Assembly: GCA_026396415.1 (NCBI GenBank)
Contig: JAPLWX010000037.1
Location: 1 to 43,398 of the forward strand
From: Microcaldota archaeon
GTDB lineage: Archaea > Micrarchaeota > Micrarchaeia > Anstonellales > Anstonellaceae
DNA length: 43,398 nt
Direction: 5' to 3'
Shown here: piece by piece, positions 1 to 43,398 of the stretch
Layout: every line of letters begins with the position of its first letter
Position numbering within the stretch: the stretch's first letter is position 1
Notes under the pieces: model-generated
What the model saw: only the letters and a program-made list of their open reading frames with translations
Told to the model about the DNA's origin: nothing
Databases searched by the model: none
Translations under genes and position numbers: made by a program

Positions 1-52
1 CCCCATTTTCCATCAAACTCCTTATTTCCACGTGCTCACCTCTCGTTATCAT
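1..52 (-). CDS. Partial transposase-like ORF, N-terminus only (cut by contig edge)
   Basis: The ATG at 52-50 opens a frame reading MITRGEHVEIRSLMENG before the sequence ends. The N-terminus resembles the start of IS21-family IstA transposases, which begin with a short M-x-T/S-x-E motif leading into a helix-turn-helix, but only 17 residues are visible. The same 17 codons occur at the right end of the window on the other strand. A stem (CCGAGA/TCTCGG) lies just upstream of the ATG. Any other helix-turn-helix transposase or regulator would also fit. Confidence 0.4.
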   Translation of the reverse strand, partial: MITRGEHVEIRSLMENG

Positions 53-139
53 AGCAATCCCGAGAGATTTTCTCGGAACGGTTATAACTTCGGGTGGGAC
101 GTGTCGGTGAATATGGGGAAAATTAGACCGTTATTCACA
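1..139 (-). mobile_element. Left-arm copy of terminal inverted repeat (IS21-like element end)
   Basis: Bases 1-139 are the exact reverse complement of 43259-43397; identity stops at base 140. Read leftward, the copy begins TGTGAATAACGG, contains a CCGAGA/TCTCGG stem and then an ATG opening a reading frame that runs off the contig. A TG-starting terminus followed by the start of an IstA-like protein suggests the 5' end of an IS21-like element. The family is an inference from this short N-terminus. The other end of the element is not in the window. Confidence 0.7.
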
Positions 140-287
140 ATAAAAGAGCAACATCGAACCAGATGTTCGACCTGGCTATGGAAATGGTGAGCGAAACCAG
201 CACGGCAATGATCAAAACTCCTAGTAAAAGACAACCCAGCATCTTAGGCAAATCCTGCCTGTTCCTTATCACTACTTCGTCTTCCAT
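135..287 (-). pseudogene. Small one-helix membrane protein, 3' end cut by the IS
   Basis: The ATG at 287 lies one base after the pyrH stop, so the two are probably cotranscribed. The frame gives 50 residues: a charged start (MEDEVVIRNRQDLPK), then one strongly hydrophobic stretch (about residues 17-36) and a short tail. The last codons and the TGA at 137-135 lie inside the repeat that begins at 139, so the native C-terminus was very likely removed by the insertion. I do not recognise the family. Codon use resembles the neighbouring genes. Confidence 0.55.
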
Positions 288-288
288 T

Positions 289-966
289 TTATTTCACGAC
301 CGTCCCGCCGTGCGGCTTGCCCTCTATCGCCTTCCTCACGTCAAGCAGGTTTTTCCCGTGCACGAAGTGCGCCTCTATCTTCGAGCGCGCAATGAGCTTG
401 CAGGCAAGGAAATCGAAGACGAAGTGCGTGCCTGCCCTCCTCATGTCGTTCTTCCCTGCAAGGTCGATGAGCTGCGCGTATGTCATTCGGCGGAACTTTT
501 TTGCATCATGGTTCCTCACAGGGTTGTCCGAATAAACCCCGTCGATATTGGAAAGGTTAAGCACGCGCTTTGCACCCAGGCACTCGGCCAGCAGCACCGC
601 ATCGCTGTCGGTGGTGATGCCGGGGATTGTTCCGCCCATGACCACGAACTTGTGCTTCGCAGCCTGCTTTTGCGCGTCGCCAAACGTTTCGCACACTTTT
701 GCATTCACATCCTTCTTGATGGCATCAATCACGAACTGTGCGTTCCTCTTCGTCGCCTTTATTGCCTCTTCGTCAGCCTCAAACTCGCTTCCGCCCTTCT
801 TGCGCGCCTCTTCCGCCCACTTGCGCGCAAGCTTGCCCCCTCCCACCACTATGCCGAATTTGTATTTCATGCCAGAGAGCAGGCGCACCAAGGAAGCGAC
901 ATACTGCGCGTCAGGCGTGCCCGGGTTGACAAGCGAGCCGCCAAGGGAGAGAACGACAATATCCAT
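289..966 (-). CDS. pyrH: UMP kinase (archaeal type)
   Basis: Phosphorylates UMP to UDP with ATP in pyrimidine nucleotide synthesis; cytosolic. The 225-residue product matches the amino-acid-kinase fold of archaeal UMP kinases: N-terminal VLSLGGSLV, the glycine loop VVGGGKLAR, VVMGGTIPGITTDSDA in the nucleotide-monophosphate region, and NLSNIDGVYS near the ATP site. Length is normal for the archaeal enzyme. The ATG at 966 lies about 26 bases from a symmetric TATA box (988-997), so the transcript should be leaderless. A small membrane-protein ORF follows one base after the stop. Confidence 0.93.
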   Translation of the reverse strand: MDIVVLSLGGSLVNPGTPDAQYVASLVRLLSGMKYKFGIVVGGGKLARKWAEEARKKGGSEFEADEEAIKATKRNAQFVIDAIKKDVNAKVCETFGDAQKQAAKHKFVVMGGTIPGITTDSDAVLLAECLGAKRVLNLSNIDGVYSDNPVRNHDAKKFRRMTYAQLIDLAGKNDMRRAGTHFVFDFLACKLIARSKIEAHFVHGKNLLDVRKAIEGKPHGGTVVK

Positions 967-987
967 GAGCCTATCTTCTCCTTAGGT

Positions 988-997
988 ATTTTTAAAT
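988..997. promoter_or_regulatory. Symmetric TATA box shared by two divergent leaderless genes
   Basis: ATTTTTAAAT sits in the 51-bp gap between pyrH (minus) and the translin-like gene (plus). Its centre is about 26 bases from each start codon, which is the usual archaeal TATA-to-start-site distance. Both mRNAs should therefore begin at or next to their ATG. I see no second TATA-like element in the gap. Confidence 0.65.
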
Positions 998-1017
998 CCC
1001 AATTCCCCAACCAGTGC

Positions 1018-1590
1018 ATGGCAAAATCCGCAATAAGCGCCGAAATCTCGCTCATAGTCTCAGAGCTTACGCGCCGGGAGAAGGAGCAGGACAGGATACT
1101 TGGCAGCACGCGCGAGATAGTGCGCCACTGCGCCAACGGCATAAAGATGCTCCATGCAGGGCAAATCAGGCAGGCAAAGGCGGAAATCGCAGCAGCGCGC
1201 AGGAAAATCTCGCCGTTCTCGAAAACCAGGCAGTTCGAATACCTGCTTGAGCAGCCCTACCAGGAAATCGCCGAGGCCACGCTGCTTTTGGCGGCTGTGG
1301 AAAAGCGCGCGCTTCCCGGCTGGAAGGGGCTTGGCATGCCCTTCGAGCCCTATCTCCTTGGGCTTTGCGACCTGGTGGGCGAGCTTAGGCGCGAGATGCT
1401 CGAGTGCCTCAAGCGCGGCGACAAAAAGCAGGCGGCGCGCCACTTCGAGCTGATGAGCGGCATCTACGACGAGCTGTCTCCGGTCCGGTTCTCGAATTCT
1501 CTCCTCCCGAACTTCCGGAAAAAACAGGACGTCGCGCGCATGCAGGTGGAGCAGGCAAGGAGCGAGCTTGTTCGGGCGACCTCAAAGTAA
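1018..1590 (+). CDS. Translin-family protein
   Basis: The 190-residue, nearly all-helical product has the translin/TRAX pattern: an early R-E-x-x-R-x-x-R-x-I-V-R-H-C-A-x-G-I-K-x-L-H segment, a QEIAEATLL helix around the middle, the E-x-Y-L-L-G-L-x-D-L-V-GELRRE block, then MSGIYDEL and a C-terminal KxDVARxxVEQARSEL helix. Family members form oligomeric rings that bind single-stranded RNA or DNA, and TRAX-type members cleave RNA; the archaeal role is poorly defined. The ATG at 1018 is chosen because it lies 26 bases from the shared TATA box and because the frame upstream of it is only antisense to pyrH. Confidence 0.8.
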   Translation: MAKSAISAEISLIVSELTRREKEQDRILGSTREIVRHCANGIKMLHAGQIRQAKAEIAAARRKISPFSKTRQFEYLLEQPYQEIAEATLLLAAVEKRALPGWKGLGMPFEPYLLGLCDLVGELRREMLECLKRGDKKQAARHFELMSGIYDELSPVRFSNSLLPNFRKKQDVARMQVEQARSELVRATSK

Positions 1591-1637
1591 GGGCTTTTAA
1601 ATTCTTCCACGAAGAAAGATGCCACAAGGTGCAGCTG

Positions 1638-1712
1638 ATGAAAAACGACAACGGCATATCGCGCGTTTCGCCTCTCGTTAGCATAATCCTTGGGCTTATT
1701 CTTATTGGCTGA
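1638..1712 (+). pseudogene. Tiny membrane peptide ORF with in-frame TGA inside its helix
   Basis: A TATA-like GCTTTTAAATT (about 1593-1603) and an AAGGTG ribosome site precede the ATG at 1638. The frame reads MKNDNGISRVSPLVSIILGL, then four more hydrophobic residues, then TGA (1710-1712). The same frame continues with a hydrophobic and then amphipathic segment (FLAAVAWQVQAPLEKF) and stays open to 2168. It could be a membrane anchor broken by a TGG-to-TGA change, or an unrelated 24-residue peptide. TGA clearly serves as a stop elsewhere here (uL3, uL4), so the code is not altered genome-wide. Confidence 0.35.
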
Positions 1713-1823
1713 TTCTTGGCGGCTGTGGCTTGGCAAGTGCAGGCGCCTCTGGAAAAATTTTTGCAAGCGCAAGCGCTGTGCAAGTTCAATAAAGAAACAA
1801 AAAAATCAATCGAGGTGTCAATC

Positions 1824-2168
1824 ATGAATGTAATGGCAAGCAAGGATACGAATGGCAGGACGGTGCTGATGCCGAGCGGACAGAAGAAATGGAGTGATTT
1901 TCCCATCGGTGCGGCTTTCCCGCCGAATGGGCAATGGAAGGGCCAGCCGCAGCTCGTGGAAAGGAAGGGGCCCAATTTCGAGATGAGCCGGAAGGACATG
2001 GACGCCTTCCAGGCCTTTTTCGACCAGCAGGGCAAGAGCCCAAAAATCAGGGAAGCGGTAGCAAAAGCGCTGGCTGAAATGGAGCAGAACAAGGGGAAGG
2101 CGCCATGGCTGAAGGAAAAGGCAAAAACGCAGGAATACAAGCTGTTCCCCGGCGAGCCTACGGTGTGA
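1824..2168 (+). CDS. Hypothetical protein, 114 aa
   Basis: I do not recognise this family. The ATG at 1824 is chosen because GAGGTGTC lies just upstream; the frame itself is open back to 1716. The product is soluble, with a Pro/Gly/Trp-rich first half (KKWSDFPIGAAFPPNG) and a helical second half (MSRKDMDAFQAFF, then KSPKIREAVAKALAEME). No transmembrane segment or metal motif is visible. Because the upstream frame encodes a broken hydrophobic segment, this could be the cytosolic domain of a formerly longer membrane-anchored protein. Confidence 0.55.
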   Translation: MNVMASKDTNGRTVLMPSGQKKWSDFPIGAAFPPNGQWKGQPQLVERKGPNFEMSRKDMDAFQAFFDQQGKSPKIREAVAKALAEMEQNKGKAPWLKEKAKTQEYKLFPGEPTV

Positions 2169-2171
2169 GCC

Positions 2172-2227
2172 CGCTTCCTTTTTTTTCTCCTTTTTTCTTT
2201 TTTTTGAGTAGAGGAAATTGCATTTCC
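2172..2227 (+). terminator. T-rich termination region with small hairpin
   Basis: Three T-rich runs (2180-2187, 2191-2196, 2200-2205) follow the 114-aa gene, as expected for archaeal oligo-T termination. A 6-bp hairpin, GGAAAT-TGC-ATTTCC (2213-2227), follows. It also lies downstream of the convergent minus-strand gene ending at 2292. Confidence 0.5.
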
Positions 2228-2291
2228 GCTACAACGAAAAAAGGCAAAGCTTGGGAAAATCAGCAAGCACCCATTTACGAAGCCTGAGATT

Positions 2292-2975
2292 TCATCCGGT
2301 AATCTCAATTGTTCCGTAGGCAATGGACATTTTGGGGTTAAGGTTGACATTCCTGTGGGGGTTTGTCTCGCTCATCATATACGAGCTCCCTGCAGTTGCC
2401 ATGTTTACGAAGCTGCCATACTCGTCGATTTTGTAGCCCATGTGCAATGTCACCACGAAGTCGCGCTCAATTCCCCTGAAAAGGTCGCCTTCCCATGTGC
2501 CCATCTTGATGCTTCCTGGGTGCGAGAGTTTGAGCAACCGCATGTCATGGTCATTCTCAAGGAGGGAAGACCATTCATTCTTGCCTTCCTTGACGGTGTA
2601 CACGCCATTTTCAACAGCAAACAGCAGGTATTCCTTCCCAAGATTCTCCGCTGTAAGGAATTTTTCCGGTATCTCTAGGCGCCACGTGCCTATCTTGTCG
2701 TTGCATTTGCTTGTGAGGAACCTGCGCTTCCCATCCTTTTCTATCCTCTCGCCCAGGGGAGCCATCGACATCCCGCTGATCATCTTCACAAAAACAGGAG
2801 TGACCTTTGAAATTGCCGGCTTGCCATCCACCCATTTGTTTTTATCAGCCAGCATCGGATAGACTTTGGAAATAAGGGGCAATCTTTTGTAGAAGTGCAC
2901 GGCTGCAAGCCTCGGGGTTATCGAGCCTTTCTCATACGGGACATCAACCACTTTAAAATTCGCAACGCCTGCCAT
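2292..2975 (-). CDS. Hypothetical protein, 227 aa
   Basis: Not recognised. The ATG at 2975 follows a GGGGTGG ribosome site and lies about 40 bases from a TTTAAA TATA-like element (3012-3017); the frame is open upstream but has no better signal. The product looks like a soluble alpha/beta protein with many short strands: KGSITPRLAAVHFYKRLPLI near the start, RRFLTSKCNDKIGTWRLEIP in the middle, and DFVVTLHMGYKIDEYGSF with SIAYGTIEITG at the end. No signal peptide or membrane helix is visible. It is convergent with the 114-aa gene and codirectional with lrp, whose 3' end it approaches. Confidence 0.65.
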   Translation of the reverse strand: MAGVANFKVVDVPYEKGSITPRLAAVHFYKRLPLISKVYPMLADKNKWVDGKPAISKVTPVFVKMISGMSMAPLGERIEKDGKRRFLTSKCNDKIGTWRLEIPEKFLTAENLGKEYLLFAVENGVYTVKEGKNEWSSLLENDHDMRLLKLSHPGSIKMGTWEGDLFRGIERDFVVTLHMGYKIDEYGSFVNMATAGSSYMMSETNPHRNVNLNPKMSIAYGTIEITG

Positions 2976-3043
2976 CCATCCACCCCGAGAGGCAGATGTG
3001 TCCAGAAGTGTTTTTAAAGTGTTATCTTCCCTCTTTGTTTTTT

Positions 3044-3490
3044 CTACACCGCCTCGAACTGCCACGGCTCCTTCACGGTCTTCAATATGACTTGCGTGTT
3101 GGTGTGCTCCACGTGCGGCAGCGCGAGCAGCGACTTTATGGTGTGCGAGAACGACTCGCGGCTTTTTGCGGCAATTATCGCCACGCTGTCGTATTCGCCT
3201 GTGATGTCGTATACCGCCACCACGCCTTTCAGGCGGCTGATTTTTTCCTGCGCCTCCAAAAGCTTGCCCTTGGCTATTTTTATCTGCACCATGCCCATGA
3301 ACTCGTAGCCCAGCTTCCCCAAATCCACATTCGCGCCATACCCCTGTATCACGCGCGTTTTCTCCAGCCTCTGCATGCGCGATATCAGCGTGGTGGGGTG
3401 CAGCTTCAGCCGCGAGGCAATCTCGCGGTAGGAGCCGCGGCAGTTGCCCAGCAACTCGTGCAGTATCTCCTCGTCTGTTTTGTCCAACAT
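3044..3490 (-). CDS. Lrp/AsnC-family transcription regulator
   Basis: 148 residues with the classic layout: an N-terminal helix-turn-helix (about residues 5-50, SYREIASRLKLHPTTLISRM then LEKTRVIQGY) and a C-terminal RAM/AsnC ligand-binding domain (GVVAVYDITGEYD around residue 95, LPHVEHTNTQVILKTVKEP at the end). Such proteins form dimers to octamers and respond to amino acids. It is divergently transcribed from glnA, so control of glutamine synthesis is the natural guess. The ATG at 3490 follows AAAGGTGG. A perfect inverted repeat (3511-3541) overlaps its predicted transcription start, suggesting autoregulation. Confidence 0.9.
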   Translation of the reverse strand: MLDKTDEEILHELLGNCRGSYREIASRLKLHPTTLISRMQRLEKTRVIQGYGANVDLGKLGYEFMGMVQIKIAKGKLLEAQEKISRLKGVVAVYDITGEYDSVAIIAAKSRESFSHTIKSLLALPHVEHTNTQVILKTVKEPWQFEAV

Positions 3491-3510
3491 TTGTCCACCT
3501 TTTGGCTATT

Positions 3511-3541
3511 TTTGAGCATTTTATCTGTACATTTGCTCAAA
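3511..3541. promoter_or_regulatory. Candidate Lrp operator in the lrp-glnA intergenic region
   Basis: TTTGAGCA (3511-3518) and TGCTCAAA (3534-3541) are perfect inverted 8-mers separated by 15 bases. The lrp TATA-like box (TTTTAAAA, about 3544-3551, minus) sits beside the right arm, so bound protein would block lrp initiation. The glnA TATA box is about 47 bp away, on the side where bound Lrp might activate or repress it. Inverted, AT-rich half-sites are typical of Lrp family operators; the link to this protein is inferred. Confidence 0.55.
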
Positions 3542-3586
3542 GATTTTAAAAACTCTCTGTTCATTCAAAGCGGAAATCACCCGTGA

Positions 3587-3597
3587 AGTATATATAC
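3587..3597 (+). promoter_or_regulatory. glnA TATA box
   Basis: AGTATATATAC lies about 47 bases upstream of the preferred glnA ATG (3639) and would set a start site near 3618, giving a short leader that contains the GGAGGGG ribosome site at 3624-3630. Confidence 0.7.
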
Positions 3598-3638
3598 AAC
3601 CTATCGCCAACCATCGCACCAATGGAGGGGTGCATCAA

Positions 3639-4991
3639 ATGCTTGGCGACATAACGAGCGAGGAAAAGGAGCGGATAATCTCGGACGCAAAGGAAAAGGG
3701 CGTGGGCTTCGTGGACCTGGAGTTCGTGGACATATTGGGCACGCCAAAAATGTGCGAGGTGACCGTGGAGCGGCTGCCCGACGTGCTGGAAACCGGCACG
3801 TGGTTCGACGGCTCGTCAGTGGAGGGCTTTTCAAGGATTGCGGAATCCGACATGTTCCTGGTGCCCGACACCTCCACATGGGCTGTGCTTCCCTGGACGG
3901 GCAACAAGACGGCGCGGCTGATATGCGACGTCTATGTCGATGAGAACACCCCGTTTGCCGGCGACCCGCGAAGCGTGCTTCGGAACCAGCTCGCCCGCGC
4001 GAAAAAGATGGGCTTTGACTACAAGGTGGGCCCGGAGCTTGAGTTCTTCCTTTTCAAGGGGTCAAACGGCGAGGTGGACCCCGAGAAGATGCAGGTGCAC
4101 GACAACGCAGGCTACTTCGACCTTGCCACGCGCGATGCCGCGTTCGACCTCCGCCAGGAAATCGTGCCCGCTTTGGAGAAAATGGGGCTGAAAATCGAGC
4201 GCTCTCATCACGAGGTGGCGCAGGGGCAGCACGAGATAGGCTTTTTCTACGGGGACGCGCTTTCCATCGCGGATTCCGTGATGACCTACAAGACCACTGT
4301 GAAGACGCTTAGCAAGAAATACGGGCTATATGCCTCCTTCATGCCAAAGCCGGTATTCGGGATAAACGGCTCGGGCATGCACGTGCACCAGTCCCTCTGG
4401 AGAGGCGGGGAGAACGCGTTTTACGACGCAAATGACCCATACCAGCTTTCCGAAACCGCGCACCAGTTCATCGCAGGCATAATGGAGCACGCGCGCGGGC
4501 TTGCCGCAGTCACCAATCCCTCCGTGAACTCTTACAAGCGCCTGGTGCCTGGCTATGAGGCGCCGGTCTACATCTGCTGGGGCAGGATAAACCGCTCGGC
4601 GCTGATTCGCATCCCCCGCGCGCTTGGCGGCAGCGGGAAGGGCGCGCGCATGGAGTGCCGCTTCCCCGACCCGTCATGCAACCCCTATCTCGCATTCGCG
4701 GCAATGCTTGCGGCGGGCCTTGACGGAATAGAGCGGAAGCTCGTGCCTCCGAAGCCAGTGGAGGAGCGCGTGTACGGCTTTGAGGAGGACAAGAGGAAGC
4801 TTCTGGGCATCGGCACGCTCCCATCCTCGCTTGAGGAGGCGGGCCGCGAGCTTGAGAAGGACGCATTGGTGCGCCGCGCGATAGGCGAGCACGTCACCAC
4901 CATGCTCCTGAAGGTGCAAAAAGACGACTGGAACGCCTACCGCACGCAGGTCACGCCCTGGGAGAAGGAAAGGTACTTCGGCGTGCTGTAA
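3639..4991 (+). CDS. glnA: Glutamine synthetase, type I
   Basis: Converts glutamate, ammonia and ATP to glutamine; a cytosolic dodecamer in this family. The product has about 450 residues with the GSI signatures: WFDGSSVEGF near residue 50, the metal-binding PELEFFLF, NGSGMHVHQS around the ATP/glutamate site, and the PGYEAPVYICWGRINRSALIRIP block. Length fits the GSI-alpha subtype, which lacks the adenylylation loop. ATG 3639 is favoured over the in-frame GTG at 3630 because GGAGG lies 10 bases upstream of the ATG but abuts the GTG. It is divergent from an Lrp regulator. A copy of its 3' tail follows the stop. Confidence 0.96.
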   Translation: MLGDITSEEKERIISDAKEKGVGFVDLEFVDILGTPKMCEVTVERLPDVLETGTWFDGSSVEGFSRIAESDMFLVPDTSTWAVLPWTGNKTARLICDVYVDENTPFAGDPRSVLRNQLARAKKMGFDYKVGPELEFFLFKGSNGEVDPEKMQVHDNAGYFDLATRDAAFDLRQEIVPALEKMGLKIERSHHEVAQGQHEIGFFYGDALSIADSVMTYKTTVKTLSKKYGLYASFMPKPVFGINGSGMHVHQSLWRGGENAFYDANDPYQLSETAHQFIAGIMEHARGLAAVTNPSVNSYKRLVPGYEAPVYICWGRINRSALIRIPRALGGSGKGARMECRFPDPSCNPYLAFAAMLAAGLDGIERKLVPPKPVEERVYGFEEDKRKLLGIGTLPSSLEEAGRELEKDALVRRAIGEHVTTMLLKVQKDDWNAYRTQVTPWEKERYFGVL

Positions 4992-5056
4992 GCGCGGGCT
5001 GCGATGGCAAGAAACGCGCGCCCTGGGGGAAGGAAAGGCGCTTCGGCGTGCTGTGA
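4954..5056 (+). repeat. Duplicated glnA 3' tail (65-bp offset)
   Basis: The last codons of glnA with the stop (4954-4991, encoding PWEKERYFGVL) recur 65 bases downstream (5019-5056) with a few substitutions. The copy still reads PWGKERRFGVL followed by TGA. The copy has no start codon and sits in the 101-bp gap between convergent genes, so it is a non-coding tandem duplication of the gene end. Confidence 0.75.
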
Positions 5057-5092
5057 GGGCGCGTACTTGCGTCAAATGCAATTCGGCACGCT

Positions 5093-5857
5093 TCAGCCAA
5101 AAATGCGCCGTTCTGCCTCTGCCATGAGCGCTTTAACCGAATAATATATTTGCTTATTAAGCATCGTCTTCAGGCTATCCATGGTTTCCCCTAGGCGCTC
5201 CAAAAGCAAATCCAGGCGAACCTGCACAGCCACTTCTTTTTCCGTTTTTGGGTCTGAGGCATGCGGGTATTTGGCATCGTGGCCCGAGTCGCCAATGAGC
5301 GTCAACGGCATTACGATCGCGGTTCTGTTCCAAATATCTTCATTCATGTACATCCTGAAGGTCTGTGAACCGGCCTCTGGCAGTCCCAACGGGCCGTCCA
5401 GCAGCAACTGGAAGACCCCCGGGCTTATCTCCTTTATTCCGCAAATGCCAATATTCACAAGGTGTTCCTTGCCTGGGTGCAAACGCGCACGGTTCCCGCT
5501 TGAAGGATAGCTCGTCCATCCGTCGCCGTTGGCGGTCTCAAACAGATATGCCGGGCTCGCGTCCGGGTGCTTTCCCCTGTATTCTTCAAGGCGTTCCTTG
5601 AAGTTGCTGTGGGGCTGGAAACTTATCATGGATCCTTCATCCAATACACTGCCGTCTTTGCTCACAGATTTTTTCGGCACTGCGATGCCGGCCCGCGTCC
5701 AGATGTCGTACGGCCCCTTCAGCGGGCTGAAATCGGAATTTATCGAAGGAAGCTCTCCCCCGACTGCACGGGCAATCCTGTTGGCAGTCATCAGGTCTGC
5801 CTTCATTGGCTTGCCTTGATCCGTCATCTGGATAATTGTTTTCTGCTGAAGAGTCAT
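5093..5857 (-). CDS. Hypothetical protein, 254 aa
   Basis: Not recognised. ATG 5857 is preferred over the in-frame GTG at 5866 because GGTGGTAGGG abuts the ATG as a ribosome site; a TTTTTAT TATA-like box lies near 5890. The product appears soluble and mixed alpha/beta: an N-terminal helix (KADLMTANRIARAVGG), a central region rich in Gly, Pro and Ser with strand-like FQLLLDGPLGLP and TFRMYMNEDIWNRTAIVMPL, then a C-terminal helix (VRLDLLLERLGETMDSLKTM). It converges on glnA. Confidence 0.65.
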   Translation of the reverse strand: MTLQQKTIIQMTDQGKPMKADLMTANRIARAVGGELPSINSDFSPLKGPYDIWTRAGIAVPKKSVSKDGSVLDEGSMISFQPHSNFKERLEEYRGKHPDASPAYLFETANGDGWTSYPSSGNRARLHPGKEHLVNIGICGIKEISPGVFQLLLDGPLGLPEAGSQTFRMYMNEDIWNRTAIVMPLTLIGDSGHDAKYPHASDPKTEKEVAVQVRLDLLLERLGETMDSLKTMLNKQIYYSVKALMAEAERRIFG

Positions 5858-5969
5858 CCCTACCACCGCATTATTCTTGTGGCAAATCCATAAAAATCTA
5901 CCACAGGCAAGCGCCCGCGCGCAAGGCGCCCGCGTGCACTCACGCTTTTAACTTTTCCACTCGATTTCC

Positions 5970-6935
5970 ATGCGCGATCAGATGTACGATTTCCAATCTG
6001 GCTCACTTCACGCAGGGGGCGTGCGCGTCTCGCTTGACGATGCGGATGGCGAGCTTTGCTTTGTCTCGCATGCGCACTCCGACCACACCGAGGCGTTCTT
6101 CAAAAAGCGCGAGGTGCTCTCCTCGCGCGAGACTTTCACCCTCATGGGAAAAGAGCCGTCCGAGCGCAAGCTTAATGGCATAACGCTCCACCACGCGGGC
6201 CACATGCTGGGCGCGCGCCAGATATTCGCCCGATTCGACGGAGGCACGTTTGCCTACACCGGCGACTTTTCCCTGCACGACTCCTACACCGCGCGCGCGG
6301 CTGAAATACTGGCGTGCGACACGCTGATGATAGACTCCACCTACTGCCTGCCGCAGATGCGCTTCCCAAAGCGCTACGATGTGCTTGCCAGGATGGAAAA
6401 ATTCGTCAAGGCAAACAGCAACGCACTCGTGGTATTCGGCGCCTATTCCACAGGCAAGGCGCAGGAGCTGGTCTCCTTCCTGAACCGCGAGTGCGGGGTT
6501 GCGCCCGTGGTGGGCAGCCGCGCGGCGAAAATGTGCGCGGCGTATGAAAAGTGCGGGGTGCGGCTCGACTACCTTGAGGCTGGAAGCGAGGAGGCAAAGA
6601 AGGCGCAGGTCTCCATACTGCCGCCGCCAGAGGTGAATTTCGCAACAGGTGCAAAAATGGCAGCCGCGCACGGGAAGCCAGTGAAAACAGCGGTGGCGAC
6701 AGGATGGGCTGCGAACAGCCGCTTCCCAGTGGACGAGGCATTCCCGCTTTCCGACCACGCTGACTTCGCTGACACCATGCGCTACATCTACGAATCAGGC
6801 GCAAAGACCGTCATATGCGCGAATGCCAACCCGGAGGCAGCGGCGCGCTACCTTCGAAGCATTGGCATAAACGCCATAGAAAAAGGCGAGCCTGCTCCCG
6901 GCGTGCAGACAAAACTGGCTGGCATGCAGGCATAA
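5970..6935 (+). CDS. Metallo-beta-lactamase / beta-CASP family nuclease
   Basis: 321 residues with the zinc ligands of the metallo-beta-lactamase fold: HAHSDH (H34, H36, D38, H39), HHAGHMLGA (motif 3) and YTGDFS (motif 4), followed by the beta-CASP-type SDHADF near residue 258. This matches the YSH1/CPSF73-like or SNM1-like RNA/DNA processing nucleases (COG1236 type). It lacks the N-terminal KH domains of aCPSF1, so it resembles the short aCPSF2 or an exonuclease-like member; which substrate it cuts cannot be told. A TATA-like CTTTTAAC lies about 24 bases before the ATG, consistent with a leaderless mRNA. Confidence 0.85.
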   Translation: MRDQMYDFQSGSLHAGGVRVSLDDADGELCFVSHAHSDHTEAFFKKREVLSSRETFTLMGKEPSERKLNGITLHHAGHMLGARQIFARFDGGTFAYTGDFSLHDSYTARAAEILACDTLMIDSTYCLPQMRFPKRYDVLARMEKFVKANSNALVVFGAYSTGKAQELVSFLNRECGVAPVVGSRAAKMCAAYEKCGVRLDYLEAGSEEAKKAQVSILPPPEVNFATGAKMAAAHGKPVKTAVATGWAANSRFPVDEAFPLSDHADFADTMRYIYESGAKTVICANANPEAAARYLRSIGINAIEKGEPAPGVQTKLAGMQA

Positions 6936-6981
6936 TCATCATAAATTCATCCCGCGATAAAGCGGCAGGAGAGGCGATTGC

Positions 6982-7287
6982 ATGGCAAAGGAAATGAGGG
7001 ACGAAACGTTTGGCATCATAAAGGGCAAAATCCCGATTTACAAAAACGGGCTTGACGAGTCAGGCGAAATCATCATCTGCGAGAACGGCATCGTGGTGCG
7101 CGCGGACGGCAACACTGTGCGCGCGCCCTACACCCACGTAAAGATCCTGGGCAAGTCCGTGGACATGGCGCTTGGCAAGGTGGGCGTGGAGATGGACGTC
7201 TTTGACCAGATGGGCGAGAAGCACTATTACCACATAGGGATGTCCGACATGCACTATGCGGCGCTGCAGAAGGCGTGCGGGAAGTAG
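6982..7287 (+). CDS. Hypothetical protein, 101 aa
   Basis: Not recognised. GGAGAGG lies 8 bases before the ATG. The small soluble product is strand-rich (FGIIKGKIPIYKNG, then GEIIICENGIVVRADG, YTHVKILGK) and ends in a helix (DMHYAALQKACGK), recalling PH-like or small beta-barrel domains, but no motif secures this. It follows the beta-CASP gene by 46 bases, so the two may be cotranscribed. The pilin gene downstream has its own TATA box (7286-7298). Confidence 0.65.
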   Translation: MAKEMRDETFGIIKGKIPIYKNGLDESGEIIICENGIVVRADGNTVRAPYTHVKILGKSVDMALGKVGVEMDVFDQMGEKHYYHIGMSDMHYAALQKACGK

Positions 7288-7318
7288 TTTTATATTTCCT
7301 TACTGAGGAGAGGAGCAT

Positions 7319-7984
7319 ATGCGAAAAAGTCGATGTCTTTTAGGTCAGGCTGCCATTGAGTTGCCCTCGGGGGCAACCGATTTGTCGACGCATCGACAAA
7401 TGGTCCACTCGAGCCAATGCTCGAGTCGGACTGCTCGCCGCTTGTCTGGTCAAGCGGCGATTGAGTCGTCCTGCGGGACGACTGCTGGCAGCTTGCGTGC
7501 GCAAGCTGCCATGGAATATCTTGTTACCTACGGCTGGGCGCTTCTCGTGCTTTTCGTGGTGGTCGCCTACCTCCTCACATCAGGCGCGTTTTCCGCAAAC
7601 AGCTTTGCCGCGCAGGAGTGCGTGTTCCAGCCCGACCTGCCCTGCTCCCCCTACGTCCTCTACACCGAAAACGGCGCCACCGTGCTCAAATTCACCATCA
7701 CGAACGGGCTGGGCTTCCCGATAAGCATCTCGGAAATTAACTACACCACGACCGGGATAGGCGCCATAGGGAGGAGGGTTTATTTCGCAACACTGCCCGC
7801 CAACGCCCTCCCCTCAGGCGCAAGGATGAATTTCACGCAAGCCTTCCCTGACAGCCCGCAACCTTCGGAAAACGACTTCCGAACAATCTACGTGTCCCTC
7901 GCCTACCTCAACTGCAAGAGCTCGCCGTGCAGCGGCCCCTATGTGACCTCGGGCAGGATTTCGGCGGTTGTGCAGAAGAAATAG
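7319..7984 (+). CDS. Type IV pilin-like protein with expanded class III signal region
   Basis: The functional signal is RAQAAMEYL (Q62-E66) followed by a long hydrophobic helix (about residues 68-88), the hallmark of archaeal pilins cut by PibD/FlaK before the Q. The mature part is a 160-residue beta-rich extracellular domain with four Cys (in CVFQPDLPC and CKSSPC). Unusually, the n-region is about 60 residues and contains two extra GQAAIE motifs (Q10 and Q45) without a following hydrophobic stretch. The DNA of this part is packed with six hairpins. GGAGAGGAGC precedes the ATG, with a TATA box at 7286-7298. smc follows 65 bases after the stop. Confidence 0.8.
   Translation: MRKSRCLLGQAAIELPSGATDLSTHRQMVHSSQCSSRTARRLSGQAAIESSCGTTAGSLRAQAAMEYLVTYGWALLVLFVVVAYLLTSGAFSANSFAAQECVFQPDLPCSPYVLYTENGATVLKFTITNGLGFPISISEINYTTTGIGAIGRRVYFATLPANALPSGARMNFTQAFPDSPQPSENDFRTIYVSLAYLNCKSSPCSGPYVTSGRISAVVQKK
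7360..7510. repeat. Six back-to-back hairpins inside the pilin signal region
   Basis: Perfect stems with small loops, in order: 7360-7377 (GTTGCCC, loop TCGG), 7380-7401 (ATTTGTCGA, loop CGCA), 7407-7426 (ACTCGAGC, loop CAAT), 7435-7460 (TCGCCGCTTG, loop TCTGGT), 7464-7483 (AGTCGTCC, loop TGCG) and 7487-7510 (GGCAGCTTGC, loop GTGC). Spacers are 2-8 bases. The stems differ in sequence, the frame stays open, and the 3' arms of hairpins 4 and 6 encode the Gln-Ala-Ala of the repeated signal motif. Confidence 0.9.
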
Positions 7985-8049
7985 CGAACGACGCGCCCTT
8001 TTTAAAATTTCGCGCCCAATTCCCTGCAGGCGACCACGAGGGGCAAGAA

Positions 8050-11000
8050 ATGGTTTACATAAAGGGCTTGAAATTCCGCGGCTTCAAGTCATTCCGGCGC
8101 GCAGAGGCAAGCTTCACGAACGGCTACGTCTGCCTCGCAGGACCCAACGGCAGCGGCAAGTCCAATGTCACCGACGGCATACGCTTTGCGCTGGGCGAGG
8201 GCAGCCTCAAGGCGCTGCGCGCGAAAAAGGTCGCCGAGCTCGTGAACACGTCCTGCAAGTTCGCCGAGGTCACGCTGTTCATAGACGGCGAGCGCCAGTA
8301 CGAGATAAGGCGCGCGATAAACTCCGAGGGCAAGACGCTTTACAGGATAAACGGCAAGCGCTCCACGCGCACCCTTGTGATGGAGGAGCTGCGCCAGTAT
8401 GGCCTTGAGGCTGGCAGCCACAACATCATAGCGCAGGGCCAGGTCCAGAAAATCGTGGAGATGAACGCAAAGGAGCGCCGCCAGATAATAGACGGCACCG
8501 CAGGCATCGCCGAGTTCGACCAGAAAAAGGCCGAGGCTCTGGGCGAGCTTGGCACGGTGGAGCAGAAAATCACCGAGGCGTCAATCGTGCTTGGCGAGCG
8601 CGAGGCGAACCTCTCCATGCTTGAGCGCGAGAAGGACGACGCTCTCGCCTACACGGATGCGAATACAAACTTCAAGCGCTCCAAGGCATCCATGGCGAAT
8701 GCCGAGCACATCAAGCTCAACAGGAACTTCACCGACGCGGTGCAGAAGCACGCGGCGGCAAAGGAGGCGCTCGAGGAAATCGCCAAGCAGTCATCCGTGC
8801 TTTCCGGAAGGATTTCCGAGCTTGAGGCTGCGAAAAAGCCAATCATGGAGAAAATCGGCTCATCCTCCTCCCGCGAGGCTGCGCTTGCCGAGATACAGGA
8901 AATAAAGGTGTCTGTGGGAAGCGACAATGCCACCCTTTCAGAGCGCAGGCGCGAGGCTGCCAAGCTCGAAGGCGCGCAAAAGTCGTCCGATGCGCAGCTA
9001 TTGTCCATAAAAAAGCTGCAGAAGGAGGCAGAGGCAAAGGCGTCCGAGCTTGCCTCCCAGCTCGAAAAGCTCGGCGTGCAGGTATCCGAGCTTGAGAAAA
9101 AATCAGGCATGCAGTCCGACGCGGCCTCTGCGGAAATTGCGAAGAGGCTCGAGTTCCTCACTTCAGAAATCATGTCCCTCAAGGAGCAGCGCGCGTCAGC
9201 GGAAACCGCGGTGTCGGAAAAGGAAAAATCGCTTGGGGGCAGGCGCGAGGAGCTGCAGAGGCTCGCATCCGTGCTTGGCAGCGACTCGGAAGCGCGGCAG
9301 GAGGGCGAGCGGGGCGTGCTTGAAAAGGATGTGCTCTCGCACCAGAGGGCGCTTGACTCGCTTTTCGAGCAGGAAAAGCAGCTGAACAGGCAGCTTCCAG
9401 ACCTCGACAAGAGGCTCCTTTCCACAAAGGAGAGGGCCGCCACGCTGCGCGCGAACATCTCGCCCTCGGCAGGGAGCATCGCGCTTCGCGCCGTGGAGGA
9501 AATGAAGGCGAACGGCATGCGCGGGATATTCGGCACGGTGTCATCCCTGGTTTCGTGCGACTCCAAGTACACGGTCGCCATCGAGGCCGCGGCAGGCCAG
9601 CGCCTCAACTACGTGGTGGTGGACGATACCGACACGGCGATTGCGGCAATCGAGAAGCTCAAGTCCCAAAAGGCCGGCAGGTGCACATTCATCCCCCTTG
9701 ACATGCCCAGCCGCAGGGAAGACTCCGAGGCGGCATCAGGCGCGCAAAAAGCCACCGGCTGCCTAGGCTCCCTCATCGGCTTTGTGAAATACGATGCGGT
9801 TTACAAGAAGGCAATGGAATATGCGTTCTCGGAAACTCTCCTCTTCGACACCGTGCAAAGCGCCAAGAAGGCAGGCATAGGGAAGGCGCGCATGGTGAGC
9901 ATGGAGGGCGAGCTTTTGGAGCGCTCGGGCATCATCACAGGCGGCATGCAGAAAGGCTCGCTGCTGTCCAAAGGCGCGCTTGACAAGCTTGAGGCGGAGG
10001 CGGCATCGGTCGAGGCCGAGCGCAAGGAAATCTATTCCCGCCTCTATTCCATCCGCGAGGAAATGTCCTCGAAGAGGAAGGAGAAGGCGGATGCCGAGGT
10101 CGCGCTTCGCGGCATGGAAATCGAGATGGAAAGCATGCTGGCCCGCCGCGAGGGCGCGAAGAAGGCGCGCGAGGCAATGGCCGAGATAGAGGGCGCCATC
10201 AAATCATCCGAAAAGGAGATTGCCATCCTGAAAAAGCGCGCGGCCGAAATATCCTCCAAGCTCGAGGAATGCTCGTCCCAGCACACGCGGGAGAAGGAAA
10301 AGCAGTCAGCCGCGCAGGAAAGCGCCAAGAAGGCGGATTCCGAGGCCCAGAAGAAATTCCAGTCCCTCCTTTCGCAGCGCTCGTCGCTCGAGGCGCAATC
10401 CGCTGCCAGGCGCGAGGAGGCCGAGAGGCTTTCAGGGGAGCTTGCGGCGAAAAAGTCCGAGGCGGAAGAGGCGGCGAAAACCCTCTCCTCCTGCAAAAAG
10501 GACGCCGCGGAGCTTGCCGAAAAAATCTCCAAATCCGAAAAAACCCTCAGGGAAAAGGAGGCGCACCTTTCCGAAATAAGCGCGGCATCCCAAAAGCTCA
10601 TGGCAAAGTTGACCGAGCTTGAAGGGCAGATAAAGGATGTTGCGACGCAGCTTGGCAAGGTGAAGGCGGACGAGGAGAAGAAGAACCGCGAAATGGTGGC
10701 GCTTGACGCCAACCGCCAGATAATAGAGCAGAGGCTGTCCGACATCAAGGCCGAGCTTGACCAATACCTGAGCGTCCCCACAATCGACGCCACGAGGGCC
10801 GAGCTTGAGGAGCTTGCCAGGGCCAGCCAGGCCAAGATGGAGGCGCTTGGCAGCGTGAACCTGCGCGCTCCCGAGCTTTACGAGCAGAAGAAAAAGGAGA
10901 TTGACGACGTGAAGTCGCGCGTGGAGTCGCTTTCAGGCGAGAAGAACGCGGTGCTTCATATGATGGACGAGATAGACGCGAGGAAGCGCGCGATATTCCT

Positions 11001-11466
11001 TTCCACATTCACCTCTGTGAACGACAACTTCCGGAAGCTTTTCGGCTTTGCCTTCAAGGGCGGGGAGGCCACGCTGCTCCTCGAAAAGCCCTCCTCCCCC
11101 TTTGAAGGGGGCCTGCACGTGAAGGTGCGCGAGGAAAACCGCGACAAGTACCTCGACTCCATGTCGGGCGGGGAGAAATCCCTGGTCGCGCTCATGTTCA
11201 TATTCGCCATCCAGATGCACAAGGCCGCGCCGTTCTACATACTCGACGAGGCCGATGCCGCGCTTGACAAGGAGAACAGCAAGAAGCTCGCGGACCTGAT
11301 AAAGCAGCTGTCGGGCAAGACGCAGTTCATCGTGGTCACGCACAACGACACCGTGCTCTCGAACGCCGATGTCGCGCTCGGCGTCACGCGCACCGAGGAC
11401 GGGAGCAAGATAGTCGGCGTGCAGCTCACGGCAATGGCGTCGGTCGCGAAGGCAAAGACGGCGTGA
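8050..11466 (+). CDS. smc: Chromosome segregation/condensation ATPase SMC
   Basis: 1138 residues, normal for archaeal SMC. Order: Walker A GPNGSGKSN (residues 31-39), a long coiled coil, a hinge domain near residues 485-640 (GIFGTVSSLV, AIEAAAGQRLNYVVVDD, ITGGMQKGS), a second coiled coil, then the ABC signature LDSMSGGEKSLVALM and Walker B FYILDEADAALD, ending with a D-loop and VVTHND switch. SMC dimers bind kleisin (ScpA) and organise and separate chromosomes. ATG 8050 is chosen over upstream codons because GAGGGG lies 7 bases before it and a TATA-like TTTTTAAAA is at about 8000; the upstream frame overlaps the pilin gene. No scpA lies next to it. Confidence 0.95.
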   Translation: MVYIKGLKFRGFKSFRRAEASFTNGYVCLAGPNGSGKSNVTDGIRFALGEGSLKALRAKKVAELVNTSCKFAEVTLFIDGERQYEIRRAINSEGKTLYRINGKRSTRTLVMEELRQYGLEAGSHNIIAQGQVQKIVEMNAKERRQIIDGTAGIAEFDQKKAEALGELGTVEQKITEASIVLGEREANLSMLEREKDDALAYTDANTNFKRSKASMANAEHIKLNRNFTDAVQKHAAAKEALEEIAKQSSVLSGRISELEAAKKPIMEKIGSSSSREAALAEIQEIKVSVGSDNATLSERRREAAKLEGAQKSSDAQLLSIKKLQKEAEAKASELASQLEKLGVQVSELEKKSGMQSDAASAEIAKRLEFLTSEIMSLKEQRASAETAVSEKEKSLGGRREELQRLASVLGSDSEARQEGERGVLEKDVLSHQRALDSLFEQEKQLNRQLPDLDKRLLSTKERAATLRANISPSAGSIALRAVEEMKANGMRGIFGTVSSLVSCDSKYTVAIEAAAGQRLNYVVVDDTDTAIAAIEKLKSQKAGRCTFIPLDMPSRREDSEAASGAQKATGCLGSLIGFVKYDAVYKKAMEYAFSETLLFDTVQSAKKAGIGKARMVSMEGELLERSGIITGGMQKGSLLSKGALDKLEAEAASVEAERKEIYSRLYSIREEMSSKRKEKADAEVALRGMEIEMESMLARREGAKKAREAMAEIEGAIKSSEKEIAILKKRAAEISSKLEECSSQHTREKEKQSAAQESAKKADSEAQKKFQSLLSQRSSLEAQSAARREEAERLSGELAAKKSEAEEAAKTLSSCKKDAAELAEKISKSEKTLREKEAHLSEISAASQKLMAKLTELEGQIKDVATQLGKVKADEEKKNREMVALDANRQIIEQRLSDIKAELDQYLSVPTIDATRAELEELARASQAKMEALGSVNLRAPELYEQKKKEIDDVKSRVESLSGEKNAVLHMMDEIDARKRAIFLSTFTSVNDNFRKLFGFAFKGGEATLLLEKPSSPFEGGLHVKVREENRDKYLDSMSGGEKSLVALMFIFAIQMHKAAPFYILDEADAALDKENSKKLADLIKQLSGKTQFIVVTHNDTVLSNADVALGVTRTEDGSKIVGVQLTAMASVAKAKTA

Positions 11467-11655
11467 TTAAAGGTGAAAAGGGATAAGTGAAAAAGAAAAA
11501 AAGGCGTTTAATCCAACGTTACTCTTTTTTCCAAACCAAGTCGCCTGCTGCATTGAAAATGGCCTTTTCTGCATCATAATAATCTTCTGGCAACACAACC
11601 TAAGTGCATGCGTCTTTTCAAAAACATTAATCTGCCCGCGAAAAAGCGCCGCTCC
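11467..11655. other. Intergenic stretch with possible gene remnant
   Basis: This 189-bp gap separates convergent smc and the lipoprotein gene. A-rich and T-rich runs (11492-11502, 11523-11530) could terminate smc. On the minus strand 11596-11519 has a GTG-initiated frame ending PEDYYDAEKAIFNA then AGDLVWKKE and stop. The composition looks protein-like, but an upstream TAG and the 25-residue length suggest a decayed 3' fragment. Confidence 0.3.
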
Positions 11656-12741
11656 CTAGTTGGCTGCGGCCGGATTGTAAGGTATCACTTCATAGTTGCC
11701 TACCCAGTCCGCATAGACCTCGACCGTGCCGTTCCTGTCCGTCCTCCATACATTGTAATTTTTCAATGCAAGCCTGGTGAGCGTGGTTTGCGAGGGCAGC
11801 CCATCCCCATTTGCGCCAACGGATATTATCACGTCTTCAAGCGCCGAGTTTCCATCGATAAGCAGGGACGAGTCGGGCCTCCCTTCCCCGTGCTTGAAAA
11901 ACGTGGCAACAGGGCAGGATGTTTTCACGCCCCTTCCAATCAGGGAAACCTCCATCTCCTGCACAGTCGGGTTGAGGAGCATGGCGCAGAACTTGCCCGA
12001 GCCCAGGCGCATCACAATGGCGTCGGATTCAGGGCTGCCTTTCATCCTCTGCTTTGCGGGATTGAGTATCCTGATGTCAAGCCCGTTCACCGTGAGGTTG
12101 TCGCCTTCCTGCGGGTGCTTCACGGTTATCCTTTTCTGGGCAACCGCTGCAAGGGCCGCGGCGTATTTCTCCGAGGACGGCGCCACGTTGTTGTCCCAAA
12201 ACTCGTCGACCTGGTAGCCGTAAACCATGTCTTCCATCCCGTCGATTGCGCCCGGGTCGTCGTGCGTGGCAACAAGCACGTTTATCCTCCCGATGAAAAG
12301 CTCGTCCAGCATTTTCCTCACGGGCAGGAAATTCCCTGCATCGATAAGCATGGTGAACGAGCCCTTCCTCACAAGCACGGCGTCCGCGTTCGAGTCGTTT
12401 ATCACATAGATGTAGAGCGGCTCGAACGGCGTGCTCTTTATGGAAAATGCCCCGTCGCCTATCCTGTCCGACACGTTCCTGCCAGCCACGGCCGGCGCTT
12501 CTGTCGCCACTGTCCGGTTTTCAGAGGATGCATTGCTTTCATTTGCCGCAGTTTGGTTGCCCCATGCAGCCGGCACATCCGGCACTGCTGGCGTGGACGG
12601 CGGGGAAGGGATGGATGGCGGCTGCGGAAAAGAGCCGGAAGCATTCGGCTGCGCCGGCGGCTGCGGCGCGCCCGGAAGCGCGCACCCGAAAAGCGCAATC
12701 AGCGCAAGCGCGCACAGCGCTGCCAAAAGGGAAGCTTTCAT
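11656..12741 (-). CDS. Secreted lipoprotein with ComEC-like metallo-beta-lactamase domain
   Basis: 361 residues. The N-terminus is a lipoprotein signal (ALIALFGC, Cys at about 20), followed by a Pro/Ala/Ser/Asn-rich linker (to about residue 85) and a domain like the ComEC/Rec2 C-terminal metallo-hydrolase: ADAVLVRKGSFTMLIDAGN, then LVATHDDPGAIDGME, and later LNPAKQRMKGSPESDAIVMRL. In active members the second motif is THxDxDHIGG; here the histidine after the second Asp is replaced, so zinc binding may be altered or lost. No competence channel domain is present. It probably acts on the cell surface; the substrate is unknown. Confidence 0.7.
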   Translation of the reverse strand: MKASLLAALCALALIALFGCALPGAPQPPAQPNASGSFPQPPSIPSPPSTPAVPDVPAAWGNQTAANESNASSENRTVATEAPAVAGRNVSDRIGDGAFSIKSTPFEPLYIYVINDSNADAVLVRKGSFTMLIDAGNFLPVRKMLDELFIGRINVLVATHDDPGAIDGMEDMVYGYQVDEFWDNNVAPSSEKYAAALAAVAQKRITVKHPQEGDNLTVNGLDIRILNPAKQRMKGSPESDAIVMRLGSGKFCAMLLNPTVQEMEVSLIGRGVKTSCPVATFFKHGEGRPDSSLLIDGNSALEDVIISVGANGDGLPSQTTLTRLALKNYNVWRTDRNGTVEVYADWVGNYEVIPYNPAAAN

Positions 12742-12780
12742 GGCTCATCTTTCGCGCGCCAATCTTAAAAAACGCGCGCA

Positions 12781-13308
12781 TCATGCCTTTTTGGCATGCA
12801 ACGTGAGCTTGGTATTGTTCAGCGGTGTAAGCTCCATCCTGCCTGAAAGCGTGCTGACTGCGGATCTGACCAATGGGTTGCCTGGCACTTTTGGCTGCAC
12901 CATGCAAGGCATTTCCAGCGTCAGTTTCCTGCTGTGCTTGTTGTAGTCGACCTGCAGCAGCATGTCCTTCCTGTCGTATGTTTTCATGCCTGAAATGAGG
13001 ATAAGCGCCCAGAGCTCCGGAAATAGGTTGCCATCCAGCTCCAAGCCAGGCGGGACATCCTGCGAAAAGTGGACGCGCACCTGCACGCCATTTTTGGCTG
13101 CAGGCTTGGCAGCATCCAGAATCTTTCCCTTCAGCTTATCAAGCGAGTGTTCCGTCTTCACCAGGCCAGTCTCGTGCAGAATCAGGTTTGAGGCGGTGCG
13201 CCCAAACTGCCCCAGCGCCTTCCTTTCCTGCGCATTGGCGGGCTTTATCGCCTTCTCAAGCTCCTTCCTTTCCTTGCGGTGCGGAACCCATGCCCAGAGA
13301 AATCCCAT
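12781..13308 (-). CDS. Hypothetical protein, 175 aa (possible GHKL-like fold)
   Basis: Not recognised with confidence. ATG 13308 is preferred over the in-frame TTG at 13311, with GGGGTG just upstream. The first half is helical and basic (HRKERKELEKAIKPANAQER). The second half alternates helices and strands (GVQVRVHFSQDVPPGLELDG, FPELWALILISGMKTY, SRKLTLEMP, GRMELTPLNNTKLTLH) in an order faintly like a degenerate GHKL ATPase domain, without a clear N-box or G-boxes. It lies on the same strand as the similar-looking 257-aa gene upstream (13404-14177), about 95 bases away. Confidence 0.6.
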   Translation of the reverse strand: MGFLWAWVPHRKERKELEKAIKPANAQERKALGQFGRTASNLILHETGLVKTEHSLDKLKGKILDAAKPAAKNGVQVRVHFSQDVPPGLELDGNLFPELWALILISGMKTYDRKDMLLQVDYNKHSRKLTLEMPCMVQPKVPGNPLVRSAVSTLSGRMELTPLNNTKLTLHAKKA

Positions 13309-13403
13309 CAAAACACCCCGATGGGCACTTCATGTGCAGGCAAGGGATTAAAAATCCCGCCCAATCCCGCGTGGGCAGGGAAAAAGGAAAGCAGGAAAAA
13401 AAG

Positions 13404-14177
13404 CTACTTGGATTCCTTGAGGTATATCGAGGTCTCGCCGCCGTCTTGGACGCTATTTCCGCATATGCGGAATCCTCCCATCGATTCCGCCAGCCTCAGC
13501 AGGGTTTCGGCGTGCTCGTTCACGCGCGGCTTCACCCTGACCACAATCGCCCCGCCATCAGTCTGATAAATATCCAGGCTGGGCGTCACCTTGTCAACAA
13601 GCGAGGCATGGAGCATTGCCCCCACGGTCATTTCAAAAATCACCTGGTTGACCATATAATTCTTCGGCACAAGCGCATCCTCCTGCGGCACCACTGAAAT
13701 GCCAGTGGCTTTTGTGAAAGCGCCTGCTGCACGGCACGCCATGTTCACAATGCCTTCATTGTCCGTCTTCATTTCCAATGGCTTTATCTGCGCTCCTGCC
13801 ATATTGCAAATCTGCTTGAAAAGGCCAGGCATTGCTAATTCATGCAGGGCCATTTGGCTCCTGCCAGTCTCAAGCGAAAAAAGCCATTTCGCCATCTCTA
13901 GCTGCTTCTCCGCCTCTTCCAGCTCGCCGAGTTTGGCATCAAGGTCACGCAGCGTGGTTTTGTGCTTATCGCTGGATGCTCCCGCTTCGGTGCGAAGCTT
14001 CGCCATTCCCTGGAACGTCGGCAGAGCCTCAACGCCTGCATCGTAAAGGCGGCTGGACTTGGATTTGAATAAGATGTCAAAAAAAGTCATCTTGCCGTTC
14101 TTCCGCCTTTCCCGGTATGCCTGGTAGCGCGCGTTCTTGCCGTCGAATTTCGCCATCACTCTTGCAGCATCGGCCAT
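13404..14177 (-). CDS. Hypothetical protein, 257 aa, with coiled coil and GHKL-like C-terminus
   Basis: The N-terminal part is basic (FDGKNARYQAYRERRKNGK), followed by a coiled coil (about residues 70-100, LRDLDAKLGELEEAEKQLEM). The C-terminal half has N-box-like NQVIFEMTVGAMLHASL, strands DIYQTDGGAIVVRVKP, and an ending LRLAESMGGFRICGNS then GGETSIYL, which resembles the last part of histidine-kinase ATPase domains. ATP-binding residues are not complete, so catalysis is doubtful. Start 14177 follows GGTGGGAG; ATG 14189 is the alternative. A TATA-like TATTTAAAAC is at 14209-14218. It may form a unit with the 175-aa gene downstream. Confidence 0.6.
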   Translation of the reverse strand: MADAARVMAKFDGKNARYQAYRERRKNGKMTFFDILFKSKSSRLYDAGVEALPTFQGMAKLRTEAGASSDKHKTTLRDLDAKLGELEEAEKQLEMAKWLFSLETGRSQMALHELAMPGLFKQICNMAGAQIKPLEMKTDNEGIVNMACRAAGAFTKATGISVVPQEDALVPKNYMVNQVIFEMTVGAMLHASLVDKVTPSLDIYQTDGGAIVVRVKPRVNEHAETLLRLAESMGGFRICGNSVQDGGETSIYLKESK

Positions 14178-14329
14178 TCTCCCACCCATCCCTAAATCTG
14201 ACCACAAGTATTTAAAACGGTTCCCAGTCCCGCCGCGCGTGCGCTGGGGAATGGGAAACAAAAAAGGAGAACCCGTTCACTCTCCGAACGACTGCGGATG
14301 CGCTGAACCTGGCTGCCTCAAGCCCGCAG

Positions 14330-14848
14330 TCATTCGCCGTGGTTGGTAAGCTCCTTCTCAAGCTTGTCAAGCTGGCGGGACACGCGCTCCATTGTCTGCC
14401 TGATGCCTGCAATCTCGAACTTGATGGACTGCAGGTACACCTTGTCAAACACGATGGTGGGCTTGGGAAGCATCACTTCCTGCGAAGGCATGGCGGGCGC
14501 GTTTTCATCCTTTATGAAGTTCACGCTGTCCTCTATCCTTCTCGGGACCACCGGCGCCACGAATTCCTCCTCGCGTTTTGCAGGCTTGGCCATCCTGCCC
14601 GCAGGCTTGGAAGCGGGCTTTCCCTTTGTAGCAGGCTTTGCCTTCGAGGCTGATGCCTTTTCCTGCGCCCTCATGTGCCCGCGCGCAGCCTTCACCCACT
14701 TTTTCACGTTTGAGAACGATGCGAACTTGTTGGTCCTTGTCGCCTTGTAGACCTCTTCGCGGATATCCGTAAGCTTTTCCGTGTTTATTGGCTGGTCGCC
14801 GATGCGGCGCAGCTTCGCTGCCACTATTTTGATTATTTTTTCGTCCAT
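14330..14848 (-). CDS. Hypothetical protein, 172 aa, Lys/Ala-rich linker and C-terminal coiled coil
   Basis: Not recognised. Three parts are visible: an N-terminal helical domain (residues 1-60, KIIKIVAAKLRRIGDQPI, EVYKATRTNKFASFSNVKKW), a low-complexity basic linker rich in Lys, Ala and Pro (residues 62-92), and a C-terminal helix with heptad-like spacing (KFEIAGIRQTMERVSRQLDK). The basic linker suggests nucleic-acid binding, but that is inference. An AAAGGTGG ribosome site precedes the ATG at 14848. Confidence 0.65.
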   Translation of the reverse strand: MDEKIIKIVAAKLRRIGDQPINTEKLTDIREEVYKATRTNKFASFSNVKKWVKAARGHMRAQEKASASKAKPATKGKPASKPAGRMAKPAKREEEFVAPVVPRRIEDSVNFIKDENAPAMPSQEVMLPKPTIVFDKVYLQSIKFEIAGIRQTMERVSRQLDKLEKELTNHGE

Positions 14849-14911
14849 TTTACCACCTTTTCAGGAACCATAAATTAGAAGCGCCCGCTTTTCACGCGTC
14901 AAAAGTTTATA

Positions 14912-15604
14912 TTATGCACTGTTTTCGCCCCCAGTTTCCCCTGTTCTGCCCCGGGCTGGCATATAGCGCGTGGAGAGCAGCTTCCTCAGCTCGGACGCCT
15001 TCTTCTCCCCGATCCTGCCGACCTCGCGAAGCTCGCTTTCAGGCGCGCTCATCACGTTTTCCACAGTGTCAAAATACTTGAGAAGCGCCTCTGCAAGCGC
15101 AGGCCCCACATTCGGCAAGGCTTCCACCACCGCGCGCTGCCGCTCAGCCACGGAACGCGCCTTCCGCTTGGCGTAGACCGGCGCGGCGCGGGACTTTGCC
15201 ACCTGCTCGTGGTGCGCCAGCGCATAGAGCATCTCCGCGGTGGCCGGCGGGGAGCGGGTGAAGAATAGCGCGCAGCCGAAGTCCGAGATGAGCGAGGCAT
15301 AGGCGCCAAGAAGCGCGCTGCGGGACAGCCTGCTGCCCTCAGGCGCGTCGCCCTCCACGATGATTACCACCCGTGGAAGCGCCGCGCACAAATCCGAAGC
15401 CTGCGCAAAAAGCCTGCCATCCACCACGGACGATTCGAAATCCGCGCGGGTCTTCCTCTCCGCCACAAGCCTGTCCGACAGGAGATAGTCCCCAATCTCG
15501 AGCTGGCGCACCTCGATTTCCGCGCCCTGCGCCTCAAGCGCGTCGCACACCGAGTCGGGCTCGCGGGTGTCCACCATGATTTTGGGTTTTTTCTCCTCAG
15601 GCAT
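14912..15604 (-). CDS. ERCC4/XPF-family structure-specific nuclease
   Basis: 230 residues: an ERCC4 nuclease domain (about residues 8-135) with the catalytic pattern GDYLLSDRLVAERKTRADF (GDx...ERKxxxD), then two helix-hairpin-helix motifs (ALPNVGPALAEALLKYF and LREVGRIGEKKASELRKLL). This is the C-terminal half of archaeal Hef/XPF without the helicase. The family cuts branched DNA (3' flaps, forks) as dimers in repair and replication restart. ATG 15604 is chosen: a TTTTTAATTTA TATA-like element is at 15622-15634 and the frame upstream lacks signals. The promoter lies inside the end of the small gene upstream. Confidence 0.9.
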   Translation of the reverse strand: MPEEKKPKIMVDTREPDSVCDALEAQGAEIEVRQLEIGDYLLSDRLVAERKTRADFESSVVDGRLFAQASDLCAALPRVVIIVEGDAPEGSRLSRSALLGAYASLISDFGCALFFTRSPPATAEMLYALAHHEQVAKSRAAPVYAKRKARSVAERQRAVVEALPNVGPALAEALLKYFDTVENVMSAPESELREVGRIGEKKASELRKLLSTRYMPARGRTGETGGENSA

Positions 15605-15626
15605 GATGGAAAATATGGAGGGTAAA

Positions 15627-15770
15627 TTAAAAAGCGAGGCGCTCTGCAATTGCCTTGACAAAGGATTCGTCGCTGTCGCCGACCATGGAAAGAAATCTAG
15701 GGTCTTCTTTCACGAGCTTCAGGAAAGCGCTGTTGCTGCTGCTTACAGTTTCTGCAAGGGTGAGCGCCAT
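15627..15770 (-). CDS. Small hypothetical protein, 47 aa
   Basis: The frame MALTLAETVSSSNSAFLKLV continues with EDPRFLSMVGDSDESFVKA and ends IAERLAF. A TTTTTTTAAAAC TATA-like box (about 15786-15796) sits 20-25 bases before the ATG, as for a leaderless mRNA. The peptide is amphipathic and helical, with no membrane helix. It ends 22 bases before the ERCC4 nuclease start on the same strand, so cotranscription is likely. I do not recognise it. Confidence 0.5.
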   Translation of the reverse strand: MALTLAETVSSSNSAFLKLVKEDPRFLSMVGDSDESFVKAIAERLAF

Positions 15771-15850
15771 CTTATCACGCATTTTTGTTTTAAAAAAAGG
15801 GAGCATGTGTCATTTTTGTGCCTATTCTCCACGTCGGATAAACATACTCC

Positions 15851-15880
15851 TTTATATATATTATCATGACAACGTCATGA
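15851..15880 (+). promoter_or_regulatory. TATA box with adjoining inverted-repeat operator
   Basis: TTTATATATATTA (15851-15863) is followed directly by TCATGAC-AAC-GTCATGA (15864-15880), a perfect 7-bp inverted repeat. It lies between the TATA box and the expected start site of the winged-helix gene at 15899, a standard position for an archaeal repressor. Confidence 0.6.
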
Positions 15881-15898
15881 CAACAGCAAAGCAATATC

Positions 15899-16450
15899 AT
15901 GAGCCTGTCAGGAAAGACAAGCAACGAAAGGAACAAAGCGTTCCAAGCGGATGGGAACATGAAACGCGATGAAAATTATAAAGCTATTGGAGAAGGCTCG
16001 GGGAAACAGGCAATCGAGGAACTCCGCAACGAGGTTCTCTCGCCCCTCGAAAATGACATCCAGAAGCTCCGGGATCCAGTAGTCCTCGCAGCTTTGATGC
16101 ACACTGCTGCAACCGAGCGGGAAAACACGAATCGGCTGCTAAAGACGCTCATAGAAAAGCTGGACGCGAAGTTCTCCGAAGTGGACGCGCGCCTGGCAAG
16201 GATAGAAGCACAGTCCGCTGCCCCAATGGCTGCGGCAGGGCAGGAGGAGGTCCTTCTCCCGTCCGTGGACGAGGAAATCCTGGAGTTCGTAAGGGAAAAG
16301 AGGCATGCTTCCGCCGAGGAAGTGCGCAGGCGGTTCGGCTACAAGGGAAGGAACGCGGCATCCGCACGCCTCTCCCGCATGTACGAACTGGGCCTGCTTG
16401 AGAAAAAGCAGGTGGGTAGGGCAGTGCTTTACTGCGCGAAATCACAATAA
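15899..16450 (+). CDS. Winged-helix DNA-binding protein with N-terminal helical region
   Basis: 183 residues. Residues 30-110 are helical and charged (IEELRNEVLSPLENDIQKLRD, RENTNRLLKTLIEKLDAKFS), probably a dimerising coil. Residues about 122-182 form a winged helix: SVDEEILEFVREKRHASAEE, RRRFGYKGRNAASARLSRMY, then ELGLLEKKQVGRAVLYCAK as the wing. This is a typical archaeal transcription-regulator architecture. A perfect inverted repeat between its TATA box and start suggests self-repression. ATG 15899 is used; ATG 15877 is not in this frame. Confidence 0.75.
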   Translation: MSLSGKTSNERNKAFQADGNMKRDENYKAIGEGSGKQAIEELRNEVLSPLENDIQKLRDPVVLAALMHTAATERENTNRLLKTLIEKLDAKFSEVDARLARIEAQSAAPMAAAGQEEVLLPSVDEEILEFVREKRHASAEEVRRRFGYKGRNAASARLSRMYELGLLEKKQVGRAVLYCAKSQ

Positions 16451-16467
16451 GGAATTCACAAATCATG

Positions 16468-16655
16468 CTTGCTAAAATCGAAGCAAGGCGACCAATATGC
16501 CGGGTGACTCCGGCAGTTGTTCCGGATTCTTGCAAATCCGGACAAGAATAGGAGCGGCGTACAAGTGCGCGCCGCTTTCATATTTTTGGAGAACTCATGG
16601 GGGCGCGTTATTCACCTCCCACACCCTACTTTTTTGCGCCCCCGTTCTCCAAAAT
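16468..16655. repeat. Cluster of five hairpins in an intergenic region
   Basis: The 214-bp gap between convergent genes holds, in order: CTTGC/GCAAG (16468-16487), TGCCGG-GTGACT-CCGGCA (16498-16515), TTGTTCCGGATT/AATCCGGACAA (about 16517-16544, one bulge), AGCGGCG/CGCCGCT (about 16553-16579), and a long arm pair TTTTGGAGAAC plus GGGGGCGC matched by GCGCCCCC plus GTTCTCCAAAA (about 16586-16655, 4-base bulge). No ORF is convincing. The last could be a terminator serving both strands. Confidence 0.7.
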
Positions 16656-16664
16656 CTTTTCCCC

Positions 16665-17546
16665 TTAGGCCTGCCGCTCGTTTTCACGCACCATTGACAC
16701 CCCTGCTGCTAACGAGATCAAGCCTGCAACCGCGGTCAGCGCGCCTGCAAGGCAGTACAGGAAAAAGCCGCCCATCTGGCCTACTGTCGTTTCTGCTATC
16801 AATCTTGACTCGCGCAATTCATCTGCATCCTCTACGGATTTCCTCTCGTTCTTCCGCCCTTTCAATAACTTGTAGCGGTCCAGGAAGCGCAGTTCGAGTT
16901 CTACTGCATCGCGCTCAGTCTTCAAGATCAAGTCCATGTTTGTTCTAAAGCGTTTGTCTGACTCCGCAAACTCATCATAACTGCCGCGCAGACCAGCCCT
17001 GCCGGTGCCGCTGTCGGGGGTTTCAGGAACAAAATCCGGAAACAGCTTCTCGATATTGGCATTGCAATGCCTTCCCTCATGTATTACGCTTGATTCCTGC
17101 TCTGCCTCGCTGCGACCAAGAATATCTGTGGAAAAATCAACCTTGGTGCCTATGGTTTGCGTGGAGCCGCCCGCATTCATTTTTATCGTGTCTATATTGG
17201 TGCAGATGAATTGCCCGAAGTTTTGATAGTCATCTCCTTTCATAAGAAGCCGAAGGTCTGCAGGGAAAGGCACCTCAAATGTTTTTTGTATTATTCCCGC
17301 AAGCTTGGCAGAATCCTGCGGGCTTGCCTTATTTCTTTCAATGAGCGGAAGCTTGCTTGATATTTTTCTTGGAAATGGCGCGACGTTGGCACAGTTAGGC
17401 ATCTGCCCTCGCCTGATATCCTGCTCCGTTTGCCGGAATGCTCCGTCCCTTTCCCCGGTTGCCTGCCTAACTGACAAGCAGGTTCCTGTGAATAGCGCCA
17501 GGCTCAGCGCTACCAAAGCATAGCCTTTCTTGGTTTGGGTTCTCAT
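16665..17546 (-). CDS. Membrane-anchored HExxH metallopeptidase-like protein
   Basis: 293 residues. An N-terminal hydrophobic segment (residues 8-27) and a C-terminal one (about 263-286, GGFFLYCLAGALTAVAGLIS) flank an extracytoplasmic-looking region. The zincin motif SSVIHEGRHCN is at residues 153-163 (H156, E157, H160); a third ligand may be a Glu in KTERDAVELELRFLDRY further on. No closer family is evident. ATG 17546 is preferred: a TTTTAAACAC TATA-like box lies about 35 bases upstream. It is divergent from the 299-aa gene at 17659. Confidence 0.6.
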   Translation of the reverse strand: MRTQTKKGYALVALSLALFTGTCLSVRQATGERDGAFRQTEQDIRRGQMPNCANVAPFPRKISSKLPLIERNKASPQDSAKLAGIIQKTFEVPFPADLRLLMKGDDYQNFGQFICTNIDTIKMNAGGSTQTIGTKVDFSTDILGRSEAEQESSVIHEGRHCNANIEKLFPDFVPETPDSGTGRAGLRGSYDEFAESDKRFRTNMDLILKTERDAVELELRFLDRYKLLKGRKNERKSVEDADELRESRLIAETTVGQMGGFFLYCLAGALTAVAGLISLAAGVSMVRENERQA

Positions 17547-17658
17547 CTGTTGGAAGCCCACGGGAGTTACCTGTTGCAAAGTGTTTAAAAGTGTTGGCAA
17601 GCGAGCAGGCGCAAGCGCGCAAATATCAAAATATAAACCTTGCCCGCGAACTTCTTGC

Positions 17659-18558
17659 ATGGAAGACCGCACAGTGATAATATCAAGCCAGGAGCTGGTG
17701 GATCACACGGTGCTTTTGCGCAAGAAAAACGAGCTTGCCTTCAAGCGAGACTTCCTCCTCAAGACAGGCGCAAAGCAAGGCGACTTGCACCTCCACGCCA
17801 TCGAGGGCGAGCTTGCGCTCGTGGAGGAAAAGCTAAAGCCGCTTGAGCACAAGCTGTCCGAGCTTGACATGATTACGGTGCTTCCCCGCAGGAAGGAGAT
17901 AGGCGAATTCACCTCGGAAATAAACAAGTTCTCCCGCCCGGAGCTTGACATTGCGGTGAAAGCAAAGAGCGGCACGGCGTATGAATTGATGCGCAAGCGC
18001 GCGGCGCTCGTGAAGAACAACTTCGAGAAGCGCGAGGACATCGCGCGCCTCACCATAATGCTGAACAACATGCCTCGCAAGGACTCCGAGGCGCTGCGCG
18101 GGCTCATCGAGGAAGGCGCGGGCGCGGATGCAGACGTCTCTTTCATGCCCAAGGAAAAGCAGCAGGAGCTTTTGAACCTCACATCGCGCCTCGGCAGGCA
18201 GTGCTGCGTCTTTGCCGGCAGCTTTTCCCTTGATAAAAAAAAAATTGACACTTCCGAGCTGAAGCCTTCCGATGAGGTCTCGCGCACCCTTCCCAACGGC
18301 AGGGTGGTGTGGGTGGAAGCGTCCAAGGTATTCGAATTCGACGCGAACGAAAAGGAGATAGCAACCGTGCTTGCCAAGATGCAGTCGAAGAACGCCGAGA
18401 AGCAGGCGCGCGCATTTTCCGAGGAGGAGACAGTCTACCTCGACAAATTGCAGGCCGACTACCTGGCTGCGCGCAACAAGCGCACGACGCTTGTGAAGGG
18501 CTCGGAGCTTGACGAGACGGCGAAGGTGTACAGGAAGGGGATGCCGGACGAGTTCTGA
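17659..18558 (+). CDS. Hypothetical coiled-coil protein, 299 aa
   Basis: Not recognised. A TATA-like AAATATAAACC (about 17626-17637) lies about 27 bases before ATG 17659, indicating a leaderless mRNA. Residues 1-75 form a likely helical hairpin (ELVDHTVLLRKKNELAFKRD, IEGELALVEEKLKPLEHKL). Further helices include AYELMRKRAALVKNNFEKR and KEIATVLAKMQSKNAEKQAR. Between them lies a strand-rich part (RQCCVFAGSFSL, LPNGRVVWVEASKVFEF). A run of ten A at about 18235-18244 (Lys-Lys-Lys) is a possible slippage site. Confidence 0.65.
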   Translation: MEDRTVIISSQELVDHTVLLRKKNELAFKRDFLLKTGAKQGDLHLHAIEGELALVEEKLKPLEHKLSELDMITVLPRRKEIGEFTSEINKFSRPELDIAVKAKSGTAYELMRKRAALVKNNFEKREDIARLTIMLNNMPRKDSEALRGLIEEGAGADADVSFMPKEKQQELLNLTSRLGRQCCVFAGSFSLDKKKIDTSELKPSDEVSRTLPNGRVVWVEASKVFEFDANEKEIATVLAKMQSKNAEKQARAFSEEETVYLDKLQADYLAARNKRTTLVKGSELDETAKVYRKGMPDEF

Positions 18559-18583
18559 TGCCAGCGCCGGGCTTGCAGAAGGA

Positions 18584-19063
18584 TCAATGCCCATCAATCA
18601 TTTTCCATTTTTTCCTGTCAGTCCTGCCAGGCTTGTCAAGCGCGTCCTTCACTCCGACCAGCTCCTCATATCTCCTTTTTTCTATGCCTGCGGCGAGCTT
18701 GAAATCCACTCTCGGGTTGCTGTAAATCAGATGGAGGAAGCCGTGGGCGTCAGCAAAATACGGCTCAAGCTCGGCAACCTTCCTGAAATCCTCAATTGCC
18801 TCTTCAAACCTGCTCACCCTGAAATTCGCAATTCCCCTGTAGTGGATTGACTGCGCATGCATGCCATCGCTGAGCTTGATTGCGGCGGTGAATTCCGTTA
18901 TTGCGCACCCGTATTCCTTCCTGCAGAATGCGCGGAATCCGCGGGCAAAGCAGGGCAGCATGCCGTCGGGCCCGCGCAACGCCCTGATGAACGCAAGCTC
19001 TGTGCCTATGTTCCTGACCGCGCGCTTCCACCCGCCCCATTCCTGGCGCTGTCTCATCTTCAT
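18584..19063 (-). CDS. Tetratricopeptide-repeat protein, 159 aa
   Basis: About three TPR-like helix pairs: ARGFRAFCRKEYGCAITEFT then AAIKLSDG, SIHYRGIANFRVSRFEEAIE then DFRKVAELEP, and YFADAHGFLHLIYSNP. The middle repeat fits the TPR consensus (Y-x-x-x-G at its start, F-x-x-A-I-x-D-x-x-K-A-x-E-L-x-P). TPRs mediate protein-protein contacts; the partner is unknown. ATG 19063 is chosen because a GAAATTTAAATTC TATA-like box lies about 25 bases upstream, giving a leaderless mRNA. It is divergent from the 148-aa gene at 19163. Confidence 0.75.
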   Translation of the reverse strand: MKMRQRQEWGGWKRAVRNIGTELAFIRALRGPDGMLPCFARGFRAFCRKEYGCAITEFTAAIKLSDGMHAQSIHYRGIANFRVSRFEEAIEDFRKVAELEPYFADAHGFLHLIYSNPRVDFKLAAGIEKRRYEELVGVKDALDKPGRTDRKKWKMIDGH

Positions 19064-19162
19064 GGGCGTGTTCTTGGCGCATGAATTTAAATTTCCCACA
19101 TACGGTGTCCTTTTTTATAACCTTCGCTACAGATTTTCGCCTATCTGGTGCGGGGTGGAGAC

Positions 19163-19609
19163 ATGCATAAAAAACTTTCAAAGGAGGGGCTTGTGGCAAC
19201 GCTCAACAACGGCGGCGTAACCGAAAGCGGGCGCAAGCTAGTCCAGCCCGGCTTGGCAAGGTACTTGCTGGGAAAGAATCCCATTTCCAAGGCATGCAAT
19301 ACACTGAATGACGGGGTCGCAGCCAGAACGCTTTTGAAAAAATCCTCGCAATTCCTCGCCCAAGGGGTAGCGCAGCTTGAGGCAATAAAGCAAATAGCCA
19401 ATCCGAAAACCGCGTTTGACGAGATGGACAAGGTGAGCGAGTCTCTCCGCATCGCCCTTTCGCTTTGCGAAGACGCAAGAGTCGTCGGCCCGTCCATGGC
19501 AAAAAACATCGACAGGCAAAATCTTCGGGTCTCAAAAGCAATGGACGACTACAAGGCAGTTTACTCCTCCTTGGCGCAAGCAATCTGCGGCTCGGTGTCA
19601 GAGGAATAA
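19163..19609 (+). CDS. Hypothetical helical protein, 148 aa
   Basis: Not recognised. GGGGTGGAG sits just upstream of ATG 19163, and a TTTTTTATAACC TATA-like box lies near 19110-19121. The product is predicted to be mostly helical (ARTLLKKSSQFLAQGVAQLE, FDEMDKVSESLRIALSL, SKAMDDYKAVYSSLAQAIC), like a small four-helix bundle. No membrane helix or motif is visible. It is the last gene before the ribosomal operon. Confidence 0.6.
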   Translation: MHKKLSKEGLVATLNNGGVTESGRKLVQPGLARYLLGKNPISKACNTLNDGVAARTLLKKSSQFLAQGVAQLEAIKQIANPKTAFDEMDKVSESLRIALSLCEDARVVGPSMAKNIDRQNLRVSKAMDDYKAVYSSLAQAICGSVSEE

Positions 19610-19683
19610 ATCTTCAAAGCCATCGGAGCGCCAACGTTGGCTGGCAAAGTGACGTGCTCCTTCCAAAGCCAGCTTGAAGCAAC

Positions 19684-19693
19684 GTTTATAAAC
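19684..19693 (+). promoter_or_regulatory. TATA box of the ribosomal protein operon
   Basis: GTTTATAAAC is a perfectly palindromic TATA element. It predicts a start near 19714 and so a leader of roughly 130 bases before uL3, unusually long here, where most genes are leaderless. Confidence 0.65.
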
Positions 19694-19740
19694 TCTTGTT
19701 TCAGTAATAAGCCCACTTCTTCCTTTCAAAGAAAGGCAAG

Positions 19741-19845
19741 ATGACACTCACTGCCCCGCCGTGTGCGGCGCGTAGTGAATCATTGCTGGCATCGTGTGCA
19801 GCAAAATCTTCAGAATATTCCATATATTCCATGGATGTGGCATGA
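19741..19845 (+). CDS. Possible leader peptide ORF directly upstream of uL3
   Basis: ATG 19741 opens a 34-codon frame (MTLTAPPCAARSESLLASCA, then AAKSSEYSIYSMDVA) whose TGA abuts the uL3 ATG at 19846. It lies wholly in the predicted operon leader. AAGGCAAG before the ATG is a weak ribosome site. The exact abutment suggests translational coupling or attenuation-like control, but a chance frame cannot be excluded. A small CGCCG-TGTG-CGGCG hairpin lies inside it. Confidence 0.35.
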   Translation: MTLTAPPCAARSESLLASCAAKSSEYSIYSMDVA

Positions 19846-20790
19846 ATGGGAAAGAGATCAGGGCATAAGAGGGGATCAATGGCGTTCCGCCCGCGCAAGC
19901 GCGCGCTGTCGCAGGTGCCCAATGTCCGCGCCTGGCCGCAAACTTCAGAGAAGAAGCTGTGCGGCTTTGCAGGCTACAAGGCAGGCATGACCCATATTAC
20001 ATATATAGATGACACCGAGTCCCCGTCGAAAGGGAGCGAGGTGTTCGCATCCGCAACTGTCATCGAATGCCCGCCCATGACCGTGTACGGCGTGCGCGGC
20101 TACAAGGCAGGGCAGGTTGTCGCCGACATAATCACCCCTGATGAAAAAATCCTCAAGTTCCTCGGAACTTCGAAAAAGAAAGACGGGAAATTCTCTGCTT
20201 CTGATGTGTCTGAAATTTTTGTGCTCACATATTCCCGCCCGGACATGACGGGCATGGGAAAGAAAACTCCCGAGAGGATGGAGATAGCAGTGGGCGGGAA
20301 GGACGTTGCAGAGAAGCTCGAGTTCGCGCTCTCGCTTTTGGGAAAGGAAGTGAAGGCGTCCGAGGTTTTCAAGCAGGGCGAATTCATCGACACAATCGCA
20401 ATCACGAAAGGAAAGGGCTGGCAGGGAACAGTCAAGAAGTTCGGCACTGCGCAGCAGAGAAGGAAGGCAACCGGCAAGCGCAGGCACATCGGTTCCTTAG
20501 GCGCATGGCACCCGGGCTACGTCCACTACACGGTACCGCGCCCCGGCCAGATGGGCTACCACAAGAGGACCGAAGTGAACAAGAGAATCATGAAGATGGG
20601 CGCGCCTGCCGAGATAAACCCCAGCGGCGGCTTCACGCACTTCGGCGTCCTCAAGAACGAATACCTTATGATAAAGGGCAGCGTGGCGGGCCCGCAAAAG
20701 AGGCTCATCCGCCTCCGCCACGCGGTCCGCATAACAGGCGCTCCAAAGGTGCCTGAAATAAAATATGTCTCGCTTGAGTCCAAGCAGTGA
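19846..20790 (+). CDS. rpl3: Ribosomal protein uL3
   Basis: 314 residues; large-subunit protein whose extended loop reaches the peptidyl-transferase centre. Recognised by RPRKRALSQVPNVRAWP near the start, GFAGYKAGMTHI, the KGKGWQGTVKKFG block, QRRKATGKRRHIGSLGAWHP, and GQMGYHKRTEVNKRI. ATG 19846 is used; the upstream peptide frame ends immediately before it, and an in-frame second ATG (19879, MAFRPRKRA) is a plausible alternative. First gene of the cluster. Confidence 0.95.
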   Translation: MGKRSGHKRGSMAFRPRKRALSQVPNVRAWPQTSEKKLCGFAGYKAGMTHITYIDDTESPSKGSEVFASATVIECPPMTVYGVRGYKAGQVVADIITPDEKILKFLGTSKKKDGKFSASDVSEIFVLTYSRPDMTGMGKKTPERMEIAVGGKDVAEKLEFALSLLGKEVKASEVFKQGEFIDTIAITKGKGWQGTVKKFGTAQQRRKATGKRRHIGSLGAWHPGYVHYTVPRPGQMGYHKRTEVNKRIMKMGAPAEINPSGGFTHFGVLKNEYLMIKGSVAGPQKRLIRLRHAVRITGAPKVPEIKYVSLESKQ

Positions 20791-20795
20791 TTTTC

Positions 20796-21578
20796 ATGAA
20801 AGCGCAAATGTACTCCATTGATGGGAAGGCTACGAGGGAAGTGGAACTGCCCCCGCAGTTCTCCGCCGTTGTCCGGCCCGACCTGATTGCCCGCGCGGCA
20901 ATCTCCGACCAGACCAGGCACTACCAGCCCAAGGGCAACGACCCCCGCGCAGGAATGGAGACCTCGGCGCGCTACAAGGGCAGGAAGGAGGACTTCGGCT
21001 CGGGCAAGAACAAGGGAACCGCCATCCGCCCCCGTGAAATCCTCCCCAAAGGAAGGCTGGGAAAAGTAAAAAGAATCCCGTCCGCAGTGAAGGGAAGGCG
21101 CGCGCATCCGCCGCACGTGAACAAGATAATAATAGAAAGGATGAACAGGAAGGAATACAGGATAGCGCTCATTTCCGCAATCGCGGCGACCTCGCACAAG
21201 TCAACGGTGGAGGCGCGCGGCCACAAAGTGCACGTCGCCCTCCCCATCATATTTGACAATTCATTCGAGGCGCTCACGAAGACGTCGCAGGTGGAGCGGG
21301 CGATAACGCCCTTCGTCGGCGACGACCTGGCGCGCTGCCGCAAGCCCAAGCTCCGCACAGGCGTGCGCAAGCGCAAGGGCGGCAGGACGTACCCAAAGTC
21401 CGTGATAATCGCGGTCGCGTCGGACGCGCCGGTGCTCCGCGCGGCAAGGAACATTGCAGGCGTGGACGTGGTGAAGGTTTCCGGCCTCACGGTCGAGAAG
21501 CTCGCGCCCGGCGCCAAGGCGGGAAGGCTCGCAATCTACACGGAAGCGGCTCTTGCCGAGATTGCAAAAATCCAGTGA
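20796..21578 (+). CDS. rpl4: Ribosomal protein uL4
   Basis: 260 residues, archaeal length; lines the peptide exit tunnel through its long internal loop (GMETSARYKGRKEDFGSGKN, RRAHPPHVNKI). The C-terminus carries the SVIIAVASDAPVLRAARNIA then GVDVV block. GTGAT overlaps the uL3 stop (CAG-TGA-T) and lies 9 bases before ATG 20796; the in-frame GTG at 20787 would add Met-Ile-Phe but is better read as part of the ribosome site. Confidence 0.95.
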   Translation: MKAQMYSIDGKATREVELPPQFSAVVRPDLIARAAISDQTRHYQPKGNDPRAGMETSARYKGRKEDFGSGKNKGTAIRPREILPKGRLGKVKRIPSAVKGRRAHPPHVNKIIIERMNRKEYRIALISAIAATSHKSTVEARGHKVHVALPIIFDNSFEALTKTSQVERAITPFVGDDLARCRKPKLRTGVRKRKGGRTYPKSVIIAVASDAPVLRAARNIAGVDVVKVSGLTVEKLAPGAKAGRLAIYTEAALAEIAKIQ

Positions 21579-21583
21579 TATTT

Positions 21584-21835
21584 ATGGCAGTCCTACAATA
21601 CCCGGTGACAAACGAAAAGGCGATAGGCCTTATAGAGCTCAAGAACACCCTCCTGTTCGTGGTCGCCCCTTCGGCAACAAAGCCCGAGATAAAGGAGGAA
21701 GTGGAAAGGCTTTTCGAGGTCAAGGTGGCGTCCGTGAACACGCTCATCACCCCGACCGGATTGAAGCGTGCGTTCGTGAAGCTGAAGGACGGCTTCAAGG
21801 CCGATGACGTTGCGGCGAAGCTGAAGATTGTATGA
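21584..21835 (+). CDS. rpl23: Ribosomal protein uL23
   Basis: 83 residues; sits at the tunnel exit and is a docking site for signal recognition particle and chaperones. Typical sequence: VTNEKAIGLIELKNTLLFVV, KPEIKEEVERLFEVKVASVN and PTGLKRAFVKL. GTGAT overlapping the uL4 TGA precedes ATG 21584, the same arrangement as for uL4. Confidence 0.94.
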   Translation: MAVLQYPVTNEKAIGLIELKNTLLFVVAPSATKPEIKEEVERLFEVKVASVNTLITPTGLKRAFVKLKDGFKADDVAAKLKIV

Positions 21836-21952
21836 TTGATAAATGCCTGACGAAGGCAAATGGTTGGAAAATGGGCTGATGAACGCGAATGATTGAAAAT
21901 GATATTGATTGAATTGGCTGATGGACGATTGGAATTTGCTTAAGGTGCGAAC
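21836..21952 (+). repeat. uL23-uL2 spacer made of degenerate short repeats
   Basis: The 117-bp spacer repeats variants of ATGATTGA and GATTGAA, starting with the uL23 stop region itself (GTATGATTGATAAATG) and again at about 21887 (GAATGATTGAAAATG). There is no convincing ORF. UGAUGA- and CUGA-like boxes occur but do not make a proper C/D RNA. Confidence 0.5.
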
Positions 21953-22717
21953 ATGGGAAAACTGCTCAAGCAACAGCGGCGTGGAAAGGGCTCGGTGGCG
22001 CACCGCGCGCCATCGCACCGCTACAAGCACGAGATTGCGTTCCGCAAGTACGAGGGCATCGAGAGGACCGGCGCGCTGCGCGGACAGATTCTCCGCTTCA
22101 TAGACGACCCGGCGCGCGGGGCGCTCCTGATGGAAGTCCAGTTCACCGATGGCTCGAAGACCGCGTTCATTGCCCCTGAAGGCGCGCGCGTGGGCGGCGA
22201 AATGCAGTCGGGCGCAACGGCGCCAGTGGGGCTTGGCAACTGCCTCCCGCTTGGCAGCATCCCAGAGGGCGCGCACATCTACAACATCGAGCTTGACCCC
22301 GGCGATGGCGGCAAGCTCGTCCGCACGCCAGGCTCGTACGCAACGCTGGTCAGCCGCGAGAAGGACAAGGCATACATCAAGCTCCCGAGCAAGCACCAGC
22401 TCATACTCTTCTCCACCTGCCGTGCGCAGATGGGGGTGGTGTGCGGCGGCGGCAGGCTCGAAAAGCCCCTCATGAAGGCGGGCACGAACTTCTACAAGAA
22501 GCATGCGCAGAACAGGAAGTGGCCCGTCAACCGCGGTGTCCACATGTCTGCCTACACCCACCCGTTCGGCGGGAAGCAGCACCACAAGGGGCGCGGCAGC
22601 ATGACGAGCCGCAACGCGCCCCCGGGAAGGAAGGTCGGGCACATCGCCGCGCGCTCCACCGGGAGGAAAAAGGCCCACGTCGAGGAAAGCAAGATAAACG
22701 CAGCGAACAAGAGATGA
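21953..22717 (+). CDS. rpl2: Ribosomal protein uL2
   Basis: 254 residues; essential for the peptidyl-transferase region and subunit joining. Shows GKLLKQQRRGKGSVAHRAPS, the RNA-binding ILRFIDDPARGALLMEVQF, and the conserved C-terminal block RGVHMSAYTHPFGGKQHHKG, in which the functionally important His is present. AAGGTG precedes the ATG. Confidence 0.96.
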   Translation: MGKLLKQQRRGKGSVAHRAPSHRYKHEIAFRKYEGIERTGALRGQILRFIDDPARGALLMEVQFTDGSKTAFIAPEGARVGGEMQSGATAPVGLGNCLPLGSIPEGAHIYNIELDPGDGGKLVRTPGSYATLVSREKDKAYIKLPSKHQLILFSTCRAQMGVVCGGGRLEKPLMKAGTNFYKKHAQNRKWPVNRGVHMSAYTHPFGGKQHHKGRGSMTSRNAPPGRKVGHIAARSTGRKKAHVEESKINAANKR

Positions 22718-22733
22718 CGATTGAGGTTTTGCT

Positions 22734-23132
22734 ATGCCCAGGATTGACAAGTACCGCGGAAAGATGGCAGACGAGCTTTCGAAGATGTCTGTCAGCGAAA
22801 CGCTCCCAATGCTCACTTCCCGCGCGCGCCGTTCGCTGACGCGCGTAGCAAGCAGCAAGTCCATCAAGGTAAAAACGTTCATGAAGAAAGTGGCGGCGAT
22901 GAAGGACAAGGCCAAGGTCATCCGCACCCAGGTGCGCGAGGCGGTGATAGTGCCCGAGTGGCTTGGCAGGACGTTCGCCGTGCACAACGGGAAGGAATGG
23001 AAAAGCGTCCACGTTTCCGTCGACAAGCTCGGCTACCGCCTCGGCGATTTCGCCCACACCACGGGAAGGGTGCTCCACAGCGGGCCAGGAGTGGGGGCAA
23101 CAAGGGGAAGCAAGTTCATCCCGCTCAAGTAA
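22734..23132 (+). CDS. rps19: Ribosomal protein uS19
   Basis: 132 residues; small-subunit head protein contacting tRNA and uS13. Diagnostic segments: KTFMKKVAAMKDKAKVIRTQ, REAVIVPEWLGRTFAVHNG and the C-terminal GEFxxTxG-type LGDFAHTTGRVLHSGPGVGA. GAGGTTTTGCT precedes the ATG. Confidence 0.95.
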   Translation: MPRIDKYRGKMADELSKMSVSETLPMLTSRARRSLTRVASSKSIKVKTFMKKVAAMKDKAKVIRTQVREAVIVPEWLGRTFAVHNGKEWKSVHVSVDKLGYRLGDFAHTTGRVLHSGPGVGATRGSKFIPLK

Positions 23133-23141
23133 GTGATTTTC

Positions 23142-23729
23142 ATGGAGTATGCGTACAACAAAAAGCCGGCCGGCCGCACAGCGCGCGCAAGGATTTCGCG
23201 GGTGAACTGCTCGTGGAAAGACCTGTCCGAGGTGTGCCGGAACGTGCGGTACCGCGACACCGACTATGCGCTTGACTTCCTTGCAAGGGCGGCAGAGGGC
23301 GAGCAGGCAATACTGTTCCTGCGCCACTGCAAGAAGAAAGGCCACCGCCGCGAGCTTGGCGGAAAGAAGGGCGGCTTCCCTGTGAAGTCCTGCCGCGCGG
23401 TTCTCGGCGTGGTGGAAAGCGCGGACGCGAACGCCATCAAGCTCGGGCTTGGCGCGACAAAAATAGTGCACATCGCCGCGAACAAGCACGCGACATACCC
23501 GCGCATGTCCCCCAAGGGAAGGCGCATCCGCCATGACTACGAGGTCGCGTTCATCGAGGTAGTGCTTGAGGAGAAGCAGCAGAGAATCGAGAAAGCAGGA
23601 AAGAAAGCTGACGCTCCAAAGAAAGAGGAAGTGAAAAAGGCTGACGTTCCAAAAGTAGAAGCAAAAAAGACTGAAGTAAAAGCTGAAGTTCCGAAGAAAG
23701 CAGAAGCAGCTCCCCAGAAATCCGGTTAA
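23142..23729 (+). CDS. rpl22: Ribosomal protein uL22 with charged C-terminal tail
   Basis: 195 residues; its beta-hairpin lines the exit tunnel. Core segments: ARARISRVNCSWKDLSEVCR, GGKKGGFPVKSCRAVLGVVE, ATYPRMSPKGRRIRHDYEVA. Residues about 150-195 are a low-complexity Lys/Ala/Glu/Pro/Val tail absent from minimal family members. GTGATTTTC precedes ATG 23142; the in-frame GTG at 23133 is read as the ribosome site. Confidence 0.94.
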   Translation: MEYAYNKKPAGRTARARISRVNCSWKDLSEVCRNVRYRDTDYALDFLARAAEGEQAILFLRHCKKKGHRRELGGKKGGFPVKSCRAVLGVVESADANAIKLGLGATKIVHIAANKHATYPRMSPKGRRIRHDYEVAFIEVVLEEKQQRIEKAGKKADAPKKEEVKKADVPKVEAKKTEVKAEVPKKAEAAPQKSG

Positions 23730-23742
23730 TGAGAGTGACTAA

Positions 23743-24474
23743 ATGGCAGACAAAAACAAGGTTGAGGGAAAATTCATCGAGGACGCCATCACGCGCTACC
23801 GCGTGAGCAAGTTCCTCGAGACCGAGCTTGACCGCGCGGGCTTCTCCCGCGTGGACATCCAGCGCACGCCCATGGTCACCAGAATCGCGGTCGAGGTGAC
23901 CAACCCCGGGCGCGTGATTGGCAAGCGCGGCAAGAGCATACAGGACCTCACCGACGCAATCACCCGGGAATTCAAGATTGAGAACCCGCAGATATCGGTT
24001 GTGGAATCCGCCAACCAGAACCTCGAGCCCCGCCTCGTGGCAAAAAAGATATGCCGCTTCATAGAGATGGGCAAGAAAATACGCGCAATCCTCCATGCGT
24101 CGCTCCGCGACATCATGGGCGCAGGCGCGCTTGGCGCCGAAATCGTGGCATCGGGCAAGGTCGCGGCGAAAGGCGGCAGGAGCAAGCGATTCCGCCTCAT
24201 GGCGGGCTACATCCCCAAGGCGGGAGAGCCGGCGCGCCTTGTGGCAAGGAGCCACGTAACGGCGTATCCCAAGTCGGGCGCAATCGGAGTGCTTGTAAGG
24301 ATAGTGCTTCCCGGGACCGAGTTCCCTGACAAGGTGTCGGGCTCCAAGCCCGAGCTTGCGAAAGTCATCATGGCTGCCGACGACGTGTCGGCTGCAACGC
24401 CCCTCGAGGCGGTGCAGAAAAAGACGTTCGCGCCCCTGAAGAAGCGCAAGCCCATGCAGAGGCACAGAAGGTAA
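23743..24474 (+). CDS. rps3: Ribosomal protein uS3
   Basis: 243 residues; mRNA entry-channel protein with an N-terminal KH domain (VTNPGRVIGKRGKSIQDLTD is the GxxG loop) and a C-terminal domain (FRLMAGYIPKAGEPARLVAR, GVLVRIVLPGTEFPDKV). GAGTGACTAA precedes the ATG, very like the site before uS5. Confidence 0.95.
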   Translation: MADKNKVEGKFIEDAITRYRVSKFLETELDRAGFSRVDIQRTPMVTRIAVEVTNPGRVIGKRGKSIQDLTDAITREFKIENPQISVVESANQNLEPRLVAKKICRFIEMGKKIRAILHASLRDIMGAGALGAEIVASGKVAAKGGRSKRFRLMAGYIPKAGEPARLVARSHVTAYPKSGAIGVLVRIVLPGTEFPDKVSGSKPELAKVIMAADDVSAATPLEAVQKKTFAPLKKRKPMQRHRR

Positions 24475-24478
24475 TCCC

Positions 24479-24739
24479 ATGGCAATCATAAAGAAAGGCA
24501 AAATCCGGGAAATGTCCGATTCCGAGCTGTCAGCCAAGCTCTTCGAGTTCCAGAAGGAGCTCAACTCCGAGCGGGGCAAGCTCGCATCCGGCGGAAGGAC
24601 TTCCAACCCGGGGAAAATCAGCGAGCTTCGCCGCTCGGTTGCGCGCGTGCTCACAATCATCCAGGAGAGGAAGCTTGGAATCCGCGTTAATGCGCCATCC
24701 GTTAAAACGGAGGCGAAAAAGACAGAGGAAAAAAAGTGA
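24479..24739 (+). CDS. rpl29: Ribosomal protein uL29
   Basis: 86 residues, a helical hairpin at the tunnel exit: REMSDSELSAKLFEFQKELN, then SELRRSVARVLTIIQERKL. A short charged tail rich in Lys and Glu follows. It starts 4 bases after the uS3 stop. Confidence 0.92.
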   Translation: MAIIKKGKIREMSDSELSAKLFEFQKELNSERGKLASGGRTSNPGKISELRRSVARVLTIIQERKLGIRVNAPSVKTEAKKTEEKK

Positions 24740-24751
24740 GGTGAAATTGGT

Positions 24752-25069
24752 TTGGTCGAAATATGTCAAAAATGCGGGCTGATGAAGGAACTGTGCGCGT
24801 GCGACATCCTCGAAAAGGAGGAAACGCAGCGCATACGCGTCTTTGCCACCAAGAAGAAATTCCGAAAGCTGATGACCGTTGTCGAAGGAATCGACAAGGG
24901 CAAGCTTGACGAAACCGGCCGCGAACTCAAGCAGAAGCTTGCGTGCGGCGGGACGGTGAAGGAGGGCGTGATAATCCTTCAGGGGGACCACAGGCGGAAG
25001 ATGAAGAAGCTTCTCTCCGACGCTGGCTATCCCCTTGAAAGCATCACTGTCCTGGAAGGCATCCAGTAG
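24752..25069 (+). CDS. Translation initiation factor aIF1 (SUI1 family)
   Basis: 105 residues; helps select the start codon on the small subunit. The SUI1 core is IRVFATKKKFRKLMTVVEGI, then LKQKLACGGTVKEGVIILQG and LSDAGYPLESITVLEG. The N-terminus has a Cys cluster (C-x2-C-x6-C-x-C) typical of many archaeal members. It starts at TTG 24752 behind GAGGTGAAA; there is no ATG in frame near it. Confidence 0.93.
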   Translation: MVEICQKCGLMKELCACDILEKEETQRIRVFATKKKFRKLMTVVEGIDKGKLDETGRELKQKLACGGTVKEGVIILQGDHRRKMKKLLSDAGYPLESITVLEGIQ

Positions 25070-25078
25070 GCGGTCCGC

Positions 25079-25348
25079 ATGATAACTGCAGAAAACCTGA
25101 GGCTCCACGAGCTCATCGGGCTTCATGCAAAAGTGGCAGAAAGCCTCTCGGTTCCCCATAAGGGGATTCGCGGGCTTGTAGTCGACGAAACGAAAAACAC
25201 GCTTGTGATCCGGGCTGGAAAGGAGGAGAAAATCGTCCCGAAAAAGGGGAGCGTTTTCCTCTTCACCCTTCCAGGCAGGGAAAAAGTGCGGCTGGAGGGC
25301 GACAAAATCGCATACCGGCCCTATGACCGCCCGAAGAAACTGAGGTAA
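25079..25348 (+). CDS. rnp1: RNase P protein component 1 (Rpp29/Pop4)
   Basis: 89 residues; protein subunit of archaeal RNase P, which trims tRNA 5' ends. The Sm-like barrel motifs are ELIGLHAKVAESLSVPHKGI, RGLVVDETKNTLVI and IVPKKGSVFLFTLP, ending IAYRPYDRPKKLR. Its position between SUI1 and uS17 is the conserved archaeal one. Confidence 0.93.
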   Translation: MITAENLRLHELIGLHAKVAESLSVPHKGIRGLVVDETKNTLVIRAGKEEKIVPKKGSVFLFTLPGREKVRLEGDKIAYRPYDRPKKLR

Positions 25349-25353
25349 TGTTT

Positions 25354-25761
25354 ATGGCAATCGATTCAGGAAGGAAAGGCGAGCTGTCCACCCGCGGGCA
25401 CATCAGGGTGGGCACAGTGGTGTCGGACCGCTCAAAAAAGACAGTTGTGGTGGAGTCGGACACGCTTGACTACTTCCCCAAGTACCGCCGCTCGGCAAGA
25501 AGCAAAAGCCGCCTGCACGCGCACAACCCGGATGCCATGGGGGCAAAGCTAGGGGACATCGTGGAGGCTGCTGAATGCCGCAAAATATCGAAGACAAAGG
25601 CTTGGATAGTCACAAGGATAATCACAAAGGCAAAAACCACTGTGCTCCAGGCAAGGGGGGGCAAGTCGCTTGACGTCGAGGCGGAGCGCCTCAGGAAGGC
25701 TGCGGTGAAGCGGGCAGAGCTTCCGCCGCCTACGCCTGCAAAGGAGGCAAAGCCGGAATGA
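25354..25761 (+). CDS. rps17: Ribosomal protein uS17
   Basis: 135 residues; primary 16S-binding OB-fold protein. Core: RGHIRVGTVVSDRSKKTVVV, HAHNPDAMGAKLGDIVEAAE, CRKISKTKAWIV. A C-terminal extension rich in Ala/Lys/Pro follows. ATG 25354 is preferred over ATG 25348 because GAGGTA then lies at the right distance; the earlier ATG overlaps the rnp1 stop region. Confidence 0.93.
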   Translation: MAIDSGRKGELSTRGHIRVGTVVSDRSKKTVVVESDTLDYFPKYRRSARSKSRLHAHNPDAMGAKLGDIVEAAECRKISKTKAWIVTRIITKAKTTVLQARGGKSLDVEAERLRKAAVKRAELPPPTPAKEAKPE

Positions 25762-25847
25762 AACGGAATGAAGCCACAGATGGGAAGCGCAAAGCGGATG
25801 GAAAGGAAGAATGAAGCCCGCAAGGCAAATGGAATGAAGTTGATATT
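25762..25847 (+). repeat. uS17-uL14 spacer of repeated GGAATGAAG units
   Basis: GGAATGAA(A/G) occurs four times with variation (from about 25756, 25765, 25809, 25830), the first including the uS17 stop (GAA TGA). Between them AGATGGGAAG- and GGATGGAAAGG-like segments repeat. It appears to have grown by copying the gene's stop region. No ORF is seen. Confidence 0.5.
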
Positions 25848-26246
25848 ATGAAGGGACTCGGCAGCAGCGTAACAAAGGGGTTGCAGACAGGCTCCCGCCT
25901 CATCTGCAATGACAACTCCGGCGCAAAGATAGTGCAGATAATCGGCGTGAAGGGCGCAAAGGCAAAGCGCGCAATGTACCCGAAAGTCGGCGTGTCGGAC
26001 ATTGTCACGGTGGCGGTGAAAAAAGGTTCTGCCGCAATGAAGAAAAAAGTGCTCACCGCAGTGGTGGTCCGCCAGAGGCAAACCATCCGCCGCCCGAACG
26101 GAGTGCGCATTTCATTCGAGGACAACGCATGCGTCATCATAGACGACGCAGGCCTGCCTGTCGGCACCGAGATAAAAGGCGTAATCGCCCGCGAAGTGGC
26201 AACACGTTTCCCCAAAGTGGCGGCAATCGCAGCAGCAGTGGTTTGA
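25848..26246 (+). CDS. rpl14: Ribosomal protein uL14
   Basis: 132 residues; lies at the subunit interface near the sarcin-ricin loop. Core: GSRLICNDNSGAKIVQIIGV, VGVSDIVTVAVKKGS, KVLTAVVVRQRQTIRRPNG, ISFEDNACVIIDDAG and GTEIKGVIAREV. GTTGATATT precedes the ATG. Confidence 0.95.
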   Translation: MKGLGSSVTKGLQTGSRLICNDNSGAKIVQIIGVKGAKAKRAMYPKVGVSDIVTVAVKKGSAAMKKKVLTAVVVRQRQTIRRPNGVRISFEDNACVIIDDAGLPVGTEIKGVIAREVATRFPKVAAIAAAVV

Positions 26247-26256
26247 GTTGATATTT

Positions 26257-26721
26257 ATGACAACGGCAAGCAACAACTCCGTGCAAGGAAGGAAGCAGCG
26301 CAAGTACCGCTACACCGCCGCGAACCACCTGCGCAGGAAAATGGTATTCGTGCACATTGGCAAGGAGCTTCGCGCCAAGCTTGGAACCGCCCGCAGGAGC
26401 ATCCAGCCGCACAAGGGCGACAAGGCAAAGGTGCTGCGCGGGGACCACAGGGGCCACACCGGGAAAATATTCGAGGTGGACCTTTCCGCCCTCAAAATAT
26501 ATGTCGAAGGCGCAAACTCACGCACCGCAAAGGGCGTGGAAAAGCTGGTGGCGCTCGACCCGTCCAACCTCGTGATTCTCGAGGGCGAGTTCGTGAAGGA
26601 CCGCCTGGCTGCGCTTAACCGCTCGCCGACGGCAGTTTTGCGAGGCAAAACTGCGCCCATTGGAGCCCAAGGCTCCAATCGGGAATTGAAAGCAAGCGCA
26701 TCTGCGCCCAAGAAGCAATAA
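26257..26721 (+). CDS. rpl24: Ribosomal protein uL24 with hairpin-bearing C-terminal extension
   Basis: 154 residues; early assembly protein with a KOW motif (QPHKGDKAKVLRGDHRGHTG then KIFEVDLS). The N-terminal part RKYRYTAANHLRRKMVFVHI is archaeal/eukaryotic type. The C-terminal 30 residues (from TAVLRGKTAPIGAQGSN onward) are encoded by two perfect DNA hairpins (26632-26679) and look like an insertion rather than conserved protein. TTGATATTT precedes ATG 26257. Confidence 0.93.
   Translation: MTTASNNSVQGRKQRKYRYTAANHLRRKMVFVHIGKELRAKLGTARRSIQPHKGDKAKVLRGDHRGHTGKIFEVDLSALKIYVEGANSRTAKGVEKLVALDPSNLVILEGEFVKDRLAALNRSPTAVLRGKTAPIGAQGSNRELKASASAPKKQ
26632..26679. repeat. Two adjacent hairpins inside the 3' end of the uL24 gene
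   Basis: GCAGTTTTGC-GAG-GCAAAACTGC (26632-26654) and ATTGGAGCC-CAA-GGCTCCAAT (26659-26679) are perfect stems of 10 and 9 bp with 3-base loops, 4 bases apart. They stay in frame, encoding the non-conserved tail. Confidence 0.88.
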
Positions 26722-26740
26722 TCAGATATGAGTTGATACC

Positions 26741-27439
26741 ATGTCCAAAAAAGGAGGCTCCAACCATTTTGTCCGCATGCGCGCCAGCAAGAACATAGGC
26801 GTGATCAGCCGCAAGAAGGTAAAGTGGCTGCTCGCACCGGCGCCAGGCACGCACAAGAAGTCCGAAAGCATCTCGGCAGGCGTGCTATTGCGCGACGTGC
26901 TTGGCAGGGCATCCTCCATCCACGAGGTCAAGAGGATACTCCGCACGGGCGGGCTTCTGATTGACGGCAAGAAAATCAGCGAGCCCAAATACCCCGTAGG
27001 GGTGATGGACATAATCTCCGAGCCCGCGGAAAAGAAGGCCTACCGCATGTCGCTTGACAGCGCCCGCCTCGTCCCCAAGGAAGTGAAGGGCGAGGCTGCC
27101 ACCCGCAAGTACCTCAAGGTGACCGGCAAGAACACTGCCAAGGGCGGGAAAATCACCATCGCATTCCATGACGGCAGGAACCAGTTCGGCGACAAGCACA
27201 TCGGCACCGGCGACACCTGCGTGTTCTCAATCCCGGGCTTCAAGCTCCTCTCGCACATCAAGCTGGCGCCCGGAGTAACATGCTTGGTGATGAAGGGAAA
27301 GCACATGGGCGAAGTGGCAAAGCTCGAAAAGATCATAGAGAGGCCAGGCTCGCACGACACCGAAGCGCACCTGACTGGCGCAAGCGGGGAATTCATAACG
27401 GTGAGGAAATACCTGTTCGCAGTGGACGGGAATTACTGA
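26741..27439 (+). CDS. rps4e: Ribosomal protein eS4
   Basis: 232 residues; archaeal/eukaryotic small-subunit protein with S4-like and KOW domains. Key segments: NHFVRMRASKNIGVISRKKV, LLAPAPGTHKKSESISAGVL, KRILRTGGLLIDGKKISEPK, and the KOW-like VMKGKHMGEVAKLEKI. GTTGATACC precedes the ATG. Confidence 0.95.
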   Translation: MSKKGGSNHFVRMRASKNIGVISRKKVKWLLAPAPGTHKKSESISAGVLLRDVLGRASSIHEVKRILRTGGLLIDGKKISEPKYPVGVMDIISEPAEKKAYRMSLDSARLVPKEVKGEAATRKYLKVTGKNTAKGGKITIAFHDGRNQFGDKHIGTGDTCVFSIPGFKLLSHIKLAPGVTCLVMKGKHMGEVAKLEKIIERPGSHDTEAHLTGASGEFITVRKYLFAVDGNY

Positions 27440-27470
27440 ATTGCAGATCATGTTTGATAGGTGAAAAGGA

Positions 27471-27980
27471 ATGGAAAACAAGATGAAGGAAATCGTGATT
27501 GACAAAGTCACGCTCAACATCGGGGTCGGCAAGGCCGGCCAGGAGCTTGAGAACGCCAAGACCCTGCTTCAGCGCCTCTCCGGCGCAAAGGCAGTGCCCA
27601 CCCACGCCAAGTCCCGAAACCCGGTTTTCCGCATCAAGAAGGGGGACATCATCGGCACCAAGGCAACGCTTCGCCGTGCGATGGCCTTCGAGTTCCTGAA
27701 GAAGGCGCTCAAGGTCAAGACGTTCACGCTTCCTTCGCGCTCCTTTGACAAGGAGGGCAATTTCTCGTTCGGCGTCCCGGAATACATCGAATTCCCCGGG
27801 GCGAAATACGACCCGCAGATTGGGATGATGGGCTTTGACGTCTGCGTGACTTTGCGCCGCCGCGGATTCCGCGTGGCAAGGCGCCGCCACGCAAAAGGCA
27901 GGCTCGGCGGGAGCCACAGGCTCACGCAGGAGGACGGGATTGCATTCGCAAAGGAAGCGCTCTCGATAAGCGTGGAATGA
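27471..27980 (+). CDS. rpl5: Ribosomal protein uL5
   Basis: 169 residues; central-protuberance protein contacting 5S RNA and P-site tRNA. Shows KVTLNIGVGKAGQELENAKT, then KAVPTHAKSRNPVFRIKKGD and DFxVxxxRPGxRVxxR-type FDVCVTLRRRGFRVARRR. AGGTGAAAAGGA precedes the ATG. Confidence 0.95.
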   Translation: MENKMKEIVIDKVTLNIGVGKAGQELENAKTLLQRLSGAKAVPTHAKSRNPVFRIKKGDIIGTKATLRRAMAFEFLKKALKVKTFTLPSRSFDKEGNFSFGVPEYIEFPGAKYDPQIGMMGFDVCVTLRRRGFRVARRRHAKGRLGGSHRLTQEDGIAFAKEALSISVE

Positions 27981-28013
27981 AAAAGGAAAAACTCCTGATA
28001 AAGAGGTTTTGAA

Positions 28014-28196
28014 TTGGCAGAAAAAGAGAAGAACAGGAAAAAGGGCGTGCCCCTCGAGCACAAGTTCCAGGGCAAGGGCATGCGCAAATGCCGCTTCTGC
28101 GGCACGGCGCGCGGACTCATACGCTCCTATGGCCTGCGCATCTGCAGGCGCTGCTTCCGTGAGGTCGGCGAAGAGGTCGGCTTCAGGAAATACTGA
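28014..28196 (+). CDS. rps14: Ribosomal protein uS14 (zinc-binding type)
   Basis: 60 residues; the zinc site is CRFCG...CRRC (C-x2-C-x15-C-x2-C pattern), within [23 protein letters not shown] 28014 is the start behind GAGGTTTTGAA; no ATG is available before the conserved region. Confidence 0.93.
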
Positions 28197-28204
28197 GGGA
28201 TTAT

Positions 28205-28591
28205 ATGGCAAACGACCCACTCGCAGACGCGCTGAATTCAATCAAGACACATGAAATGTTCTCCAAGCAGTCCTGCGAAGTCAAGCCCAGCAAGCTCGTG
28301 CGCGAGACTTTGAAGATACTCCAGCGCAAGGGCTTCATCGGCGACTTCGAATTCGTGGACGACGGCAGGAACGGCTACTTCAGCGTCAAGCTGCTGGGCC
28401 GCGTGAACGAGTGCGGCGCGGTCAAGCCCCGCTTCGCCGTGAAGAACAGCGAATGGAACGAGTGGGAGCAGAAGTACCTGCCGGGCGCGGGCTTCGGCAT
28501 GTTCATAGTCTCCACGCCAAACGGGCTGATGACGAATGAGGAAGCAAAGGAAAACGGGCTGGGCGGAAGGCTCATCGCGTTCGTTTACTGA
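28205..28591 (+). CDS. rps8: Ribosomal protein uS8
   Basis: 128 residues; central 16S-binding protein. Shows DPLADALNSIKTHEM, VKPSKLVRETLKILQRKGFI and the C-terminal GFGMFIVSTPNGLMTNEEAK. Its TGA overlaps the uL6 ATG by one base, implying translational coupling. Confidence 0.95.
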   Translation: MANDPLADALNSIKTHEMFSKQSCEVKPSKLVRETLKILQRKGFIGDFEFVDDGRNGYFSVKLLGRVNECGAVKPRFAVKNSEWNEWEQKYLPGAGFGMFIVSTPNGLMTNEEAKENGLGGRLIAFVY

Positions 28592-29115
28592 TGAAGTTCG
28601 ATGGAATGCAAAATGTCAAGGTTGATGGGATGAAAATACCGGAAGGAACGAAAATTTCAGCGGCAGGAAGCTCGGTCACGGTGAGCGGCGCCAAGGGCAC
28701 GCTTGTCCGCGATTTTTCCCACCCGGACGTACAGATTTCCGTGAAGGGTGGCGAAATCGAGGTGGCAGGCCCGCTCGTGATGGTGAACACCGTTGCGGCG
28801 CACATCAGGAACATGGCAGTGGGCGTCACCAATGGCTACAGCAAGAAGGTCAAGATACTTTTCTCCCACTTCCCGATAACCGTGGAAATAAAGGGAAGGG
28901 AAATGTTCGTAAAGAACTTCCTTGGCGAGAAGCAGCCCCGCCGCCTGCGGATAATGGGCGATGTGAAGGTGGAGGCAAAGGGGCAGGAAGTCACGATTAG
29001 CGGCATATCAAAAGACGATGTCGGGCAGACGTTCGCCAACATAAAGTCAGCGACAAAAATCCGCAACCGCGACTCCCGTGTTTTCCAGGACGGGTTTTAC
29101 GAGGTAGCGGAATAG
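28591..29115 (+). CDS. rpl6: Ribosomal protein uL6
   Basis: 174 residues; binds near the factor-binding stalk. Two similar alpha/beta repeats: EIEVAGPLVMVNTVAAHIRN then GVTNGYSKKVKILFSHFPIT, and FLGEKQPRRLRIMGDVKVEA. Start ATG overlaps the uS8 stop (TGATG). Confidence 0.94.
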   Translation: MKFDGMQNVKVDGMKIPEGTKISAAGSSVTVSGAKGTLVRDFSHPDVQISVKGGEIEVAGPLVMVNTVAAHIRNMAVGVTNGYSKKVKILFSHFPITVEIKGREMFVKNFLGEKQPRRLRIMGDVKVEAKGQEVTISGISKDDVGQTFANIKSATKIRNRDSRVFQDGFYEVAE

Positions 29116-29125
29116 AGTGGTTATC

Positions 29126-29689
29126 ATGGCAATCAAAAAGAGAAAGCACCCGCAGTTCCTCCGCCCCAACTACGGGCGCTCAAGCCGCAGCAGGATAAAG
29201 ATTGCATGGCGCCGCCCGCGCGGCATTGACAACAAGAAGCGCCTCAAGATAAAGTACATGGGGGAATCGCCCTCCATCGGCTACCGCCAGCCAAAGGCGA
29301 TCCGGTACCACCACCCGCACGGGCTTCCCGAAGTGCTCGTCCAGACGCCTGACGACCTCAAAGGGCTCAAGAACGTCGTCATCCGCATAGCGGGAAGCGT
29401 GGGCCGCCTCAAGCGCGCGGCAATAGAAAAGCTTGCAGCCTCCATGGCCCTCCACGTGGTATACATCAAGAAATACGCTCCAATGGTAAAGCGCATCGAG
29501 AAGAAGGACAGGAAAAAAGCCGCGGAAGCCGCGAAGAAGGCAGAGCCTGAGAAAAAGTCGCCTGAGGGCGAGGCAAAGAAGGACGCCACCAAGGCATCCC
29601 CGACACTAGAGTCCACCTCCAAAATGTCCTCGCAGGCAGTCTCGCAGGCGCAGCAGAGCCAGCAGCACAGGCACGACAAGCAGATTTGA
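29126..29689 (+). CDS. rpl32e: Ribosomal protein eL32 with low-complexity tail
   Basis: 187 residues; conserved part HPQFLRPNYGRSSRSRIKIA, RRPRGIDNKKRLKIKYMGES, SIGYRQPKAIRYHHPHGLPE. From about residue 125 a tail rich in Lys, Ala, Glu, then Ser, Gln and His follows, longer than the family norm. GTGGTTATC precedes ATG 29126. Confidence 0.93.
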   Translation: MAIKKRKHPQFLRPNYGRSSRSRIKIAWRRPRGIDNKKRLKIKYMGESPSIGYRQPKAIRYHHPHGLPEVLVQTPDDLKGLKNVVIRIAGSVGRLKRAAIEKLAASMALHVVYIKKYAPMVKRIEKKDRKKAAEAAKKAEPEKKSPEGEAKKDATKASPTLESTSKMSSQAVSQAQQSQQHRHDKQI

Positions 29690-29699
29690 TGTGATATTG

Positions 29700-30152
29700 A
29701 TGGCAACCAACACAGTTCGAAGGATCGCGTCCGGAATGCTCGGGGTGGGCGAGTCCAAGGTGCGCTTCAAGGCCGACTCGATAAAGAAAATCGAGGAGGC
29801 GCTCACCCGCGAGGACATCCGCACGCTCATCAAGGACGGCGTGGTCTACAAGCTCCACCCGCGCGGCGTATCGCGCGTGCGCGGGAACGCAAAGCGCGCC
29901 CAGAAGAAAAAGGGAAGGCGCGGCGGGATGGGAAGCCGCAGGGGCACGCCATCGGCGCGGCTCGACAGCAAGGACGCGTGGATTGCCAAGGTGCGCTCTC
30001 AGAGGCGCATACTCGCAGGGCTCGTGTCCTCAAAGAAAATCACCGACCCCAAGGTGTACCGCAAGCTTTACCTCATGGTAAAGGGCAACGCCTTCAAGAG
30101 CGTCAAGATAATGGAGACGTACATCAGCGACAACAAGCTCATGGTGAAGTAA
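29700..30152 (+). CDS. rpl19e: Ribosomal protein eL19
   Basis: 150 residues; helical protein: RRIASGMLGVGESKVRFKAD, VYKLHPRGVSRVRGNAKRA, the Arg/Lys/Gly-rich KKKGRRGGMGSRRGTPSARL, then WIAKVRSQRRILAGLVSSKK. GTGATATTG precedes ATG 29700; the in-frame GTG (29691) is read as ribosome site. Confidence 0.94.
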   Translation: MATNTVRRIASGMLGVGESKVRFKADSIKKIEEALTREDIRTLIKDGVVYKLHPRGVSRVRGNAKRAQKKKGRRGGMGSRRGTPSARLDSKDAWIAKVRSQRRILAGLVSSKKITDPKVYRKLYLMVKGNAFKSVKIMETYISDNKLMVK

Positions 30153-30181
30153 GGCAAACCAAGCATTTGTGATGTGATATT

Positions 30182-30766
30182 GTGAGCAAAGCAACAGGCC
30201 CTGTATACAAAGTGGCGTTCCGCCGCAGGCGCAAGAACCTGACCAACTACGCCAAGCGCCTCGCGCTTGTGAAGGGCAATGTGCCGCGCCTTGTGGTGCG
30301 CAAATCCTCGACAGGCGTGCTTGTCCAGTTCGTGAACTTTTCTGCCAAGGGGGACACGGTGCTGGCATCTGTGCACTCCCGCTCGCTTGCGAAATACGGC
30401 TGGGCGCCCCGCTGCAACGCGCCGACCGCCTATCTCTGCGGGCTGCTTGCGGGGAAGATGGCAAAAAAGAAAGGCGCATCCGATTTCATTCTGGACGCGG
30501 GCATGCAGACGCCCTCCAAGGGCGCGACCATGTTCGCCGCGCTGCGCGGCGCGCAGGACGCAGGGCTTTCCACAAACTACACGGACGAGATGATTCCCGA
30601 GGAGAGGGTGACGGGCGCAACCATCGAGGCGTATGCCAAAAAGCTCAAAAGCGATGCCCCCGCAAAGTACAGCCAGCTGTTCTCATCATACGCAAAGCAG
30701 GGCTTTGCGCCCGAAAATATGGTGGCAAATTTCAAGGCCGCCAAGGCAAAAATAGAAAGCGAATAA
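30182..30766 (+). CDS. rpl18: Ribosomal protein uL18
   Basis: 194 residues; binds 5S rRNA. Segments: YKVAFRRRRKNLTNYAKRLA, VPRLVVRKSSTGVLVQFVNF, TAYLCGLLAGKMAKKKGAS. It starts with GTG 30182 behind GTGATATT. Confidence 0.94.
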   Translation: MSKATGPVYKVAFRRRRKNLTNYAKRLALVKGNVPRLVVRKSSTGVLVQFVNFSAKGDTVLASVHSRSLAKYGWAPRCNAPTAYLCGLLAGKMAKKKGASDFILDAGMQTPSKGATMFAALRGAQDAGLSTNYTDEMIPEERVTGATIEAYAKKLKSDAPAKYSQLFSSYAKQGFAPENMVANFKAAKAKIESE

Positions 30767-30781
30767 ATTGACGGTGACTAA

Positions 30782-31486
30782 ATGGCAAGATTTGACAGGA
30801 ACAGGCGCTCCAGGCGCAGCGACGAGCCAAAGCCGGAATGGATCCCCAAGAGCGACATTGGCAGGCTGGTGAAATCCGGCCAGATAACCTCTGTCGAGGA
30901 AATCTTCTCCATGGGCAAGCCCATCCTCGAGAGCGGCATAATCGACCACCTCTACCCTGACATGGCGGAGGATACGCTCGAGGTGAAAAGCACGCAGCGG
31001 ATGACGGGGAACGGCAGGAAAATGCAGTTCCGCGCCATTGTGCTTGTGGGCGACAAGAAGGGCCACTTTGGCATCGGCGCAGGCAAGTCCGAAGAGGTCA
31101 AGCCTGCCATCGAATCCGCCATCAAGGACGCCAAGCGCAACATCATATCCGTGCCCTTCGGATGCGGCTCCTGGGAATCCGGCGCAGGATTCAGGAATTC
31201 CATCCCGATAGCAGTGAACGGAAGGGCGGGCAGTGTCCGCGTGCTTCTCAAGCCTGCCCCCCGCGGAGTGGGCCTGGCTGCAAACGACGTGGTGAAAAAG
31301 GTGCTTGCCGCCGCAGGGGTGAAGGACATCTGGAGCTTTTCCCGCGGCCACACAAGAAGCATCTACAACACCGCAATGGCGACGGCAAACGCGCTTGAGC
31401 AACTGAATACAATGAAGCTGTCCAAAGGCTGGGGCGGCGAAACCAAGCCGGAAACCGGCAAGCAGCCTGAAAAGGTGTCCTCATGA
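30782..31486 (+). CDS. rps5: Ribosomal protein uS5
   Basis: 234 residues; affects decoding accuracy. Double-stranded RNA-binding fold with VVGDxxGHxGxGxGK-type LVGDKKGHFGIGAGKSEEVK, GSVRVLLKPAPRGVGLAAND and DIWSFSRGHTRSIYNTAMAT. GGTGACTAA precedes the ATG. Its stop overlaps the uL30 start (31483). Confidence 0.95.
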   Translation: MARFDRNRRSRRSDEPKPEWIPKSDIGRLVKSGQITSVEEIFSMGKPILESGIIDHLYPDMAEDTLEVKSTQRMTGNGRKMQFRAIVLVGDKKGHFGIGAGKSEEVKPAIESAIKDAKRNIISVPFGCGSWESGAGFRNSIPIAVNGRAGSVRVLLKPAPRGVGLAANDVVKKVLAAAGVKDIWSFSRGHTRSIYNTAMATANALEQLNTMKLSKGWGGETKPETGKQPEKVSS

Positions 31487-31929
31487 GAATAGCAGTGATA
31501 CGCCTCAAGGGAAAGCGCGGGATTACCCCCAAGGTGAAGGCGACTTTCGTCTCATTGAACCTCAACCGCCTCCACACCTGCACGCTCCTTCCTGACACCG
31601 ATGGCTTCCGCGGCATGGTGCAGGCATGCAAGGACTCTGTTTCCTTCGGGCCAGTCGACGAGCAGGCAATCGAGATGCTTCTCATCCGGCGCGGCCTTGC
31701 GCGCGACGGCAAGAAGCTGTCTGCGACCATGTCGCCCGAGGCAATCGCAAAGCTTGCAAAGGAAATTTCCTCATCCGGCAAATCGCTTTCCGAGCACGCA
31801 ATCCTCCCGTTCTTCTTCCTCGCGCCGCCGCGCGGCGGATTCGACGGGGGCAGCAAGAAGTCGCCAGCGCCCTTTGGGCCGCTTGGCAGGAATGCGAAGA
31901 TAGGCGGGCTTCTCGCAAAAATGGCTTAA
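31483..31929 (+). CDS. rpl30: Ribosomal protein uL30
   Basis: 148 residues, the long archaeal form: AVIRLKGKRGITPKVKATFV, LNLNRLHTCTLLPDTDGFRG, and a C-terminal half unique to archaea and eukaryotes (LSEHAILPFFFLAPPRGGFD). ATGA overlap with uS5. Confidence 0.94.
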   Translation: MRIAVIRLKGKRGITPKVKATFVSLNLNRLHTCTLLPDTDGFRGMVQACKDSVSFGPVDEQAIEMLLIRRGLARDGKKLSATMSPEAIAKLAKEISSSGKSLSEHAILPFFFLAPPRGGFDGGSKKSPAPFGPLGRNAKIGGLLAKMA

Positions 31930-31947
31930 TGCTAGATGGTGTTTCAC

Positions 31948-32412
31948 ATGGTCAACCGCAAGGGAAAAAGGAACAGGAAATTCAACGGCACGCGCAACCA
32001 CGGCAAGGGCAATGCAAAGAACCGCCGCGGCAAGGGCGGCAAGGGAGGCTGGGGCCGCGCAGGGACGCACAAGCACCGCTTCACCTACATCACACGCTAT
32101 GAAAGGCACTGGATGTCCCACGGCGGCAGGTTCGGCTTTGCCAACCAGAACGCGCGCGCAGAGCTTCCGGTCATAAACCTCTACGAAATCGACCAGCTCG
32201 CGCGCAACGGCAAGGTGGAAAAGCAGGAAGGCAAGCTCACGTTCGACTTTGACGGCAAGGTGCTGGGCACAGGCTCCATCACATTCCCCATCGTGGTGCG
32301 CGCAGTGTGCTTCTCCGAAAAGGCAAAAGAAAAGCTGAAGGCATGCGGCGGGAGCGCGGTGGAAAGCGCGCCTGCGGCTGAGGAAGCCAAGCCTGCGAAA
32401 AAGGCGGAATAG
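31948..32412 (+). CDS. rpl15: Ribosomal protein uL15
   Basis: 154 residues; Gly/Arg-rich N-terminus (NHGKGNAKNRRGKGGKGGWG), then RYERHWMSHGGRFGFANQNA and ELPVINLYEIDQLA. A short Ala/Glu/Lys tail ends it. ATG 31948 is preferred over ATG 31936 because GGTG lies 8 bases before it. Last gene of the cluster; secY does not follow. Confidence 0.94.
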   Translation: MVNRKGKRNRKFNGTRNHGKGNAKNRRGKGGKGGWGRAGTHKHRFTYITRYERHWMSHGGRFGFANQNARAELPVINLYEIDQLARNGKVEKQEGKLTFDFDGKVLGTGSITFPIVVRAVCFSEKAKEKLKACGGSAVESAPAAEEAKPAKKAE

Positions 32413-32462
32413 GATCGCGCGTCAGCCTTTTTAAAATCTCCCGCATTATTACCTTTCACGTT

Positions 32463-32571
32463 GGGCCGGTAGCTTAGCCTGGTTGGAGCGTTCGACTGAT
32501 AAATTCCCCCGGAATTTTCTTTGGGATTTTTAGCAATCGAAAGGTCGAGAGTTCAAATCTCTTCCGGCCCA
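32463..32571 (+). tRNA. tRNA-Ile(GAT) with 34-base intron
   Basis: Acceptor stem GGGCCGG (32463-32469) pairs CCGGCCC (32564-32570); discriminator A at 32571. D arm GCTTAGCCTGGTTGGAGC; anticodon stem TTCGA/TCGAA with loop C-T-G-A-T-A-A once the intron (about 32502-32535, after position 37, the usual archaeal site) is removed; T arm GAGAGTTCAAATCTCTT. Anticodon GAT gives isoleucine. The intron region holds an AAATTCC-CCC-GGAATTT hairpin. A T-run (32572-32578) follows as terminator. Confidence 0.9.
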
Positions 32572-32611
32572 TTTTTTTCTACCCCTTATTCTGTACTTCG
32601 CGCAAGCATGC

Positions 32612-32644
32612 ATTTATAAACATACTGTTATATTAATTATAACA
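32612..32644 (+). promoter_or_regulatory. TATA box and inverted-repeat operator
   Basis: ATTTATAAA (about 32612-32620) is followed by TGTTATA-TTAAT-TATAACA (32626-32644), a perfect 7-bp inverted repeat between the TATA box and the expected start of the gene at 32658. It probably binds a repressor; the protein involved is unknown. Confidence 0.55.
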
Positions 32645-32657
32645 ATAAAGTGATTGC

Positions 32658-33272
32658 ATGCCCGTGATTGTTAATTTAGCAACCTCCCACTCTTTCAAGG
32701 CACTGGTGCTTACTGAGAAGACCCTGAAGACAGTCAACTGTTTCAAGCATTCCAAATCCCTTTCCGAAAAGATACAAACCCTCCGCCAAGAAAGGGCGGA
32801 CAGGATAAGAATAAAGGAACAAATCAGGGCAATGCGCAAGATGAGGCTGGTGAAAAAGCTGGAACCGCCTGTAATGGTTGAGAAGCTGCGGGATTATGAC
32901 AGGATGAAAGCGCTTGTTTACATTGGCGATATGCAATTCAATCTGGCTGAAGCTTACAAGGCACGAAGTAAGCCGAGAAATGCAATAGGAATTCTACTTG
33001 AAAGGCACATTCAGAATAATTTCCTGGCAAGGGCAGCGAAAAATATCATGGAAGCTTCCCAGGAGGCTGATAGGGAAGTGGATGGGCTGAAAAACCTGAC
33101 AGTGGAAATCAGTTACAAGAGAGACTTGGTTCGCATGTTGAAGAGCAGAGATGTGCTTACTGCCGAGCTTTATCATTTGAGGTCAGAATTGGAGAAAGAG
33201 CTGCCTAAGCTCGAGAATAAGCTGCAGCAGGATCTTGCCGATCTGGCTATTCAGCCAAGGCACGGCAACTGA
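32658..33272 (+). CDS. Hypothetical coiled-coil protein, 204 aa
   Basis: Not recognised. After a short strand-like start (MPVIVNLATSHSFKALVL), it is almost wholly helical and charged: SLSEKIQTLRQERADRIRI, a middle TPR-like or helical-bundle part (MKALVYIGDMQFNLAEAYKA), and a C-terminal coil (AELYHLRSELEKELPKLENK). No membrane helix is seen. An operator-like repeat at its promoter suggests regulated expression. GATTGC, not a strong ribosome site, precedes the ATG. Confidence 0.65.
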   Translation: MPVIVNLATSHSFKALVLTEKTLKTVNCFKHSKSLSEKIQTLRQERADRIRIKEQIRAMRKMRLVKKLEPPVMVEKLRDYDRMKALVYIGDMQFNLAEAYKARSKPRNAIGILLERHIQNNFLARAAKNIMEASQEADREVDGLKNLTVEISYKRDLVRMLKSRDVLTAELYHLRSELEKELPKLENKLQQDLADLAIQPRHGN

Positions 33273-33368
33273 TTTTTCCGAAATTTCTACCCCTGGCTCC
33301 CTTCACTTCCGGCCCCTTTCTTTTTACCGTTCCGTCACCTTTATTTATTTTCTTCCCGCTTTCATCTC

Positions 33369-35042
33369 ATGAACACCCGTTTCCTCGCGGTTCTCGCGCT
33401 CCTGCTTCTCCTTCCGCTCGCGTTTGCGCGCGATTACTCCATTCCCAGCGCGCAGGTGGACTACTATCTCCATTCCGACGGCACCGTCCGCGCTGAGGAG
33501 CGGATAACCTACTCCCTGTCAGGCAGCTTCCACGAGCTTTACCTGCAAAAGCCCATGGACGTGAAGATAAGCAATGCATCGGGCTATTGCGTGGGCAGGA
33601 GCAGCTGCGCCTTCCGCACGCAGAATAACCAGGGCTACCAGGAGCTGGTGCTTGCGGACAACTTTGGCTCCGGCACTGCCACTGTCGTCTTCGACTACAC
33701 GCTCAACGGAGAGATACTCTCGCAAAAAGACGCCGCGCAGTTCTTCTACAAGCTTTGGGGCGACACCTGGGAAAAGGGCGTGGGCAAGCTGCAGGCGAAC
33801 GTGCATCTCCCTGCCGGCATGGTGTCAAATGAATATTTCATCCACGCCCCGCCCGGCAGCCAAGTGGCTGAAATGGATGACGGCATCTCAATCACTTCGG
33901 CCAATCAACCTGCAAAAACCTACCTGGAAATAAACATGCTTCTCCCGCTTTCAGGCTTTTCAAATCTTCGCCAGGCGCCAAAATACATGACCAGCCAGGA
34001 AATAATCGACGGCGAGAAGATTTATGCTGCGCAGCAGCAGTCCAACGCGCAGCTGATGGGCATGTTTTCATTTATTGTGCTGCTCTTTCCGCTTGCAGGC
34101 ATTGCGCTTTTCGCCTATCTTTATTACTCATATGGCCGCGAGCTGCCTCTTGACTATGCGGGCACATACGAGCGCGAGCCGCCCTCCGAACTCACGCCTT
34201 CCGAGGCAGGGCGTCTTCTCGCAAAAGGCATGCAAATGGACTTCATCAGCGCGGAAATGCTTTGGCTTTCGTATAAAGGCTATGTCAGGCTTGAGGAGCG
34301 CGAGGTGACTGACGATTTGCTGATAATGAAACGCAAGAGCAAGTCCTGGTTCATCATTCTAATCAAGAAGTTGGACGAATGCTCCTCCCTTGCGCCCCAT
34401 CAGCTCGAGCTCATGAAATTCCTCTGGGATGCCTCCACCAGCGCGGAGCTCCGCGTTTCTTCCATGCCATCGCACAGGTATGAGCTCCGAAGCCTCCTTG
34501 CAACATTTTCCAGGCAGCTCCAGGGCGGCTTTTACAAGCGCTTCATGGACAAGCGCGGCAATGACATCATGGTGGTTTATCTCGTGATTTCGATTTTCGC
34601 CTGCATGGTTTCCCTAATCATGTTCAACATCATCACAGGATTGATTTCTGCAATCATCCTGTTTGCCATGCTTATCATCGCGGCCACCTGGCCCCAAATA
34701 CTCGGCAAATGGACGCCCGAGGGCAGGCTGGCCGAGAAGAAATGGGCTGCCTTCAAGAAGTACATGCAGGACTTTGGAAGGCTCCAGGAAAAAGAGGTGC
34801 CTGCGCTGGCGCTTTGGGAAGAATACCTAATCTACGCAACCGCATTCGGAATCGCATCCGAGGTGATAAAGTCGCTCAAGGTGCGCTTCCCAGGCGAGCA
34901 GTCGCAAAACGCGGCATTCATAGGCAGCTACGCGGCATTCCACTCATCATTCTCATCCGTGGCAGCCGCATCAGGCGGCAGAAGCGGCGGCGGGTTTGGA
35001 GGAGGCGGTGGCGGAGGGGGCGGCGGCGGTGGAGCGAGATAA
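33369..35042 (+). CDS. DUF2207-family membrane protein with Gly-rich tail
   Basis: 557 residues. A signal peptide (residues 1-20, ending LPLAFA) precedes an extracytoplasmic beta-rich domain (about 21-225; it includes VDYYLHSDGTVRAEERITYS). One membrane helix (about 234-252), a cytosolic part (PSELTPSEAGRLLAKGMQMD), two close helices (about 398-440), then a cytosolic segment and a Ser/Gly tail of more than ten consecutive Gly follow. This order, including the poly-Gly end, is the DUF2207 (YciQ-like) pattern. Function is unknown. A CTTTATTTATT promoter element precedes the ATG. Confidence 0.85.
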   Translation: MNTRFLAVLALLLLLPLAFARDYSIPSAQVDYYLHSDGTVRAEERITYSLSGSFHELYLQKPMDVKISNASGYCVGRSSCAFRTQNNQGYQELVLADNFGSGTATVVFDYTLNGEILSQKDAAQFFYKLWGDTWEKGVGKLQANVHLPAGMVSNEYFIHAPPGSQVAEMDDGISITSANQPAKTYLEINMLLPLSGFSNLRQAPKYMTSQEIIDGEKIYAAQQQSNAQLMGMFSFIVLLFPLAGIALFAYLYYSYGRELPLDYAGTYEREPPSELTPSEAGRLLAKGMQMDFISAEMLWLSYKGYVRLEEREVTDDLLIMKRKSKSWFIILIKKLDECSSLAPHQLELMKFLWDASTSAELRVSSMPSHRYELRSLLATFSRQLQGGFYKRFMDKRGNDIMVVYLVISIFACMVSLIMFNIITGLISAIILFAMLIIAATWPQILGKWTPEGRLAEKKWAAFKKYMQDFGRLQEKEVPALALWEEYLIYATAFGIASEVIKSLKVRFPGEQSQNAAFIGSYAAFHSSFSSVAAASGGRSGGGFGGGGGGGGGGGGAR

Positions 35043-35046
35043 GCCC

Positions 35047-35649
35047 TCAGCCCCACTGCCAAAAGCCGTAGGCATAGCCGCCCAGATACGCAAGCAGCAC
35101 GAACCTCAGCGTCTTTCCCGCAATCGTTGCAAGCGCGAACTTCCACAGGGGCATCCTGGTTGCGCCAGCGGCAATGCCTGCCACGTCGAAGGCCGGGTTC
35201 GGGATGAAAGCAAGCGCGAAAATGGCAAGCGAGCCGTATTTTTCAATGCCGCGCTTGTGCTGCCTGAATAGCTTTGTCCCCATGACGGCATCATGCCCTG
35301 CAAAGCCTGCCAAATAGCCTGTTATCTCGCCAAGCCCAGACCCGATGCCTGCCGCAATGCCCACAAGCACGGGGTTCAAAAACGCGCCCATTGCAAAGAC
35401 AATCGCAAAGCCGGGCAGCGGCACAAATACGGTTGCCGAGGAAATCAGCGAAATGAAAAAAACTCCGATATAGCCCATGTGGCGGAGCTCGCCCACGCGC
35501 GTGAACAGGATGATTGCGAGCAGGCTTATGCATATCGCGCCAACGAGCGCAAAAGCATCCTGCCTGCTGAAAAGCGGTTTTTTTGTATTGTAATTCGCGT
35601 TGCTCATTACAATAGCAGACAATTTTTTGCGAAAATTTGTCTTTGCCAT
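35047..35649 (-). CDS. VTT-domain (DedA/SNARE-associated type) membrane protein
   Basis: 200 residues, with about five hydrophobic segments after a basic N-terminus: ALVGAICISLLAIILF, GYIGVFFISLISSATVFVPL, FAIVFAMGAFLNPVLVGIAA, SLAIFALAFIPNPAFDVAGI and GKTLRFVLLAYLGGYAYG. The G-x-x-x-G-E-x-T-G-Y-x-x-G segment (GSGLGEITGYLAGFAG) and F-I-P-x-P re-entrant pattern are characteristic. Family members are linked to lipid scrambling or undecaprenyl/polyprenyl phosphate recycling. GGAGCGCAGGAT precedes ATG 35649. It ends 4 bases from the convergent DUF2207 stop. Confidence 0.85.
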   Translation of the reverse strand: MAKTNFRKKLSAIVMSNANYNTKKPLFSRQDAFALVGAICISLLAIILFTRVGELRHMGYIGVFFISLISSATVFVPLPGFAIVFAMGAFLNPVLVGIAAGIGSGLGEITGYLAGFAGHDAVMGTKLFRQHKRGIEKYGSLAIFALAFIPNPAFDVAGIAAGATRMPLWKFALATIAGKTLRFVLLAYLGGYAYGFWQWG

Positions 35650-35667
35650 ATCCTGCGCTCCTAAAAA

Positions 35668-36177
35668 CTAGTTCCAGACAAACACGCGCTGGCGGACCAT
35701 GAAAAGCGAATTGGCATTGTAGATGTCCCTTTCATCGATTGTCCTGTTTGTAAGCCTCTTGTCGATGCCTGAGAGCGCATAGGCATTCCGAAGCGCAGCC
35801 ACCTTGAACATGGCAAGCCAGCTGTACGTCTTTATCTGTATGCCGCCGTTGTCCATCGCCTCGAGCACGCCAGTGCTCCTGTTCTCTATTTTTTCTGCGG
35901 CCTCGTCGCTGACGATGACGACTATGTCCGGGTTTGCCAGCGCCGCATACTCGAACGAGTAAAGCTCGCCATTCCGGGTCTCAACGCCTATCACGCTTTG
36001 CCCGATGTATGCATTCACCTTTTCGTTCCCGACAATCATGCGCGCGGTTTTCGGCACCTTGGCATCGACATAGGCATAGTACTTGGCAAGCAGGTCGTCG
36101 CGGCTCTGATCTATCTGGTAGGCATGGGACGCGCAAAGCAGGAGCGCGGCAAACAGAACGAAGGCAAACGCTTTCAT
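35668..36177 (-). CDS. Secreted hypothetical protein, 169 aa
   Basis: A clear signal peptide (MKAFAFVLFAALLLCASHA, cleavage before YQ) is followed by an alpha/beta domain: AKVPKTARMIVGNEKVNAYI, YSFEYAALANPDIVVIVSDE, IQIKTYSWLAMFKVAALRNA. No catalytic motif is recognised. A CTTTTTATT TATA-like box (about 36200-36209) suggests a short leader. It lies 18 bases upstream of the VTT gene on the same strand, so they likely form an operon for the cell envelope. Confidence 0.65.
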   Translation of the reverse strand: MKAFAFVLFAALLLCASHAYQIDQSRDDLLAKYYAYVDAKVPKTARMIVGNEKVNAYIGQSVIGVETRNGELYSFEYAALANPDIVVIVSDEAAEKIENRSTGVLEAMDNGGIQIKTYSWLAMFKVAALRNAYALSGIDKRLTNRTIDERDIYNANSLFMVRQRVFVWN

Positions 36178-36275
36178 GCACGCATTTGCGGGAATCCCGA
36201 ATAAAAAGCAGTATGTTCGCTAGGGGCAAAAAAGGAAAAAAGAAAAATAAGAAAAAACTTTCAAGCGTCAGTGTT

Positions 36276-36346
36276 CAAGAAACTAGAATTTCTTGTCCTG
36301 CTTGGCGCAAGCGCCAACCGTCCAAAAAGTTCCCTTAGAACTTTTT
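36276..36346. repeat. Three consecutive hairpins after/at the zinc-ribbon gene end
   Basis: CAAGAAA-CTAGAA-TTTCTTG (36276-36295), TTGGCGC-AA-GCGCCAA (36302-36317) and AAAAAGTTC-CCTTA-GAACTTTTT (36324-36346) are perfect stems of 7, 7 and 9 bp separated by 6 bases each. The third contains the last codons and stop of the minus-strand zinc-ribbon gene. Confidence 0.85.
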
Positions 36347-36571
36347 GTGCTTGGGGAAGCAGTCCCTGCAGTACACAGGCCTTCCTTCTGTCGGCTTGAA
36401 TGGCACTTCGCATTCCTGGCCGCAGTCAGAGCAAACAGCCTTGCTCATTTCGCGCGGGCCGCCGTATCCGCCGCCGCGCCCGCCGCCGAAGCCGCCACGG
36501 CCTCCGCCGCGCCCGCCGCCCCTGCCGCCATGTCCGCCGTATCCGCCGCTGTCGTCATCTCCATATCCCAT
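36335..36571 (-). CDS. Gly-rich zinc-ribbon protein, 78 aa
   Basis: The first 40 residues are Gly/Arg repeats (GGRGGGRGGGRGGFGGGRGG); the last 38 form a zinc ribbon, C-x2-CG...VPFKPTEGRPVYC-x2-C. Such small proteins are common in candidate-phyla and DPANN genomes. Gly/Arg-rich tails often bind RNA, so RNA binding is likely but inferred. AGGTGAATATAA precedes the ATG. Two TATA-like boxes (about 36655-36665 and 36677-36687, minus) imply a leader of 60-90 bases. Confidence 0.8.
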   Translation of the reverse strand: MGYGDDDSGGYGGHGGRGGGRGGGRGGFGGGRGGGYGGPREMSKAVCSDCGQECEVPFKPTEGRPVYCRDCFPKHKKF

Positions 36572-36763
36572 TTATATTCACCTATTTTTTTCCAGGAAGC
36601 GCATAGACGCTTTTGCGTGCAAGCCAGCCATCCATTGCCGTAAGCCTCCCGGTGGATATATTCGAAATGCAATGGTTTATAAGTTAGGGGGTATGGCGGG
36701 CGGATAGGCTGAAAAAAGAAATCATGCAGTCCCTCCTCACTATCTTTTTGGTAGGCAGCTCGG

Positions 36764-37174
36764 TTAATCTCCGAATATTTTTATAATTACCCGTTTCTTC
36801 CGCTGCCCGTCCCACTCGCCGTAAAATACCTGCTCCCATGGCCCCAAGTCGAGCTTCCCGCCCGTGATTGGCAGCATCACCTGATGCCCCATCACCAGGC
36901 GCTTGAGGTGCGCATCCGCATTGCTTTCTCCGGTATGGTGGTGGCGGTAATCGCCCTCCGGCGCAACCTTCTCAAGCCAAGCCATTATGTCCTCCCAAAG
37001 CCCGCTCTCATAATCATTGACAAACACGCTTGCCGTGATATGCATTGCCGAGACAAAAGCGAACCCTTCGCGCACGCCGGATTCTGCAACTGCCTTCTCC
37101 ACCTCGCCGCTGATCGGCACTATCTCCTTTTTCTTTTTCGTGCAAAACCATAAGTACTTCGTATGGAACTTCAT
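36764..37174 (-). CDS. YjbQ-family protein (UPF0047; thiamine-phosphate-synthase-like)
   Basis: 136 residues. The family signature is complete: [20 protein letters not shown], then [40 protein letters not shown] and [15 protein letters not shown]. Members form trimers, and a weak thiamine-phosphate synthase activity has been reported for the E. coli protein; the true role is unsettled. ATG 37174 follows GGTGGGAAA; upstream in-frame codons lack a site. Confidence 0.9.
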
Positions 37175-37202
37175 TTTCCCACCGCACATTGCATCGGGAC
37201 TT

Positions 37203-37517
37203 TGGCTTATATTCTTTTTCATATCTCCGCGTCACCAGCCTCTCGCTTCCCGACGGCGTAAGCATCGTGGCCGTCCAGGCGGAGCTTCCCCTTGAAACAG
37301 ATTTTGGCGCGCTCAGAAAAAGCATCGTTGCCGCACTTTCCGCCGCCAAGCCAAATGGGCTCCTTGGCAGCCTCGGCTGCACGCTTTCCCTGGATGAAGT
37401 CAGGCCTTTCCACTGCCTCTATCTCATTCTGGGCCAAGGACTACTGCAACGCGGATGCCATACGCCAAATCGTGAACTATGCCTTGCTTGATTTCGCGCG
37501 CAGGAAGAAAAAAGGTA
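37203..37517 (+). pseudogene. Probable frameshifted gene remnant
   Basis: Between the divergent yjbQ and the squalene-synthase-like gene, one frame reads well to about 37400 (SLSLPDGVSIVAVQAELPL, DFGALRKSIVAALSAAKPNG, GCTLSLDEV) and then becomes noise. The +1 frame becomes protein-like from there (STASISFWAKDYCNADAIRQ, NYALLDFARRKKK). Codon use in both matches the genome. The join recalls the C-terminal domain of MscS-type channels, but weakly. A GGCTTATATTC element (37203) could be a promoter. The alternative is that neither frame is coding. Confidence 0.35.
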
Positions 37518-37524
37518 AATCTTC

Positions 37525-38550
37525 TCAGGCCCGCATTACCGCGAAATCGGTTATGCCGCCAGGCACGTTTCCCATCGAGGCGGCGAACCATTTCACCAGC
37601 CGCTCGTTGTTCGCGCCCCACATGCCGGACTTTGCCACGATGTCCCCGACGCACTCGCGCGAGATTTTCACTTTCTTCCCAGGCACGAAGACATCCGCAT
37701 TGTTCATGCATTTCACGTAGCTCTCTATTGCCATGAAAAGGGGTATGAGGCAGAACATCCTCACCTGGAGCGCTTTCTTTGGAAGCAGCAGTATGTACTG
37801 CATTGCGGCGTCTATGTACGCGCGCGCGTCCTTTATCTGCTCATGCAGCACGGCAAGCGCCTTTTCCCGGTTTTCTGAGGAGCAGATGTCATGGTAGCCC
37901 AGCCCGTACTTTGCAAGCAGCCTTTTCGGCCAATAGTACCTGTGCGACGCGATGTCGTCGGCAATGTCGCGCAAGATATTCACCTTCTGCAGCGCAAGGC
38001 CGAACTTCTGCGCGTACCTGGAAAGCTGGCGCTTGAGCCTGCTGGTGATTATCCCGTTGAATTCCAGCAGGTCGTTGAACAAATGCCCGATGACGCCTGC
38101 GACGTAATAGCTGTACCTGTCCTGGTCGGCGAAAGTCTCAATGGGCTTTTTCTGGAATTCGCACATCCCCCTCGCCATCACCCGCGCGCGCTTGCTTATC
38201 GCCCTCCTTGCGCCTGAAGGCAGCGAGAAATACGCGCGCACAAGGGAAGGCAGCGCTTCAAGAAGCTCCATTTCATACGTATAGTCAAGCCTTGCAAGCA
38301 TTTTCCTTGCGCACGCCCCCGAGGCTGCGTCATTTGCCCCTCCCCTGGAAAGCAATGAGAGGAACTCCGCAAACATCATTTTTTTGGCAGCAAGGGGCGC
38401 GGAAGAGTCCTCGACGGTGTCAATCACGCGGAAAACAAGATAGGACAGCATCATCTGCCTGTTTAGGGGAGCTGGCAGTATCCTGATGCAAAGCGCAAAG
38501 CTTCTCGAAACATTTGGGAGGATGCCCCAGCATTTTTCCATATCGTCCAT
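37525..38550 (-). CDS. Squalene/phytoene synthase family enzyme
   Basis: 341 residues. Head-to-head prenyl transferases couple two farnesyl- or geranylgeranyl-diphosphates. Both Asp-rich motifs are present: FRVIDTVEDS (D44 to D48) and NILRDIADDI (D195 to D199), with DRYSYYVAGVIGHLFNDLLE between. Squalene-type length and the VEDS motif favour a squalene-synthase-like activity over phytoene synthase, but the product cannot be fixed. The C-terminal membrane anchor seen in eukaryotes is absent. ATG 38550 is used; a GTTATAAATTC TATA-like box is at about 38608-38618. Confidence 0.88.
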   Translation of the reverse strand: MDDMEKCWGILPNVSRSFALCIRILPAPLNRQMMLSYLVFRVIDTVEDSSAPLAAKKMMFAEFLSLLSRGGANDAASGACARKMLARLDYTYEMELLEALPSLVRAYFSLPSGARRAISKRARVMARGMCEFQKKPIETFADQDRYSYYVAGVIGHLFNDLLEFNGIITSRLKRQLSRYAQKFGLALQKVNILRDIADDIASHRYYWPKRLLAKYGLGYHDICSSENREKALAVLHEQIKDARAYIDAAMQYILLLPKKALQVRMFCLIPLFMAIESYVKCMNNADVFVPGKKVKISRECVGDIVAKSGMWGANNERLVKWFAASMGNVPGGITDFAVMRA

Positions 38551-38672
38551 GCTATGCGCCTGCCAATCGACTTCCAAATCTCGCCCGTTCCCATTTGCCG
38601 CAATAGAATTTATAACAGTGCATCCATGCACGCCGTTTGGCACGCTCACTTTATATTTTTTCACAGTGAGAA

Positions 38673-40007
38673 ATGCGCATGAGCGCATCCCCGAACGGCA
38701 ACGCGCAGGCGGTTGCAGAGGAAAAAAAGCCCAGAAAATTCCTGTTCGTCTCCATAGAGGGGCTCATAGGCGACCTGGCGCTTGCGGTGAAAAAGGAAGG
38801 CAACGAAGTGCGCTACCACATCTATGACAAGGCAGAGCATGACGTGTGCGACGGGTTTGTGGACAAGTGCGACGACTGGCACCCGCTTGTGGACTGGGCG
38901 GACGTGATAATTTTCGACGACGTGGGCTTTGGCGCGGTTGCGGACGAACTGAGGAAAAAGGGCAAGGCGGTGGTGGGCGGCACCCCTTACACCGACAAGC
39001 TGGAGGACGACCGGCTCTTCGGGCAGGACGAGCTTGCATCGGCAGGGGTAACTGTCCTGCCGCACTCCGACTTCTCGGACTTTGACGCAGCAATAGATTT
39101 TGTCAAGAAAAATCCGGGGCGATACGTGCTCAAGCCCAACGGAAGCGCGCAAAACGAAAAGGAGCTGTCCTTCATAGGCAAGGAGGAGGACGGGGAGGAC
39201 ATACTGAACATCCTCACAAACTACAAGCGCAGCTGGGCAAAAAAGCTCAACTCCTTCCAGCTCCAGAAATTCGCGCAGGGCGTGGAGGTCGCGGTGGGCG
39301 CATTCTTCAACGGCAAGGATTTCTGCGGCCCGATAAACGTGAACTTCGAGCACAAGAAGATGTTCCCTGGCGAGCTCGGGCCGAACACCGGCGAGATGGG
39401 CACGCTCATGTTCTGGGCAGAGCACTCCACCATATTCAATGAAACCTTGGGCAAGATGAAGGAAAAGCTCGCGGCGTGCGGCTATGTGGGCTACATAGAC
39501 ATCAACTGCATAGCGAACGCCAAGGGCATCTACCCCCTCGAGTTCACCTCCCGCTTCGGCTACCCCACCATCTCCATCCAGATGGAAGGCGTCTCCTCCC
39601 CCTGGGGCGAATTCTTCTACCATCTTGCGCGCGGCGAGCCTGCCGAGATGCGGACCAGGAAGGGGTTCCAGCTCGGCGTGGTGGTGGCCGTGCCCCCGTT
39701 CCCCTTCCAGGACTTCCGCGCATTCCGCCGCTACTCCGAGGACGCGATAATCATCTTCAAGAAGCCGGTGTTCGAAGGCATCCATCTCGGCGATGTCAAG
39801 CTCGTGGACGGCGACTGGCGCCTCGCCGGGCAGTCTGGCTACGCCGTGATAGTGACTGGCTCCTCGCTCACGGTGGAGGACGCGCAGAAGCAGGTCTACA
39901 AGCGCGTGGAGAACATCCTAATCCCGAACATGTTCTACAGGACTGACATCGGCAACCGCTGGACGCACGACTCCGACATGCTGCACTCGTGGGGCTACCT
40001 CTACTGA
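38673..40007 (+). CDS. PurD-like ATP-grasp ligase
   Basis: 444 residues. It resembles phosphoribosylamine-glycine ligase: an N-terminal Rossmann-like part (FLFVSIEGLIGDLALAVKKE, VIIFDDVGFG), then an ATP-grasp domain with VLKPNGSAQNEK, QKFAQGVEVAVGAFFNGKDF and the metal-binding FPGELGPNTGEMGTL, GYIDINCIANAKGIYPLEFT. True PurD has PxxxDHKR-type and N-terminal GGREH motifs that are not seen here, so it may be a paralogue acting on another amine. ATG 38679, better spaced from GTGAG and a TTATATTTTT box, is an alternative start. It is divergent from the prenyl transferase. Confidence 0.75.
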   Translation: MRMSASPNGNAQAVAEEKKPRKFLFVSIEGLIGDLALAVKKEGNEVRYHIYDKAEHDVCDGFVDKCDDWHPLVDWADVIIFDDVGFGAVADELRKKGKAVVGGTPYTDKLEDDRLFGQDELASAGVTVLPHSDFSDFDAAIDFVKKNPGRYVLKPNGSAQNEKELSFIGKEEDGEDILNILTNYKRSWAKKLNSFQLQKFAQGVEVAVGAFFNGKDFCGPINVNFEHKKMFPGELGPNTGEMGTLMFWAEHSTIFNETLGKMKEKLAACGYVGYIDINCIANAKGIYPLEFTSRFGYPTISIQMEGVSSPWGEFFYHLARGEPAEMRTRKGFQLGVVVAVPPFPFQDFRAFRRYSEDAIIIFKKPVFEGIHLGDVKLVDGDWRLAGQSGYAVIVTGSSLTVEDAQKQVYKRVENILIPNMFYRTDIGNRWTHDSDMLHSWGYLY

Positions 40008-40043
40008 CGGACTGGGAAAAAAGATGCCCCGTGCCCGCCTTTC

Positions 40044-40303
40044 TTCGCCAGCGTGCATTGGCGAATTCAGAAACGCCCTAATCGCCACCCTCCGTAAGCG
40101 CTTAAAATTCTTCTGGCAGCGCCGGCAAACCATCGGTGTTTGCTGGCGCATTGCGGGTTTTTTGCCAAAAAAATCACCCGGAAAATTTCCACTCTCCGCC
40201 GTGCAAAAAATGCGCTTTTGCCGGAAAATGATGGAAATATATGGGATTAACGCCTGAAGGCACGCCGTAGAAACGCATTTTTACGTCTCAGGAAAATCCT
40301 GAG
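40044..40303. repeat. Cluster of five hairpins in a 348-bp intergenic region
   Basis: Between the PurD-like gene and the surface-protein gene: TTCGCCA/TGGCGAA (40044-40065, loop 8), GCGCCGGCAAAC/GTTTGCTGGCGC (40119-40149, one G-T pair), GCAAAA/TTTTGC (40203-40221), CGTAGAAA-CGCA-TTTTTACG (40266-40285, one G-T pair) and CTCAGGA-AAA-TCCTGAG (40287-40303). The open frame through part of this region does not look coding. It may hold terminators, a small RNA, or the same kind of hairpin cluster as in the pilin gene. Confidence 0.75.
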
Positions 40304-40324
40304 CGCTTACCGTCCTCCCGATGC

Positions 40325-40340
40325 CCTTTTAAATTTTTAT
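40325..40340 (+). promoter_or_regulatory. Promoter of the PKD surface-protein gene
   Basis: CCTTTTAAATTTTTAT lies about 20-28 bases upstream of ATG 40356, as expected for a leaderless mRNA. Confidence 0.6.
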
Positions 40341-40355
40341 CCCGAATTATCCCAT

Positions 40356-41762
40356 ATGAAAACCTCTTTTCGCGCGCAGGGCGCCTCGGAATATCTCGTC
40401 ATCGTCGCAGTGGTCGTCTTCATCGCACTGGTTGCAATTGTCCTCCTTAGCGGTGCCCCCGGTACCGCATCCGACGCCCAGGTCACGCAAAGCCAGACCT
40501 ACTGGGGCGCGGTGGGCCCGCTCGCCATCTCGGAAGCATCCGCCGTCCCGAATGGCTCAGGCGCGTCCATCCCATATCTCAAGGTGAGGAACAAGGAGGC
40601 ATATCCCATCAAGATCACCGCGCTTCTGGGCAACAACCAGTCAATTTCCACATTGCAGAACGGCACGCTGCCCTCCTGCTACAACATAGCCCCTGGCGGG
40701 GACACCTTTATAGGAAGCGGCAGCTGCAGCGTCACAATAGGCTCCGGCGCAAGCTCCGGCACCACGCTTGGAGGGGCATCGTCCCTCTGTTCCGGCTCAT
40801 CCAGTTATCTTGTCATGAACAACTTCGGCTTTGAGTACCAGACCCAAGGGGGAATCACCAAAAGGCAGTATGGCCAGCCCCTTACCATCAAGTGCAGCGG
40901 AACCGCGCCCCAACCAAGCGCATGCGCAAACGACAGCCAGTCCTGCGCAGACACCACGTGCTGCCCAGGCAACACCTACTTTAATGGCGCGAGCCTGGCC
41001 TGCAATCCGGCTGCAATCTGCGCAGTGCCTCCGTATGGAGGAATGATGGGCACGGCGCAATCGTTAAATGCGGGGGAGAGCAGCCACTGGGCAATATACT
41101 GTAACTGTGTGGATCCAGCTGCATTCCCCAATACCCGCTGCCTCTCTGCATCATTTGATTGGGGCGATGGAACGGCGGTGACCGTTGTTGACAATACAAT
41201 CGGGCATCCAGCGTATACTATTGGGGCGGATCACACATACACTGCTGCTGGCACATATACAATTACAGCCACTGCCACTGATGTATACGGCTCGACGCTA
41301 GCGGGCACCCAGGCGGTCACGGTGACCAGCGCATGCGCAAACGACAGCCAGTCCTGCGCAGGCACCACGTGCTGCGATGGATTGGAGCTGTCTTGCAACC
41401 CTGTGCAGGTATGCGCCATGCCCCCGCAATCCAGCGGCATTTTCGGCCCGGGCTCTGCAAACGCGAGCCAGGAGAGCACATGGGCATTGCAATGCGTCGT
41501 CGGCCCGGGCTCTGCAAACGCGAGCCAGGAGAGCACATGGGCATTGCAATGCGTCGTCATGGACCAGTACAACTCTGACACCCACTGCACCGCTTCATAC
41601 CAATGGGGCGACGGCACGGTGACCAATGGCGTATATACCGGGTCCAATTACCTCTCTGCCAATCACACCTACAGCGCTTCTGGCACATATGATATATTTG
41701 CCACCGGCACAGACACCATGGGCTCGACAGTGACGAAAACCAAGAGCGTGACGGTCAACTAG
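40356..41762 (+). CDS. Surface protein with class III signal peptide and PKD domains
   Basis: 468 residues. The N-terminus RAQGASEYL (cut before Q8) plus a hydrophobic helix (residues 14-32) marks a pilin/archaellin-type processed protein. It is followed by a Ser/Gly-rich stalk, a Cys-rich repeat ACANDSQSCA-x-TTCC present twice (about 188 and 325), and two PKD-like domains (SFDWGDGTAVTVVDN...YTAAGTYTITATATD and SYQWGDGT...YSASGTYDIFATGTD). The last PKD domain is preceded by two identical 19-residue repeats. It is probably an adhesin or pilus-tip protein. A duplicated copy of its 3' end follows the stop. Local duplications may have been misassembled. Confidence 0.8.
   Translation: MKTSFRAQGASEYLVIVAVVVFIALVAIVLLSGAPGTASDAQVTQSQTYWGAVGPLAISEASAVPNGSGASIPYLKVRNKEAYPIKITALLGNNQSISTLQNGTLPSCYNIAPGGDTFIGSGSCSVTIGSGASSGTTLGGASSLCSGSSSYLVMNNFGFEYQTQGGITKRQYGQPLTIKCSGTAPQPSACANDSQSCADTTCCPGNTYFNGASLACNPAAICAVPPYGGMMGTAQSLNAGESSHWAIYCNCVDPAAFPNTRCLSASFDWGDGTAVTVVDNTIGHPAYTIGADHTYTAAGTYTITATATDVYGSTLAGTQAVTVTSACANDSQSCAGTTCCDGLELSCNPVQVCAMPPQSSGIFGPGSANASQESTWALQCVVGPGSANASQESTWALQCVVMDQYNSDTHCTASYQWGDGTVTNGVYTGSNYLSANHTYSASGTYDIFATGTDTMGSTVTKTKSVTVN
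41444..41557 (+). repeat. 57-bp perfect tandem duplication inside the surface-protein gene
   Basis: 41444-41500 and 41501-41557 are identical and encode GPGSANASQESTWALQCVV twice, in frame. A third copy lies at 41819-41875 in the downstream cassette. Confidence 0.9.
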
Positions 41763-41775
41763 CGCCAGGCATTCC

Positions 41776-41804
41776 GCGCAAGCGCGCGCTTGCGCGCATT
41801 TTTT
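41776..41804 (+). terminator. Terminator of the surface-protein gene
   Basis: The perfect palindrome GCGCAAGCGCGCGCTTGCGC (41776-41795) is followed by six T (41799-41804), 14 bases after the stop. Confidence 0.7.
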
Positions 41805-41818
41805 CCTTATTTCATTTT

Positions 41819-42080
41819 CGGCCCGGGCTCTGCAAACGCGAGCCAGGAGAGCACATGGGCATTGCAATGCGTCGTCTTTGACCCATACAACTCAGATGGC
41901 CACTGCACCGCATCATACCAGTGGGGCGACGGCACGACGACCAATGGAGCATATTCCGGGAACAATTATCCCTCCGCCCCGCACACTTACAGCGCCGCCG
42001 GCACATACACGATAACAGGCACTGGCACAGACACCATGGGCTCGACAGTGACGAAAACCAAGAGCGTGACGGTCAACTAG
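41819..42080 (+). pseudogene. Silent PKD cassette (promoterless copy of the C-terminal domain)
   Basis: Continuing the frame of unit 1, this encodes GPGSANASQESTWALQCVV, then a variant PKD domain (SYQWGDGTTTNGAYSGNNYP, APHTYSAAGTYTITGTGTD) and the identical last residues SVTVN plus stop. It has no signal peptide, ribosome site or promoter of its own; an ATG at 41790 lies in the terminator repeat and is unlikely to be used. Recombination between the flanking identical repeats would place it in frame at the end of the surface protein. Confidence 0.65.
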
Positions 42081-42093
42081 CGCCAGGCATTCC

Positions 42094-42122
42094 GCGCAAG
42101 CGCGCGCTTGCGCGCATTTTTT
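42094..42122 (+). terminator. Second copy of the terminator
   Basis: An identical hairpin and six-T tract to that at 41776-41804, carried in the second duplication unit. Confidence 0.65.
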
Positions 42123-42317
42123 CCTTATTTCTGCTAAGGCAAGATTTATGTTTTGCTCAGAAGCTACCCAGCAACGATTTGACCCTGCTCAGTAGCATCG
42201 TTGTTCCTCTGTGTGCTGTTTATTCGCATACAATCTTTCATATTAATCTTATTTAACCTCTTTTTGCCACAATCTTTATAAACCCTTTGCCATAGATACT
42301 GTCTAAGAAGTGTGTTT

Positions 42318-43196
42318 ATGGGCCCAAATTTCCTACAGCACCAGGGTTTCAAGGTTGCAAAGAAATTCGATAATGGCGGCGGTATTACTTCCCCAGAAGC
42401 TTCAGTCAGGTATGGCCCGACCACAAAGCAACCGATGCTTATTTTCCGCGACGCCCTAATTCTCTTTGCAGACAAACGTCTCTTTCTTACATATGAAGAT
42501 AAGGTTGTGCAGACGAGCCCGGTCCACACTCGAATGAAAACACTCATTTCCAAGATGCCTCTCACAGATTTGCCGGAAGGCGAATTGAAAATCATCAAAG
42601 ATGGCAAGACGTTCTTCAAGGTGCAGGAAGGCGGCATCACCGAACTTATACAAGTGGATGATCGTCTCCTTACGAAAGAAAACACAGGCAATGCCTCTCA
42701 GATCATCAAGGCTGAGCAGGGGTGGATAACAAAAAGAATCAAGAAAGATAAGGAATACATAACATATCTGCTTGAAGGGAACGATCAGATGTCGATACCT
42801 ATTTTAAGTAAAAAGTTTGGGTTTACGTCACTCAATTCTATTCCAGAATTTATGTTCAATGAAAAAGAGCTGCGCGAAGGCGCGGTTGTCCAAGATTTTC
42901 TAAAGGCATATGGGAATTTAGTAACGGCAGTTACTTACAATATATCGGATGCCAATTACATTTATAATGGGTTTTTTGAACAAAAATATGAAATTGCCGG
43001 CGGATTGGCATCAATTTCCCTAGTTTTCGAGCATATGCCATTCTTCATTGCAGGTGCTGCCAACATCCCCCAAACACTCTCTTATCGCCCAGGCGTATTT
43101 GTTTACAGTGCCGCAGAAGGCGATAAAATCGATGTGCCGATCAACATGGACGTACCTAGTTGGATAGCAGCCCAGCCTTGGATGGGCGTAAAGTAG
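42318..43196 (+). CDS. Hypothetical protein, 292 aa
   Basis: Not recognised. A TTTATAAACC TATA box (about 42275-42284) precedes it; ATG 42318 is preferred over the in-frame GTG 42312. The product is soluble and strand-rich: KQPMLIFRDALILFADKRLF, EGELKIIKDGKTFFKVQEGG, EYITYLLEGNDQMSIPILSK, then a Tyr/Phe-rich C-terminal part (NYIYNGFFEQKYEIAGG, VFEHMPFFIAGAANIPQTL). It is more AT-rich than its neighbours and lies next to the IS end, so recent acquisition is possible. Confidence 0.65.
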   Translation: MGPNFLQHQGFKVAKKFDNGGGITSPEASVRYGPTTKQPMLIFRDALILFADKRLFLTYEDKVVQTSPVHTRMKTLISKMPLTDLPEGELKIIKDGKTFFKVQEGGITELIQVDDRLLTKENTGNASQIIKAEQGWITKRIKKDKEYITYLLEGNDQMSIPILSKKFGFTSLNSIPEFMFNEKELREGAVVQDFLKAYGNLVTAVTYNISDANYIYNGFFEQKYEIAGGLASISLVFEHMPFFIAGAANIPQTLSYRPGVFVYSAAEGDKIDVPINMDVPSWIAAQPWMGVK

Positions 43197-43258
43197 CGCA
43201 AATATCATCCCGTCCATCCACTGTTTTTTGCACTTTAATCGCAGTGCTTATCTGTAAG

Positions 43259-43397
43259 TGTGAATAACGGTCTAATTTTCCCCATATTCACCGACACGTC
43301 CCACCCGAAGTTATAACCGTTCCGAGAAAATCTCTCGGGATTGCTATGATAACGAGAGGTGAGCACGTGGAAATAAGGAGTTTGATGGAAAATGGGG
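43259..43397 (+). mobile_element. Right-arm copy of terminal inverted repeat (IS21-like element end)
   Basis: Reverse complement of 1-139 with no mismatch. It begins TGTGAATAACGG at 43259, 62 bases after the stop of the 292-aa gene, and runs outward off the contig. Repeat position and content imply two IS copies in opposite, outward orientation, or a contig break at a repeated element. Confidence 0.7.
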
Positions 43398-43398
43398 T
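43346..43398 (+). CDS. Partial transposase-like ORF, N-terminus only (cut by contig edge)
   Basis: Same 17 codons as at the left end (MITRGEHVEIRSLMENG), starting at ATG 43346 and running off the window. Resemblance to the start of IS21-type IstA is inferred from a very short stretch. Confidence 0.4.
   Translation, partial: MITRGEHVEIRSLMENG

Follow-up and report, generated by a model that had tools for sequence, protein, structure and literature searches.

Paired perfect hairpins in a prepilin gene and elsewhere in Micrarchaeota genomes: probable mobile palindromic elements

A hairpin cluster in the leader of a prepilin gene

The locus of interest lies in a 43,398-nt stretch of DNA from a Microcaldota archaeon (contig JAPLWX010000037.1), called the window here. 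It consists of a prepilin gene whose leader is interrupted by a run of hairpins. The features of this gene, together with two further hairpin sites in the window, are as follows (F2, F3 and F5 are families defined in the next section).

7319-7984, + strand: class III-type (archaellin/pilin-like) prepilin open reading frame, 221 aa, with the hairpin cluster interrupting its leader
7360-7377, + strand: hairpin 1 (7 bp, loop of 4 nt)
7376-7430, + strand: complete F2 double-hairpin element, ACCG-(hairpin 2)-GGTCC-(hairpin 3)-CGGA
7380-7401, + strand: hairpin 2, the first hairpin of the F2 element (9 bp, loop of 4 nt)
7407-7426, + strand: hairpin 3, the second hairpin of the F2 element (8 bp, loop of 4 nt)
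7435-7460, + strand: hairpin 4, an F3 hairpin B (10 bp, loop of 6 nt; right arm formed by the QAA codons CAAGCGGCG)
7464-7483, + strand: hairpin 5, an F3 hairpin A, TTG-AGTCG..CGACT-GC (8 bp, loop of 4 nt)
7486-7511, + strand: hairpin 6, an F3 hairpin B (11 bp, loop of 4 nt; right arm formed by the QAA codons CAAGCTGCC of the functional motif)
7502-7519, + strand: QAAMEY codons, conserved start of the mature pilin (alignment start; orthologues)
26629-26688, + strand: 60-nt in-frame double-hairpin insertion of family F5, peptide TAVLRGKTAPIGAQGSNREL, in the gene for uL24 (identified by Pfam)
36276-36347, strand and family not assigned: probable further cluster, three hairpins by eye (window hairpin scan)

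The reading frame is open throughout (it reads MRKSRCLLGQAAIEL...GQAAIESSCGTTAGSLRAQAAMEYLVTYGWALLVL), and the mature part of the pilin starts at QAAMEYLVTYGWALLVL. The protein has a match in 56 of 59 relatives but none in Pfam or NCBIfam; from its motif, we take it to be of the class III-signal-peptide type. Between 7360 and 7511, six consecutive perfect stems of 7, 9, 8, 10, 8 and 11 bp carry loops of 4, 4, 4, 6, 4 and 4 nt, and are separated by spacers of 2, 5, 8, 3 and 2 nt. All six had been reported in the preliminary description, as was their distance from chance expectation, and both points stand. The window as a whole contains 38 perfect hairpins (stem of at least 7 bp, loop of 3-8 nt), far above the mean of 17.2 and maximum of 26 in 30 dinucleotide shuffles; the six that fall within 160 nt in the pilin leader compare with at most three in any of these shuffles. 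The folding z-score of positions 7340-7520 against shuffled sequence is -10.2 under DNA and -7.9 under RNA parameters.

Hairpins 4 and 6 had been singled out as inverted copies of the codons for QAA. Indeed, their right arms hold CAAGCGGCG and CAAGCTGCC, and their left arms are the exact reverse complements of these. The F2 element scores 79.1 bits with the R1 covariance model (of which this copy is itself a part), lies within the pilin gene, and is common to a paralogous pilin of another species (L113, genome G005). There, the counterpart of hairpin 1 has a different, yet perfect, stem.

Alignment of pilin orthologues and paralogues from the same order reveals two states. Some genes lack any insert and start directly before GQAAMEY (e.g., L009, L011, L014, L016, L017 and L020), while others contain at least one module of the form GQAAIE-(hairpin A)-GCT-(hairpin B)-QAAMEY, each roughly 45-54 nt long, with GQAA direct repeats on both sides. 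Where a module is present, its stems are different and mostly perfect; the same hairpins are not kept as ordinary codons. The sequence of hairpin A differs in nearly every lineage while its pairing is almost always perfect: between this genome and G008 (locus L008; protein 77% identical), hairpin 5 differs by one compensated pair, C-G to G-C, and a new loop. In hairpin B, the right arm is formed by the QAA codons; across 16 modules these codons differ by synonymous changes, which the left arm tracks. Complementarity is seen at 128 of 144 positions, as compared with a mean of 109 and a maximum of 121 when arms were re-dealt among modules (5000 permutations). None of the 144 positions is a G-T, and eight of the 16 mismatches share a single position, which faces the second base of an Ala codon.

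All named relatives that carry the pilin module are Candidatus Micrarchaeota. A pattern scan of 84,980 species returned 50 loci, and the module was found in only eight, all Micrarchaeota/archaeon loci; the others look like chance matches, several of them in QAA-repeat proteins. Viral contigs gave seven pattern matches, none with the pilin module. A second leader-located coding insertion was observed in G008 (L239, contig C131), where an F3-like double hairpin encodes the residues just before the hydrophobic part of the predicted signal peptide of a secreted protein.

Clusters and families across Micrarchaeota genomes

Hairpin clusters recur throughout this genome. In stretches covering about 24% of it, we found 47 clusters in 424 kb, 20 of which contain three or more hairpins; an earlier, smaller sample had given 40 clusters (two or more hairpins) in 390 kb. 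Shuffled control sequence (1.17 Mb) yielded two doublets and no triplet, and bacterial control contigs seven clusters in 306 kb, again without a triplet. Pooled genomes with family F2 contain 84 clusters in 913 kb, against two in 220 kb of F2-negative relatives. Densities in F2-bearing relatives are similar to that of this genome (G012, G053 and G008 carry 13, 11 and 8 clusters per 100 kb, respectively), and several close relatives show no clusters in samples of 20-40 kb. The shuffles and the hairpin-poor relatives rule out a chance origin of the clusters.

By a simple gene caller, 32 of the 40 clusters in the earlier sample are intergenic, while 78% of that sample is coding; the caller misplaced the pilin start, and the pilin cluster is thus counted among the intergenic ones. 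Given that clusters occur genome-wide, insertion at QAA codons only was rejected. Preferential insertion inside larger stems was also discarded: an outer stem surrounds 12.6% of clusters and 5.3% of random spots, too weak a difference, although one F1 unit was indeed located within another hairpin's loop (L132:16209-16330). The statement that the cluster hairpins belong to no known repeat family agrees with a search of Rfam 15 in six cluster-rich stretches: no family matched the hairpins, and the only overlap above gathering score was a tRNA whose intron holds a cluster. A group II intron match (RF00029) just above gathering score lies next to a tRNA and a series of hairpin clusters at L130:60-135.

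The same pattern had also been proposed for four other places in the window. This holds for 26632-26679, a true family member, and is likely for 36276-36347. The sites at 41775 and 42093 represent a single terminator-like palindrome, perfect and with a T run after it, that is present twice in identical form inside a tandem duplication (41740-42130; spacing about 318 nt); each copy of the duplication also includes a gene end. At 20844-20903, two weak stems in the uL4 gene may have arisen by chance.

The clusters are built from recurring blocks, which define families of double or chained hairpins. Their boundaries were drawn by eye from the flanks:

F1: cag-CATCG..CGATG-tctga-TGCATTTTGC..GCAAAATGCA-catc
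F2: wCCg-A..T-GGwCC-A..T-cGGw
F3: ttg-A..T-gc-T..A, the pilin module
F4: CCCa-CTTTTTG..CAAAAAG-GGGCCC-CTTTTTC..GAAAAAG-tGGG
F5: GACG-GCA..TGC-gCCC-A..T-cGGG

In each family the spacers and the bases of the stems are conserved, while stem interiors and loops vary freely and pairing is kept. A spacer is often complementary to the next, such that neighbouring palindromes overlap. The families are common to several genera, with different perfect stems. Among F1, F2, F4 and F5 copies picked by their anchors, 68 listed stems (some entered twice, through two patterns or both strands) are perfect and none has one or two mismatches; the remaining anchor matches, with at least three mismatches, resemble chance hits. 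Because the outermost one to four pairs are set by the anchors, the test bears on the inner pairs.

Family F2 was followed furthest. In an alignment of seven copies with 19 pairs, all 132 pair cells are standard and none is G-U (slid controls: 27-42% paired); eight of the 19 pairs are variable, with 20 cells changed on both sides and none on one side only. The F2 covariance model has matches in 33 of 301 Micrarchaeota genomes and 19 of 126 genera, counts that are uncorrected for shared phylogeny and drawn mostly from metagenome assemblies. The matches range from 31% to 71% G+C. In 44 copies read out, about four stems are damaged; nearly all stems are perfect and almost all are different. Some constraint on sequence is visible in 35 nine-bp stems, where positions 1 (A) and 6-8 (TCG) hardly change and the others vary. 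Mismatched stems do occur—in module 1 of G003, in some hairpin B stems, and as one G-T in L239—and part of the perfection of stems could stem from recent spread instead of correction.

Insertion sites, empty sites and candidate movers

Several copies can be compared with orthologues that lack them. The F5 insertion in uL24 is absent from the G008 orthologue, the protein of which is 88% identical. In the gene for TsaD/Kae1, the universal tRNA-modification enzyme (L143:2510-3688, contig C33 of G000), an in-frame insert of about 99 nt (33 aa) near the N-terminus contains an F3 double hairpin; in all 23 other positive genomes, the match begins after this insert or breaks around it. The 56-nt F3 unit in TsaD is identical to one at an intergenic site on contig C40. 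In this genome a tRNA gene (L139:1258-1456, minus strand) has a long intron with three hairpins, 113 nt of which are replaced by about 20 nt in G008, where the cluster is absent; in G006 and G010 the gene has no intron. Just upstream of the same tRNA, G008 contains an F3-like double hairpin, and this genome a triple hairpin of other sequence. As had been anticipated for hairpins that insert as units, the empty sites in orthologues support the gain of whole hairpins and, as far as alignments go, show that they were inserted as such. No target-site duplication was identified at the compared insertions.

The inserts are most likely translated, since their lengths keep the frame wherever a comparison was possible: the pilin modules, the uL24 insertion (60 nt) and the TsaD insert (about 99 nt) are multiples of three and have open frames. 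Furthermore, the F5 unit encodes AVLRGKTAPIGAQGSNRE in uL24 and, in altered form, is read in the same frame in the topoisomerase I (TopA) tail, in a 919-aa open reading frame, and in eL32 of another species (G001).

No transposase, recombinase or other mover could be linked to the hairpin elements. Y1 transposases have two matches in G000, three in G001 and three in G003—that is, in three of the ten genomes of the genus—and none in G012, which carries F2 in many places. IS200-type Y1 transposase genes lie between their own standard end hairpins at L139:11900-12750 and L165, and a second pilin gene with a module is found about 2 kb from such a gene. A link to reverse transcriptases was set aside as a weak association that fails in G012 (odds ratio of 3.6, Fisher p = 0.02, uncorrected for phylogeny). 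In this archaeon, an RT-16 RNA (RF03019) was observed near a reverse transcriptase gene (L140:5057-5227 and G000 C31:4070-4726).

A proposed mechanism, alternative readings and known systems

We propose that the hairpins are probably mobile palindromic elements of many Micrarchaeota, kept perfect by copying from arm to arm. The unit would be two adjacent hairpins of about 50-60 nt, able to chain into longer arrays, which has presumably multiplied in Micrarchaeota chromosomes, mostly between genes. In-frame copies would be retained in tolerant parts of genes—prepilin leaders that are removed by the peptidase, protein tails, a loop of TsaD—and also in a tRNA intron. The DNA itself may fold, as a single strand or a cruciform, and one arm may template the rewriting of the other, by quasi-palindrome correction or by re-synthesis of the hairpin; such rewriting could give rise to stems that are both perfect and diversified. 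In the pilin copies, the right arm would be held to the QAA codons, with the left arm rewritten to match. Hairpins 4 and 6 are thus best read as the pilin-adapted case of a genome-wide element. The earlier suggestion of growth by templated inverted duplication survives in part: the arms behave as templated copies, but growth out of the QAA codons is unsupported as an origin in general, since members of these hairpin families are also found in intergenic sequence, in unrelated genes and in the intron of a tRNA. A stronger version, in which a dedicated hairpin-copying system mobilizes a unit defined by its structure and junctions, copies arm onto arm, spreads into essential genes and continuously rewrites the stems, is offered tentatively, as a conjecture that we judge somewhat more apt to be wrong than right.

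Selection on RNA structure, for instance for control of pilin translation or for mRNA decay, might account for hairpins placed just after the start codon, for the strongly negative RNA folding z-score of -7.9, and for the strong covariation. RNA tolerates G-U pairs, however, and selection on RNA would normally leave both these and one-sided steps; it is their lack, in 132 F2 cells without G-U or one-sided change and 144 hairpin B positions without G-T, that disfavours selection on RNA and leads us to infer copying between DNA arms. Presence in orthologues is, moreover, patchy, and the same families lie between genes, in ribosomal protein tails and within the intron of a tRNA. We consider an RNA role improbable, and found no positive evidence for control of pilin expression, which had been suggested for the cluster: orthologues carry the module patchily, and the stems of its hairpin B are free of G-U pairs. 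Alternatively, the hairpins could have arisen in place, by template switching that duplicates host sequence in inverted orientation, with no mobile unit. Left arms that copy QAA codons, arms that are nearly always perfect, and the existence of nested and chained palindromes would all fit such an origin. It leaves unexplained the conservation of spacers and stem feet across 19 genera, the identical 56-nt unit at two unrelated loci, and the recurrence of the F5 peptide in four unrelated genes; the identical dispersed units largely refute origin in place as the sole mechanism, and we hold it to be unlikely.

Two further explanations invoke known machinery. The hairpins might be left over from IS200/IS605 or REP/RAYT elements that the Y1 transposases of this genome move; such enzymes act on DNA hairpins, and matches to them exist in G000, G001 and G003. 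Yet the Y1 genes have hairpin ends of their own, which are of another type (in several, the edge resembles TAGTTCAC), G012 and G008 contain many clusters and no Y1 match, and the cluster stems, unlike those of REPs, are not conserved in sequence, making this a very improbable source. It is scarcely credible that the inserts are lost before translation or in the course of it, as mini-introns or in the manner of byps, the translational bypassing elements of Magnusiomyces mitochondria. Short hairpin inserts within genes, and the GQAA direct repeats that flank the pilin modules, are reminiscent of these. However, a byps insert is untranslated and free in frame, whereas the Micrarchaeota inserts compared here have lengths that are multiples of three and open frames, which removal would not need.

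Mobile palindromic elements kept perfect by arm copying, the reading that we favour, have analogues in other genomes. Mitochondrial double-hairpin elements (DHEs; Paquin et al. 2000, as cited in PMC10085805 and PMC7813641) and the repetitive hairpin-forming elements of sponges (PMC2800124) are like the Micrarchaeota elements in that (i) they comprise two adjacent short hairpins, (ii) they are multiplied, mostly between genes but also in RNA genes, and (iii) they are patchy between relatives, with mobility inferred and no known mover. Families F1-F5 share with DHEs the arrangement of two hairpins around a short spacer, and presence or absence at orthologous sites. DHEs reside in mitochondrial DNA and the Micrarchaeota elements in archaeal chromosomes, making the latter an analogue and not a member. 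The search criterion for DHEs in PMC10085805 is over 75% G+C, whereas the Micrarchaeota elements are not especially rich (31-71% for F2); these also differ from DHEs in their in-frame insertion into essential genes. Their stems are far more variable, yet covarying, while DHEs of fission yeasts recur with identical sequence between species. We therefore describe the Micrarchaeota elements as working like mobile double-hairpin elements without belonging to the mitochondrial families.

Coding palindromes for which arm conversion has been proposed are present in the mitochondria of Nematomorpha (PMC6649704). These too are perfect inverted repeats in translated genes, perfect or absent, that are gained and lost; their arms are long and both encode conserved protein, in contrast to the short, dispersed units with conserved spacers described here. 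Rickettsia palindromic elements (RPEs) are in-frame palindromes in unrelated protein genes, including essential ones. Comparable in-frame insertion into unrelated genes is seen here by empty sites in pilins, uL24 and TsaD, and by shared peptide in TopA and eL32. As described, the arms of RPEs lose their identity over time (PMC6649704), while those of the Micrarchaeota elements remain perfect. Finally, REP and BIME sequences, which are associated with RAYT transposases, are characterized in PMC2817692 as dispersed, mostly extragenic and often paired palindromes, a description that also fits the Micrarchaeota elements. REP stems are conserved in sequence within a family, whereas the stem interiors of the Micrarchaeota elements differ between nearly all copies; no cognate Y1 enzyme could be linked to the latter, and the IS200-type Y1 genes of G000, G001 and G003 have ends that differ from them. 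The literature searched contains no description of such hairpin elements in Micrarchaeota or other DPANN archaea.

A ribosomal protein, a tRNA-modification enzyme, topoisomerase I and pilins most likely owe in-frame segments to the hairpin elements. Changes in the stems come in pairs and intermediate states are rare, so that the elements provide a natural test of how inverted repeats stay identical in genomes—a question that has been left open for both mitochondrial hairpin elements and coding palindromes.
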